Assembly (NCBI GenBank): GCA_016212085.1 | Contig: JACRHL010000022.1 | Coordinates: forward strand, 1 to 50,151 | Length of the DNA stretch: 50,151 nt | Reading direction: 5' to 3' | From: Nitrospirota bacterium | GTDB lineage: Bacteria; Nitrospirota; JACRHL01 | Shown: piece after piece, positions 1-50,151 of the stretch | How the letters are laid out: every line of letters starts with the position of its first letter | Numbering within the stretch: position 1 is the first letter of the stretch | Made by a program: the position numbers and the translations under genes | The notes under the pieces: generated by a model | The model's database searches: none | Told to the model about the DNA's origin: nothing | The model's input: only the letters and a program-made list of their open reading frames with translations

Positions 1-140
1 GCACCTCTAATAACCTGCTGCGCGCCCCGATTGCTGCGTTGGGCGGTGCTCGAACCCTCGCCTATCACCAAGATATGTCTCGGGTTCTGCGCTCCGTCCG
101 CCTTGCACTCATGGCGCTCGCGACGGTTAATAGAAGTGCC
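1..140 (+). repeat. Family-1 element, copy A (cut at window start)
   Basis: Nearly complete copy of the dispersed family-1 element. It lacks only the first G of the GGCACC end. The right end reads GGTTAATAGAAGTGCC, with one mismatch to the perfect inverted repeat. The same sequence recurs at 10331, 10572, 13267, 16907, 18733, 23689, 26342, 31205 and 34111. A window that starts exactly in a multicopy element suggests that an assembly broke here. Confidence 0.9.
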
Positions 141-213
141 CCGTATTTGAGGCGGCGGGGCGGCGGATGTCAAGGCCGGGGGCCGGCCACCCCCACGCCG
201 GGCGGGGCCGGGC

Positions 214-243
214 AAAAAAAAGGGCCCGCCGTGGGGCGGGCCC
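214..243 (-). terminator. Intrinsic terminator of the secreted-protein gene
   Basis: A perfect 9-bp stem, GGGCCCGCC / GGCGGGCCC (222-230 with 235-243) around a 4-nt loop, lies 24 bp beyond the stop codon at 267. On the minus strand it is followed by eight T residues (complement of 221-214). Confidence 0.9.
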
Positions 244-266
244 TTCATCATGCGGCGGTGTGCCGT

Positions 267-1586
267 TTACGGGCCGGGAGCGCCGGGGGCCTGCGCGTAG
301 GTGCTCAGGTTGCCGCCGGAGGCGCCGTGGCTGATGGACGGCAGGTCACGCCAGGTGTTGGTGTAGGGCATGAAGCTCATGCCCATGTCGATGGGCGTGA
401 AGGCGTGGGTGACGTTGTTCGTCTCGCTGTCGCAGTTCAGGCAGGAGTACAGCCAGCCCTCCACGTCCTGGGTGACCAACTGGCCCCAGTTGTTGCCCTG
501 GGTCGTACCGAGGCCCGAGGTGGAGATGGTGGCCATGGCCTGCTGGAAGGTCTGGCGGCTGCCGTTGAAGGCGGTGCCACCCAACGCGTCGGTCTGCTCC
601 AGGCGGAAGTCGGTGATGACCTCCGTTAGCGCGTTCAGGGCGGTGCCGGAGTAGTTCACCTGGCTGCGGAAATTCTCGGCGAAGTTCTGGCTGCCGCCCA
701 GGGAGGCCCAGGCCTCGATGTAGCCCACCACCACCTGGTCCATCCAGGCGTCGCGGGCGTCGCAGTTGAAGCTGTTGAGCACGTTGCTGCCGGCGGCGGC
801 GCACATGTGCGGCCGGTAGGCGGAGGCGTTGTTTTCCAGATAGAGGTTGGCCTTGGTGTCGGCGGACAGCAGCGGGCAGACGATGGCGCCGGCGCCCGGG
901 CTGAGGATGCTGTCGAAGTACCCGACGCACCACACGTTGACGGAACCGGAGGCGCCGGAGTTGAAGCCCGTCATGTCGGTGTAGAACTTCATGTTGGCGA
1001 TCTGGAAGGTGATGCCGCCGACGGTGACGGTGGGCGTGCCGTTGGGCATCTTGAGGAACTCGATGGCCGCGTTCCACAGGGAGTCCACCCCTGGCTCCGT
1101 CTGCGGATTGGCGCCGGGGGTGGCGCTGTGGCCGGTGAAGGCGGTGAAGAACAGGTGCTCCTCGCGGGTGAGCGGGCCCATGAACTCGTCGCCGCGGCCG
1201 AACAGGTTGTAGTTGTGCTGGCTGAACAGGGGCGCGTAGCCGCTGGCGGCGAACTGGGCGCCCACGTTGTTGGGCACGAAGGCGTTGGTGGAGAAGTTCT
1301 GCTGGGTGGCGTCCCAGTACTGGTCCGGGGACAGGCCGGAGCCGTTGACGGCCTCCACGGCGGCGGCGCCCAGGGCGTTGCAGCCGATGCCGGTCTGGTT
1401 CTGGTCGCCGATGGCCTCGGCGCACAGGGTGGGCACCGTGGTGAAGGCGGCGGCGATGCTCAGGTCCACATAGGCATCGGACGTGTTGATCGTCTGGGTG
1501 TTGTTGGCATGGGCGGGTGCCACGCCGGCAAGACACATGGCGGCTGCGATCATCCAGCCCAGCCGGACAGCCCTAGGTTTGAACAT
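267..1586 (-). CDS. Secreted protein of unknown function
   Basis: A 439-aa protein that I do not recognise. The ATG at 1586 is preferred over an upstream in-frame start at 1649 because GGGGAAGAG lies just before it and a clean signal peptide follows: a basic start (MFKPRAVRLGW), a hydrophobic core and an AHA cleavage site near residue 27. The mature part is rich in Asn, Gly, Ser, Thr and Ala and has scattered cysteines, which fits an exported, disulfide-bonded protein in the periplasm, on the surface or outside the cell. No enzyme motif is evident. It is monocistronic, transcribed away from mtaB, and ends at a strong intrinsic terminator. Its GC content and codon use match the housekeeping neighbours. 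Confidence 0.75.
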   Translation of the reverse strand: MFKPRAVRLGWMIAAAMCLAGVAPAHANNTQTINTSDAYVDLSIAAAFTTVPTLCAEAIGDQNQTGIGCNALGAAAVEAVNGSGLSPDQYWDATQQNFSTNAFVPNNVGAQFAASGYAPLFSQHNYNLFGRGDEFMGPLTREEHLFFTAFTGHSATPGANPQTEPGVDSLWNAAIEFLKMPNGTPTVTVGGITFQIANMKFYTDMTGFNSGASGSVNVWCVGYFDSILSPGAGAIVCPLLSADTKANLYLENNASAYRPHMCAAAGSNVLNSFNCDARDAWMDQVVVGYIEAWASLGGSQNFAENFRSQVNYSGTALNALTEVITDFRLEQTDALGGTAFNGSRQTFQQAMATISTSGLGTTQGNNWGQLVTQDVEGWLYSCLNCDSETNNVTHAFTPIDMGMSFMPYTNTWRDLPSISHGASGGNLSTYAQAPGAPGP

Positions 1587-1943
1587 GACTCTTCCCCACG
1601 AGATGTTGACCAAACAGGGCACCACGGCGCACCTGCCGCGCGGTTGCACCCCTCCCTACCCCGTAGCCGAAGCAAGCAGCGCGCCAACGGCGGCGCATTT
1701 TTGCCACGGCGCGGGGCGGGGCGGGCGTTACGACGCAAAAACACCGTGTTACGCGAAAATAAACTGTGCCACACCCCGGTTTTTCGAGCATTCCGCTTGG
1801 GGATAATCGAGCGGGTGGGAAAATACTTGCCCACATCGTGGGAAAAGTTTTAGCCACTCGCGGCATTTTCCGGCGTCCGGTGGCGAAAATCCGACACACC
1901 GCACCGGTTGCGGGGTGGGCCGTCCGGGGCGAAAATGGGCCCC
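1587..1943. promoter_or_regulatory. Divergent intergenic region between secreted protein and mtaB
   Basis: 357 bp without a convincing gene, so it must hold promoters for both divergent neighbours. An AT-richer stretch at 1735-1860 includes TTGGGGATAAT near 1798, a possible -10 (GATAAT) toward mtaB, and an imperfect dyad (GTGGG...CCCAC) near 1816-1835. No sigma-70 pair with good spacing stands out. Confidence 0.35.
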
Positions 1944-3314
1944 ATGAACGGATCGGCCTTTTCCCTGGCGCCCGTGCCCGGCCCCGCGCCCGCGCCGCCC
2001 GCGGCCCTGGCGGGCAAGCGCGTGCGTGTCGAGACCATGGGCTGCCGCGTCAACCGGCACGACGCGGCGCAACTGGGCGCGGCGCTTTCGGCCATGGGCT
2101 GTCTGCTGGCCGAGGCGGGGGCGCCGTTCGACATCTACCTGCTCAACACCTGCACCGTGACCCACCAGGCCGACGCGGAGGCCCGCCGCCGGGCGCGCCG
2201 CGCCAGGCGGCGCTGCCCCCGGGCGCGGGTGGTGCTCACCGGCTGCTACGCCGAGGTGTCGCCCCAGGCGCTTTTGGCGATGCCCGAGGTGGACCTGGTG
2301 GTGGGCAACCACGGCAAGGCCGATCTGGCGGCGCGCATCGGCGCCCTGTTCGAGCCCGCCGTCGGCCCCGCCCCCGGACCCGCCGGGCGTTCCGCCGGCG
2401 GCGGGTCCGTGTCTGGCGCGGTGACGCGGGCGCTGCCCGACCAGGGCGGCGACACGCGCTTCTTCCTCAAGGTGCAGGAGGGGTGCGACGTGGCCTGCGC
2501 GTTCTGCATCATCCCCGCCGCCCGCGGCCGCGGGCGCTCCATGCCGCCGGACGACGTGGTGGACGTGCTCATCCGCGCCCACGCCGCCGGCTACCGCGAG
2601 GCGGTGCTGGCGGGCATCCACCTGGGGGGCTATGGCGAGGGGCTGGGCACTCACCTGGCGGCCCTGGTGCGCCGGGTGCTGGACGAGACGCCCATGCCGC
2701 GCATCCGCTTCGGCTCCATCGAGCCGTGGGGGCTGTCGGACGCCTTCGTGGAGCTGTTCGCCGCCCACGAGCGGCTGCTGCCGTTCCTGCACGTGCCGCT
2801 CCAGTCCGGCTCCGCCTCCGTGCTCAAGCGCATGCGCCGCCCGTGCACCCCGGAGTTCTACCGACGGCGGGTGGGGCGCATCGTGGCCGCCAAGCCCGGC
2901 CTCACCCTGGGCGCCGACGTGCTCACCGGCTTCCCCGGCGAGACGGCGGCGGAATTCGCCGAGGGGCTGGAGTTCATCGAATCGCTGCCGTTCTCGCAGC
3001 TGCACGTGTTCCCCTATTCGCGCCGCGCCGGCACCCCGGCGGCGGACCTGCCGGACCCGGTGGACGAGGCGGTCAAGCGTGACCGGGTGCGGCGCCTCAT
3101 CGCCCTGTCCGACGCCCGGCGCCGGGCGGCGCTGGCCGCCCAGGTGGGCACCGTCAGCCATGTGCTGGTGGAGGCGCGCGGGCGCGGCCACACCCACAAC
3201 AACCACCCCATCCGCCTGCTGGCGGACCCGCCCCCGCCACGGGGCAGGGTGGTGGCGGTGATGGTCACCGGCGTGGATGGCGACGATCTGCTGGGCGCCC
3301 TTGCCGCACCGTGA
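1944..3314 (+). CDS. mtaB: tRNA t6A37 methylthiotransferase MtaB
   Basis: Radical-SAM enzyme that adds the methylthio group to N6-threonylcarbamoyladenosine at position 37 of tRNAs reading ANN codons, giving ms2t6A. From the ATG at 1944 it has 456 residues, close to the family length. The N-terminal MTTase domain has the three cluster cysteines in TMGCRVN (about residue 33), NTCTVT (about 69) and TGCYAE (about 101). The radical-SAM motif CxxxCxxC (GCDVACAFC) lies near residue 181. The conserved LHVPLQSGS and GADVLTGFPGE blocks follow, and a short TRAM-like tail ends the protein. The reading frame is open from a TTG at 1908, but the Pro-rich N-terminal extension that would add looks dispensable. 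It stands alone, 77 bp upstream of a DHFR-family gene. Confidence 0.93.
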   Translation: MNGSAFSLAPVPGPAPAPPAALAGKRVRVETMGCRVNRHDAAQLGAALSAMGCLLAEAGAPFDIYLLNTCTVTHQADAEARRRARRARRRCPRARVVLTGCYAEVSPQALLAMPEVDLVVGNHGKADLAARIGALFEPAVGPAPGPAGRSAGGGSVSGAVTRALPDQGGDTRFFLKVQEGCDVACAFCIIPAARGRGRSMPPDDVVDVLIRAHAAGYREAVLAGIHLGGYGEGLGTHLAALVRRVLDETPMPRIRFGSIEPWGLSDAFVELFAAHERLLPFLHVPLQSGSASVLKRMRRPCTPEFYRRRVGRIVAAKPGLTLGADVLTGFPGETAAEFAEGLEFIESLPFSQLHVFPYSRRAGTPAADLPDPVDEAVKRDRVRRLIALSDARRRAALAAQVGTVSHVLVEARGRGHTHNNHPIRLLADPPPPRGRVVAVMVTGVDGDDLLGALAAP

Positions 3315-3390
3315 CGCCATGGCGCCGCCGATCGGCTACAATCGGCCCGGGGCACGGCGCCCGCCGCGCCGCATTTGACTTGGAGCACGC

Positions 3391-3954
3391 ATGCAGCCTT
3401 CATTCAAGGTATACATCGCCGTCAGTGTGGACGGCTTCATCGCCGACAGCACCGGCGGCGTGGACTGGCTGAAACCCTACGAGGGCGGGGCCGACGCCAG
3501 CTACCGGGCATTGATGGACAGTGTGGACGCCGTGGTCATGGGGCGCCGCACCTACCAGCAGGTGCTTACCTTCGGCCCGTGGCCCTACCAGGGCAAGCGC
3601 TGCGTGGTGCTCACCGGCCAGGAGGGGCTCCAGAACACGATTCCCGAGGTGGAGACCTTCGCCGGCGACGTGCGGGTGCTGGCGGAGCGCCTGGAGCGCG
3701 AGTGCGTGCACGACGTGTGGGTGATGGGCGGCGCCGAGGCCATCCGCGCCTTCCTCGCCGCCGGCCGGGTGGACATCCTGGAGCTGTTCGTCATCCCCGA
3801 GCTGCTCGGGGAGGGGGTGCGCCTGTTCCTGCCGGGCACCCCGCGCGCCGGCCTGGAGCTGCTGGCGCACGAGCCGTTCCCGCACGGGATGGTGCGCCTG
3901 CTGTACCGCATGGGCCCCGTGCCCCAGCCGGACGAGGACGTCGACATGACCTGA
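3391..3954 (+). CDS. Dihydrofolate reductase / RibD C-terminal family protein
   Basis: A 187-aa NADPH-dependent reductase-fold protein of the DHFR-like RibD_C family. Seen directly: KVYIAVSVDGFIAD at the N-terminus (the dinucleotide-fold strand with the substrate-binding turn), MGRRTYQQV (residues about 50-58), and a late glycine-rich VWVMGGAEAIRAF segment that normally binds the cofactor. Stand-alone members of this family are common, and most have no proven substrate, so folate or flavin specificity cannot be assigned. The start has GGAG six bases upstream. A possible -10 (TACAAT, 3337-3342) lies in the gap after mtaB. glnE begins 79 bp downstream on the same strand. Confidence 0.85.
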   Translation: MQPSFKVYIAVSVDGFIADSTGGVDWLKPYEGGADASYRALMDSVDAVVMGRRTYQQVLTFGPWPYQGKRCVVLTGQEGLQNTIPEVETFAGDVRVLAERLERECVHDVWVMGGAEAIRAFLAAGRVDILELFVIPELLGEGVRLFLPGTPRAGLELLAHEPFPHGMVRLLYRMGPVPQPDEDVDMT

Positions 3955-4033
3955 CGCCCCGGCGGCGTTCCACCCGCCATGGGGGTTCCCCCACCGCCAT
4001 GACAGTGCCGCCCGCGCGGCGTATCATGCGGGC

Positions 4034-7000
4034 ATGACGGTCTTTGCCGACACCTCCCGCGCGGCCCCCCTGCTCGAGGATCTGGCCCCCCTGGGGCCCG
4101 AGCTGGTGGATTCCCTGGCCAGCACCGGCGTGCCGGACGCGGCCCTGCTGGCCCTGCACCGCATCTGGGAGCAGGAGCCGGAGCGGGTGACCGCCCTCAT
4201 GAACGAGCCCGGCGGGCGGCGCGCCCTGGTGGCCCTGTGCGGCTCCGGCACCTTTCTGCCGCGCCTGGCCCTGCGCGTGCCGGACGGCCTGGCCGCCATC
4301 AGCCTGGCCCTCGATCACCAGCCGTTCCACTGGCCCGAGCCCGGCGCCCTGGCCGCATCGTGCCCCGACTTCGCGGCGCTGCAACGCGCCCTGCGCCAGC
4401 TCGCGGGCCGGGCCTACCTGTACCTGGCTACCCGCGACCTGGGCATGGACGGTGGCGCCGACAACGGCGCCCCGGCCCCGGTGCCGGATCACGTGCGGCG
4501 CCCCTACCGCGCCCTGTCTTCCGCCACCCACGGGCTGAGCGAGCTGGCGCGGGTGACCGTGGAGGCGGCGCTGACCTTCTGCCGGGCCGAGCTGGCCGCG
4601 CGCCACGGCGAGGTGCGCCGTGCCGACGGCGCGCCGTGCCCGTTCTTCGTGCTGGGCATGGGCAAGCTGGGCGCCGGCGAGCTCAACTACGGCTCCGACA
4701 TCGACCTGATCCTGCTCCACGGCGACGGCGGCCAGGACAGCGACGGCGAGCGCCCCCTCTCCCCCCAGGAGTTTTTCACCCGGCTGTCGCGCAACCTGTC
4801 CCGCGCGCTGGCGGAGCAGACGGCGGACGGCCGGGTGTTCCGGGTGGACCTGCGCCTGCGCCCCGAGGGCGCAAGCGGCGTCATGGCCTGGCCCGTGGGC
4901 GCCGCCATGGCCTATTACGAGACCGTGGGCGACACCTGGGAGCGCGCCGCCTACATCAAGGCCGTCCCCCTGGCCGGCGACCGGGAGGCGGCGGCGCGCT
5001 TCCTGAAGGGGCTGGCGCCGTTCGTGTTCCGCCGCTACCTGGACTTCCCGGCCCTGGAGGGCATCCGCGACGTGAAGGAGCGCATCCACGCCCGCCAGGT
5101 GGCCAGGGACCAGGTGGGCACCGACGTGAAGCTCGGCTCCGGCGGCATCCGCGACATCGAGTTCTTCGTGCAGTCGCAGCAGCTCATCCACGGCGGCCGC
5201 AACCCGGCGCTGCGCCCGCCCGCCACCCTGGACGCCCTGGCGGCCCTGGTCGCCGCCGGCCAGGTGGACCCGGTGCGGGCCCACCTGCTGGCGGAGACCT
5301 ATGTGTTCCTGCGCCACGTGGAGCACCGGGTGCAGTTGGTGGCGGACGAGCAGACCCACCTGCTGCCCACGGACCCGGAGCGCCGCCGCCGCCTGGGCTG
5401 CCAGATGGGTTTTGCCGACACGGGCGACCCGTGGCTGGCGTTCTGGGAGTATTACCAGGCCGTCACCAGCCAGGTGCACGAGGTCTGCCTGGCCCTGTTC
5501 CAGGAGCCGGACGGCGCCGCGGAGGAGGGGTTCGCGCACCTGGTCCGCCAGGTGGCCGTGGCGCCGGAGGGCGCCCTGGACGGCCTCGACGCCCTGGGCC
5601 TGGCCGATCCGGAAACCGGCGCGCGCCACCTGCGCGCCCTGGCCCGGGTGCTGAACGCGGGCGGCCTGCCCGAGATCAGCCGGCAGCGCTGGCGCAAGCT
5701 GCTCCCCCTGTTTTTGGAGGACATCGCCAAGGGTGCCGACCCGGACCTGGGCCTGGCGGGCCTCGCGCGCTTCGCCGAGGCCCTCAAGGGGCGCGGCATC
5801 TACGCCGCCATGCTCCATGAGAACCGCCACGCGCGGCAGCTCCTGTCGCGGCTGTTCTGCACGTCGCGCTTCCTCACCGGCCACCTGGCGCGCTACCCGC
5901 ACCTGGTGGACGAACTGCTGGCGCCCCCGGAGCTGCTGGGCGGGCGCGACGCCGAGGCCATGACGGCGGAGCTGGCCCGCGCCACCGCCGGCCAGGACGA
6001 GGAGGGGTGGCTGGACGCCATCCGCCGCTTCAAGCACCGCGAGGTGCTGCGCGTGGGCCTGCGCGAGATCGCCCAGGGGGCCGATGAGGTGGCGCGCGGC
6101 CAGGATCTGGCGCGGCTGGCCGAGGTGCTGGTGACCCAAGTGCTGCACCGCACCTGGACCGGGATGGCGGCAAGGCACGGCGTCCCCCCCGGCATCGACC
6201 CGGATACCGGAAGGGAGCAACCTGGCGCCGGCGCCGTGGCGGTGGTGGCCCTGGGGCGCCTGGGCGGTGGCGAGATGGGCTATGCGTCGGACCTGGACCT
6301 GCTGTTCATCCACAACGGCGGCCAGCACGCGGAAACCCCCGGCCCGCGCCCGATCCCGGTGCCCACCTTCTTCACCCGGCTGGGGCAGCGGCTGGTCTCC
6401 AAGCTCACCGTGGGCACCGGGGAGGGGGTGCTGTACGAGGTGGACATGCGGCTGCGCCCGTCCGGCGCCTCCGGCCAACTGGTCACCAGCCTTTCCGCCT
6501 TCGAGAAATACCAGGCGGAGCAGGCCTGGACCTGGGAAAAACAGGCCCTCACCCGCGCCCGCGTGGTGGCCGCCGAGGGCGGCATCGGCCCCGCCGTGGC
6601 GCGCGCCCTGTGGGCCGCCACCTACACCCCGCGCGACCTGGAGGCCACCCGCAACGAGGTGGCCCAGATGCGCGCCAGGATGCGCCGGCACCTGTCGCAC
6701 CCCAAACCCGGCGTGCTGCACCTCAAGCACGACCCCGGCGGCATCGTCGACGTGGAGTTCACCGTGCAGTTTTTGTTGCTGGCCCACGGCCACGCCCACC
6801 CGGAGGTGACCGATTCCAGCCCGCGCGCGGCCCTGGAAAAGCTCGCGAACGCCGGGCTGATCGGCGCGGACGACGCGAAAACCCTGCTGGACGCCCTGGC
6901 CCTGTACCGCACCGCCGAGGGCTACCTGAACCGGGTCTACGGCGACAGCGACCAGGGCTTTGCCCACGACGGCCCCCCCATGCCCGGCGGCCGCAACCGC

Positions 7001-7084
7001 CTGTGGGGCCGGGTGCAGGCGGCCATGCAACGGGTGGATGGGATATTCCGGCGCATTGTAGGATGGGTGGAGGTGGTCGAGTAG
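4034..7084 (+). CDS. glnE: Glutamine synthetase adenylyltransferase/adenylyl-removing enzyme
   Basis: Bifunctional cytoplasmic enzyme that adenylylates and de-adenylylates glutamine synthetase, tying its activity to nitrogen status through PII. At 1016 residues it is slightly longer than the usual 900-1000. Two nucleotidyltransferase modules are visible. The N-terminal one (adenylyl-removing in the family) carries GMGKLGAGELNYGSDIDL at about residues 207-225. The C-terminal one (adenylylating) carries GRLGGGEMGYASDLDL at about 740-757. Each is followed by its helical GlnD-type PII-responsive domain. DVDMRLRP and VDLRLRP motifs follow the two active sites as expected. No frameshift is seen. 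The gene is followed at once by family-2 repeats. Confidence 0.95.
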   Translation: MTVFADTSRAAPLLEDLAPLGPELVDSLASTGVPDAALLALHRIWEQEPERVTALMNEPGGRRALVALCGSGTFLPRLALRVPDGLAAISLALDHQPFHWPEPGALAASCPDFAALQRALRQLAGRAYLYLATRDLGMDGGADNGAPAPVPDHVRRPYRALSSATHGLSELARVTVEAALTFCRAELAARHGEVRRADGAPCPFFVLGMGKLGAGELNYGSDIDLILLHGDGGQDSDGERPLSPQEFFTRLSRNLSRALAEQTADGRVFRVDLRLRPEGASGVMAWPVGAAMAYYETVGDTWERAAYIKAVPLAGDREAAARFLKGLAPFVFRRYLDFPALEGIRDVKERIHARQVARDQVGTDVKLGSGGIRDIEFFVQSQQLIHGGRNPALRPPATLDALAALVAAGQVDPVRAHLLAETYVFLRHVEHRVQLVADEQTHLLPTDPERRRRLGCQMGFADTGDPWLAFWEYYQAVTSQVHEVCLALFQEPDGAAEEGFAHLVRQVAVAPEGALDGLDALGLADPETGARHLRALARVLNAGGLPEISRQRWRKLLPLFLEDIAKGADPDLGLAGLARFAEALKGRGIYAAMLHENRHARQLLSRLFCTSRFLTGHLARYPHLVDELLAPPELLGGRDAEAMTAELARATAGQDEEGWLDAIRRFKHREVLRVGLREIAQGADEVARGQDLARLAEVLVTQVLHRTWTGMAARHGVPPGIDPDTGREQPGAGAVAVVALGRLGGGEMGYASDLDLLFIHNGGQHAETPGPRPIPVPTFFTRLGQRLVSKLTVGTGEGVLYEVDMRLRPSGASGQLVTSLSAFEKYQAEQAWTWEKQALTRARVVAAEGGIGPAVARALWAATYTPRDLEATRNEVAQMRARMRRHLSHPKPGVLHLKHDPGGIVDVEFTVQFLLLAHGHAHPEVTDSSPRAALEKLANAGLIGADDAKTLLDALALYRTAEGYLNRVYGDSDQGFAHDGPPMPGGRNRLWGRVQAAMQRVDGIFRRIVGWVEVVE

Positions 7085-7085
7085 C

Positions 7086-7322
7086 CACCGGCCACGGCTT
7101 TTCCGCCGGAGCCTGCGTTGTCACTTCAAAAACGATCCTCGACATAGCGCTGCTATGCCTGCGGTCGTTTTCTCGCTCCGCCTGGGTCCGACGGAAAATC
7201 CGAGGCCTACGTCGGTGGGGCACCGGCCACGGCTTTTCCGCCGGAGCCTGCGTTGTCGGCTCGTGGCCGTCCTCGACGTGGCGCCGCCACGCCTGCGGGG
7301 TCCGCTCGCCTCCGCCTGGCCC
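7086..7322. repeat. Family-2 tandem repeat, two units (second truncated)
   Basis: Unit 1 (7086-7218) begins CCGGCCACGGCTTTTCCG and ends CTACGTCGGTGGGG. Unit 2 starts at once and diverges or truncates near 7322. Each unit centres on a small dyad of the type GTAGCGCTGCTAC (here GACATAGCGCTGCTATGCC). It starts a few bases after the glnE stop codon. Related units lie at 12400, 28042, 32233 (remnant) and 37763. Confidence 0.8.
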
Positions 7323-7428
7323 ATTCCCTTAGACTAGGACCCTCACGGCCGGACTGTAGCTTAAAAAGCCCTTCGGCCTGTCTCAGATAGTGGTCCCACC
7401 TCACATGACGCAAGAGGAGTTCGAAACA

Positions 7429-8256
7429 ATGGTTTTCTGGACTGCTGCAGGGGTCGCATTATTCTTCTTGATATTAATAGCCATGTTCATTGCAATTTTC
7501 GCTTCTACGATTCGATCGCGTCGAAGGGAGGAGCAATGGGGGGCGGAAGAGTGGGCGCAATTGGTGGCGCCAAGTAAGGCGGAAGAGAGGGAGCGAAGGG
7601 TGGCGGAAGAGAGGGATAGAGCGCTCTCGCAGGTAGTTGAACTCGCACGAAGCCACGCGATTGTCCTTTCAAGGAAGTACCATGCCCATGTGGATAGCGA
7701 CGATTATGGGACGACAGATTTTAACCTTGAAGGGTGGCGGAAAGACATTGATTACTTTGTGGAAAGAGTCGTTCGCCAAGCCCTTGGCTTTGGAAAGAAT
7801 TCGACCCTATGGAGTGATGCTCGTTTTCGCCAAGAAGTATATAATATAATAGTGATTATTGCAACCAATATCAGCTCCCAAGGAGAGCTTGGATCTGAAG
7901 AAATAAGTAAGATGTCTGGGTATGAGTTTGAGCACCATTGTGCCTTGCTATTGAGAGAGTCCGGATTTGAGGTAACAGTTACACAGGCATCTGGGGATCA
8001 AGGCGTTGATATTGTCGCGAAAAAGAATGGCGATGTCATGGCGGTTCAGTGTAAGCGGCAGGAGAGCCCAGTAGGAAACAAGGCTGTTCAAGAGGTTTCT
8101 TCTGGGAGACGGCATTATGGAGCACACTACGCCGTAGTTGTTACCAACTCAACATTTACACAAGCCGCAAAGGAGTTGGCTCGTACAAACGATGTGTTTT
8201 TGTGCCATGTAAGCGAATTAGGAAGCCTTCCGTTTCCCCCGAAAAAAGGGCAGTGA
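7429..8256 (+). CDS. Membrane-anchored Mrr-like restriction endonuclease
   Basis: A 275-aa protein with one N-terminal membrane segment (VALFFLILIAMFIAIFAS), a charged coiled-coil-like stretch of Glu/Arg (about residues 25-60), a middle helical region and a C-terminal Mrr_cat nuclease domain (about 170-265). Catalytic residues of the PD-(D/E)xK type are visible: the Glu of GYEFE, the Asp of SGDQGVDI and the QCKR motif. Such proteins cut modified or foreign DNA. The ATG at 7429 has GAGGAG nine bases upstream. An ATG at 7405 and a GTG at 7390 are open alternatives with weaker signals. Base composition is clearly more AT-rich than glnE or ugd, which suggests horizontal acquisition, and IS remnants follow directly. 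Confidence 0.82.
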   Translation: MVFWTAAGVALFFLILIAMFIAIFASTIRSRRREEQWGAEEWAQLVAPSKAEERERRVAEERDRALSQVVELARSHAIVLSRKYHAHVDSDDYGTTDFNLEGWRKDIDYFVERVVRQALGFGKNSTLWSDARFRQEVYNIIVIIATNISSQGELGSEEISKMSGYEFEHHCALLLRESGFEVTVTQASGDQGVDIVAKKNGDVMAVQCKRQESPVGNKAVQEVSSGRRHYGAHYAVVVTNSTFTQAAKELARTNDVFLCHVSELGSLPFPPKKGQ

Positions 8257-8375
8257 GAGAACACACAAAACATCTTGGATAACCTCACGTGTGAGGAGAG
8301 GTTCACGAACCATGGGTTCGAGGAGGAGTCGGCTGTACGGCACGGCGTTGGACGGCTGGAAGATCGATCGTGGAG

Positions 8376-8407
8376 AGCCTGTCCGGAATTTTGTGTGTGA
8401 GGCATAC
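8376..8407. mobile_element. Possible IS256-type terminal inverted repeat remnant
   Basis: GAGCCTGTCCGGAATTTTG and the following TGTGTGAGGCA resemble the terminal repeats of IS256-family elements as I remember them. No transposase and no partner end are present, so this would be a solo scar next to the Mrr-like gene. Confidence 0.25.
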
Positions 8408-8429
8408 CATGAAGCCTGAAAGGAGCATG

Positions 8430-8593
8430 TAGGCGTGGAGCTCGCCCGCGCCCTGCTTGGCCAGCTAGGCCGTCAGGGCCTCAAAACCCTGGGCGGAGTT
8501 GTCCACGACCTTGCTGCGCACCTTGCCGTTGGGAAGCCGCAGGGCGGCATCCAGCTTGGCCTTGGCGACATCGATTCCGAGCACGTGTCTCAT
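8430..8593 (-). pseudogene. IS110-family transposase N-terminal fragment
   Basis: From an ATG at 8593 the frame reads MRHVLGIDVAKAKLDAALRL, the typical start of an IS110-family DEDD transposase with its first catalytic Asp. After FEALTA, a TAG (8465-8467) stands where the family normally has Trp. The frame then continues as LAKQGAGELHAYM, as in intact transposases, before homology is lost near 8430. The gene is therefore both nonsense-mutated and truncated, with about 55 of roughly 340 residues left. No DEDD-partner Ser domain is found nearby. Confidence 0.75.
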
Positions 8594-8892
8594 GGGGGTT
8601 CCTCGCGCAATCCACCTTGTGAGTGCAGGCTCACGGCAAGCCGGGCCGAAGATACTGTCCGATCTCTCGCGAAGCGGAAGGGAAGGCCGGCGCATCATCT
8701 ACGGCGCGAGCTTTGCCGCTCCAGGTTGGGCACGGCGTCCGGCCTTCCTCCCTCGGGCATCACCCGAGAACCAATGTCACGTCTTCACAATACAAGGTTG
8801 GGCAGGGCAGCGCGAAGCCCAACGCCCGCCCGGAATGCCGTGGGTCGGCGGCGGAAATGTCGGGCTTCATGCGTTCAGCCCAACCCGCGGCC
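8594..8892. other. Non-coding stretch between IS110 fragment and lipoprotein
   Basis: About 300 bp without a supported gene. It contains a short imperfect dyad (GTTGGGCAGGGCAGCGCGA followed by GCCCAAC, 8800-8823) of the kind often left by small palindromic repeats. It is otherwise likely decayed IS flank. Confidence 0.4.
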
Positions 8893-9429
8893 CTACACGG
8901 AAAAGAAATACGAGCGCTTCCTGGGCTCGAAGTGGGCGGTTATCTCCTTTTCGGTAACCGTTCCGTCGGCGTTTCTGATGACCACGGTAAGGGCCAAGTC
9001 CACGCTTGCCTTGATCATTTCCGGGAAGGGTTTTGAAATTGGTTCACCGGAGATGCCGCATACAAAATACGGAGCCAGGGTGGGATTGGTCCACCACTCC
9101 GACGCTGGAGCACCGATCATCTTCTTTCCGTAAGCGAAATCCTGGCCGTTTATCTTGAGCGCGACCGATTTAATGGACGTGTCTGCCGATGGATTCTCGG
9201 AATAGAATGCGATATGAAGTTTGTATTCCGTCTGGTTCCCGCTCGGGAATGCGAATCTGGGCACAACGATGACGTCGCCAACGCCGTAATTCGCCTTCAT
9301 CCTTGGAAGAAAATCGCGCGGCAAGGTGTTTTCGGGAATATCCGTGTTGGCGATGTCGATGATCGAATAGACACAAGCGTTCAGGAGAAGGGCCGTGAAA
9401 AACAGGCATGTACGGGTGATCGCATGCAC
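8893..9429 (-). CDS. Lipoprotein, candidate immunity protein (paralogue of 23935-24474)
   Basis: A 178-aa predicted lipoprotein from a GTG at 9429. A short basic start is followed by a hydrophobic core and the lipobox LLNAC, so Cys 19 would be lipidated. The mature domain (YSIIDIANTDIPENTLPRD...) aligns almost end to end with the lipoprotein at 23935-24474, including TEYKL, LKINGQ, MIGAP.SEW, CGISGEPIS and KEITAHF. It begins 34 bp after the effector-like gene 9464-10309 on the same strand, so the two probably share a transcript. The same order (effector, then lipoprotein) recurs at the second locus. This gene order suggests a periplasmic immunity protein, but no function is proven for the family. 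Confidence 0.75.
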   Translation of the reverse strand: MHAITRTCLFFTALLLNACVYSIIDIANTDIPENTLPRDFLPRMKANYGVGDVIVVPRFAFPSGNQTEYKLHIAFYSENPSADTSIKSVALKINGQDFAYGKKMIGAPASEWWTNPTLAPYFVCGISGEPISKPFPEMIKASVDLALTVVIRNADGTVTEKEITAHFEPRKRSYFFSV

Positions 9430-9463
9430 GGGTTCACCATGTTGCAGTGGTTTGTTTTGTGGT

Positions 9464-10309
9464 CTAGGGCAGGCCGGTTCCCCAGATATAGTACGGCAAC
9501 ACATCCACGACGGCGTGTCCCACGCCGCGAGCGGTGGTTTCCGGCCATGTTAACGGATTCCAGGACGGAATGGTGGGGGTGACGTAATTATAAGTGCCTG
9601 CATGCCGTGGATCGGTGATAAGCCGCCCCGTGTCACCGTCGTAGACCGCCTCGCGCCCATCCGGGAAAATGAATTTCTGCTCGGGATGCCCGACTCCGTT
9701 GTCGTGGAGTACGGACATGTAATCCGGAAGCCGTTGCCACCCAGATGCCAATACCTCGTCCGCTGTGGGTGGCAGGTTGACGTTCTTGGGGGCGCGTCCT
9801 CGATGGGTGAGCGAATCCCAAAAGTGCGCCTCCTGCGGTGCGACTTGCGTTGCTGTGTGTCGGGGCGAATAGGCCCCCAGGTCGAACCATGTGGTCCGGC
9901 TGAATGGGCCGGGGTTGGCGTCGGCCGGCTGCGGCGCGCGGAGGTAGGGTGGAATTTCCGCCGCAAGGTCCGGCCGGCGGATGGACTCGGGCGGCAGCAG
10001 GTCACGGGCGGCGGTCGGCATCGCCGGGGCGTACACGGCCCCGCGCTGGGCCGCCGGTTCCCTGGGGGTGTCGGCCACCGGGCCGGAATCGCCGCCAAGA
10101 ATCCCGCCGAAGATCCCTCCCGACCCGCCGCCAATGCCGCCGAATCCGCCCGGTCGGGGCGGGACGAAATCGCCCCACGGCGGCCCTTCCGGCTGGCGGG
10201 GCATGAAGCCCTGGGCTCGGTAATACCAGGCCGGCGTCTCGTCGGCGATGATGTCGCTCATGGGCCGGGGGCGCCTGGCCCCGGCGGTCTTCGCATCTTT
10301 TAAGTCCAT
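9464..10309 (-). CDS. Candidate secreted effector/toxin with C-terminal GTYNY-type domain
   Basis: A 281-aa protein without signal peptide or membrane segment. The N-terminal half is disordered, rich in Pro and Gly (FGGIGGGSGGIFGGI). The C-terminal 110 residues form a conserved module containing FIFPDGREAVYDGDTGRL, GTYNYVTP, SWNPLTWPE and VLPYYIWGTG at the very end. I have seen similar C-termini (GTYNY...PY..WGN) in toxin-like proteins of many Gram-negatives, so a polymorphic or type VI-type effector is the best guess; the activity is unknown. A fragment of the same module occurs at 25408-25656 and 24500-24562. The start is uncertain: the ATG at 10309 has GGAG 13 bases upstream, and an ATG at 10261 (MSDIIADETP) is the alternative. 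Copy B of the family-1 element sits 22 bp upstream. Confidence 0.6.
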   Translation of the reverse strand: MDLKDAKTAGARRPRPMSDIIADETPAWYYRAQGFMPRQPEGPPWGDFVPPRPGGFGGIGGGSGGIFGGILGGDSGPVADTPREPAAQRGAVYAPAMPTAARDLLPPESIRRPDLAAEIPPYLRAPQPADANPGPFSRTTWFDLGAYSPRHTATQVAPQEAHFWDSLTHRGRAPKNVNLPPTADEVLASGWQRLPDYMSVLHDNGVGHPEQKFIFPDGREAVYDGDTGRLITDPRHAGTYNYVTPTIPSWNPLTWPETTARGVGHAVVDVLPYYIWGTGLP

Positions 10310-10330
10310 GGGGTCGTGGCCACTCCTTCG

Positions 10331-10471
10331 GGCACCTCTAATAACCTGCTGCGCGCCGCGATTGCTGCGTTGGGCGGTGCTCGAACCCTCGCCTATCACC
10401 ATGATATGTCTCGGGTTATGCGCTCCGTCCGCCTTGCACTCATGGCGCTCGCGACGGTTAATAGAAGTGCC
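10331..10471 (+). repeat. Family-1 element, copy B (short form, 141 bp)
   Basis: Starts GGCACCTCTAATAACC and ends GGTTAATAGAAGTGCC. It is oriented like copy A and is part of the 241-bp tandem duplication upstream of the effector gene. Confidence 0.93.
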
Positions 10472-10571
10472 CCGGCGTCTCGTCGGCGATGATGTCGCTC
10501 ATGGGCCGGGGGCGCCTGGCCCCGGCGGTCTTCGCATCTTTTGAGTCCATGGGGTCGTGGCCACTCCTTCG

Positions 10572-10713
10572 GGCACCTCTAAAAACCTGCTGCGCGCCGC
10601 GATTGCTGCGTTGGGCGGTGCTCGAACCCTCGCCTATCACCAAGATATGTCTCGGGTTCTGCGCTTAAGTCCGCCTTGCACTCGCACCGCTCGCGACGGT
10701 TATTAGAGGTGCC
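10572..10713 (+). repeat. Family-1 element, copy C
   Basis: 142 bp, starting GGCACCTCTAAAAACC and ending GGTTATTAGAGGTGCC. It is the second element of the tandem duplication and has an extra AA near 10666. Confidence 0.93.
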
Positions 10714-10909
10714 CCTTCGTGTCCGGGAAAACAACGACCGAGGAGCCTCCACGCACCCCGCCGCCCGCCGTGAAGTGTGCACGGCCCGCACCGGCGCCGC
10801 CTTGCGTATCGTGCGTTTTGCTGGATAAAGTGTGGCCACGCCGTTCCCGCGCCGTGAGCGCCTTCCGGCCCGTTCCCGATTCGGCCCGCATCATCCCCCG
10901 GCGCGCGGA

Positions 10910-11021
10910 TGGTATGATGCCGCCTTCCCGGACCGGCCCCCCGCCGGTCACGTACCGGTGGTGCCGAGCCGATAAAGGGCGCGGGCCCCCGCGCGTTCCC
11001 GGGGGCGATGGTTTTTATCGG
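10910..11021 (+). promoter_or_regulatory. Candidate ugd promoter and structured leader
   Basis: TGG-TATGAT (10910-10918) is a good extended -10 with no clear -35. Downstream, CCGATAAA (10969-10976) pairs with TTTATCGG (11014-11021) and encloses a GC-rich hairpin (GCGCGGG CCC CCGCGC), so the 5' leader of ugd could fold into a long stem. The rest of 10714-10909 shows nothing gene-like. Confidence 0.4.
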
Positions 11022-11084
11022 GCCCCGCGCCGGGCCCGCACCTGATGGGGGCCCCGGCCCCCGGCTGACAAGGACGGCTTGGCT

Positions 11085-12398
11085 ATGAACATCTGCGTCA
11101 TCGGCACCGGCTATGTGGGGCTGGTCACCGGCACCTGCTTTTCCGAGTTCGGCGTGCACGTCACCTGCGTGGACAACAACGCCTCAAAAATCGCGGCCCT
11201 GAAGCAGGGCGAGATTCCCATCTACGAGCCGGGGCTCGATGAGATGGTGGCGCGCAACGCGGCCGAGGGGCGCCTCGAGTTCTCCACCGACCTGGCCGCC
11301 GCCGTGCGCGACAACCTGGTGATCTTCATCGCCGTGGGCACCCCCCCCCGGCACGACGGCTCCGCCGACCTGTCCATGGTGGAGGGGGTGGCCAGGGAGA
11401 TCGCCGCCCACATGAACGGCTACAAGGTGATCGTCACCAAGTCCACCGTGCCCGTGGGCACCGGCGAGCGGGTGCGCCAGATCATGCTGGAGTCCCTCAC
11501 CGAGAACGTGGATTTCGACATCTGCTCGAACCCCGAGTTCCTGCGCGAGGGCTCCGCCATCGAGGACTGCATGAAGCCAGACCGGGTGGTGATCGGCTGC
11601 AAGAGCCAGCACGCCGCCGCCATCCTCAAGGACCTGTACCGCCCCCTGTACCTGCTGGAAACCCCGTTCGTCATCACCGACCTGCACACGGCGGAGCTGA
11701 TCAAATACGCCGCCAACGCCTTCCTGGCCACCAAGATCAGCTTCATCAACGAGGTGGCCAACCTGGCCGAGAAGGTGGGCGGCAACGTGCAGACCGTGGC
11801 CAAGGCCATGGGGCTCGACGGGCGCATCGGCAAGAAGTTCTTGCACGCGGGCCCCGGTTTCGGCGGCTCGTGCTTTCCCAAGGACGTGGCGGCGCTGCTC
11901 AACATCGCCAGCTCCGGCGGCTATGACTTCAAGCTGCTTTCGGCGGTGCTCGACGTGAACGCCCGCCAGCGCGAGCTGATGGTGGAAAAGATCCGCCTGG
12001 CGGTGGGCGGCGACCTGAACGGCAAGACCATCGCCGTGCTGGGCCTGGCCTTCAAGCCCAACACCGACGACATGCGCGAGGCCCCCAGCATCGCCATCAT
12101 CCAGGCCATGCAGGAGCAGGGCGCCACCATCCGCGCCTGCGACCCGGTGGCGGAGCGCGAGGCGCAAAAGATCCTCAAGGATCTTTCCTATCACGAAAAC
12201 GCCTACGAGGCGGCCGAGGGAGCCGACGCGGTGGCGATCGTCACCGAGTGGAACCGCTTCCGCAACCTCGACCTGGACCGCCTCAAATCCGTCCTGACCG
12301 CCCCCGTCCTGTGCGACCTGCGCAACATCTACGACCCCGACCGGGTGGTGGCGGCGGGGATGGAATACCACTGCGTGGGCAACGCCTCGTATAGGTAG
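11085..12398 (+). CDS. ugd: UDP-glucose 6-dehydrogenase
   Basis: NAD-dependent enzyme oxidising UDP-glucose twice to UDP-glucuronate, a precursor for capsule, exopolysaccharide or lipid A modification. It has 437 residues, the normal length for the bacterial UDPGDH/Ugd family. The N-terminal Rossmann motif is ICVIGTGYVGLVTGTCFSE (residues 3-21). The central domain has KSTVPVGTG and SNPEFLREGSA. The catalytic cysteine lies in GPGFGGSCFPKD (about residue 263). The C-terminal UDP-binding domain starts at VLGLAFKPNTDDMREAPS. The ATG at 11085 (AAGGA ten bases upstream) is preferred over an in-frame TTG at 11079. No polysaccharide genes flank it, so its pathway in this organism is not visible here. 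Family-2 repeats follow the stop codon. Confidence 0.96.
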   Translation: MNICVIGTGYVGLVTGTCFSEFGVHVTCVDNNASKIAALKQGEIPIYEPGLDEMVARNAAEGRLEFSTDLAAAVRDNLVIFIAVGTPPRHDGSADLSMVEGVAREIAAHMNGYKVIVTKSTVPVGTGERVRQIMLESLTENVDFDICSNPEFLREGSAIEDCMKPDRVVIGCKSQHAAAILKDLYRPLYLLETPFVITDLHTAELIKYAANAFLATKISFINEVANLAEKVGGNVQTVAKAMGLDGRIGKKFLHAGPGFGGSCFPKDVAALLNIASSGGYDFKLLSAVLDVNARQRELMVEKIRLAVGGDLNGKTIAVLGLAFKPNTDDMREAPSIAIIQAMQEQGATIRACDPVAEREAQKILKDLSYHENAYEAAEGADAVAIVTEWNRFRNLDLDRLKSVLTAPVLCDLRNIYDPDRVVAAGMEYHCVGNASYR

Positions 12399-12399
12399 A

Positions 12400-12536
12400 T
12401 ACCGGCCACGGCTTTTCCGCCGGAGCCTGCGTTGTCACTTCCAATACGATCCTCGACGTAGCGCCGCTACGCCTGCGGTCGTCTTGTCGCTCCGCCTTGG
12501 TCCGACGAAAAATCCGAGGCCTACGTCGGTGGGGGG
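12400..12536. repeat. Family-2 repeat, single unit
   Basis: One complete unit starting ACCGGCCACGGCTTTTCCG and ending CTACGTCGGTGGGG, placed immediately behind ugd in the same orientation relative to the upstream gene as at glnE and nadA. It contains the central dyad CGTAGCGCCGCTACG. Confidence 0.85.
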
Positions 12537-12558
12537 GGGCGTATTCAAAGCACCAGTT

Positions 12559-12692
12559 GGGTACCTCTAATAACCGTCGTTGTGATGGCGGCGATCAAGG
12601 GGGATCCGTCGCTGGTGGGGTTGACGAGCGCTACGACGCCCGTGCTGGTCAGATCACCCCGTGGCTGGAGCGAGGTGATGAATTGACTGAGT
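12559..12692 (+). pseudogene. Family-1 end fragment joined to a frameshifted IS3 OrfA remnant
   Basis: GGGTACCTCTAATAACCGTCG (split here as GGGTACCTCTAATAACC plus GTCG, 12559-12579) is one end of a family-1 element. It runs straight into a decayed IS3-family OrfA. One frame reads MAAIKGDPSLVGL and then a second frame reads DERYDARAGQITPWLERGDEL, which together match the usual AAIKGD...ERYDVHPNQITQW helix-turn-helix region of OrfA. A frameshift near 12630 separates them. The rest of the IS is absent. From here to 12861 nothing else is recognisable. Confidence 0.6.
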
Positions 12693-12861
12693 GTCCTTCG
12701 CAACCATCGGCCATGCATTCTGGCGCGGTGCCGCCGCAGGGGGGCTTTGGAGTCGTAAGCCTACGCACACCGTGGCCCCCCCGGTTGCCTTTTTCCGCCA
12801 ACCGGCGTACAACCGTCCCCCTTCCCCGGCACGGCCGGACTCTCGATTTCGAAAGGCGACC

Positions 12862-13071
12862 ATGGACGTCAAGGACAGCAACGGCAACAAGCTGGAAAAC
12901 GGCGATTCGGTGCAGGTGATCAAGGACTTGAAGGTCAAGGGCTCGTCCCAGACCCTGAAGCGCGGCACGGTGTACAAGGGCATCCGCCTCACCAACAAGG
13001 CCGAGGAGGTGGAGTGCGGCTCGGGCAAGGGCACCATCGTGCTCAAGACCTGCTTCTTGAAGAAGGTCTGA
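12862..13071 (+). CDS. PhnA-domain protein (C-terminal domain only)
   Basis: A 69-aa protein matching the C-terminal PhnA domain: KDSNGNKLENGDSV, the signature VIKDLKVKGSS, TLKRGT and the final VLKTCFLKKV. Canonical PhnA is about 110 residues and has an N-terminal zinc ribbon, which is absent here; stand-alone C-terminal forms of this SH3-like domain also occur. Despite the name, a role in phosphonate use is not established for PhnA, and no phn genes are nearby. GAAAGGCGACC precedes the ATG. The gene is monocistronic. Confidence 0.85.
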   Translation: MDVKDSNGNKLENGDSVQVIKDLKVKGSSQTLKRGTVYKGIRLTNKAEEVECGSGKGTIVLKTCFLKKV

Positions 13072-13224
13072 CGCCGCACCCGCCGGGCCGCTCCGCCGCG
13101 CATGGGCCCGGAAAATCCGCGCCTTCACCCCGATCCGCCCGCTTTTCCCTCGAAAGAGTGATTACAGCGCGGGCAGAGTTTGGGTAGGATAGGCGTACGA
13201 GGGGCCATTCTTATGGAGGGTGTC

Positions 13225-14991
13225 ATGTCTTCCACCTCCCCATCCGGTGCTGGATCCATAATCCTGGGCACCTCTATTAACCTACTGCGCGCTCCGATTG
13301 CTGCGTTGGGCGGTGCTCGAACCCTCGCCTATCACCATGATATGTCTCGAGTTCTCCGCTCCGTCCGCCTTGCACTCGGACCGCTCGCGACGGTTAATAG
13401 AGGTGCCCTCCTTTCGGGCGGCGCATTGTCGCGCCTGGCGCCCGTGGTGCTGTTGCTCCTGGCGGCCTGCGGCGGCGGTGGGCTGGACGGCGGCGGCCTG
13501 GCTGCGCCCGTGCCCTGTTCCACCCCGCTGGCCGCGGGCCTGGCCGCCGCGCCGGACGCGGGTGACGACACCCTCCAGATCGTCAACGACAGCGCCGCCC
13601 TGAGCGCCCAGGTCAACTGCCTGGAGCAGCCGGTGCCCATCACCGCCGCCGGCCGGCAGAAGGCGGGTGGCAACGGCGATCCCGGCGTGCGCCTCACCCT
13701 GGTGGCCGAGGTCTCCTCCCCCGCCGTGGTGGGGCGGCCGGAGTTCCTGGGCGGCACGCTGGACGACCTGTCCGCCGGCGGCGCCTTTGTGGGCCAGGGC
13801 ACCCGCGTGTTCACGGTGGAGATAGACGGAACCGGCGCGGTGGACACCTTCCGCTGGTCCGACGACGGCGGCCAGACCTGGATGGGCGGGCTGACCGCCA
13901 TCGACGGTGCCGCGCAACCCCTGGCCGACGGGGTGACGGTGGCCTTTGGCGCCCTCACCGGCCATGCCGTGGGCGACGCCTGGCGCATCGAGGCCGGGGT
14001 GTTGCAAGCCGCGTCGGTGGACATCAAGGGCGATTCCATCATCGTCGGCTACAACACCGCCGGGGCGCCGCGCCTGGGGGGCATCCAGGTGTTCCACATG
14101 CAGCACGGTTTCCCGGTGCTCACGTCGCAGGCCCTGTTCCGCGATGCGGACATCCACGCGGTGTCCGCCTCCGGCGGCAGCGACCAGGGCACGGCGGTAT
14201 ACGCCGCCGGCGCCGCCCGCAAGGACGACGGCGCCGCCCCCGCCATGCTCGAGCGCATCCGCCTGGTGGGCCAGCACATGGTGCTGGACGGCCACGCCCG
14301 CATGGGCCTGCCCAGCTTTGCCACCACCGGGGTGACCGCCGTGCATGCGGGTGTTCTGTACGCCGCCTCCGGCAACACCGGCGGCCTGGCGGTGATCGAC
14401 GACGCGGCGTTTTCGGTGATCGACTACCTGCCCATGGGCGATGCCCGCTGGCTGGCAGGCGGCACCCACACCCTGGGGCTGCTGGCGGGCGGCGCCCCCG
14501 GCCAGGGTGGCGCGCTGGTGATGTTCGACGTGGGCAACCAGGGCGGTGCGCTGGCCCGGAACAGCTTTGCCGTGGCGGGAGCCGACGTGCCCGAGGCCAA
14601 GAACACCGTGGAGCTGGCGGGCGACACGGCGGTGGTGGCGGCGGGCCCCGCCGGCGTGCAGGTGCTGGACCTGGCCGATGGGGCGCTGCTGGCGGAGCTG
14701 CCGGTGCCCACGGGCGTCACCGCCGATCCGCTGGATTCCGTGGCCAACGCCGCCACCGTGGACAACGACGTGATGTTCGTCTCCTTCGGCGGCGCCGGCA
14801 TCTACGCGGCCCGTGCCGACCGGCACTTCACCAAGCCCGGCGGCGGCGCCATCACGGTGGACCTGCTGGGCCGCCTCGACTTTGGCGACCGCGCCTCCGC
14901 CAACCACGTGGCCTACAAGGCGGACTACCTGTACGTGGCCGCCGGCCTGGGGGGCCTCAAGATCGTGCGGGTGGCCTGCGACCCCAGGTAG
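13225..14991 (+). CDS. Beta-propeller-like lipoprotein ORF with in-frame family-1 insertion
   Basis: A 588-codon frame. The body has a lipoprotein signal (LAPVVLLLLAAC) followed by a Gly-rich linker and repeated blade-like motifs (GGIQVFHMQ, GGLAVIDDA, AGVQVLDLADG, AGIYAARAD, GGLKIVRVA), as in LVIVD or beta-propeller surface proteins. A family-1 element (13267-13407, 141 bp = 47 codons) is inserted in frame 5' of the signal peptide, between the initiation site (ATG at 13225, GGAGGG just upstream) and the lipobox. Full translation would add about 77 residues before the lipobox Cys, so export would be doubtful. A TTG at 13427 could instead start a short, normal lipoprotein signal. The function is unknown. 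A terminator hairpin follows at 15015. Confidence 0.7.
   Translation: MSSTSPSGAGSIILGTSINLLRAPIAALGGARTLAYHHDMSRVLRSVRLALGPLATVNRGALLSGGALSRLAPVVLLLLAACGGGGLDGGGLAAPVPCSTPLAAGLAAAPDAGDDTLQIVNDSAALSAQVNCLEQPVPITAAGRQKAGGNGDPGVRLTLVAEVSSPAVVGRPEFLGGTLDDLSAGGAFVGQGTRVFTVEIDGTGAVDTFRWSDDGGQTWMGGLTAIDGAAQPLADGVTVAFGALTGHAVGDAWRIEAGVLQAASVDIKGDSIIVGYNTAGAPRLGGIQVFHMQHGFPVLTSQALFRDADIHAVSASGGSDQGTAVYAAGAARKDDGAAPAMLERIRLVGQHMVLDGHARMGLPSFATTGVTAVHAGVLYAASGNTGGLAVIDDAAFSVIDYLPMGDARWLAGGTHTLGLLAGGAPGQGGALVMFDVGNQGGALARNSFAVAGADVPEAKNTVELAGDTAVVAAGPAGVQVLDLADGALLAELPVPTGVTADPLDSVANAATVDNDVMFVSFGGAGIYAARADRHFTKPGGGAITVDLLGRLDFGDRASANHVAYKADYLYVAAGLGGLKIVRVACDPR
13267..13407 (+). repeat. Family-1 element, copy E (in frame inside an ORF)
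   Basis: 141 bp from GGCACCTCTATTAACC to GGTTAATAGAGGTGCC, which is a perfect 16-bp inverted repeat. It is open in the reading frame of the surrounding lipoprotein ORF and would encode 47 residues (GTSINLLRAPIAALGG at the start). Confidence 0.93.
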
Positions 14992-15014
14992 GGAGCCTTC
15001 ACAGGGCGCACCGG

Positions 15015-15069
15015 GCGGGGGCGGCGTTCCATGGCGGGCGCCGCCCCCGCTTGCGTTTTGAGAGGTGCC
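15015..15069 (+). terminator. Terminator of the lipoprotein gene with a family-1 end remnant
   Basis: A 12-bp stem, GCGGGGGCGGCG / CGCCGCCCCCGC (15015-15026 with 15039-15050), is followed by TTGCGTTTT. The T-run is part of GTTTTGAGAGGTGCC (15055-15069), the end of a lost family-1 copy, which seems to supply the U-tract. Confidence 0.6.
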
Positions 15070-15118
15070 CACCGACCAGAACGGCACCGCCCATCACCGC
15101 ACACGGGGCAGCGACGCT

Positions 15119-15865
15119 TCATGGGGATGGGGACTCCGGCGTGGCCTTGTCCTTGACGGGGACGGGCGGAGGGGTCGCCAGTTCAAGCCAGGCCGCGAAA
15201 ATCACCGGTCCGAATAGCAGCGCGATCCATCCGTAGGAACGGTAAAACCACGGAATGGACAGGGCGATGACTGGTGCGGCCACGACCGCCAAATAGAGCA
15301 ACCGGACCCGGAGTGGGACGGTGACGCGCGCGCCGCAGGCGTCGCACGGCACGCTCATGCGCAGGCCCCACGCGACCCACTGAAGCCGCCCCGGCGGCAC
15401 GCCACGTTTTCCACACACGGGACAGAGACGATCCTTGATGGGGGTCAGCGGTAGGATCGCCGCTTCAATCCAGACCACGAAGTACGAGGATGCGAACGCC
15501 AGCAGGAGCCCGATGTATGGAATGGCAAACAGCGCGATGAACAGGGCGATCGCCGGTACGGTCACGATCATCCAAAAGAATACCCGGACCCAGAGTCGGA
15601 TGGTGACGCGCGCGCCGCAGGGGTCGCACGGCACGTTCATGCGCAGTTTTCCAAGGTTGCCTCGAAGCGCTTCCTGAGACACGCCACGGTTCCTGCACAC
15701 GGGGCAAACGCGCTTCTTTCCGTGGCGCGGCCTCAGCCGCCAGGTGGAGACGCGGGAGCCGCAGGTCTTGCACTCCTCGCTCAGACGCAGGCGCGCGAGG
15801 CCGCCACGACGCTCCCGCGCCGGCACGCCGCGGGAGTTGCAGGCGGGGCAGGACAAATTCTTCAT
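15119..15865 (-). CDS. Zinc-ribbon membrane protein with duplicated unit, candidate immunity
   Basis: 248 aa from the ATG at 15865, which overlaps the previous stop codon (ATGA). It is built of three zinc-ribbon units: CPACNSRGVP...CKTCGSR (about 5-45), CPVCRNRGVS...CDPCGAR (about 50-90) and CPVCGKRGVP...CDACGAR (about 145-180). The last two are each followed by a pair of membrane helices, giving four helices in all. Each two-ribbon-Cys plus two-helix unit is homologous to the whole of the preceding gene product (15862-16194), so this protein is an internal duplication of its neighbour with an extra ribbon in front. It is the third gene of a three-gene operon. The family is unknown to me. Position and topology fit immunity to a membrane-active toxin, which is an inference. 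Confidence 0.75.
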   Translation of the reverse strand: MKNLSCPACNSRGVPARERRGGLARLRLSEECKTCGSRVSTWRLRPRHGKKRVCPVCRNRGVSQEALRGNLGKLRMNVPCDPCGARVTIRLWVRVFFWMIVTVPAIALFIALFAIPYIGLLLAFASSYFVVWIEAAILPLTPIKDRLCPVCGKRGVPPGRLQWVAWGLRMSVPCDACGARVTVPLRVRLLYLAVVAAPVIALSIPWFYRSYGWIALLFGPVIFAAWLELATPPPVPVKDKATPESPSP

Positions 15866-16194
15866 GGCGCCTGCGGGGATTCCGGCTGTTCCGGCTTGCG
15901 CGGGCTCTGCACGGGCACGAGCTTGGTGATGACCACCTGAAGCCATTTCAAAGTGAAACCCACAATGATTATCAGCGGAATTCCCACGTAGGGCACACCG
16001 AGAAGCAAGAAGGTGACGACCACGAAGGGCGCGATGGTCACCAGCCAATACAGCAATCTGGTGCTTAGCGGATACTTAAGGCGCGTGCCGCATGCCGTGC
16101 ACGCCACACTTCCGCCGGTTCCCCCAAGTTTCCAGAATACCGGCCAGAACGGCACGCTACGAGCATTACATGCTGGACAAATACGATCTCTCAT
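15862..16194 (-). CDS. Zinc-ribbon two-helix membrane protein, candidate immunity
   Basis: 110 aa. It has a zinc ribbon (CPACNARSVP...CTACGTR, about residues 5-45), then two hydrophobic helices (LLYWLVTIAPFVVVTFLLLG and VGIPLIIIVGFTLKWL) and a Pro-rich tail. Its ATG (16194) overlaps the stop of 16191-16826 as ATGA, and its own stop overlaps the next ATG the same way, so the three genes are translationally coupled. It is homologous to each repeated unit of the downstream protein. Function unknown; it is the presumed first immunity gene of the operon. Confidence 0.78.
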   Translation of the reverse strand: MRDRICPACNARSVPFWPVFWKLGGTGGSVACTACGTRLKYPLSTRLLYWLVTIAPFVVVTFLLLGVPYVGIPLIIIVGFTLKWLQVVITKLVPVQSPRKPEQPESPQAP

Positions 16195-16826
16195 GGCGTG
16201 GTTGTTTGATTGTTAGAAGGTGATTTTCCTCCAACCACCGCCTGGACAATACTGTCGATGGTGTTGGCACCATTTCGGATGGCGTGCATTGTATCGCCAT
16301 ATGCTGCCAGAGCAGTTAACGCACCAGCAGCATACGGGGTGCGAAGCCTTGTCCCGATCGCCGTCGCTCCCAACCCCGTTCCCATCCTCCCCGCTACCTC
16401 CCACGGATGCGCCTGGACGTAATCACTGGCCACCGGGGCCGCCTGTTTCAGGATTGCGTAGGTCTGCCGGGGGTGGGTGGCGGCCTGTTTCAGGGCGTTG
16501 AAAAAGATGTCGTTGGCGCGTTGGGCGGCGGCGTGGTCCTGGGCGTTGGTGGCGCCCATGGTGGCGAAGAGGTGGTCGCCCGCGCGGCCGATGCCGCGGA
16601 ACCACGACCCGGCACCGTCCAGTGCGTCGCCCCGGAAGCCGTGGGGCGGGGCGGGCACGGGCGGGTGCCAGCCGTAGGGGGGCTGCTCGCCGAGGATGGC
16701 CCACAGGGGTGTTTCCTCCCCCGGCCGGCCCCGCCATTGGATGGGCCTGGGCGTGGCCGGGGCGGGCGGCGCGAGGGGATCGGGAAAGATGTCCTCGAGC
16801 GGGGTGGGGCGGAAGGGGGTGTTCAT
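16191..16826 (-). CDS. Pro-rich candidate effector with hydrophobic C-terminus
   Basis: 211 aa from the ATG at 16826 (CAGGA nine bases upstream). There is no signal peptide. The N-terminal 60 residues are Pro-rich and include TPLEDIFPDPL. A helical middle follows (ATNAQDHAAAQRANDIFFNAL), then a C-terminal region with small-residue hydrophobic stretches (GLGATAIGTRL, YAAGALTALAAYG). No known domain is recognised. It heads a three-gene operon whose other two products are membrane proteins, the arrangement expected of a pore-forming or membrane-targeting toxin with membrane immunity proteins. The N-terminal motif P-L-x-D-I recurs in the candidate effectors at 9464 and 35541. A phage or integrative-element protein cannot be ruled out. 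Confidence 0.6.
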   Translation of the reverse strand: MNTPFRPTPLEDIFPDPLAPPAPATPRPIQWRGRPGEETPLWAILGEQPPYGWHPPVPAPPHGFRGDALDGAGSWFRGIGRAGDHLFATMGATNAQDHAAAQRANDIFFNALKQAATHPRQTYAILKQAAPVASDYVQAHPWEVAGRMGTGLGATAIGTRLRTPYAAGALTALAAYGDTMHAIRNGANTIDSIVQAVVGGKSPSNNQTTTP

Positions 16827-16906
16827 GGTCCAAATCCTGTTCGGGGCGCCACGGCCCGGTTTACGGTAAACGCGGGGGCGAATCCCCACCCCGCGGCCGC
16901 CCGTGG

Positions 16907-17047
16907 GGCACCTCTAAAAACCGTCGCGAGCGGTTCGAGTGCAAGGCGGACGGAGCGCAGAACCCGAGACATATCACGGTGATAGGCGAGGGTTCGAGCA
17001 CCGCCCAACGCCGCAATCGGGGCGCGTAGCAGGTTTTTAGAGGTGCC
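16907..17047 (-). repeat. Family-1 element, copy F (reverse orientation, 141 bp)
   Basis: Starts GGCACCTCTAAAAACC followed by GTCGCGAGCGG and ends GGTTTTTAGAGGTGCC. It lies between the effector operon and the 17204 gene. The remaining flanks (16827-16906 and 17048-17203) show nothing gene-like apart from the effector ribosome-binding site. Confidence 0.93.
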
Positions 17048-17203
17048 CCGTGCCTGGCGGCACACCACCATTTGGCGCGCCGCGCTGGAAAAGTAAAGCA
17101 TACCGCCATTCTTTTTTCATGCCCCGGCGGGAACCGGCCGGGGAGACGCTTGACACGCCCACCCCCGTTGCCATTCCATGTCCCCGTGCGGATCCGTTCA
17201 GCC

Positions 17204-17563
17204 ATGAAACGGTGGACCCGGTTGCGGGCGGTGGGGCTTGGCACCCTGGCGGCGCTGTACCTGGCCCTGTCGGTCAACGCCCAGTTGTGCCACCTGGTGC
17301 ACGGAGGCGCCGGGGTGTCCATCGCCATGGCCGCCCCGATGGCGCACCCGCAGGGCCACGCCCCGCACCCGGACCATGGCGCCGCCGCCAAGCTCCTGTG
17401 CCAGTGCCTGGACAAGCTCACCGCCGGGCCGCTGCCGGTGGCGGCCTCCGCTGTTCTCGTGCATGCGGCCGCGCCCCGGCGCGGCGGGCAGCCACGGGCT
17501 CCGCACCGCCTCCTCGCGTTCGATCCCCGGGCCCCGCGCGGGCCGCCCGCCGCCTCCGCCTAG
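17204..17563 (+). CDS. Small exported His/Cys-rich protein (DUF2946-like)
   Basis: 119 aa from the ATG at 17204. It has an uncleaved or cleaved N-terminal hydrophobic segment (VGLGTLAALYLALSVNAQ), then CHLVHGG, a His-rich stretch (MAHPQGHAPHPDHG) and CQCLDKL, ending in a Pro/Arg-rich tail. This spacing of His and Cys behind one membrane segment resembles DUF2946-type small proteins, which often sit beside copper-handling or outer-membrane transport genes; the match is from memory. An outer-membrane protein gene follows 141 bp downstream on the same strand. Metal binding is an inference from the residues. Confidence 0.6.
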   Translation: MKRWTRLRAVGLGTLAALYLALSVNAQLCHLVHGGAGVSIAMAAPMAHPQGHAPHPDHGAAAKLLCQCLDKLTAGPLPVAASAVLVHAAAPRRGGQPRAPHRLLAFDPRAPRGPPAASA

Positions 17564-17704
17564 ACCCGTCCCCTCCCGCCACCGGCAGTTCAAGACCGGC
17601 GCGCCCGTGTGCGCCCGGCGGGGCGGGGTGCGCCTTCACGCGGCAAGATCAAGCGGAGCACCGGGCCGCCCGTCGGCCCGCTCGAACCATTCAGGAGAAA
17701 CACG

Positions 17705-18730
17705 ATGTTCATGGAACACAAACGGCGCCTTGCGCGCCTGGCCCCCCTGGCCCTGTTTTTAGGGGGGGTGGCGATGGCGCCGCAAACGGCCCTGGCCACC
17801 TGCGCCTCGGGCACCTGCTATCTGGTCACCGGCCACGGCGAGGGGGTGCTGGCGCCCCACCAGGGGGTGATGGACCTGTCCTACCGCTACATTCCCCAGG
17901 ACCGCATGCTCAGCGGCGGCCGGAGCGTTTCGGAGGTGTACGTGCCGGCGGTGGACTTCGCCGGGCGGACGCTGATCCTGGACCACCACCGGGAGTTGCG
18001 CACCATCAACATGCTGGCCCAGGTGGACCTGAGCTACGGCATCACCCCGGCGCTCACCTTGGCCGTGTCGGTGCCGTTCTACAACCGGCGCCTGCACGAG
18101 CATTTTGACGACGTGGACCTGTCGGTGCCGGATCCCGGCACCTTCACCAGCGCCGACGGCAGCGACGGCTTTGGCGACGTGGCGGTGACCGCCAGGTACG
18201 CCGTGCACGGCGGGGAGCGCCACCTGGTGGTGGCGGGCGTTGGGGTCAAGACGCCCACCGGCGAGTACAAGCTGCGCAACCACCTGGGAGAGATCAACGA
18301 GCCCACGGTGATGCCCGGCAGCGGCTCGTGGGACGGGCTGTTCTCGCTGTACGGCAGCTACCGCATCGTGCCGGACGCGGTCACCGGGTTCGTGTCGGCG
18401 TCGTACCGCATGAACCGGGCGAACCCGCTGGACTACCGGCGCGGCGATGTCACGACCCTGAGCGCCGGCGCCTGGGGCGAGGTGACGGAGGGGATCACCC
18501 TGAGCGGCCAGGTGAACGCCGTGCGCCAGGGCCGGGACCACTACGCGCCGTGGGGGGATGTTCCGAACACCGGCAGCACCATGGTGTTCGTCACCCCCGG
18601 CGTGCGCCTGGCCACGGGCCATGAGACGTCGGTCTACAGCCACCTGCAACTGCCGGTGCGGGAGCACGTGAACGAATCGAACCTGGCGCCGCGTTACGCG
18701 CTGGAGCTGGGGATGACGCACGCCTTCTAG
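17705..18730 (+). CDS. Outer-membrane beta-barrel protein of unknown role
   Basis: 341 aa with a signal peptide (basic MFMEHKRRLARL, hydrophobic core, ALA cleavage near residue 30). The mature protein alternates polar and hydrophobic residues in strand-sized blocks (VDLSYGITPALTLAVSVPF, GLFSLYGSYRIV, SAGAWGEVTEGITLSGQ, VFVTPGVRLATG) and ends in an aromatic residue (THAF), as barrels inserted by the Bam machinery do. It resembles transporter-like barrels of the Phenol_MetA_deg/DUF3187 kind without a sure match. AGGAG lies seven bases before the ATG. The upstream neighbour is the His/Cys-rich protein, so a shared role with metal is possible. A family-1 element follows three bases after the stop codon. 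Confidence 0.72.
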   Translation: MFMEHKRRLARLAPLALFLGGVAMAPQTALATCASGTCYLVTGHGEGVLAPHQGVMDLSYRYIPQDRMLSGGRSVSEVYVPAVDFAGRTLILDHHRELRTINMLAQVDLSYGITPALTLAVSVPFYNRRLHEHFDDVDLSVPDPGTFTSADGSDGFGDVAVTARYAVHGGERHLVVAGVGVKTPTGEYKLRNHLGEINEPTVMPGSGSWDGLFSLYGSYRIVPDAVTGFVSASYRMNRANPLDYRRGDVTTLSAGAWGEVTEGITLSGQVNAVRQGRDHYAPWGDVPNTGSTMVFVTPGVRLATGHETSVYSHLQLPVREHVNESNLAPRYALELGMTHAF

Positions 18731-18732
18731 CG

Positions 18733-18894
18733 GGCACCCCTCAAAACCGTCGCGAGCGGTCCGAGTGCAAGGCGCCCCGAGCGGAGCGGCACCGTTACGC
18801 CGCGCAGAACCCGAGACATATCACGGTGATAGGCAAGGGTTCGAGCACCGCCCAACGCAGCAATCGGACCGCGCAGCAGGTTTTGAGAGGTGCC
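18733..18894 (-). repeat. Family-1 element, copy G (long form, 162 bp)
   Basis: Starts GGCACCCCTCAAAACC and ends GGTTTTGAGAGGTGCC. It is the long form with the extra GC-rich segment (GCGCCCCGAGCGGAGCGGC). It is inserted just behind the outer-membrane protein stop codon. From 18895 to 19084 I see only GC-rich spacer and the ribosome-binding site of the next gene. Confidence 0.9.
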
Positions 18895-19084
18895 CTAGCG
18901 GCGGAGCCGGCGGCGGGCGCGGGGCGGCCGGATCGCCCCGCGCCCGCCATGCGCGCGGCGAACGGGCCCGCCAGGGGCCCCTGCCCGGGCCGGGGGGCGG
19001 AGCGGTGCTGTGGTGTTTGCGTATTGGGGGGCCGGCGGGAAAAACCGATATGAAACCGGTGAATGGACCAGTCGGGGGAATCCC

Positions 19085-21511
19085 ATGCCAGTAAACGACA
19101 CACCCGGGGCGGACGAAAGCCGCGCCCACCTTACGCGGCGGCGCCTGCTGACGGCGTTCCTGGTGCCGCTGGGCGTGGCCATGGTGTGCGTGGCGGCGGT
19201 GGGCATCGCCGCCCTGTCGTGGATGGAGCGCGACGAGGCCAACGACCAGGCGGAAACCACCAACCGCCTGGTGGCGCGCATGTACCAGGAGGAGATGCTC
19301 CACGACGCGGAAACCCTGCACACCGCCATCGACATGGTGCGCAACCTGCCGACGGTGGGCGACGCCTTCGCGCGGGGCGACCGCGCCGCGCTGCTGGCCG
19401 CCACGGCGCCCCTGCTCGCCCAACTGCGCGAGCAGCTGGGGGTGACCCACTTCTATTTTCACGGGCCGGACCGGGTGAACCTGCTGCGGGTGCACCAGCC
19501 GGACCGTTTCGGCGACCGCATCGACCGCTTCACCACCGTCCAGGCGCAACGGACGCAAAGCCCGGTGTGGGGGCTGGAGCTGGGGCCGCTGGGCACCCTC
19601 ACCCTGCGCATGGTGGCGCCGTGGCCGGGGCCTTCCGGCGAGACCGTGGGCTATGTGGAGCTGGGCATGGAGATCGACAGGGTGCTGGACCACATCCGGC
19701 GCGTGCTCGACGTCGACATGCCCCTGTGGCTGCGCAAGAACCTGATCTCGCGCGGCGGGTGGGAGGCGGGCATGTGGATGATGGGCCGCAAAGGCGCGGA
19801 CTGGGACGCCTACCCCGGCGTGGTGCTGAGCGGCCAGAGCCACTCCGACCTGCCCGCGCGCCTGCTGGAGCGGGCCTTCGACGAGACCGGGGTGGCGGCG
19901 CGCTCCATCGCCTATGACGTGGGGGGAAACCAATTCCTGGGCACCCCGCTGCCGCTGACCGACGTCACCGGCGCGCAGGTGGGGTGGATGATCGTGGTGT
20001 CCGACGTGACGGCGGTGTACCACGCGGATACCGTCAAGGTGTTCGTCGCCGGCGCCGTGGCGCTGCTGGTGGCGGCGCTGCTGGCCCTGTTCTTCCGCTG
20101 GCGCATCGGCATGGTCGCCCGCACGCTCACCCACCGGGAGGAGCAGGTGACACACCTCGCCACCCGCGACCCGCTGACCGGCCTGGTCAACCGCGCCGGG
20201 TTTCTGGAACGGCTGGCGCGCGCCCTGGGCGAAGGCCCCCCGGATGACCGGCGCACGGCGGTGCTGGTGCTCGACCTGGACCGCTTCAAGTCCATCAACG
20301 ACAGCCTTGGCCACACGGTGGGCGACCTGGTGCTGAAGGAGGTGGTGGCCCGCATCGCCGGCGTGGTGCGCGAGGGCGACACCCTGGCCCGGCTGGAGGG
20401 CGACGAGTTCGCCATCCTGGCCCAGGGGCTTAAGGGCGAGGACACGGTGGAGGCGCTGGCGGAGCGCGTCATCCACGTGACCGACCCGCCCATCGAGATG
20501 GGGGCCAGCACGCTGCGCCTGTCGTGCAGCGTGGGCGTCGCCCGCGCCCCGGAGGATGGCGGCGATGCGCTGGAGCTGCTGCGCAAGGCGGACGTGGCCA
20601 TGCACCAGGCCAAGGCGGCGGGGCGCGGCCGCTACAGCTTCTTCGCGGCGGAGATGGGCGACCGGGTGGCGGAACGCATGCGGCTGGAGTCGGCCATCCA
20701 CGCGGCCCTGGCGCAGGGGCAGTTCCAGCTGTACTACCAGCCGCAGGTGGGCACCCGCTCGCGGGGCATCATCGGCGCCGAGGCATTGATCCGCTGGATC
20801 CACCCGGAATGGGGCCTGATCCGCCCCGACCGCTTCGTGCCCATCCTGGAGGAGACCGGCCTGATCCGCGAGGTGGGCCTGTGGGTCATCAAGCAGGCCT
20901 GCCGGGACGCCCAGGCGTGGAACCCGGCCATGCGCGTGGCGGTGAACCTGTCGCCGGTGCAACTGGCCGACCGCGAGTTCATCGGCCAGGTGCGCACCAT
21001 CCTGGACCAGCAGGGCATGCCGCCGGAGCGGCTGGAGTTCGAGATCACCGAGTCCATCCTGATGGAGCGCAACGACACGGTGATCGCCAACCTGGGCGGC
21101 ATCCGCGAGCTGGGCATCCCCCTGGCCCTGGACGACTTCGGCACCGGCTACTCGTCGCTGAGCTACCTGAAGCACCTGCCCGCCAGCGTGCTCAAGCTCG
21201 ACAAGTCGCTGGTGGACGACCTGGGGGTGGACGACGCGGGGTCCACCATCATCGAGGGGATGATCTGGATGGCCCACGCCCTGGGCATGACCGTGGTGGC
21301 CGAGGGGGTGGAAACCGCGCCGCAACTGCGCGCCCTGGTGCGCTACGAGTGCGACGTGATCCAGGGCTACCTGTTCAGCGGCCCCCTGCCCATGGACGCC
21401 TTCGACCGCTACCACGCGGGCTTCTCGTGGGAGGCGCACCTGCCCGCCGCCCCGGTCGCCGCCGACCCGCCGGGGGTGCGCCAGGGGGTGCGCCTGCCCC
21501 GCCTTCCATAA
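19085..21511 (+). CDS. Membrane sensor with degenerate GGDEF and intact EAL domain
   Basis: 808 aa, predicted cyclic-di-GMP phosphodiesterase of the inner membrane. The order is: a membrane helix (LTAFLVPLGVAMVCVAAVGI, about 20-40), a periplasmic dCACHE-type sensor (about 50-310, with FYFHGPDRVNLLRVHQPDRF), a second helix (about 320-340), GGDEF (about 360-520) and EAL (about 540-790). The GGDEF signature reads LEGDEF: the first Gly is Glu, so cyclase activity is unlikely and a GTP-binding regulatory role is possible. EAL catalytic residues look complete: EALIRW, FEITES, DDFGTGYSSL, LKLDKSLV and AEGVET. The ATG at 19085 follows GGGGGAA; an in-frame GTG at 19010 is less likely. It is monocistronic and converges on the RHH gene. 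Confidence 0.93.
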   Translation: MPVNDTPGADESRAHLTRRRLLTAFLVPLGVAMVCVAAVGIAALSWMERDEANDQAETTNRLVARMYQEEMLHDAETLHTAIDMVRNLPTVGDAFARGDRAALLAATAPLLAQLREQLGVTHFYFHGPDRVNLLRVHQPDRFGDRIDRFTTVQAQRTQSPVWGLELGPLGTLTLRMVAPWPGPSGETVGYVELGMEIDRVLDHIRRVLDVDMPLWLRKNLISRGGWEAGMWMMGRKGADWDAYPGVVLSGQSHSDLPARLLERAFDETGVAARSIAYDVGGNQFLGTPLPLTDVTGAQVGWMIVVSDVTAVYHADTVKVFVAGAVALLVAALLALFFRWRIGMVARTLTHREEQVTHLATRDPLTGLVNRAGFLERLARALGEGPPDDRRTAVLVLDLDRFKSINDSLGHTVGDLVLKEVVARIAGVVREGDTLARLEGDEFAILAQGLKGEDTVEALAERVIHVTDPPIEMGASTLRLSCSVGVARAPEDGGDALELLRKADVAMHQAKAAGRGRYSFFAAEMGDRVAERMRLESAIHAALAQGQFQLYYQPQVGTRSRGIIGAEALIRWIHPEWGLIRPDRFVPILEETGLIREVGLWVIKQACRDAQAWNPAMRVAVNLSPVQLADREFIGQVRTILDQQGMPPERLEFEITESILMERNDTVIANLGGIRELGIPLALDDFGTGYSSLSYLKHLPASVLKLDKSLVDDLGVDDAGSTIIEGMIWMAHALGMTVVAEGVETAPQLRALVRYECDVIQGYLFSGPLPMDAFDRYHAGFSWEAHLPAAPVAADPPGVRQGVRLPRLP

Positions 21512-21530
21512 CGGCCCCGCCGGCCGCCCG

Positions 21531-21725
21531 TCAGCCGGGGCGCGCGCCGTCGGCGCCGAACACCTGCTCGCGCCACTCCGGGCCCAGGCGCGCCTCGATA
21601 TAATCCCGTATCAGCTTGCGCACCATCTGCGAGGGGGTGGTATCGTCCAGGTCGCAGAGCCGCTCGAACATGGCCTTCTTGTTGGGGTCGATGAGCAGCG
21701 TCAGCCGCGCGGTGCGGTTTTCCAT
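21531..21725 (-). CDS. Small ribbon-helix-helix (CopG-type) regulator
   Basis: 64 aa from the ATG at 21725. A first strand, ARLTLLIDP, is followed by helices KKAMFERLCDLDDTT and SQMVRKLIRDYIEARL, the CopG/Arc ribbon-helix-helix pattern of small DNA-binding dimers. It is divergent from dauA, with a 19-bp perfect palindrome (21817-21835) between them that is a likely operator. No toxin gene is adjacent, so an antitoxin role is not indicated. The convergent GGDEF-EAL gene ends 20 bp away. Confidence 0.75.
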   Translation of the reverse strand: MENRTARLTLLIDPNKKAMFERLCDLDDTTPSQMVRKLIRDYIEARLGPEWREQVFGADGARPG

Positions 21726-21775
21726 GGGGGCCTCGGTGGTCGGGTTGCGTGGCAACGGGGGCACCCGGAACCGGC

Positions 21776-21811
21776 CGCGCGGACCGCTCGCGACGGTTTT
21801 CGGGGGCACTC
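21776..21811 (+). repeat. Decayed family-1 end remnant
   Basis: GGACCGCTCGCGACGGTTTT followed by CGGGGGCACTC matches the right end of the long family-1 form, with several substitutions in the terminal repeat. The other end is missing. Confidence 0.6.
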
Positions 21812-21816
21812 ATTGT

Positions 21817-21835
21817 ATGTTAATCAGATTAACAT
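21817..21835. promoter_or_regulatory. Palindromic operator candidate, RHH gene / dauA
   Basis: ATGTTAATC-A-GATTAACAT is a perfect 9-bp inverted repeat around one base, AT-rich within a GC-rich region. It lies 92 bp before the RHH start and 65 bp before the dauA start, a natural place for an operator bound by the RHH dimer. Confidence 0.65.
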
Positions 21836-21899
21836 TGATTGCCAACCATATGGACAGGGATGATCTTACCGCCCGATTTCCCTTCTTGATTGACCCGAC

Positions 21900-23645
21900 A
21901 TGCCGCACCGCGTTCACCTGAAACGAGTCCGCATCTTCAGCGCCCTCACCGAGGCCTGTGTGCAGGAGCGGTACACCTCCGCCCGCCTTGGGCGCGACGT
22001 GCTGGCGGGCCTCACCGTGGGGGTGATCGCCATCCCCCTGGCCATGGCGCTGGCCATCGCCAGCGGCGTGCCGCCCCAGTACGGCCTGTACACGGCCATG
22101 ATCGCCGGCTTCGTGATCGCCCTCACCGGCGGCTCGCGCCTGAGCGTGTCGGGGCCCACGGCGGCGTTCGTGGTGATCCTGGTGCCGGTCACGGCCCAGT
22201 TCGGCCTGGCGGGGCTGCTCATGGCCACCCTGCTGGCGGGACTGATGCTGGTGGCCATGGCCCTGGCGCGCCTGGGGCGGCTCATCGAGTACATCCCCGA
22301 GCCGGTGACGGTGGGGTTCACCTCCGGCATCGCCATCGTCATCGCCACCTTCCAGGTGAAGGACTTCCTAGGCCTCGGCCTGGCCGAGATGCCCGAGACC
22401 TATGTGGGCAAGGTGGCCGTCCTGGCGGACGCCGTGCCGGACGCGCACTGGCCCAGCCTGCTGGTGGGGGCGCTCACCCTGCTGGTGCTGGTGGCGTGGC
22501 CGCGCCTCAAGCTGCCCGTGAGCGGCCACCTGCCGGCGGTGGTGGTGGGGACGCTCACCGCCGTGGCGCTGGCCGGCTATGGCCATCCGGTGGACACGGT
22601 GGGCTCGCGCTTCACCTTCACCCTGCCCGACGGCACCCTGGGCCACGGCATCCCGCGCACCCTGCCGGACCTGGTCTGGCCGTGGCTTCAGCCGGGGCCG
22701 GGCGGGGTGCCGCTGGAGTGGTCCATCGCCACCTTCCAGGCGCTGCTGCCGGCGGCGTTCTCCATCGCCATGCTGGGGGCCATCGAGTCGCTGCTGTGCG
22801 CCGTGGTGCTGGACAACATGACCGGCCGCCGCCACTTTCCCAACGGCGAGCTGCTGGGACAGGGCCTGGGCAACCTGGTGGCGCCGTTCTTCGGCGGCAT
22901 CACCGCCACGGCGGCCATCGCCCGCAGCGCGGTGAACTTCCGCGCCGGCGCCGAAAGCCCGGTGGCGTCCATGGTGCACGCGCTGGTGGTGGGGGCGGGG
23001 CTGCTGGCCCTGGCGCCGCTCCTGGCCATGCTGCCCATGGCCAGCATGGCGGCGCTGCTCCTGATGGTGGCGTGGAACATGAGCGAGGCGCCGCGCGCGG
23101 TGGAAACGGTGCGCCACGCCCCCACCGGCGACGTGATCATCCTGCTCACCTGCATGACCCTGACCGTGCTGTTCGACATGGTGATCGCCATCTCCACGGG
23201 GATCATCATCGCGTCGATCCTGTTCATGCGCGAGATCGCGGCCATGACGCGCATCACCGACATCTCCACCGACCACAAGCACGTCACCCAGCCGCTGGCG
23301 GAGGGGTGGGTGGTGTACCGCGTCAGCGGGCCGCTGTTCTTCGCCGCCGCCGACCGGGTGTTCTCGGAATTGCTCATGCGGGTGCAGGGCGACCGGGGCG
23401 TGATCCTGTACCTGGAGGGCGTGCCCCTGCTGGACGCGGGGGGGCTGACCGCCTTCACCCGCTTCGTGGCCGCCTGCGGCAAGCAGGACATCCGGGTGGT
23501 GGTGGCCGACATCCAGTTCCAGCCCCTGAAGACCATGGCCCGCGCCAAGGTGCACCCCATACCGGGCTTGCTGGCCTTCACCGCCACCCTGCCGGATGCC
23601 CTGGCCCTGGTGGAGGCGGACGCGGAGCCGGTGGCCATCCCCTGA
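21900..23645 (+). CDS. dauA: SulP-family anion/C4-dicarboxylate transporter DauA
   Basis: 581-aa inner-membrane SulP transporter with a cytoplasmic C-terminal STAS domain. It matches DauA (formerly YchM) more specifically than sulfate permeases: AFSIAMLGAIESLLCAVVLDNMTG, GQGLGNLVAPFFGGITATAAIARSA and MVAWNMSEAPRAVE (each quoted in part) are hallmark stretches. The SulP core with its 10-14 helices covers about residues 25-440, and the STAS domain about 455-565 (VSGPLFFAAADRVF, YLEGVPLLDAGG). E. coli DauA takes up succinate and aspartate at acid pH; the substrate here is inferred. The palindrome at 21817 and the divergent RHH gene suggest regulation. Confidence 0.9.
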   Translation: MPHRVHLKRVRIFSALTEACVQERYTSARLGRDVLAGLTVGVIAIPLAMALAIASGVPPQYGLYTAMIAGFVIALTGGSRLSVSGPTAAFVVILVPVTAQFGLAGLLMATLLAGLMLVAMALARLGRLIEYIPEPVTVGFTSGIAIVIATFQVKDFLGLGLAEMPETYVGKVAVLADAVPDAHWPSLLVGALTLLVLVAWPRLKLPVSGHLPAVVVGTLTAVALAGYGHPVDTVGSRFTFTLPDGTLGHGIPRTLPDLVWPWLQPGPGGVPLEWSIATFQALLPAAFSIAMLGAIESLLCAVVLDNMTGRRHFPNGELLGQGLGNLVAPFFGGITATAAIARSAVNFRAGAESPVASMVHALVVGAGLLALAPLLAMLPMASMAALLLMVAWNMSEAPRAVETVRHAPTGDVIILLTCMTLTVLFDMVIAISTGIIIASILFMREIAAMTRITDISTDHKHVTQPLAEGWVVYRVSGPLFFAAADRVFSELLMRVQGDRGVILYLEGVPLLDAGGLTAFTRFVAACGKQDIRVVVADIQFQPLKTMARAKVHPIPGLLAFTATLPDALALVEADAEPVAIP

Positions 23646-23649
23646 GCGG

Positions 23650-23688
23650 CCAGCCGCGCGCGCCGGCCGACCGGAACAGGGCCCTGAT
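23650..23688 (-). pseudogene. Fragment matching the 3' end of the PilZ gene at 25705
   Basis: GCGCGCCGGCCGACCGGAAC and the following AGGGCC are identical to the 3' end of the PilZ gene (25713-25738), and CTTGATGCGGCGGGCG resumes the match after the family-1 element (23853). It is a duplicated gene end split by the element, with a short duplicated target at the junctions. Confidence 0.6.
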
Positions 23689-23852
23689 GGCACCTCTCAA
23701 AGCCTGCTGCGCGCTCCGGTTGCTGCGCCAAGGCGGTGCTCGAACCCTTGCCTATCACCCGGATAGGTCTCGGGTTCTGCGCGGCGTGACGGTGCCGCTC
23801 CGCTCGGGACGCCTTGCACCAGGGACCGCTCGCGGCGGTTTTGAGAGGTGCC
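23689..23852 (+). repeat. Family-1 element, copy H (long form, 164 bp) with target duplication
   Basis: GGCACCTCTCAAAGCC to GGTTTTGAGAGGTGCC. Comparison with the uninterrupted sequence at 25735-25745 shows CCTGAT before and CTTGAT after the element, where the empty site has a single CTTGAT. This is a 6-bp target-site duplication with one mismatch. Confidence 0.9.
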
Positions 23853-23934
23853 CTTGATGCGGCGGGCGCCGGATCGCGCCGGCACCATCCTTCGCCCGCG
23901 CCGGTGGATCGCGCGCGAACCCCGCCGCTCCGGC

Positions 23935-24474
23935 CTACATCGTGAAGAAGTGCGACCGCTTCGTCGGCGCGAAGTGGGCCGTTATCTCCTTTTCGACCAC
24001 CGCGCCGTCGGCTTTTTTTACGGCCACGGTCAGGGACAGGTCCACGGTGGATTGGGTCATTTCCGAAAGCGGTCTGGAGATGGGTTCTCCGGAGATGCCA
24101 CATGCAAAATACGGTTGGATTGTGGGTCCGGTGTGCCATTCCGACGTTGGGGCTCCGATCATTTCCCGGCCGTATTCGACAGCCTGCCCATTTATTTTCA
24201 ATGTGACCGCCGTGATGGACACGTCCACCGGATGGGTTTTGGAGTAGAAGCCGACCAGCAGCTTGTACTCTGTCTGGTATCCATCCGAGAACGTGAACAA
24301 GGGTCGGACGATAATGTCGTCCACGGTGTATTTTGCGGTCAGGTCCGGTGGAAAATCGCCGATGGACATCCTTTCCGGAATTTCCGTGTTGGCGATGTCG
24401 ATGGTCGAATAGACCTTGCAGCCGGTCAGGAGCAGGGCGGCAAGGAGCAGCCATGCGCGGGTGGGTATGGTCAT
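23935..24474 (-). CDS. Lipoprotein, candidate immunity protein (paralogue of 8893-9429)
   Basis: 179 aa with a classical lipoprotein signal: MTIPTRAWLLLAALLLTGC, lipidated Cys 19. The mature domain (KVYSTIDIANTEIPERM..., TEYKLLVGFYS, LKINGQAVEYG, MIGAPTSEW, CGISGEPIS, VEKEITAHFAP) is a clear paralogue of 8893-9429, with about half the residues conserved by eye. It follows, by 25 bp, the C-terminal remnant of an effector of the same family as 9464-10309. It therefore looks like an intact immunity gene left behind a broken toxin, as is common in polymorphic-toxin arrays; protection against sibling cells carrying the toxin would explain its retention. This is an inference. Confidence 0.78.
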   Translation of the reverse strand: MTIPTRAWLLLAALLLTGCKVYSTIDIANTEIPERMSIGDFPPDLTAKYTVDDIIVRPLFTFSDGYQTEYKLLVGFYSKTHPVDVSITAVTLKINGQAVEYGREMIGAPTSEWHTGPTIQPYFACGISGEPISRPLSEMTQSTVDLSLTVAVKKADGAVVEKEITAHFAPTKRSHFFTM

Positions 24475-24499
24475 GAGTTCGCCAATCAGGAAGGTGTGT

Positions 24500-24562
24500 T
24501 TACTGCTGGCCTGTTCCCCAGACGTAATACGGTATCACGTCCGCGACGGTATGCCCCACGCC
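24500..24562 (-). pseudogene. Effector C-terminal remnant
   Basis: Reading down from 24562 the frame gives ARGVGHTVADVIPYYVWGTG and then QQ-stop, the last 22-24 residues of the effector family (compare ARGVGHAVVDVLPYYIWGTG in 9464-10309). The preceding part of the gene lies 870 bp away at 25436. Confidence 0.85.
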
Positions 24563-24688
24563 GCGTGCGACGGCAAGTAGGAATGGCCGGGCAGAAATTG
24601 CGGGCCGCTCACTCATGGTTCTCCACCGGGATGGGGAAGGTGCCAATCTCCAGAGCGCTTCACAACTGTAATTTTGCTTGAGCGCCGT

Positions 24689-25411
24689 CTAACCCAGCTC
24701 GATCTTCCAGAATCTCAATACGTTGCGTACCTCGTCCCTGGGATAATGAAGGAAGGTCGCATTCCCAAGGTCGGCCTCGATCCTTTGTTTTCGCCTGGCG
24801 ATTTTCCGTTCGATGCGTGCTGTGTATGGCGAGGTGCCCGGCGGCACTATATTGGGCTTACCCGGGCTCGGCCAACTCTTGGGATAGCCGTCGGGAATCC
24901 AGCCCGACCTGACCTTGGCGGCCTGTTCAGCGACCGAGGTATCCTCACAAGCCCATTTATAGAGATGGAAGGCGCAGACCCTGAGCATGGCCTTGATTTC
25001 GGGGAGCGTGTCGGTGAAGCCTTTCAGCGGCGTGGGCAACCACACCATGTTGGCGACGCACGAGAAGTATCGCGGATTCTGCACGACAATGCCCGGCTGC
25101 GTGAACGACGGGTCGTCGTATCCCCAGATATGGCAGACGGTCCAATGCTTGGGCTTGGGCGACGCCACGTCGAGAGCAGCCACCAGCGCCTTCAGCGCGG
25201 CGACGTTGCTTTCGCGCCTCCCTGTGGGGACGTGGGTCCATCCCGCATCGTAGAGCAGTCGTCCGCGAGCAGTATGCGGCGCCCACACCGGCAAGCGCCG
25301 AAATGTCTCCGGATGGACCCACCGCGCGGTTCGCTCGATCAGCTCCACGACCGCCGGGATGTCGTCCCGCAGTGCCTCATTGCCGTCTGGTATGTAGAAT
25401 CCGTCAGTCAC
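24689..25411 (-). CDS. Unknown protein inserted in an effector gene (HNH-like?)
   Basis: 240 aa from a GTG at 25411. It is not recognised with certainty. It is soluble, with no signal peptide. The segment HWTVCHIWGYDD, followed about 20 residues later by NPRYFSCVANMVWLP, has the His...Asn spacing of an HNH-type nuclease core, and basic residues cluster near the C-terminus (RIERKIARRKQRIE). The gene occupies the gap between two parts of a broken effector gene whose intact relative (9464-10309) is continuous, so it arrived as an insertion. It could be a homing-type nuclease, a replacement toxin domain or an unrelated passenger. Base composition is lower in GC than the housekeeping genes. Confidence 0.5.
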   Translation of the reverse strand: MTDGFYIPDGNEALRDDIPAVVELIERTARWVHPETFRRLPVWAPHTARGRLLYDAGWTHVPTGRRESNVAALKALVAALDVASPKPKHWTVCHIWGYDDPSFTQPGIVVQNPRYFSCVANMVWLPTPLKGFTDTLPEIKAMLRVCAFHLYKWACEDTSVAEQAAKVRSGWIPDGYPKSWPSPGKPNIVPPGTSPYTARIERKIARRKQRIEADLGNATFLHYPRDEVRNVLRFWKIELG

Positions 25412-25656
25412 TCTCCGCCACCATCCTCATGTCGTGTTTCCGGCCATGTTAGCGGATTCCAGGATGGAATGCCCGGGGTGACGTAGTTGTACGTTCCCGC
25501 ATAGCGGGGGTCGGTGATGAGCCGCCCTGTATCGCCGTCATAGACCGCCTCGCGGCCGTCCGGGAAGATGAACGCAAGCGCCTGGAATCCGGGGAAACCG
25601 GAAAGCCGTGCTGTTCCGGTTCCGGGTTGAAAAAGTCCATGGAAGGGCTTTTTCAA
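25408..25656 (-). pseudogene. Effector fragment, 5'- and 3'-truncated
   Basis: Residues equivalent to FIFPDGREAVYDGDTGRL through NPLTWPET (25436-25573) are nearly identical to the C-terminal module of 9464-10309. Upstream, homology stops at 25573 and the frame runs into an unrelated sequence. Downstream it stops after PET, where the inserted gene begins. The remnant at 24500-24562 supplies the missing end. Confidence 0.85.
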
Positions 25657-25704
25657 CAGCCTGCTGGCGTTGGCCGGTCCCCTCCGGCGGGCCGGGGCGG
25701 CGGC

Positions 25705-26097
25705 TCAGCCCCGCGCGCCGGCCGACCGGAACAGGGCCTTGATGCGGCGGGCGTCGTCCGGCGAAAGGCCGGTGAAGCGGATGCCCATGCCGCCGTCCTC
25801 CAGATAGATCACCTGGCCGTGGGTGGTGATGCCCGGGTGGCGGCGGTCGGGGACGAGGGTGACCGTCACCGGCGTGTTGGTGGGGAACGGCGCCTCCCGG
25901 CAGGCAAGGAACAGGCCGCCCATGCCCAGGGTGGCGGTGGTGCCCGCCACCTCGCGCCGCCCGGCGCGGGCGGTCACCGGCACCGGCACCCGGTAGCGCG
26001 GGAAGTGGCGCTCCGGGCGGCGCGCCACGGCCACGGGGGGCGCGCCGCGCCCCAGCTCGCCGATGGGGGTGAACAGCAGCTTCTTGATGGCATCCAT
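25705..26097 (-). CDS. PilZ-domain protein
   Basis: 130-aa small cytoplasmic protein built mainly of a PilZ domain, the usual cyclic-di-GMP receptor fold. The N-terminal arginine motif (RRPERHFPRYRV, about residues 28-39) corresponds to RxxxR. The second motif, normally D/NxSxxG, reads ATLGMGG here, so it is imperfect. The following strands (VTVTLVPDRRHPGITTHGQVIYL, in part, and GGMGIRFTGLSPDD) fit the barrel. The start at 26097 follows GAAGGGACACGC. It may be a receptor for signals set by the GGDEF-EAL protein at 19085, but the two are not linked in an operon. Confidence 0.8.
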   Translation of the reverse strand: MDAIKKLLFTPIGELGRGAPPVAVARRPERHFPRYRVPVPVTARAGRREVAGTTATLGMGGLFLACREAPFPTNTPVTVTLVPDRRHPGITTHGQVIYLEDGGMGIRFTGLSPDDARRIKALFRSAGARG

Positions 26098-26341
26098 GCG
26101 TGTCCCTTCGTCAACAACGGAAAAGGGCCGTGGCACCCGGCGCCCACGGCAGGGGAGTCCCTTGCATCGTTGCAGCATCGGTGCCAGACGGCCAGGGGCC
26201 GCCACGCGCCGCAGCCGGAAGGGTGGGACGGAAGGATGGGGCCGCGCGGCCGTTCCGAAATGAACGGCCGCGCCGAAAACGGCCCTGGCAGGCTGTTGAA
26301 AAGCACCGTTTTTCGGCAAGCCCGCGTCCGGCACAGGGATG

Positions 26342-26504
26342 GGCACTTCCATTAACCGTCGCGAGCGGTCCCTAGTGCAAGGCGCCCCGAGCGGAGCGGC
26401 ACCGTCACGCCGCGCAGAACCCGAGACATATCACGGTGATAGGCGAGGGTTCGAGCACCGCTTGGCGCAGCAATCGGGGCGCGCAGCAGGTTATTGGAGG
26501 TGCC
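26342..26504 (-). repeat. Family-1 element, copy I (long form, 163 bp)
   Basis: Starts GGCACTTCCATTAACC and ends GGTTATTGGAGGTGCC. It sits between the PilZ and TetR genes. The gap 26098-26341 otherwise holds no supported gene. Confidence 0.9.
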
Positions 26505-26520
26505 CTTTTTCGACGTCCTG

Positions 26521-27159
26521 CTAGGCTCTCGCCTCGGACACCGCCAGGCGCCGGCCGTCGAAGCGGGCGCGGATGATGTTGGCGGCCGCGGGCAGGAAGT
26601 TGTGGATCCAGCCCGAGTCGTTGTACACCTTGGCGTGCATCATCAGGCCCGTGTGCAGCGCCACCAGGCGGCTGGCGCTGTCGGCCACGTCCTGCGCCGG
26701 GATGGCGGCCATGGCCACCGCCTCGGTCAGGGCGTTCTTGAAGTAGCGGGCCTCCGCGTCGTACACCGCGCGCACCCGCTCGCGGATGGCGTGGTCGTTC
26801 GAGCCCACCTCGGCGCCCACGTTGCCGAACGGGCAGCCCTGCTCTGCCTTCCAATCGCTGGTGCTGCGGCGGTGGTGGTAGGTGTGGGTCAACTCCGCGA
26901 AGCGGTTGATGCGCTCCAGCGGGTGGAGGGACGGGTCGAAGGCGGGCATGTAGAACCCGGACTCGGCCAGTTCCCATATGGCGTCGATGGTGGCCAGGGT
27001 GAGGGCCTCCTTCGACGGAAAGAAATGGTAGAAACTCCCCTTGTTGACGCCGGCGGCCTTGCAGATACGGTCCACACTCACGGCACCGTAGCCGTCCGCC
27101 CACATCAAGTGCATCGCAGCGTCTATGAGACGCTCCTTCGTGCCGTGCATCCGTGCCAT
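26521..27159 (-). CDS. TetR-family transcriptional regulator
   Basis: 212 aa. The N-terminal helix-turn-helix covers about residues 8-55: RLIDAAMHLMWADGYGAVSV, then ICKAAGVNKGSFYHFFPSKE, the canonical TetR pattern. The C-terminal ligand-binding domain starts near residue 75 and contains CPFGNVGAEVG, typical of regulators near oxidoreductase or efflux genes. The ATG at 27159 follows GGAGGGGAGCCG. Upstream lie two strong palindromes (27203-27218 and 27271-27310), so it very likely represses itself. No divergent target gene is found in the following 500 bp, so its regulon lies elsewhere. The inducer is unknown. Confidence 0.88.
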   Translation of the reverse strand: MARMHGTKERLIDAAMHLMWADGYGAVSVDRICKAAGVNKGSFYHFFPSKEALTLATIDAIWELAESGFYMPAFDPSLHPLERINRFAELTHTYHHRRSTSDWKAEQGCPFGNVGAEVGSNDHAIRERVRAVYDAEARYFKNALTEAVAMAAIPAQDVADSASRLVALHTGLMMHAKVYNDSGWIHNFLPAAANIIRARFDGRRLAVSEARA

Positions 27160-27202
27160 CGGCTCCCCTCCCACATCACATGCACAAAAACCCACTCTTT
27201 TT

Positions 27203-27310
27203 TTGACCAATCGGTCAAGTCAAGACCACAACAAGAACACAGATTCCGGTCCATGTTCTTCCCGGGCCACACCGGTCAAGCAAGCGGCTTGCTTGACCGG
27301 TTGGTCAAGC
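27203..27310. promoter_or_regulatory. TetR operators upstream of the regulator gene
   Basis: Operator 1 is TTGACCAATCGGTCAA (27203-27218). Operator 2 is GCTTGACCGGTTGGTCAAGC (27291-27310), and an outer inverted repeat pairs ACCGGTCAAGC (27271-27281) with GCTTGACCGGT (27291-27301). All share the half-site TTGACC/GGTCAA. Their place 44-151 bp before the TetR start codon fits autorepression. Confidence 0.75.
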
Positions 27311-27687
27311 AAAATCGCACCGAGAAGTCAACCCAAGCCTAGCACCTTTGTGTATTTTTTGAATCCCCCGCTTTGGGGTTGTTGCGGCCTGAGGCGCGGA
27401 GCGCACGGCGGCGGAAGCACCCCGCTCCGGCCGGATGGTGGACCCTTGGGAGCCGTGGGGATGAAAGTGGTTATCATTATCCGGCAATGATTTATGTCGG
27501 TTTCCGCAGGGGGTGGTGATGCGTGCGGAAGGGCGCGGCGGGCGTGCCCTTGTCACCGTTCTGGTGGTGGCGGGTCGGCGCGCGCGGGGGCGGGGAAATC
27601 GAAAAAAAATCCGGCCGGAAGGGGGGCGCATGGCCGGTGCGCATGGGGATGCGGCCGTCCCCCCCTAGGGCACGGGCACGGGCGGCC
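27311..27687. other. Intergenic, nothing recognised
   Basis: 377 bp between the TetR operators and the convergent DUF2584-like gene. It contains ATTATCCGGCAATG-type AT-richer patches near 27470 but no open frame with coding character, no repeat of either family and no RNA gene that I can identify. Confidence 0.5.
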
Positions 27688-27981
27688 CTATACCCATTCG
27701 GCGCGCCACACCCCGTTGAAGGCGGCTGCCTCCTCCGGCGTGAAGCGCTTGACCACCCGGAACTTGCCCGAGGTGCGCTCGGTGCTCACGGTGAACTCGT
27801 CGATGACCGCCTTGCCGAGGGTCTTCCAGTCGGGCCCGATGAGCTCCACGGGCACGCCGATGGGGTAGAAGCGGGTGCCGTCCTTGCTGAAGGCGTAGAC
27901 CGTGTCCGGCCGGGGGTCGGCGGGCAGGCCCTGCGCGGGGGTGAGCTTGAGGACGGTGTTCATCTCGACCGGCAATCCCAT
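27688..27981 (-). CDS. Small DUF2584-like protein
   Basis: 97 aa from the ATG at 27981, which has AAAGGAG seven bases upstream. The start MGLPVEMNT, the middle RFYPIGVPVEL and GKAVIDEF resemble DUF2584 (PF10763), small soluble proteins of unknown function best known from Firmicutes; the assignment is from memory of the pattern. It is monocistronic, with family-2 repeats starting 60 bp upstream of its start codon. Confidence 0.6.
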   Translation of the reverse strand: MGLPVEMNTVLKLTPAQGLPADPRPDTVYAFSKDGTRFYPIGVPVELIGPDWKTLGKAVIDEFTVSTERTSGKFRVVKRFTPEEAAAFNGVWRAEWV

Positions 27982-28041
27982 GTCTGCTCCTTTCAGTCGC
28001 TGGGGGTGGCGTCGGAGCCCCAGTGTAGCCCAATCGAAGGG

Positions 28042-28445
28042 CACCGGCGCCCGCTTTTACCGCATCTGCGGCGTTGGGCTTGGTCGCGTATCCTCGACAT
28101 GGCGCTGCCATGCCTGCGGTCCGCTCCCGTCGCCCGCCTTGCATCTGCGGCAAAATCGGACGCCTACGTGGGTGGGCACCGGCGCCCGCTTTCACGCCAT
28201 CTCCTGCGTTGCGCTCGGCTCAAGCTCCTCGACGTAGCGCTGCTACGCCTGCGGGCTTTCGCCTTCGCGCGCCTTGGGGCTGGCGCAAAATCGGACGCCT
28301 ACGTGGGTGGGTGCCGGCGCCCGCTTTTACCGCGAATCCGGCGTTGTCGGCGCGCGGCCGTCCTCGACGTAGCTACGGCTACGCCTGTGGGGTCCGCTTG
28401 CCTCCTCCTTGGCTCGCGAAAAAATCGGGGGCCTACGTGTGGCGA
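28042..28445. repeat. Family-2 tandem repeat, three units (variant)
   Basis: Units start at 28042, 28177 and 28311 (CACCGGCGCCCGCTTTTAC-like) and end with CCTACGTGGGTGGG-like sequence, with a period of about 135 bp. Each has the central dyad (GACGTAGCGCTGCTACGCC in unit 2). They differ from the 7086 and 37763 sets in the left quarter, so they form a subfamily. Confidence 0.85.
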
Positions 28446-28533
28446 CTGTCTCGTTTAACTAAATTCGCTGTTTGTGTTAAGTTAATACCGATAATTTAGA
28501 TTTTTGGCATGTCGCAGGAAGGTGCCGAGCATT

Positions 28534-28935
28534 ATGGTGGACACGTATAAGCAGTTGGACTCGATTTGGACCAGAAGGCGTCAGGACGATAACTACAATG
28601 CGTTTAATGATACTAACAATCTGTTGTTACAAAAAGAACGACGGCATCGAACAGATGGGAGTAATCTGGTTGAGATAACGATATCTAGGCCGACAAGTGT
28701 CGAAAGTGCGTTTGTTATTGGGCGAAGATACATAAAGGTAGACTGGACGTATACGGAAGATCATTTCTCATGTAAACCCGGCGAAGGGGTTAAGCACCAT
28801 AAAAAGCGCGAGCTTGAGTACAAATGTCCGGAATACCTGGGCACCCACAAAGGGGGACTAGGTACGTATGACCCACGGTGCGTGTCATCAATCACCGAGG
28901 TGAACACATACAGTTTTCTGCGTCCGGATTGCTAA
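28534..28935 (+). CDS. Hypothetical protein of foreign base composition
   Basis: 133 aa that I do not recognise, rich in Lys, Arg, Thr and Tyr and without signal peptide or membrane helix (MVDTYKQLDSIWTRRRQDD at the start). GC content is far below that of the flanking genes, and the region just upstream (28445-28530) is AT-rich with possible promoter elements, so recent acquisition is likely. AGGAAGG lies 11 bases before the ATG at 28534. It ends just before the convergent histidine kinase gene. Confidence 0.55.
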   Translation: MVDTYKQLDSIWTRRRQDDNYNAFNDTNNLLLQKERRHRTDGSNLVEITISRPTSVESAFVIGRRYIKVDWTYTEDHFSCKPGEGVKHHKKRELEYKCPEYLGTHKGGLGTYDPRCVSSITEVNTYSFLRPDC

Positions 28936-28980
28936 CCGGTAGATTGGGCAGAGCGACGCGAAGTCCGACACCCGGCCGAA

Positions 28981-30441
28981 TCAGTCGTTGGCTGTCCGCA
29001 GCGCCACCGTGAACGCCGCGCCGCCCCCTTCCCGGTTCTCCGCCTTCACGGTGCCGTGGTGCAGGGCCACGATGCGGCGCACGATGGCCAGGCCCAGGCC
29101 GGCGCCGCCGCCGCCCTCCGCCGTGCCGCGCTGGAAGCGGCCGAAGATGCGTTCCAGGTCGTTTGGGGGGATGCCTGCTCCCGTGTCGGCCACCTGAATC
29201 CGCACCGTGTCGGCGTCCGCCGCCAGGGACAGGGTGACCGTGCCGCCGTCCGGGGTGTGGCGCAGGGCGTTGCCGATGAGGTTCTCCAGCACCCGCTGGA
29301 TCAGGCCGATGTCGCCCACGGCGAACGGCACGCCGTCGCCGAAGCGGGTGTCGATGCGGATGCCGCGCGCCTCCGCCGCCAGCCGGAACTGGGCGGCCAC
29401 GTCCTGCAACAGCTCGCCCATGGCGAACGGTTCCGGGGCGGCCAGGGCCTCGGTGGCGTCCAGCCGGGCCAGCTCGAACAGGTCGCCCACCAGCCGCCGC
29501 AGGCGCTCGCCGTGGCCCAGGGCGGTTTTGAGGTATTCCTGGCGCTGCGCCGGGGAGAGTTCGGCGTCCTTGACCAGCACCGTTTCCAGGTAGCCCACCA
29601 GGGTGGTGAGGGGGGTGCGCAGGTCGTGGGAGACGTTGGCCACCAACTCGCGGCGGCGCTGGTCCGTGGCGGCCAGTTCCGCCATCTGGCCGGTGATGCG
29701 CGCCGCCATGCGGTTGAAGGTGGCGCCCAGGCGGTCGATCTCGTCCGGCCGGCCGGACGCCGGCGCATACCCCTCCGGGGCGGCGCCGGGGGCGTCCATG
29801 AACGCCTGCATGGCCCGGTTCAGGCGCGCCAGGCGGCGGGTGAGCCAGCCGATCAGGAGCAGCCCCGCCCCCAGCGCCGCCGCCAGGGCCACCCCCACCG
29901 CCAGCAGGGCGCGGCGCACCAGGTGGCTGTCCCGCGCCATGTCCAGCGCCCCCTGGGCGGCCTCGCCCGCCAGGATCACGTACAGATAGCCCTGGGTGGC
30001 GCCGTCCTCGGTGATCTCCGCCGCCGAGAAGATCTTGGGGTGGCCCGGATGGCGCGGGTCGTCCCCCCGCACCGGGGGGGCGGCCCCGGAAAGCAGGCGG
30101 CGCACGGGGGCCAGGTTCACGTGGGCAAGCCTCACCCGCTCCGGCGGGGCGGAAAAGGCCAGGATGGCGCCGTCGGCGCCGAGCAGGTAGACCTCGATGG
30201 CCGGGTTCACCTGCATCAGCTCGTGGAACAGCCCCCCCAGCGCCCCGCCGCTGGCGGCCCCCCCGGCCATGAGCGGGGCGTGCATGCGCACCAGGTGCGG
30301 CGCCAGGTCCAGGTTGAGCCGTTGCACCGCTTCCTGGCGCGAGCGTTCCCCGGCGCGGGTCACCTCCCACACGGCGCCCCAGCCGATCAGGCAGACCAGG
30401 GTGAACAGGGCCAGACTCAGGCGGCCGAACAGGGTCCCCAT
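28981..30441 (-). CDS. Sensor histidine kinase
   Basis: 486 aa inner-membrane kinase. It has a membrane helix (LFTLVCLIGWGAVWEVT, about 10-27), a periplasmic sensor (about 30-165), a second helix (ALLAVGVALAAALGAGLLLIG, about 170-190, in part), HAMP (about 190-245), HisKA with phosphoacceptor His in NVSHDLRTPLTTL (about residue 272) and HATPase_c with ENLIGNALRHT (N box), DTGAGIPP (G1) and GAGLGLAI (G2). The start codon overlaps the regulator stop (ATGA), so the pair is translationally coupled. The sensed signal is unknown. Confidence 0.93.
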   Translation of the reverse strand: MGTLFGRLSLALFTLVCLIGWGAVWEVTRAGERSRQEAVQRLNLDLAPHLVRMHAPLMAGGAASGGALGGLFHELMQVNPAIEVYLLGADGAILAFSAPPERVRLAHVNLAPVRRLLSGAAPPVRGDDPRHPGHPKIFSAAEITEDGATQGYLYVILAGEAAQGALDMARDSHLVRRALLAVGVALAAALGAGLLLIGWLTRRLARLNRAMQAFMDAPGAAPEGYAPASGRPDEIDRLGATFNRMAARITGQMAELAATDQRRRELVANVSHDLRTPLTTLVGYLETVLVKDAELSPAQRQEYLKTALGHGERLRRLVGDLFELARLDATEALAAPEPFAMGELLQDVAAQFRLAAEARGIRIDTRFGDGVPFAVGDIGLIQRVLENLIGNALRHTPDGGTVTLSLAADADTVRIQVADTGAGIPPNDLERIFGRFQRGTAEGGGGAGLGLAIVRRIVALHHGTVKAENREGGGAAFTVALRTAND

Positions 30442-31160
30442 CAGGAATCCGCGAACCGGTAGCCCACCCCCCACACGGTGAGCACGCGGGTGGGGTGGGC
30501 CGGGTCCGCCTCGATCTTGGCGCGCAGCCGGTTGATGTGGGAGTTGACCGTGTGCTCGTACCCCTCGTGGCCGTAGCCCCACACCCGGTCCAGGAGCTGG
30601 GCGCGGGTGAACACCAGGCCCGGATGGCGCATGAAGTGGTGCAGCAGGTCGAACTCGCGCGCGGTCAGGATCACCTCGGCGCCGTCCAGGGTCACCCGGC
30701 GGCGCGCCGGGTCCAGTTCCAGGCCGTGGCCCTTCAGCAGGGCGTCCGCCTGGGGCGGGGCGGCGCCCGCCCGGCGCAGCACCGCCTTCACCCGCGCCAC
30801 CAGCTCGCGCACGGAGAACGGCTTGACCACGTAATCGTCGGCGCCCATCTCCAGGCCCACCACCCGGTCCACCTCCGCGTCCTTGGCGGTGACCATGACG
30901 ATGGGCAGGCCGGGCGAGCGCTCCCGCAGGCGGCGGCAGATGGTGAGGCCGTCCACCCCCGGCAGCATCAGGTCCAGCACCACCAGGTCGAACGGTTGTG
31001 ACAGGGCCAGGGCCAGCCCCTGGGAGCCGTCCGCCGCCGTGCGCACGCGGGCGCCCATGTCGCCCAGGTGCAGGGCGACGAGCCGGGCGATCTCCGGGTT
31101 GTCCTCGATCACCAGGATGGATGGGGCGGGCGTGGCGGGCGTGGAGGGCGTGGAAGTCAT
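30441..31160 (-). CDS. OmpR-family response regulator
   Basis: 239 aa. The receiver (about 14-125) has acidic ED at 19-20, phosphoacceptor Asp 63 in VVLDLMLPG, Thr in MVTAKD and Lys in YVVKPFS. The winged-helix DNA-binding domain (about 140-235) has LTAREFDLLHHFMRHPG, VWGYGHEGYEHTVNSHI and RVLTVWGVGYRF. It is the first gene of the pair with the kinase. The ATG at 31160 is preferred to a TTG at 31202 because the latter adds only a low-complexity stretch. A family-1 element lies 44 bp upstream, close to where the promoter must be. Confidence 0.93.
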   Translation of the reverse strand: MTSTPSTPATPAPSILVIEDNPEIARLVALHLGDMGARVRTAADGSQGLALALSQPFDLVVLDLMLPGVDGLTICRRLRERSPGLPIVMVTAKDAEVDRVVGLEMGADDYVVKPFSVRELVARVKAVLRRAGAAPPQADALLKGHGLELDPARRRVTLDGAEVILTAREFDLLHHFMRHPGLVFTRAQLLDRVWGYGHEGYEHTVNSHINRLRAKIEADPAHPTRVLTVWGVGYRFADS

Positions 31161-31204
31161 GGCGGCAATGGTCGCTTCGTGCGCGGGGCGGGTGTGGGTC
31201 AATG

Positions 31205-31366
31205 GGTACCTCTAATAGCCTGCTGCGCGCCGCGATTGCTGCGTTGGGCGGTGCTCGACCCTCGCCTATCACCGTGATATGTCTCGGGTTCTGCGCGGCG
31301 TAACGGTACCGCTCCGCTCGGGGCGCCCTGCACTCGCACCGCTCGCGACGGTTATTAGAGGTATCC
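31205..31366 (+). repeat. Family-1 element, copy J (long form, 162 bp)
   Basis: GGTACCTCTAATAGCC to GGTTATTAGAGGTATCC, with one change at each end. It separates the two-component operon from the spondin gene. Confidence 0.9.
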
Positions 31367-31380
31367 CAATGGTAGCAGAA

Positions 31381-31418
31381 CCCCGCCGGCGGCCACGGGC
31401 GCCGGGCCGCCGGCGGGG
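31381..31418 (-). terminator. Probable terminator of the spondin-like gene
   Basis: A 12-bp stem, CCCCGCCGGCGG / CCGCCGGCGGGG (31381-31392 with 31407-31418), lies 9 bp past the stop codon. The T-tract is weak (TTCTG), so efficiency is uncertain. Confidence 0.55.
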
Positions 31419-31427
31419 TTTGCGGCC

Positions 31428-32087
31428 TTATGGGTGGAGGCGCTCCACGCGCACCGTGGCCACCGGGTTCCTCCAGTCCTTCTCGGCCGCGTCCAGGTCG
31501 CCGATGCCGTGGATGCCCCGGTGGGTGTGCACGTAGCCCTCGCCGTCGGCGGCGGACACGGCCTCGCCGTGGCAGGGGGGCGGGCCGGGGATGCTGGCGC
31601 AGGATTCGTCGTTGACCTCCGTGCCCGCGTCCATGGCGGCCAGGGTGATGGTGGTCCCGCCCTGGCCCCGGGGCGGCATGATGTCGTGGGCGCCGATGAA
31701 GCCGTCGTTGGTGGGCACCAGCATGGCGGCAAGGCCGATGGCGCCGTTCTCGTCGACCATCAGCTCCACGCTGGCGCTCTGGCCGGGGCCGATCAGGCCC
31801 GGCACCTTGGCGAAGTCGGTCAGGTGGCCCTGCGCCATCAGCTTGTCGAGCAGGGGGGCGGTGTTGCCGCCCTCGGCGAGCTGCTCCACCTCGGCGCCGC
31901 CGGGCATGCCGGGGGTGAGGAACGGCATGCCGTGGCGGTCCTGGCTGAACACCAGGGCGGGGGTGAGGTACTGCCCCGCCGTGATGTTGGTGAGGGTGAC
32001 CCGGACCCGGTCGTCACCGGCCAGGGCGGGGGTGGTGGCGGCCAGCCCGAGCAGGGCGGCGAGCAGAAGGGGGGTGCGGACGTTCAT
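31428..32087 (-). CDS. Secreted spondin-domain protein
   Basis: 219 aa with a signal peptide (MNVRTPLLLAALLGLAATTPALA, cut after residue 23; quoted here in two parts: MNVRTPLLLAALLGLA and ATTPALA). The mature part is a spondin-N-like domain: VRVTLTNITAGQYLTPALVF, FAKVPGLIGPGQSASVE and ISMLVPTNDGF-type blocks (here AAMLVPTNDGFIGAHD), with the conserved Asp/His residues of a metal site, then a short tail (HTHRGIHGIGDLD). Bacterial spondin-domain proteins are exported and of unknown role; in eukaryotes the domain binds membranes and matrix. It is monocistronic. Confidence 0.85.
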   Translation of the reverse strand: MNVRTPLLLAALLGLAATTPALAGDDRVRVTLTNITAGQYLTPALVFSQDRHGMPFLTPGMPGGAEVEQLAEGGNTAPLLDKLMAQGHLTDFAKVPGLIGPGQSASVELMVDENGAIGLAAMLVPTNDGFIGAHDIMPPRGQGGTTITLAAMDAGTEVNDESCASIPGPPPCHGEAVSAADGEGYVHTHRGIHGIGDLDAAEKDWRNPVATVRVERLHP

Positions 32088-32232
32088 GGCGATTCTCCTT
32101 GAAGCGCGGGTGACCGGCCGCGCCGCGCCGTGCGGCCGCGTGCCGTGGATTCAAGGATGGCGCCCGGTTTTCACGGGGGGATCGCGGGGATGTCACAAAT
32201 CGATCACGGGCCGGAAAAAAGGGGAGATGGTG

Positions 32233-32380
32233 GGCGGCGGGCGGGCATTGCCGTAGATGCAAGGCGGGCGAAGGGAGCGGCCCGCAGGCGTGGCAGCGCC
32301 ACGCCGAGGACACGCGAACAAGCCCAACGCAGCAGGTGCGGCAATGAGCCCCATCTATTGGGCACCTCTATTAACCTACT
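32233..32380 (-). repeat. Remnants of family-2 (reverse) and family-1
   Basis: 32250-32345 reads as a divergent family-2 unit in reverse (central GGCGTGGCAGCGCCACGCC). 32361-32380 is GGCACCTCTATTAACCTACT, a lone family-1 end that now forms part of the 3' end of the GDCCVxC gene. Confidence 0.55.
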
Positions 32381-32600
32381 GGGTGCAGCAGTTGCCGTTG
32401 GTGAGGTTCTGCACCGGCGGGCAGGGGCGGGTGCCGTGGGCGCAGAACACGCAGCACTGCCCCTCGGGCGCCGTGAGCACGTGGCCGCAGGCGGGGCAGG
32501 CGAGGCGGATCACGCAGGCGTCCACCGGCATGGCCACGGTGTGGCGGGCCTTGCAGGCGGGGCAGGTGATGGCGGATTCCAGGTCCAGCTCGTTCGGCAT
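32376..32600 (-). CDS. GDCCVxC-type small zinc-ribbon protein
   Basis: 74 aa. An N-terminal ribbon (CPACKARHTV...CPACGHVL) is followed by GQCCVFCAHGTRPCPP, matching the GDCCVxC family (in some organisms a selenoprotein) except that Asp is replaced by Gln. All Cys codons here are true Cys, so selenium is not needed. The last residues (NGNCCTQ) abut a family-1 remnant. It starts four bases after the queG stop codon, so the two are co-transcribed. Function unknown; thiol redox or metal binding is plausible. Confidence 0.8.
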   Translation of the reverse strand: MPNELDLESAITCPACKARHTVAMPVDACVIRLACPACGHVLTAPEGQCCVFCAHGTRPCPPVQNLTNGNCCTQ

Positions 32601-32604
32601 GGGT

Positions 32605-33753
32605 TCATTGTAGCAGCGGCGGGAGGGTGGACAGCAGGGCGGCGGCCAGCTCCTCGCGCACCCACGGGTCCGCCTCGGCGGGCAGGGCCGTGGCCAGCGC
32701 CGCCTCCTCCCCCCCGATGCGCCCCAGGGCCCAGGCGGCGTGGCCGCGGATCAGCGCCTCGTCGTCCGCCAGGGCCTTTTTCAGCACCGGCACCGCCTCC
32801 GCCGCGCCCCAATTGCCCAGGGCCACGGCCACGTTGCGCAGCAGGCCCCGGCGCCGGGTGCGGAACAGGGGGGTGCCCTTGAAATAGCGGCTGAACTCCG
32901 CCGGGGTGAGGGCCATCAGCTCCACCAGCGGCGCGCCCCCGGTGATGGCGCGGGCGGCGTAGGCGGTTTCCGCCGCCGCCGCCGCGTGTCTGTTCCAGGG
33001 GCAGGCGGCCAGGCAGTCGTCGCAGCCGAACACCCGGTTGCCCATGAGCGGGCGCAGGGCGCGCGGGATGGGGCCCTTGAGCTCGATGGTCAGGTAGCTG
33101 ACGCAGCGCCGGGCGTCCAGTTGATAGGGCGCGGTGATGGCCCCGGTGGGGCAGGTTCTCATGCAGTCGTCACAGGTGCCGCAGTGGTCCGGGGCGGGGG
33201 GATCGGGCGGCAGGTCCAGGGTGGTCAGCACCACCCCCAGGACGAACCAGTTGCCCCCGGCGGGGTCGATCAGGTTCGAATGCTTGCCCTGCCAGCCGAC
33301 GCCCGCCTGGTTCGCCAGGGGCTTTTCCAGGAGCGGCCCCGTGTCCACATAGACCCGGTAATCCACGTCCGGCGCCACCGCCCGCACCCGCTCCATGAGG
33401 GCGGCCAGGCGCGCCTTGAGCACGTCGTGATAATCGCCCCGGCCACGGGCGTAGCGGGCCACGTAGCCCAGGGCGGGGTTGGCCAGCTCGGCGGCCACGT
33501 CTCCCGGCCCGGCGTAGTGCTGGGTGGCGACGATGGCGGTTGCAAGGCCCGGCAGCAGCAGGGCGGGATCGGCCCGCTCGTCCAGGCGGCGGGCCAGGTA
33601 GGCCATTTCGCCGTGGCGGCCCGCCTCGATCCAGGCCCGGTGCCGGCTGGCGGCCGCCGCCATGTCGGGCCGGGCGAAGCCCACGCGGGACAGGCCCATC
33701 TCCCGCCCCCAGGCGCGGATGGACCGGGCGAGCTGTGCGGTGTCTGGCGTCAC
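32605..33753 (-). CDS. queG: Epoxyqueuosine reductase QueG
   Basis: 382-aa cobalamin- and iron-sulfur-dependent enzyme for the last step of queuosine synthesis (epoxyqueuosine to queuosine in tRNA). The DUF1730 domain (about 15-150) with YVDTGPLLEKPLA is followed by two 4Fe-4S motifs: CGTCDDCMRTCPTGAI (about 190-205) and CDDCLAACPWN (about 245-255). A C-terminal HEAT-repeat tail (about 310-380, RNVAVALGNWG...GHAAWALGRIGG) completes the long form of the enzyme. A GTG start at 33753 gives MTPDTAQLARSIRAWG, typical of the family. No other queuosine gene is nearby. Confidence 0.95.
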   Translation of the reverse strand: MTPDTAQLARSIRAWGREMGLSRVGFARPDMAAAASRHRAWIEAGRHGEMAYLARRLDERADPALLLPGLATAIVATQHYAGPGDVAAELANPALGYVARYARGRGDYHDVLKARLAALMERVRAVAPDVDYRVYVDTGPLLEKPLANQAGVGWQGKHSNLIDPAGGNWFVLGVVLTTLDLPPDPPAPDHCGTCDDCMRTCPTGAITAPYQLDARRCVSYLTIELKGPIPRALRPLMGNRVFGCDDCLAACPWNRHAAAAAETAYAARAITGGAPLVELMALTPAEFSRYFKGTPLFRTRRRGLLRNVAVALGNWGAAEAVPVLKKALADDEALIRGHAAWALGRIGGEEAALATALPAEADPWVREELAAALLSTLPPLLQ

Positions 33754-33771
33754 ACCGGGGATTATGCCACC

Positions 33772-33815
33772 AAAAAAACGGGGCCGGGGGCGTCCGGTAA
33801 ACGCCCCCGGCCCCG
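33772..33815 (-). terminator. Strong intrinsic terminator
   Basis: A perfect 15-bp stem, CGGGGCCGGGGGCGT / ACGCCCCCGGCCCCG (33779-33793 with 33801-33815), is followed on the minus strand by seven T residues. It terminates the small membrane-protein gene and insulates queG. Confidence 0.92.
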
Positions 33816-33838
33816 CCGGACCGCCCGGCCGGCCGCGC

Positions 33839-33976
33839 TCAGGCGGCGGCCGCCGCCACGGGCCGGGGCAGGGCGATCAGCTCGGCGGACTGCGCGCGCA
33901 GCCCGCGCCGGCCGATCAGGTAAAGGGCCAGGACGGTGGCGGCCACGGTGGCGATGTAGATGTCGACGATGAACAT
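33839..33976 (-). CDS. Small single-helix membrane protein
   Basis: 45 aa, shorter than usual gene callers report: MFIVDIYIATVAATVLALYL, then a positively charged IGRRGLRAQSAE and an Ala-rich tail (VAAAAA). There is one membrane helix at the N-terminus with basic residues after it. GGAG lies nine bases before the ATG at 33976, and the strong terminator at 33772-33815 begins 24 bp after its stop codon. Both signals bracket this frame exactly, which is the main support for a real gene. Confidence 0.6.
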   Translation of the reverse strand: MFIVDIYIATVAATVLALYLIGRRGLRAQSAELIALPRPVAAAAA

Positions 33977-34110
33977 TCCCCATTCTCCATGTGACGGGTG
34001 AACACGCCGGCGGTGCATCCGCCGGTCGCATCACCAGTGTCGCCCGTCACCATGAGGGGGACGTGAGGGGGAGGTGAGTTTCGGGTTGGGAAAGGGACAG
34101 GATTGCATTG

Positions 34111-34240
34111 GGCACCTCTATCAACCCGCTGCGCGCCCCGATTGCCGCGCCAAGGCGGTGCTCCAACCCTCGCCGATCACCATGTATGTCTCGGGCTCCG
34201 CGCGGCGTAACGGTGCCGCTCCGCTCGGGGCGCCTTGCGC
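34111..34240 (+). repeat. Family-1 element, copy L (right end lost)
   Basis: Starts GGCACCTCTATCAACC and follows the long form to GGGGCGCCTTGCGCC, then runs into the stop codon of the pseudo-receiver gene at 34242. The terminal 25-30 bp are missing. Confidence 0.8.
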
Positions 34241-34241
34241 C

Positions 34242-34646
34242 CTAGCAGAAGTCGCAGTGCGGGTCGGGCTTCCACTTGATCGCCTCCTTGAGGATGACCG
34301 GCAGGCGCTGGTCCACGCTGGAGCGGGGCACCACGATCTGGGCGCCGGCGGCGGCGGCCTGCTCCATGGCGGCGGTGTTGGCGTGGCCGCAGAAGGCGAT
34401 GATGCAAACGTCCTCCCGGCGCATGGCGGCGATGGCCTTCATGGGGTCCACCGCCCGGTCCTCCAGGTTCACCAGCCCCACCACCGGCTGCACCCGCGCC
34501 CCCTCGAACCCCGCCTGGGTGGGGATGGGCACATCGGGCCGGTAGGGCACCGGCACGTGCCCGGCGTTACGGATCATGGAATCCAGCTTGGGCCGGAACA
34601 TCAGGTTGGAATCGAGCACCAGGACGACGGCGGGGTTTTCGGACAT
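34242..34646 (-). CDS. Stand-alone pseudo-receiver domain protein
   Basis: 134 aa. The fold pattern of a CheY-like receiver is clear: VVLVLDSNLMFRPKLDSMI at the start, VGLVNLEDR at the phosphorylation strand and AAAAGAQIVVPRSSV near the end. However, the phosphoacceptor position is Asn (VGLVN), the Thr/Ser site reads CGHAN, and the conserved Lys is Arg in VVPRSS, so phosphotransfer is unlikely. It may act as a protein-interaction module. The ATG at 34646 follows GGAG at nine bases. The C-terminus ends in HCDFC, which could bind metal. It is monocistronic, and the 3' end is abutted by a truncated family-1 element. Confidence 0.7.
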   Translation of the reverse strand: MSENPAVVLVLDSNLMFRPKLDSMIRNAGHVPVPYRPDVPIPTQAGFEGARVQPVVGLVNLEDRAVDPMKAIAAMRREDVCIIAFCGHANTAAMEQAAAAGAQIVVPRSSVDQRLPVILKEAIKWKPDPHCDFC

Positions 34647-34717
34647 ATACAACGCTCCACGGGCGAAAAGGGATCGGATACGCCCATTGTAAGCGATGGC
34701 GGGGGGTTATGCAGGGG

Positions 34718-35572
34718 TCACTGCACCACGTCGTCCACCACCCAGCGCCCCCCTTCACGCAGCAGGTGGATGGTGACCGTGTTCAGCCCCACATACCCCT
34801 CCTGGCGCCACGGAAAAAGGGTCGTTACCGTGGCCCGGTCCGGCCCCAGCTCCGTGTGGCGGATGGTCGGTGGCAGGGGCCGCAGTTCGTGGAACCGGGC
34901 CATGAAGCCTTCCGGCGTGGTGACGCCCTGGTCCGCCAGTTCCCGGCGCATGCGGTCTGAAATGGCGCCGAAGGTCTCGGCCCGCCGTTCCCACCCGCCC
35001 ACCAGATAGGCCGTGGCCACCGCCTGGGCCTCCGCCGCGTCCGCTGAAGCCGCCGCGCCGCAGGGCGGGGCATCCGCATCGGCCAGGGGCGGCAGCCAGG
35101 CGGGATAAGCGGTGACCTCGTGCATGCAGGCGTTCGGCTCCGGGTCCCAATAGGTGGTGCCGTCCAGCACCGGGTCGGCGCCGGTCACGGCCCAGGCGCC
35201 GTCCGTTCGCAGCAGGCGCAGCGTGGCCAGGTGGGGGCCGGTGGGTTTGGGGTCGTCGGAACCGCTATCCCAGTGGATCACGGTGGCGCTGGCGCCGGAA
35301 ACCGCCACCCGCAGCACCGGATGATCGCCCAGGGTGCCCCGCGCGGCCGCCAGGGCGGCGCTCACGCTCTCCATCCGCTCCGCCCCGCAGGTGGGCAGGT
35401 CGCGCCATCCCGCCGGCTGCGGGTCCTCCGCTGGCGGGGGCGGTGTGACGGTGCAGCCGTGGGGCACCGGCTCCGCCACGGCGAGGGCGGGGATGAGCGC
35501 CAGGGACAGGGCCAGCGCGAGGCGGGCGGGGTGCCGGGCGTTACGGAAACGGCGGAATGCGAATGGCGTCAT
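34718..35572 (-). CDS. Periplasmic protein, candidate immunity to the M15 effector
   Basis: 284 aa with a signal peptide (RLALALSLALIPALAVAEP, cut after AVA near residue 33). The mature protein has two halves with Cys residues likely paired and a C-terminal NTF2-like region (AVATAYLVGGWERRAETF...VTIHLLREGGRWVVDDVVQ, in parts). Its ATG (35572) lies inside the end of the upstream M15 peptidase gene, a 32-bp overlap, so it is translated together with it. Export to the compartment where a peptidoglycan peptidase would act suggests an immunity protein. The family is unknown to me, and the assignment rests on context. Confidence 0.65.
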   Translation of the reverse strand: MTPFAFRRFRNARHPARLALALSLALIPALAVAEPVPHGCTVTPPPPAEDPQPAGWRDLPTCGAERMESVSAALAAARGTLGDHPVLRVAVSGASATVIHWDSGSDDPKPTGPHLATLRLLRTDGAWAVTGADPVLDGTTYWDPEPNACMHEVTAYPAWLPPLADADAPPCGAAASADAAEAQAVATAYLVGGWERRAETFGAISDRMRRELADQGVTTPEGFMARFHELRPLPPTIRHTELGPDRATVTTLFPWRQEGYVGLNTVTIHLLREGGRWVVDDVVQ

Positions 35573-36185
35573 CGTTGGGGCCGTGGTCCCTTGGGTGTCC
35601 CCACTCGTATGGCCGGCCCCGTCCCGGCGCCATGGGGCGTGTGTCGACGTGAACATGGGGGCCTTCTCCGTTCGGGCCGCGGTAGCCTTCCTGGTACCAA
35701 CCGATGCCGGTGAACAGGCCGGACCGCTTGGCTTGGTTGGCGGTTTCCAGATGGGTCTGGCTCGGCACATAAAAGTCGATTGCCGTGGGGTTTGGCAACG
35801 TGTGTTGGCTGTTTGCACCGGCGCCGAGCGGGCTGTCCGGCTTACGGTTTCCCCCGGTAATCACCACCGGCTTGCCGATTTGCCGACTGAAACGCCACAG
35901 TTGCTGGCCGGTATCTCCCGGCACTGGGTACCCGCCCGGGTTGAATACCTCCCCAGGGTAGTTGGCATTGGGGGGGCCGGCAGGCGGGGCTTCCTTGTCT
36001 TGCCGTGCCGTCGGTGCGGGCGAACCCGGCGTTGCCTCTCCATCCGTGGCCTGGGCCAAGAACGCCTCCAGGTCTGGGTTCCCGGGGGAGTTCGCCTTCC
36101 TGGCGACGTGTCGGTCCAATGGGAGGATATCGCTCAACGGCGTTTCTTTGAAACGAAGTCTCCCCAAGAAATCATGAAACAGCAT
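35541..36185 (-). CDS. M15-type peptidoglycan peptidase, candidate effector
   Basis: 214 aa without signal peptide. The N-terminal 80 residues are variable and Pro-rich and contain ETPLSDILPLD. The C-terminal domain (about 90-200) looks like an M15 (D-Ala-D-Ala carboxypeptidase-like) metallopeptidase: ANSQHTLPNPTAIDFYV gives the first His and the Asp ligand, and GPHVHVDTR gives the last His. GGAGG precedes the ATG at 36185. Because it lacks a signal peptide but should act on the cell wall, and is coupled to an exported partner gene, delivery by a secretion system such as type VI is the best reading. A phage endolysin is the alternative, but no phage genes are nearby. Confidence 0.7.
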   Translation of the reverse strand: MLFHDFLGRLRFKETPLSDILPLDRHVARKANSPGNPDLEAFLAQATDGEATPGSPAPTARQDKEAPPAGPPNANYPGEVFNPGGYPVPGDTGQQLWRFSRQIGKPVVITGGNRKPDSPLGAGANSQHTLPNPTAIDFYVPSQTHLETANQAKRSGLFTGIGWYQEGYRGPNGEGPHVHVDTRPMAPGRGRPYEWGHPRDHGPNDDAIRIPPFP

Positions 36186-36633
36186 TTCCAGCCTCCACTC
36201 AAAGTAATCCGGCGGCTACCCGCACGATGGCGGCATTGTAATCAATATGCGGCACAAAGTAAAGCTAAATGCTATATGATGGGCGGCGTGCGCCAGGGCA
36301 TGTGCCGGTCACGTGTCGCCGTCCACTTGCTCCGATCGCCCCTTGTCACGTCGGCCTCAATCCCCCTCCCGCCCCCGGAATTTGACAGGATTTTGAAACT
36401 CCCCTTACCATTAGAGCCTCAGACAAGAATCGGAATTCCGGGCAGGACAGCCCGTCATATTGACGAACCGGCGCCCACGGCTAACAATGCCAAGGCAGAA
36501 ACGGGCGCCCCTTGCTTTGCTGTTGCACACATGCCCGGCGCGCCGCGCGTCCCGCGCGGCCGTCCGGTAATGGGATCATAAGCACCCTTGGCACCCCCAC
36601 GGCGCGAAAGGGTGAGGAGATGTCGGCAGGTTC
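36186..36633 (+). promoter_or_regulatory. Intergenic with candidate nadA promoter
   Basis: 448 bp without a supported gene. TTGACA (36382-36387) and TACCAT (36406-36411), 18 bp apart, form a plausible sigma-70 promoter reading toward nadA with a leader of about 210 nt. A second AT-rich spot, GCTATATGATGGG, occurs near 36271-36283. I see no NadR or NrtR box that I can name with confidence. Confidence 0.35.
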
Positions 36634-37749
36634 ATGAACATGCTTACCGCCATTGCGCCCGTTTCCACGGGCCACCCGTTCGAACCCTATGCGGGGCTGC
36701 GCCCGGAGCAGGTCCACGCCCGCATCCAGGCCGCCAAGGCAACCCTGGGCGAGCGCCTGGTGATCCTGGGCCACCACTACCAGCGCGACGAGGTCATCCA
36801 GCACGCCGACTTCAGGGGCGACTCCCTCAAGCTGGCCCAACTGGGCCTGGCGGCGGAGGGGGTGGAGCACATGGTGTTCTGCGGCGTGCACTTCATGGCC
36901 GAAACGGCGGACATCCTCTCCCCCGGCCACGTGACCGTGACCCTGCCGGACCTTGCCGCCGGCTGCTCCATGGCCGACATGGCCAGCCTGCCCCAGGTGG
37001 AAACCTGCTGGGACGAGCTGACCGACGTGGTGGGCGGCGAGACGGTCACCCCCATCACCTACATCAACTCCGGCGCGGATTTGAAGGCCTTCTGCGGCGA
37101 GCGCGGCGGTATCGTCTGCACCAGCTCCAACGCCCGCCGCATCCTGGAATGGGCCTTCGCCCGGCGCGAGAAGGTGCTGTTCTTCCCCGACCAGCACCTG
37201 GGCAGGAACACCGCGCTCGACATGGGCGTGCCCGCCGAGCAGATCGCCGTGTGGCACCCGGAGCTGGAACTGGGCGGCAACACCGAGGACGCCCTCATCC
37301 GCGCCCGCGTCATCCTGTGGGCGGGGCATTGCAGCGTGCACCAGATGTTCCTGCCGGAGCACGTGGACCACTTCAAGGCCCGCTACCCGGACATCAAGAT
37401 CGTGGTGCACCCGGAGTGCAGCCGGGCGGTGGTGGAGAAGGCCGACGCCAGCGGCTCCACCGAGGCCATCATCCGCACCATCCAGGGCTCCCCCAAGGGC
37501 ACCCGCTGGGCGGTGGGCACCGAGCTGAACCTGGTGAACCGCATCAACGCCGAAAGCCCGGACCACGAGGTGCACTTCCTGTCGCCCACCTTCTGCGTGT
37601 GCTCCACCATGAACCGCATCGACCCGCCGCACCTGCTGTGGGCCCTGGAGAACCTGGTGGACGGCAACGTGGTGAACCGCATCAGCGTCATCGGCAAGAC
37701 CCGCCAATGGGCCAGGGTGGCACTGCAAAGGATGCTCGATTTGGGCTGA
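36634..37749 (+). CDS. nadA: Quinolinate synthase A
   Basis: 371-aa 4Fe-4S enzyme that condenses iminoaspartate with dihydroxyacetone phosphate to quinolinate in NAD synthesis. Three cluster cysteines are visible: VFCGVHFMAETA (about residue 83), WAGHCSVHQMF (about 232) and FCVCSTMNRI (about 327). Substrate-binding blocks ILGHHYQRDEV, NSGADLKAFCGERGG and HPECSRAVV are intact. The start MNMLTAIAPV at 36634 is followed by a second ATG six bases on. nadB and nadC are not in view. A run of family-2 repeats begins 13 bp after the stop codon. Confidence 0.96.
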   Translation: MNMLTAIAPVSTGHPFEPYAGLRPEQVHARIQAAKATLGERLVILGHHYQRDEVIQHADFRGDSLKLAQLGLAAEGVEHMVFCGVHFMAETADILSPGHVTVTLPDLAAGCSMADMASLPQVETCWDELTDVVGGETVTPITYINSGADLKAFCGERGGIVCTSSNARRILEWAFARREKVLFFPDQHLGRNTALDMGVPAEQIAVWHPELELGGNTEDALIRARVILWAGHCSVHQMFLPEHVDHFKARYPDIKIVVHPECSRAVVEKADASGSTEAIIRTIQGSPKGTRWAVGTELNLVNRINAESPDHEVHFLSPTFCVCSTMNRIDPPHLLWALENLVDGNVVNRISVIGKTRQWARVALQRMLDLG

Positions 37750-37762
37750 GGGCCGTTGAAGG

Positions 37763-38231
37763 GCGCCGGCCACGGCTTTTGCGCCGGGCTCCGCGTTGTC
37801 ATTTCAAAAACGATCCTCGACGTAGCGCTGCTACGCCTGCGGTCGTTTTTTCACTCCGCCTTGATCCGGCGCAAAATCCGAGGCCTACGTCGGTGGAGGG
37901 TGCCGGCCACGGCTTTTGCGCCGGAGCCTGCGTTGGGGATTCGCGAAAGGTCCTCGACGTAGCGCTGCTACGCCTCCGGCCTTTCACTCGCCCCCGCCTG
38001 GGTCCGACGCAAAATCCGAGGCCTACGTCGGTGGGAGGGCGCCGGCCACGGCTTTTGCGCCGGAGCCTGCGTTGGGGATTCGCGAAAGGTCCTCGACGTA
38101 GCGCCGCCACGCCTGCGGTCGCTTGCTCGCTCCGCCTGGGTCCGACGCAAAATCCGAGGCCTACGTCGGTGGGAGGGCGCCGGCCACGGCTTTTGCGCCG
38201 GAGCCCGCGTTGTCGCTTCGCAACCGATCCT
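37763..38231. repeat. Family-2 tandem repeat, three and a half units
   Basis: Units start at about 37764, 37901, 38039 and 38176 (GCCGGCCACGGCTTTTGCG), with a period of 137-138 bp. The last is cut at 38231 (GATCCTAGGTG). Each holds the dyad around GACGTAGCGCTGCTACGCC and ends CTACGTCGGTGG. The adjacent 38232-38364 contains no recognisable gene. Confidence 0.88.
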
Positions 38232-38364
38232 AGGTGTAACGCGCCACTTGGTTTGTGAATCAGTGCCAGTTGGATTGTTAAGAGCTGTTTGAGAGGGTCT
38301 AAAGAGCCTTTGGATACCCCGCGACGGGGGCCGCCGTCAAAGCGGGTGGTGGCTTTCGTGGTTC

Positions 38365-38397
38365 GGTAATCCCCCCACTGAAAATGGGGGGATTACC
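38365..38397. terminator. 13-bp hairpin at the end of the defence operon
   Basis: GGTAATCCCCCCA / TGGGGGGATTACC around a 7-nt loop (CTGAAAA) is a perfect stem 74 bp past the methyltransferase stop codon. No T-run follows on the minus strand, so it could be a bidirectional or 3'-stabilising hairpin, or an IS scar. Confidence 0.45.
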
Positions 38398-38470
38398 CTC
38401 CAACCACTTGCGGAATGGCAATCCACCACAAGAGGCGCGGTGCTCAGGAGCTTGCCCCCTCGACGAACTT

Positions 38471-39490
38471 TTACCTGGCGACAGGCGCTGTTCCGGCCGC
38501 TTCGAACCGTCGGACCCCATCTGCACCGACAACCAGATTCCCGACGATGGCCTGCATTACGGGAGCACACACACCATTGCCCAGGAGCTTGATCTGGTCG
38601 CGCCGAGAACCCCGCGCCATGATGTAGTCGTCGCCGAAGCCCATCGCCCTGCGGAGCTCCGGCACCTGGAGCATGCGCAGGGTGGGTTCGCTCCCTTGCC
38701 ACTGGACGAGCCCGAACCGATCCAGCGTCGTCATCGTGCGCAGAGGTTTGTCGAGCGGCTGCCATCCACCGGACCCGTCACTGCCGTAGTAGACGATGAG
38801 AAACGGCTCACCCTTGCCTAGCTGGGCGATCGCCCGTTCAGCCCGCTCCAGGGTCGGCAAGGCACGGCGCGGATGGTATAACGGGCCCGCATGCCACGGG
38901 CCAGCCCAGTCGATGATGTCACTCGCGGGAACAACCCCTCTGGAACCCGCGACGGACGCAACCTCCCTGTCGCGATCGCAGATGATGAACAGCCGGCGTC
39001 TCGCCTGCGGCACCCCGAAACCGGCCGCATCAAGAACCTCCTCCCGGACCGAATAATCCTGCCGGAGCCGTTCCAGCAGCCCCCGATATCCGCCCCAGCT
39101 CCGCATCTGGATGACGTTCTCGATCACCACCCAGCGGGGTTTGAGTGCCTCGACAAACTCAAGAACGTGGACCGCAGTGCGCCGGCTCTCCTCGTCCCGC
39201 TCCCGGCTTCCGCGGGCGCAGGTGTGGTTGGTGCATTCCGGTGACGCGATGATGAGGTCGATCGGCCCCAGCCCGTCCACACGCTCCGGGCCGACATCAT
39301 GACCAAGCCTGCCGGTGATGACCCGCGCACCGGGAAAATTGTCCCCGTATGTCGCGGTCGCGATGTCCCACATGTCGACCGCACATACCAGCTCCGCTCC
39401 CGCAAGGCGGGCACCATAGCTGCTGCCGCCACCGCCGCAGAACAGGTCGATGGTTCTCGGTCTCCATGTCAGTCTGTCACGCGCAATCAA
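38471..39490 (-). CDS. C5-cytosine DNA methyltransferase of the defence operon
   Basis: 339 aa from a TTG at 39490 that overlaps the Vsr stop (TTGA), with GGGAGAAGG just upstream. Upstream in-frame starts would give a non-homologous leader. C5-methyltransferase motifs run in order: I DLFCGGGGSSYGA, IV with the catalytic Cys as SPECTNHT (instead of PPC), VI ENV, VIII QARRRLF and X LLGNGVCAPVM. The target-recognition region (about 180-270) is short. It is the last gene of the seven-gene operon. It should mark host DNA so that the nuclease/helicase partners ignore it; the recognition sequence cannot be read from the protein. Confidence 0.9.
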   Translation of the reverse strand: MIARDRLTWRPRTIDLFCGGGGSSYGARLAGAELVCAVDMWDIATATYGDNFPGARVITGRLGHDVGPERVDGLGPIDLIIASPECTNHTCARGSRERDEESRRTAVHVLEFVEALKPRWVVIENVIQMRSWGGYRGLLERLRQDYSVREEVLDAAGFGVPQARRRLFIICDRDREVASVAGSRGVVPASDIIDWAGPWHAGPLYHPRRALPTLERAERAIAQLGKGEPFLIVYYGSDGSGGWQPLDKPLRTMTTLDRFGLVQWQGSEPTLRMLQVPELRRAMGFGDDYIMARGSRRDQIKLLGNGVCAPVMQAIVGNLVVGADGVRRFEAAGTAPVAR

Positions 39491-39990
39491 TGGTCCTTCT
39501 CCCTCTTGCCGGTCCGAAATTCTGCCACCCTCTCGCCGGCACTTCCAGGCCCGATCGCTTCGGCGATACGGCCGATGCACCTCTCCAGGTCCCGATCAAT
39601 CTGGTGCTCCCAGATCCTCACCACCCGCCACCCCAGGCGCCTCAGTTTCCGGTGGTTCCTGCGGTCGCGGCGGCGGTTCTGGTCGATCTTCTCCTCCCAC
39701 TTGAGCAACAGCTTGTCCCGCCACACCGGGAACCGCCACCCGTGCCAGAAATCGCCGTCAACAAATACGACAACCTTCGAATCCCGGAAGACGAAATCCG
39801 GCCTGCCAGGAAGGTCCCTGGCATGAGAATCCCAATGCAGGCCCAGACCTTCAAGGGCGGCGCCGATCATGCGTTCCGGGCCGGTATCCCGGCCGCGGAT
39901 CCGGCTCATCACGGCGCTGCGCTTCTCCGGCGACATGATGTCGCCCTTGTGGCGCCGAACCGGCTTGTCAGACCGGGACGTGGTCTGCAT
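39487..39990 (-). CDS. vsr: Vsr-like very short patch repair endonuclease
   Basis: 167 aa from an ATG at 39990, overlapping the AIPR gene by 23 bp. An internal ATG at 39936 (MSPEKRSAVMSRIRGRDTGPE, quoted in part) is where homologues usually begin. The PD-(D/E)xK-type core is clear: PGRPDFVFRDSKVVVFVDGDFWHG, then a helix of Arg/Lys and RLGWRVVRIWEHQI. Vsr nicks T:G mismatches produced by deamination of 5-methylcytosine; in paraMORC-associated systems a Vsr-type protein may instead serve as the restriction nuclease. The typical Cys of the VDGCFWHG motif is Asp here. The methyltransferase start overlaps its stop. Confidence 0.9.
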   Translation of the reverse strand: MQTTSRSDKPVRRHKGDIMSPEKRSAVMSRIRGRDTGPERMIGAALEGLGLHWDSHARDLPGRPDFVFRDSKVVVFVDGDFWHGWRFPVWRDKLLLKWEEKIDQNRRRDRRNHRKLRRLGWRVVRIWEHQIDRDLERCIGRIAEAIGPGSAGERVAEFRTGKREKDH

Positions 39991-41785
39991 CGAGCTTCAT
40001 CTCCGGGATGTCCGGATTCAACGGGGAGAGCGACGCACCCTTCACTGCATCCCAGCACTCCGGCTTCTTTGCCCACTCGGACACCATTCTGCCGGATGCG
40101 GTCTCATGCAGGGTTCTGTTCACATCCGTCGCCCATGACTGGATCTGCTGCTTGAGCTGCGGCGAGAGATCCTGGTGCAGCCAGATCCGGTCCATGTCGA
40201 GCCTCGCCCCCATCCGGTTTGATATGACCGATACCACGTACGCGACGATGTTGCCCTGGAATGCAGCGAACATGGGGCGTATCAGCTTCTGGGCCGTTTT
40301 GTACAGGATCACGACGGCAATCATCCGCTTGAACGCAGACACATCCGGATCGGGCGGAGAATTCTGCCCGTCATCCCCGTTCAAGGCCTCCATGAACCGA
40401 ATGAAGTTCTTCTGGTTTCCCTGGCTGACGACGTGAGGAAGCTGGTTCCACGCGTTAAGGTATTTGGCCAGATCGGTCTTGGTGATCTTCCGCGCTGGTG
40501 GGATCGCTTCCTTCAGCCTCTTCAATCTGGCAGGTGTCGTCCCCTCCCTGGCCAGCATGACGTTGTAGCTTCCGGCGGCACGCTCGTAGAACCACCGGCC
40601 AACACCGTCCGGGCAGTATGTCGAGGTGGCGAGCTTTTCGATTTCGACGTGGTAAGGCTTGTTGGCCGAAAGATCCGACTGCTTGACCGAGTTCTGGCTG
40701 TTCGCAAACTTCGATATATCGGAAACAAGCGCCTCCTCGTCCGCGGGATCAGGGGTCTTGAGCAGCAACACCTTTGCCGGCACACGTACACGACTCAGGT
40801 CGACGTCAGGGCTCTTTTTTTTCGAGAAATAGAGGGATGCGGTGGTCTGCCCACCGTTCACGATCTGCATTCCCTTCATCCATGAAATGCCAGGGCCACC
40901 GTCGCTCGTCCGTTCCTGGCACACTTCGTCGGCGACAAGAACAATGCCGTTGTTGTAAGCCATGAACCGTTCCGGGGCATTTCTGAGCGTGTCCCGGATC
41001 CCCTTGTTGACCTTGCCGGTCACGCTCAGGAAGGACCGGACATTCGCCTCAAGCAGACGGGCACCATACTTGTCGTACACGAACCGGAGCGCCTCGCCAG
41101 GTATGACGGTCAGGAAGCAATCGTAGTCCGTTGTCTCGCCCGGCACACAGATGCAGGGCAGGGGGCCGCCACACACTTCCTTGAAGTTGACGACCAGTTC
41201 GTCACGCGGCTTGCCTGCTGACCAATGTCGGTGAAGCCGTTCGATGTCCATGACCTCGAGCCTGACCGTCTTTCCGCTGATCTCCCTCGACTTGAAGTTC
41301 TTGGACTTTGCCTGCCGGTCCGTAAGTACGTAGATCCGGATCTGGTCGAGGTTTTCATATATCTCATGGATGGTGGCAGCCAGGAGGTGGGCATCATTGG
41401 ACGGATCCATGGTCGAGGCCAGACGTCCCCGGGCACACTGCGACAGGAAACGGAAGCACTGTTCCGCCGCATTCCTCGTCTCCGAGTCCGGAATGGGAGT
41501 CAACGTGTCCGCACCAGCATAAAGGCTGACAAACAGGTCAAGCTGATCCTGCTCGTCGGACACGGCATATCCACTCAGGCGAAGATTCGCGTTGCCCACC
41601 TTTGCCGCGTAATGGCAGATCTCCGGTTCGTCAAATGTCATCCCGATCTCGGACATGTGCTTCATGACGACCTCGGCGAACACCAGTTCCGGGTACGGAT
41701 AGGCTTGGCCTGGCGCTCCCAGGCGTTCGCCAGCCTCCCCACGGACCTCCGCCTGCGTCTGAATCAGGAACTCTTCAAGCCCCAT
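39968..41785 (-). CDS. AIPR-family protein
   Basis: 605 aa, close to full family length. The AIPR (PF10592, abortive-infection phage resistance) signature MQIVNGGQTTASLYFSKK lies at about residues 307-324, preceded by FMAYNNGIVLVADE and followed by FANSQNSVKQSDLSANKPYH (in part). The N-terminal third (FVSLYAGADTL...) resembles a nuclease-like fold in these proteins, with no motif I can certify. The family occurs in restriction-modification and abortive-infection operons; its biochemistry is poorly known. The ATG at 41785 overlaps the previous gene by 11 bp, and its end overlaps Vsr. Confidence 0.88.
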   Translation of the reverse strand: MGLEEFLIQTQAEVRGEAGERLGAPGQAYPYPELVFAEVVMKHMSEIGMTFDEPEICHYAAKVGNANLRLSGYAVSDEQDQLDLFVSLYAGADTLTPIPDSETRNAAEQCFRFLSQCARGRLASTMDPSNDAHLLAATIHEIYENLDQIRIYVLTDRQAKSKNFKSREISGKTVRLEVMDIERLHRHWSAGKPRDELVVNFKEVCGGPLPCICVPGETTDYDCFLTVIPGEALRFVYDKYGARLLEANVRSFLSVTGKVNKGIRDTLRNAPERFMAYNNGIVLVADEVCQERTSDGGPGISWMKGMQIVNGGQTTASLYFSKKKSPDVDLSRVRVPAKVLLLKTPDPADEEALVSDISKFANSQNSVKQSDLSANKPYHVEIEKLATSTYCPDGVGRWFYERAAGSYNVMLAREGTTPARLKRLKEAIPPARKITKTDLAKYLNAWNQLPHVVSQGNQKNFIRFMEALNGDDGQNSPPDPDVSAFKRMIAVVILYKTAQKLIRPMFAAFQGNIVAYVVSVISNRMGARLDMDRIWLHQDLSPQLKQQIQSWATDVNRTLHETASGRMVSEWAKKPECWDAVKGASLSPLNPDIPEMKLDADHVPV

Positions 41786-42800
41786 TCGATGTCACCCCAA
41801 GCTTCTCGAACGCCAGTTCAAGCCCGACCGAGCCAGCCCCGATTCGGCCCAAGTCCAGCAGATAACGTGCCTGCACGATCGCGGCCTCCACACGGTCGCG
41901 CGTCAGGACCGGAAGAGAATCCGTGACCGGGATGACAAGAGGGCGCTCGTCGTCGAAACGGCGGCTGTACCTGCCCGCAAAAGCATCCACGTACCCTGCA
42001 CGCAGCAAAAGAGTATCAAGAACGGCGCGGGCCGCCACATTGTCATCAACCCGTCGGCGCACGGATTCCACCACGTCCGGAAGCGATCTTCCCGTCGCAT
42101 CCGGACGCAGCCTGACCCCGGCAAGGTAAAGCGGATGCGCCAGGCGCGGGTCAAGCTGCTCCAGGGATCCTGCGGTCACCACGAAACCGTCGTCAGACGC
42201 GGTACACTTGACCTCGATTGCACCCTGTCCAAACACAAAGTCGTGCAGCCCGTCCAGTGGGCCCTGCCACGCGGCAAGCGCATCGGCCGGGGCGAATCCG
42301 ATCGCCAGCATCGCCTCCATCACCAGGAGCTCCCCGAACAGCCCGACCTCCGCGTCCGGCCCAAGGACCGGGTCCTGTCCTCTCTCCATGAACGATTGCC
42401 ACGCGGCAACCCGTCTCACGAACCTGTCAAAGAGTTCTTCCGCGCCGGCTCCGCCGGCAGCTTCAAGGACGTTGGCAACGTCCTCGACCATTCGGGCAAA
42501 CATTTCGACATTACCGGCCTTCTCACGAGAAAGGCATATCCACTCGTCACCCTCGCCCGCAACAGCATGACGCACCAGATCGACACGGAATCCCTTGCCT
42601 CGCGGCAGCTGCCGTCCAGCCAGGGGAACCCGGCCGCCGACGCTTATCAATAGAGCCTCGACATCCTCCGGAAACCGGCGTCCGGCAAGCATGGCAAACC
42701 GTCCATCCCGCCTGATCGGGATCGTCCGCCATCCGTCCCCGAATCCATCTCCCGCCAGAGCACGCCAAGCGTCCTGAAGTACATCGCGATCAGTCTGCAC
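41775..42800 (-). CDS. PD-(D/E)XK-motif protein (PF14390 type)
   Basis: 341 aa from a GTG at 42800 that overlaps the Z1 gene by 11 bp. The nuclease core is visible: GLFGELLVMEAML (Glu helix, about residue 150), LHDFVFGQGAIEVKCTAS (Asp, then ExK, about 185-202). The N-terminal domain (WRTIPIRRDGRFAMLAGR, SVGGRVPLAGRQLP) and the C-terminal SLPDVVESVRRRV region match the DUF4420/PF14390 family, which regularly neighbours Z1 and AIPR genes. Probable role: a nuclease subunit working with the Z1 helicase and the GHKL ATPase. Confidence 0.87.
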   Translation of the reverse strand: MQTDRDVLQDAWRALAGDGFGDGWRTIPIRRDGRFAMLAGRRFPEDVEALLISVGGRVPLAGRQLPRGKGFRVDLVRHAVAGEGDEWICLSREKAGNVEMFARMVEDVANVLEAAGGAGAEELFDRFVRRVAAWQSFMERGQDPVLGPDAEVGLFGELLVMEAMLAIGFAPADALAAWQGPLDGLHDFVFGQGAIEVKCTASDDGFVVTAGSLEQLDPRLAHPLYLAGVRLRPDATGRSLPDVVESVRRRVDDNVAARAVLDTLLLRAGYVDAFAGRYSRRFDDERPLVIPVTDSLPVLTRDRVEAAIVQARYLLDLGRIGAGSVGLELAFEKLGVTSNGA

Positions 42801-45621
42801 CGCCGTACTCCTGCTCCCACAGAATGTTGTTGGCCTTGTACTCTACCTTCACTCCGGCCTTGCTGCCTGGGAAGCTGATGCCGAAGCCCACAACCGGCGG
42901 TGTCCCGCGAGGGAAGTCCGCACCGGCCTTGTCTGGATCCAGCATGTACAGGAGCAACAGCCCGCGGTCGTGGTGAGGGTCCACACCCTCACCGCCAAAG
43001 CCCCTGATTTCCCTGATCGCAGGACCGTTCGGCTCGGCAGGCTCCTCCGCAGAGCGCTGCCTTCCGGGATCCTTGTGCCAGGCATGACGGCTGCTCTCCA
43101 GCGCGGCCATCCATGCTGCGTCGTCCAGATCGATCGTTTCGTCCCGTGGCGACATGAGCCGACCGATCGAATAACGGGTATCGGTGGACCCCTTGGCGCT
43201 TCTGCGGAGCATTTTCACTTCCACGCCGGGAGCCATTTCGAGGCGCCCACCCTCGCCGCCTCCTATGAGCGCAACACTCCAGTTCACCAGTTCCCCGCGC
43301 TTCGCCATCGATTCGATGAATTCGACAAGAAGCTGGCTGTTGACTTTGTACGCGTCAGAGTGCGTCCTGTACGCGGAAAGGAAATCAACCACCTTCTCAA
43401 ACGGAACACCCTCCCACAGGTGCCCCTCCCATTTCTGGCGGCCACTGTTTCGGACCCGCTCCGGGTCAACAACAGGCTCGCTCAAACCCGCAACGAGGCG
43501 TTTGGCAGCGTTCAGGTTTTCGGTGAGCTTAGCTGGTGACCGATGGAACGCAACCGTTTCCAGGAGCTGTCCGCTGAAGGACAGCCACAGGCTCTTCGCC
43601 GACCGCATCTTGAGCGGGGAGGTCACCATGAGGACCGGGTGCGACTGGACCTTCAGTCCGTAGTCATTCGGCGTGGCCCCGCTTGCGGCCATCATGTCGA
43701 ACTCCTCCCGCAGCTCCTCAGACGCATCCGCGATGTGGCCGAACCAGTCCACGAGATCCGGAGTCGTATACAGGCGGCAAAGATCCAGATAGCCGGGACG
43801 ATAACCGAACCACCGTCCCATCTGCATCAGGGTGTCGTACATCCGGGACGCACGGAGGAAATAGCTGACACACAGACCCTCCAGCGTCAGGCCGCGAGCC
43901 AGTTTGTCTCCGCCGACGGCGATGACCTTCAACCCAGTCGCGGAACGATCGGCATAGTCCAGCGCGTCCTTGGCGGTCCCATTAATCTTCCGGACCTCGA
44001 TGTCGGATACCGCGTCCGGAAGCCGATCCAGGACGTCCTGCCAAGCCGGAAGTGGATCCGCCGCCGCGACCCGTTCAGTGGTGGGCACGAAGTCCCTTTC
44101 CCAAAATTCCTTCAGGCGCACATGCAGTTCCGCCGTGCCGATGTTGCGCTGCAGTCTTTGGCGGAGGTGTCGCACGTATTCCTGGATCTGTCGGAACACA
44201 GACTCCTGGACCGAGTTGAAGCGGGTGACATGGACCAGCATGGAGGAGTGGTCGGCCCCCTGTCCCCTTGCCCGGCGAACGGCACACACGATGATGAAGG
44301 CATCAATTGCCTCCACGAGTGATGGCGGCAGCTCGTTCCTCCCCTGGAAGAGCGGGGTGTGGCCGTTCTTGTGACGACTTGGCATCCATCCGGCGCGACC
44401 GTCGGCCGACTCATGATCCTCGACGGATCGAATGAGGGGGAGGCCTCCGGTACGCCCACCGCTGTCCGGCCGGCCCAGGAGGCTCGATGGTCCGACATAG
44501 TCGGACGGTGCCGCCAGGTTGATGATGAACGCGGCAGGGAACAGGTCGGGCCCCTCCTCCTTCGTCTCCTTCCGCTCGTGGATGAAGATGTTCGCAAACG
44601 GCGTCGCGGTATAGCCGACATAGGCAGACCGGGAGAAGGTGTGAAGGATGCGCCGGATCAGCCCGTTGATTGCCTTGGGATCGTAATCCTCATCCGGCTT
44701 CCCGTCTGTATCGAACGGCTGCTCACCGGTGTCCACCGATGCGTGATCCGCCTCATCATCGATGACCAGAAGGGGCAGTTTGGTGACCAGCTTCCGGTGT
44801 GTCGACGAGTCCTTCGTGTCCGCCACATGACTCTCGATCCAGTGCAGCAGACGTTTGAGCACTGTCTTGTTCTTCTTGACCACGAAAAGCCATGGGCGCT
44901 GTTCAGGCGTGATGGCCAGGTGCCTTGCAACCTTGGTGTTGAAATCCCCAGCCTCCGCCCTGGTCGTGGCGCAGTTCGGCCGAATCCCCGCATCCACTCC
45001 GGCCCGCCCGACACCTACATAGCAGTCCTCCTGCTGGCCGGGATTCGTCGCGTACCCCAGGAATCCCTCGTCAAGCCGAATCTGTGTCTGGGCCCTCAGG
45101 TTGTTGTGCATTCCGGCCAGCACGATGATGATCTTGTATCCGGCGTCCGCCGCCTTGCATATGAGGCCCGTGTAGCTGCCTGTCTTTCCGGACTGGACAT
45201 GCCCGACCACCAGCCCGCGGCGGTCCCACGCACCCTGTCTGGTCGGATCTTCAAGGAGCCCGAGTATCGTATCCGTCGACTGGTCGAGCCCGTCCACAGC
45301 CTTCCAGGGCAGACGGCCTTCGAGCCACTCACGGTACCGTTGCCAGTAGCGCCAGTCCTTCCTCCGGTCAGCGTTCAGCCAGTCCACATGGCCCTCGTCG
45401 TTCCGGAGTGTCACGTCCTGACCGATCCAGATGCTGAACCTCCGGATCAGTTCGTCAACGACCGCTGCCCGATCCAGATCGATCCCCCATTGGGGGCTCA
45501 TCCGCAGAACCATGTCGATCTTTTCCTCGATGGCCGACGGTGTCACCTGTGGCGTTCCCTCGCCGTCCAGGAGCAATTCCTGGGCAATCTTGATGACCTT
45601 CTCTTCCGCAGCGGTTGTCAT
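42790..45621 (-). CDS. Z1-domain superfamily 2 helicase
   Basis: 943 aa from the ATG at 45621, which overlaps the ATPase stop (ATGA). The open frame continues upstream to 45795 but is non-homologous there. Helicase motifs: Walker A VVGHVQSGKTGSYTGLI (about 140-157), DEAD-type box LLVIDDEADHASVD (about 285-298), GYTATPFANIF (about 338) and the C-terminal GGDKLARGLTLEG and QMGRWFGYRPGY (about 605). The C-terminal Z1 domain (PF10593) covers roughly the last 250 residues. Such proteins are the motor of paraMORC-type restriction systems, presumably translocating on or remodelling DNA for the nuclease partners. Confidence 0.92.
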   Translation of the reverse strand: MTTAAEEKVIKIAQELLLDGEGTPQVTPSAIEEKIDMVLRMSPQWGIDLDRAAVVDELIRRFSIWIGQDVTLRNDEGHVDWLNADRRKDWRYWQRYREWLEGRLPWKAVDGLDQSTDTILGLLEDPTRQGAWDRRGLVVGHVQSGKTGSYTGLICKAADAGYKIIIVLAGMHNNLRAQTQIRLDEGFLGYATNPGQQEDCYVGVGRAGVDAGIRPNCATTRAEAGDFNTKVARHLAITPEQRPWLFVVKKNKTVLKRLLHWIESHVADTKDSSTHRKLVTKLPLLVIDDEADHASVDTGEQPFDTDGKPDEDYDPKAINGLIRRILHTFSRSAYVGYTATPFANIFIHERKETKEEGPDLFPAAFIINLAAPSDYVGPSSLLGRPDSGGRTGGLPLIRSVEDHESADGRAGWMPSRHKNGHTPLFQGRNELPPSLVEAIDAFIIVCAVRRARGQGADHSSMLVHVTRFNSVQESVFRQIQEYVRHLRQRLQRNIGTAELHVRLKEFWERDFVPTTERVAAADPLPAWQDVLDRLPDAVSDIEVRKINGTAKDALDYADRSATGLKVIAVGGDKLARGLTLEGLCVSYFLRASRMYDTLMQMGRWFGYRPGYLDLCRLYTTPDLVDWFGHIADASEELREEFDMMAASGATPNDYGLKVQSHPVLMVTSPLKMRSAKSLWLSFSGQLLETVAFHRSPAKLTENLNAAKRLVAGLSEPVVDPERVRNSGRQKWEGHLWEGVPFEKVVDFLSAYRTHSDAYKVNSQLLVEFIESMAKRGELVNWSVALIGGGEGGRLEMAPGVEVKMLRRSAKGSTDTRYSIGRLMSPRDETIDLDDAAWMAALESSRHAWHKDPGRQRSAEEPAEPNGPAIREIRGFGGEGVDPHHDRGLLLLYMLDPDKAGADFPRGTPPVVGFGISFPGSKAGVKVEYKANNILWEQEYGGAD

Positions 45622-47138
45622 GGTCCCTCGTCTCCCACAGAAGGGTCGTCCGGCAGTTCCTTGATGAGATCCGGATACGCGTCGAAAGGTTCCGTGTGAA
45701 GGAGCTGCTCGCGTGCGAGCTGAGGAGCCATCCCCTTGCGGACCACCAGGTTGCGATACATGACGCTGAGAACAGCCACCACTTCCGACGGGCAATCGGC
45801 GGAAAAACCGGTCCGCGGCGTCTCGCGGGCCTCTGCCGTATCAAGCCATATCCTCTGGACCGGCACCGTCTCCTCGATCACCCGGAGCATCGCCTGCACC
45901 CGGGGAAGCAGGTCGCCGGCATCATCGAGCACGGCCCTGATCGCCGGGTGACCTTCGTCGATACGGTAGCGCACACCCCCGCTGAAATGTTCCGTTCGCC
46001 ACGCCTGGATGACCGGCTCGCCTCCGCAGGTCCGTGTCCGGCCGCGGTGCGCGAAAACCCGTCTGGCACGGCTGCGGGTGTCCTCCGCCAGCCAGGTCAG
46101 CCGGTCCCTCAAAGAAACTGGCGGTCTCGCCACGGATTTCAGGATATTGATCTTCCAGGCCGCGTCGGCCGTGTTGGGAATATCCAGACGGATGCGGGCC
46201 AGGCGATGAGCCTCCTCCTTCGTCCAGGATCGCCCCTGGCCAAGACCAAGCCAGCTGCCCGCAACCAGCAACCGCTCGTTGCGATAGACGTAGAACCCCT
46301 GCTGGGCGGTCCAGCCGTCCGGCCCGGCGGCAGACTCCTGCTCCTTCTGGTCCAGCCTGTCCTTGTGCGGCAGGACATGACACCGCACCTCGATCTCGCC
46401 ACCCTGTGCAGGAATGTGGTCAACCGGCGAACTCCACGTTGCGGGATGTGCTGAAAGGAACGGATCCCAGGGGACGACGGCTCGGCCATTGATCGACAGG
46501 ACCAGGCGGGGACGGGTGCCCTGAAGGTACCTATGGAACACCATGGCAAGGTGATGCTCTACGCGGTCGACCAGGTCCAGGAAGTCCTGCTCGGTGAATC
46601 CCTGGGTGACAACCCTGTCGAGGTTCTCCCAGAGAACCAACGTGCCATTTTTTCTGTCCGACAGCTTGGCAAGCCAGACACGGGATTCGGGATCTGGACC
46701 TTCCAGCATGTACCAGCCGTCATCGTCACTGTCCGCCAGTGCATCAAGGTCCCAACGCAGACAGTTGATACTCCCCCCCTTCCCGCTGGCAACGGTCAGG
46801 CGACGACATTGCGAGAACGACGCCGTCTTGAGTCCCATGCCGAATCGACCCAGGTCGTCGGATTTTCTGTCGTCAAGCGGACTCCGGGAGCCGAGGCGCA
46901 TGGCCTGGTCCAGCTCCCCGGCATTCATTCCGTCGCCGTCATCCACGACCGCGATCACGCTCTCCTGGTTTCGCCAATCGAACAGGACTTCCACGTTCCG
47001 GGCGTGTGCCGCAATGCTGTTGTCGATGATGTCCGCCAGGGCGGTCGCCGTCGAATAGCCGAGGCCACGAAGGGACTCGATCATCGCGCCGGCTCGCGGC
47101 GGTGCATGGCGAAAGGCGTCGGGCAGACGCGACATCAT
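45618..47138 (-). CDS. MORC/MutL-like GHKL ATPase
   Basis: 506 aa. The ATG at 47138 overlaps the sigma-factor stop (ATGATG) and has GGAGGTGAT six to eight bases upstream, so it is coupled to the preceding gene. GHKL (gyrase, Hsp90, histidine kinase, MutL) motifs: N box [13 protein letters not shown] (about 35-47), G1 VVDDGDGMN (about 65-73), G2 [13 protein letters not shown] (about 97-109). An S5-like transducer region and a C-terminal helical domain follow (about 230-506). This is the paraMORC class described in restriction-modification neighbourhoods, thought to clamp or loop DNA in an ATP-dependent way. All residues needed for ATP binding appear present. Confidence 0.9.
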
Positions 47139-49321
47139 AAGATCACCTCCGCCGACCTCCGGGGACAATCATAAGGCGCCAGAATCCCGGACGCCCTCAG
47201 CGTCCGGAGCGCCTTGTCCTGGATCTGGCGAACCCTTTCCCGCGTGATACCGAGAATGATACCGACCTCTTCGAGCGTCCTTTCTTCACCGTCATCATCG
47301 AACCCATACCGAAGACGAATCACCTCCCTTTGACGCAAGATTCGCTTAATGTCGCTGTCCGCGCGAGCGTGATCAACCATGAATTGGAACGCCAATTCAA
47401 TCACGGCCCGCAGATCTCGCTGTTGCGCATCCCCGTCCAATCCGGATATGGAAAGAGAGGCCTGTATTTCATCAGCGGACAACAGCTCCCCGGCCTCCAG
47501 GATGGAAATGGGCTCTTCCGGCACTGTCAGAAAACCTTCGACTCGGCGAACCGGCAATTCCATCAGGGTCGAGAGCGTTTCGATATCCGGCTCAACCCCC
47601 GTCTTCTGGGTATGCTCCTGCCGCAGCCGTCGCATCCTGTTCAGCTCGTCATGCACGTGAACCGGGAAACGGATTGTTCGAGACTGGTCAGCGATGGCAC
47701 GTTGCATCGACTGGCGGATCCACCAGGTCGCGTACGTCGAGAATTTCGTGCCGTGCTGCGGATCGAACCTGTCCACGGCCTTGAGGAGGCCGATATTGCC
47801 TTCCTGGACAAGATCCAGGAAGGGGAGGCCGCGACGCTTCCTGGCAACCCACAGAACCAGTCGGAGATTCGCAAGCGCCAGAGTTTCCTTCGCGCGTATT
47901 GAACGTTGCACCCCGGCCAGAGCGGCCTCCGGATCCGTCCCCGGCACTGACTCGTGCATGACCTGCAACAGGCCGTTGATGAACGAGTCCGAGAATCCAA
48001 AGCCGAGCAGAGCCTCTGTGGCGGCACCAACTTCCGGCGCCAGGTTTCCCGACACGTGCGCCGCCTCAAGGCGGTCACACAGGGCGCGAACAGCGGTCAA
48101 TCTGGACAGCGGCTGCGGCGACAGTGACGAGGTTCCGGTACTTGGATCTGGTCCTGCCGGAGGTTCGCCGTCCGACTCGGAGACCTCTGGCGTGTCGCTT
48201 TCGGAGAGGTGCGAACGATCATCAGCAAAGATTGCCCCTGCGGGCACCTCTCCTTGTTCGATCCGGAAGCACAACACCTTGACCCACGACACCACATCCG
48301 GACAGCGAAAGGCGACGCGCAGCGTGTCCTTCACGCCCTCCTGGATGTCCAACCCAAGTGCCACCTCCTCCTCCCTCGAAAGGACGTTGCGAGGCCCAAG
48401 GTCGCGGACATAATGGGACAGGGGATCCGCGGCGGAACCGTTCAGTTCGCGGAGAAAAGCGATGGCGGAATCGGCCTGATCGAACTCGGCGTCGGAAATG
48501 TCATCCGGAAAGGCCGACGCATGTCCCTCTATCCGGAAAGGATCAGCTTCCACCCGAACCCCCAGGTCTTCCAGGACAACGCCCAGGTTCGAACGCACAT
48601 CCTCGTCCGGGCCGTCGTCCGGACTTGCAGACAGGGACTCCTCGATATCATCAACGTGAACGCTACCTGAGCGGAGCCCGCGGCAGATCAGGTCATGGAT
48701 CGCCTCGTCATCGATCGCTCCGGAACGCCGGCGCCGCCGGGCCCGAACGATGTCGGGAAGATCGATATCGATATCAGACCAGTCTTCGTCAAGATCCAGT
48801 GGCACATGGACCGACATATCTTTCTGGAGAAGGATCGCCTTGGCAAGCAGCTCCGGGTTGTTGTCAGGTCGAGCCGGCTCGACCTCCTCCTCCCATCCCT
48901 CTGCATTCAGGCGATCGTCCGCAACGTCATCCGTCCCGGACTGATTTCGGACGCCGGCATCACCGGTCACATCTTCATACCCGGAAGGTTCCACCGGTTC
49001 TGCACGAGTCACGCTGTTTGCCGTCCGAATGCTCAGAAGTTCCGCTATACCTGGCCATCCGAGCCGGATGGCCAGAGAAAGAGCATCGTTGCCGTCGGAA
49101 TTTTTCAGGAAAGGATCGGCTCCGGCATCAAGAAGCATCCGGCAGATATCTGCATGACCCTTCACGGTCGCATGCATGAGGGCCGACATTCCCCGTCCAT
49201 CGACCGCGTTGACGTCGTCACCCCGACGGAGGTGCAACGAAACCACAGACGCCACCCCGGCCAGTACCGCGAGCTTGAACGTTGGCGACAACCTGTGTGA
49301 CCGGACAGCTGGGTCAGACAT
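47135..49321 (-). CDS. Ankyrin-repeat/primary-type sigma-70 factor fusion
   Basis: 728 aa, first gene of the defence operon. Residues about 10-100 are ankyrin repeats ([40 protein letters not shown]). About 205-260 resembles sigma region 1.1 ([21 protein letters not shown], in part, then [10 protein letters not shown]). Region 1.2 is at 299-330 ([21 protein letters not shown]). Region 2 is at about 485-555 with [19 protein letters not shown] and the -10-melting [18 protein letters not shown]. Region 3 is at about 560-600. Region 4 is at about 662-710 ([32 protein letters not shown]). This is the complete layout of a housekeeping-type sigma factor. The ATG at 49321 has no strong ribosome-binding site, and IS3 sequence begins within about 10 bp upstream, so the native promoter may have been lost or replaced. 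Confidence 0.9.
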
Positions 49322-49327
49322 AGAGGT

Positions 49328-49600
49328 GGCCCCGTTTGTTTGAACAGGTTGGCCCGTTTGGATCAGTGGATTCCCCGCGGTTTCATGCTGCCTCGGGCCT
49401 GGGCAGTTGCTCGAAGTAAACCCGGGCCGGGGTCATGCGGTCAAGGCAGCGCCCGATGGACGCCCTGGCCTGTGACACGGATTCGCAGGCCCTCAGGTAC
49501 ACCTTCTCGTACTGGATGCTCTTCCAGAGCCGCTCGATGAACACGTTGTCCCGCCAGCAGCCCCTGCCGTCCATGCTGATGCGGATGCCGCTGTCCTTGA
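49328..49600 (-). pseudogene. IS3-family transposase OrfB C-terminal remnant
   Basis: Frame 49600-49386 reads LKDSGIRISMDGRGCWRDN, VFIERLWKSIQYEKVYLRA and ends [16 protein letters not shown]-stop: the end of an IS3-family DDE integrase with the catalytic Glu in FIERLWKS. The usual stretch between RASIGR and TPA (about 15-20 residues, including the RPH motif) is missing, so it carries an internal deletion. 49328-49360 (GTTTGAACAGGTTGGCCCG) looks like the non-coding IS end. The 5' part is cut exactly where the first CRISPR repeat begins. Confidence 0.85.
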
Positions 49601-50151
49601 GTTTCAACGCCGACCGGTCGGCATTCCCTTACGGGTGGCAAAGGACTTGTCAGCGGAGTCGAACATTGTTTCAACGCCGACCGGTCGGCATTCCCTTACG
49701 GGTGATTTTGAGATGGCGTAACGGAGAGGTAGTCGGTTTCAACGCCGACCGGTCGGCATTCCCTTACGGGGAAATGGAGGGGCGCACCATCGACGTGGGA
49801 CATGGGTTTCAACGCCGACCGGTCGGCATTCCCTTACGGGATGACCGCCTATTACAACGAAAACAACCCATTGTTTCAACGCCGACCGGTCGGCATTCCC
49901 TTACGGGACTACGTGATCCATTGCCTCGGAATGCCGTTCGAGTTTCAACGCCGACCGGTCGGCATTCCCTTACGGGACGACCGCGATGACGGTGACGTTC
50001 TCGGGCGTCAAGTTTCAACGCCGACCGGTCGGCATTCCCTTACGGGTCGGTGGAAACGATCCTGGCCCAGCAGCTTGAGTTTCAACGCCGACCGGTCGGC
50101 ATTCCCTTACGGGTGGCAAAGGACTTGTCAGCGGAGTCGAACATTGTTTCA
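49601..50151 (-). CRISPR. CRISPR array, eight full repeats, continues past the window
   Basis: Repeats of 35 bp start at 49601, 49668, 49736, 49806, 49873, 49942, 50012 and 50079, all identical, and a ninth starts at 50146. The repeat begins GTTTCAACG and ends CATTCCCTTACGGG, with a 14-bp palindrome (GCCGACCGGTCGGC) inside. Spacers are 32, 33, 35, 32, 34, 35, 32 and 32 nt. Read on the minus strand the repeat ends in GTTGAAAC, the usual 3' handle, so transcription is probably leftward and the leader lies beyond the right edge. Spacer 1 (49636-49667) and spacer 8 (50114-50145) are identical. No cas gene is in the window, so the subtype is unknown. Confidence 0.98.

What the first reader, a model, noticed from the sequence alone, without database searches (positions are those of the whole stretch)
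49841..49872. Spacer 4 appears to match the start codon region of a phage cytosine methyltransferase gene
Spacer 4 translates from its first base as MTAYYNENNP. This is strikingly like the N-terminus of DNA cytosine methyltransferases common in phages (MTAYYNE.DP from memory). The spacer would target the gene a phage uses to mimic host methylation. That is a neat complement to a methylation-based restriction operon next door: a phage that escapes restriction by methylating its DNA would be hit by CRISPR at the methyltransferase gene.
Basis: partly seen in the sequence, partly recalled or inferred. Interest (0 to 1): 0.7.

Follow-up and report, generated by a model that had tools for sequence, protein, structure and literature searches.

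The report
CRISPR spacer against phage methyltransferase gene
A bacterium keeps a 32-letter immune memory that matches, with one letter different, the start of a DNA-methylation gene common in phages; the match is real, but it is an ordinary, if unusually legible, example of CRISPR immunity.

Summary
Window 49841-49872 is a true spacer between perfect 35-nt CRISPR repeats and reads MTAYYNENNP from its first base. More than 120 IMG/VR phage contigs carry MTAYYNE at an ATG, and nearly all continue as a C5 cytosine methyltransferase (consensus MTAYYNExDP). The best protospacer match is 31/32 in a methyltransferase gene on a Rhizobium contig (one synonymous change), then 30/32 in an IMG/VR prophage; phage SEN5 matches over 22 nt at its annotated methyltransferase start. 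About 3e-6 matches of 31/32 would arise by chance.

Corrections: the array's repeat belongs to a type III-B (Cmr) system held on other contigs, so the guide is inferred to be read from the minus strand, antisense to the methyltransferase mRNA, and no PAM is expected. The neighbouring operon is Mza (MzaA-E) with a C5 methyltransferase gene beyond it, not a demonstrated restriction system. The gene family is certain, the source phage is not: 31/32 can be a best-of-family match, and no other spacer clearly matches these genomes. None of 395 other genomes of the host's phylum carries this start site. The idea that methylation-escape phages are caught by CRISPR is untested. Ordinary biology; modest interest.

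The parts
49841..49872 (-). Spacer 4; the guide RNA is inferred to be read from the minus strand, antisense to the phage methyltransferase mRNA (the + strand is the sense strand, ATG first)
49601..50151 (-). CRISPR array: 8 repeats of 35 nt and 7 distinct spacers; the 8th spacer (50114-50145) repeats spacer 1
   Evidence: orientation from the 3' handle GTTGAAAC and from the leader position in the sister arrays on contigs C10 and C4
50074..50151 (.). 78-nt contig end identical to 49596-49673; probably an assembly-graph overlap or a tandem duplication of array units
   Evidence: family D2, 100%
49334..49600 (-). Remnant of an IS3-type transposase cut off at the array edge, the only copy in the genome
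   Evidence: family assignment by reading the translation, not by a model
47135..49321 (-). Ankyrin plus sigma-70 protein, MzaA-like in its C-terminal half
45618..47168 (-). MzaB (MutL-type HATPase_c_3)
42790..45795 (-). MzaC (Z1 domain)
41775..42800 (-). MzaD (DUF4420, PD-(D/E)XK)
39968..41785 (-). MzaE (AIPR)
38471..39580 (-). Host C5 cytosine methyltransferase downstream of mzaE; not of the MTAYYNE type and not matched by the spacer

Best explanation
Spacer 4 is an immune memory taken from a (pro)phage or related mobile element that carried a small C5 cytosine methyltransferase of the MTAYYNExDP family (phrog_363). It belongs to a type III-B (Cmr) CRISPR system whose other arrays and effector genes lie on other contigs of the same genome. 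Shown: the spacer, the gene family and site it matches, the shared repeat, and the Cmr genes. Inferred: the array is transcribed from the minus strand, giving a guide antisense to the first ten codons of the methyltransferase mRNA; Cmr-Cas10 would bind that transcript in an infected cell, and the lack of pairing between the 8-nt handle and the target's 3' flank marks it as foreign. The choice of the methyltransferase gene needs no special explanation: in the annotated examples it sits among early and replication genes, where functional type III spacers are known to concentrate.
For: Spacer and repeats exact. Matches at the ATG of C5 methyltransferase genes: 31/32 in a Rhizobium sp. S152 contig, where the only change is synonymous AAC to AAT, 30/32 in IMGVR_UViG_648276688_000003, 29/32 in L034, and 22-nt matches (95%) at the annotated methyltransferase start of Salmonella phage SEN5. 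The Rhizobium gene product is PF00145 / phrog_363 and resembles M.HhaI. Repeat shared with arrays on C10 and C4, C4 carrying Cmr1, Cmr2/Cas10, Cmr3 and two further RAMP genes; the only cas1 lies in a separate locus with a different repeat. Common leader-like sequence on the right of the C10 and C4 arrays, and repeat 3' handle GTTGAAAC. Handle-flank pairing 1 of 8 in the Rhizobium gene against 8 of 8 in the array itself. Published: type III guides must be antisense to their RNA targets (PMC5576922); type III phage spacers in Thermus were nearly all complementary to transcripts and mostly from early genes (PMC7515739).
Against: No exact 32/32 protospacer was found. None of the other 34 spacers matches the same (pro)phage genomes by a clear margin over shuffled spacers (best 26/35 against a shuffled best of 24), so the source phage is unknown. 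None of the 395 other genomes sampled from the host's phylum has the start site. The leader of this particular array is not in the contig, so its orientation is taken from the sister arrays.
Confidence: 0.88

Rival explanations
1. One reading: the spacer was kept because it complements the neighbouring operon, catching phages that evade restriction by methylating their DNA.
For: The array is about 280 bp from the Mza operon, which has a C5 methyltransferase gene downstream, and the spacer hits a phage C5 methyltransferase gene.
Confidence: 0.05
2. The guide works as a broad-range weapon: because the first ten codons of this gene family are strongly conserved, a mismatch-tolerant type III guide would recognise many unrelated phages.
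For: First and second codon positions are nearly invariant over the first 20 nt across 121 family members, and most differences fall at wobble positions; in part this reflects the search pattern itself.
Against: The median family member has 7 mismatches and only 9 of 121 have 4 or fewer; published work on a type III-A system found cOA synthesis sensitive to mismatches near the 5' end of the guide (PMC9704408), which here pairs with the most variable codons.
Confidence: 0.1
3. The resemblance is coincidental.
For: None found.
Against: 31/32 against an expected 2.7e-6 chance matches in 257 Gb, at the ATG and in frame with the family predicted before the search.
Confidence: 0.005

Closest known systems
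Type III-B CRISPR systems with reverse transcriptase or Cas6 fusions (e.g. Marinomonas mediterranea)
   Same: Cmr effector genes, a Cas6-RT protein next to the arrays, spacers expected to act against transcripts without a strict PAM (PMC5576922)
   Different: Here the Cas1 part is absent, the RT catalytic motif reads SAAD instead of FADD and the frame breaks after it; cas1 exists only in a separate CRISPR locus with a different repeat
Type III spacers acquired during phage infection in Thermus thermophilus (PMC7515739)
   Same: Spacer complementary to a phage transcript, from a gene class placed among early genes in the annotated examples
   Different: Natural array, phage unknown, no experiment
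Mza defence system (MzaABCDE)
   Same: All five parts recognised by PADLOC models in order
   Different: MzaA matches only in its sigma-factor half and carries ankyrin repeats; a C5 methyltransferase gene lies downstream; its relation to the spacer is adjacency only

Membership tests
CRISPR spacer with a protospacer in a phage methyltransferase gene | High-identity match (at least 95% over the full length) inside the gene | tested here: met
   31/32 (96.9%) in L186; 30/32 in L059
CRISPR spacer with a protospacer in a phage methyltransferase gene | The matched gene encodes a C5 cytosine methyltransferase | tested here: met
   P0001: PF00145 E 9.6e-15, phrog_363 for the containing ORF, M.HhaI-like in PDB
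CRISPR spacer with a protospacer in a phage methyltransferase gene | The matched gene lies in a phage or prophage | tested here: inconclusive
   L059 is an IMG/VR viral contig and SEN5 is a phage; for the 31/32 match on the Rhizobium contig only a few neighbours have PHROG hits and genes beyond 9 kb look cellular
Type III-B CRISPR-Cas | Cmr effector set with Cas10/Cmr2 | tested here: met
   Cas10-Cmr2, Cmr1, Cmr3 and further RAMPs on C4, the contig that carries the same repeat
Type III-B CRISPR-Cas | This array is transcribed and loaded into Cmr, with the guide antisense to a transcript | not testable with these tools
   Orientation inferred from the handle and from leaders of the sister arrays
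Mza defence system | MzaA to MzaE gene set | tested here: met
   PADLOC models for all five, MzaA partial
Restriction operon based on methylation | Cleavage of DNA that lacks the host's methylation | not testable with these tools
   Only gene content is known: a C5 methyltransferase beside Mza genes

The most novel reading that the evidence does not exclude
Layered defence in which a CRISPR guide is aimed at the very gene a phage uses to hide from a neighbouring methylation-sensing system, so that the counter-defence becomes the target; and this as a general pattern rather than a single case.
Probability: 0.04. Interest if true: 0.7.

Novelty: new member of a known kind. Interest (0 to 1): 0.3.

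Why it matters
Spacers of RT-linked type III-B systems can rarely be traced to any source (PMC5513706), so one that can be read as a named gene at its start codon is useful. It indicates that phages or mobile elements with MTAYYNE methyltransferases reach this host, although none of the 395 other genomes sampled from its phylum carries the site. It does not change what is known of CRISPR.

Tried and rejected
PAM search: rejected as a test, since the matching system is type III-B; the flanks of the two best matches share no motif. Exact search of the last 26 nt of the spacer in IMG/VR: no match. Self-targeting: no other copy within 3 mismatches in the genome. Other spacers: the remaining six of this array and the 28 of the sister arrays gave no credible match in phage records; amino-acid patterns for spacers 3, 5, 6 and 7 in IMG/VR gave nothing convincing. 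Plasmids: best was a 26-nt, 92% match in a methyltransferase gene on a Klebsiella plasmid with phage-type neighbours. A strand-bias test of the array by open frames alone was judged inconclusive. The second CRISPR locus on C12 was set aside because its repeat differs. The host's name and phylum could not be settled with the tools used.

Full report
Observation. Positions 49841-49872 hold ATGACCGCCTATTACAACGAAAACAACCCATT between two identical 35-nt repeats; the array at the window's right end has eight repeats and seven distinct spacers, and this is the fourth on the + strand. Its first frame reads MTAYYNENNP. The window is contig C20 of a 2.70-Mb genome in 23 contigs.

The resemblance is real. 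In annotated phages the site is the first base of a 'DNA-cytosine methyltransferase' in Salmonella phage SEN5, lying between an adenine methylase and a replication gene.

Best matches. A Rhizobium sp. S152 contig matches 31/32, with one synonymous change (AAC to AAT), and reads MTAYYNENNPFAAQWLRKLI. An IMG/VR prophage contig matches 30/32, and a third contig 29/32. The Rhizobium gene encodes a 289-residue protein scoring against PF00145, and the ORF containing it against phrog_363; its nearest solved relative is M.HhaI. Whether that gene sits in a complete prophage is not settled: some neighbours have PHROG hits, but genes from about 9 kb on look cellular.

How strong is it? Under a random model 2.7e-6 matches of 31/32 are expected in 257 Gb. 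That settles the gene family. It does not settle the phage: drawing bases column by column from the family itself, a member reaches 31/32 with a probability of about 1.3e-4, so among the many members in public data the Rhizobium gene may simply be the best of the family. In keeping with this, the other spacers do not match these (pro)phage genomes clearly above shuffled controls, and 395 other genomes of the host's phylum lack the start pattern altogether.

Which CRISPR system. The same repeat occurs on contigs C10 and C4, 39 copies in all. C4 carries an array, a leader and a Cmr operon with Cas10/Cmr2, Cmr1, Cmr3 and further RAMP genes: type III-B. C10 carries two arrays around a Cas6-RT gene. 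The genome's only cas1 is on C12, beside an array with a different repeat. On C10 and C4 a common leader-like sequence follows the array on its right in the orientation used here, and the reverse complement of the repeat ends in GTTGAAAC, a typical 5' handle (the last point from general knowledge). The guide is therefore inferred to come from the minus strand, antisense to the methyltransferase mRNA, as a type III guide must be to work (PMC5576922). The 8 nt after the protospacer match the handle's complement at 1 of 8 positions in the Rhizobium gene and 0 of 8 in the prophage, against 8 of 8 in the array, so the target would read as foreign. A PAM is not expected.

The neighbourhood. The 'restriction operon' is Mza: MzaB, C, D and E are recognised strongly and MzaA in its sigma-factor half, with a C5 methyltransferase gene downstream. 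A second host methyltransferase of the same kind lies on C15. Neither is of the MTAYYNE type and neither is targeted. Mza is described in the literature as a validated defence system (PMC9523054); no evidence here shows that it depends on methylation. Between operon and array lies a truncated IS3-type transposase, present once in the genome.

Why this gene. A plainer account is enough: these methyltransferases are widespread in phages, lie among early and replication genes in the annotated cases, and type III spacers that protect are concentrated in early genes (PMC7515739). A broad-range effect is possible, since the first 20 nt vary almost only at wobble positions (in part because the search pattern required it), but the median family member has seven mismatches and the guide's 5' end pairs with the most variable codons.

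Verdict. Observation confirmed; gene identification confirmed; PAM expectation and functional pairing with the neighbouring operon not supported. An ordinary spacer-target relation, interesting because sources of spacers in RT-linked III-B systems are rarely traceable (PMC5513706).

Noticed in passing
L142 (contig C10) 750-2288: Cas6-RT gene between two arrays, without a Cas1 part; the RT catalytic motif reads SAAD where the solved Cas6-RT-Cas1 has FADD, and the frame breaks soon after, so the RT is probably a relic while the Cas6 part looks intact.
   Followed up: partly
50074-50151 and 49596-49673: The last 78 nt of the contig repeat the first array unit exactly, five bases of the upstream flank included; either a graph overlap at a contig end or a tandem duplication of the seven-spacer block.
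   Followed up: partly
L142 end and L143 start: The last spacer of C10 and the first of C4 are near-identical but differ at a few bases, and a nearby repeat has errors; the two contigs probably join there and their ends are of low quality.
   Followed up: no
47135-49321: Fusion of ankyrin repeats to a sigma-70 factor in the MzaA position.
   Followed up: no
L182 (contig C12) 19-8369: A second CRISPR locus with a different repeat (GTTTCAATCCGCACCCCTCCCGGAGGAGGGGTGAAGC) next to the genome's only cas1; the gene order suggests type I-C but was not tested.
   Followed up: no
L192 6456-8281: Two phrog_363 methyltransferase genes in tandem on the Rhizobium contig that holds the best match.
   Followed up: no
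L183, L184, L188, L190: Two Magnetococcales metagenome-assembled genomes each hold two copies of a methyltransferase with the rare MTAYYNENNP start.
   Followed up: no
G000:C23:114590-115417: A separate reverse transcriptase gene in the host genome, not near the arrays.
   Followed up: no
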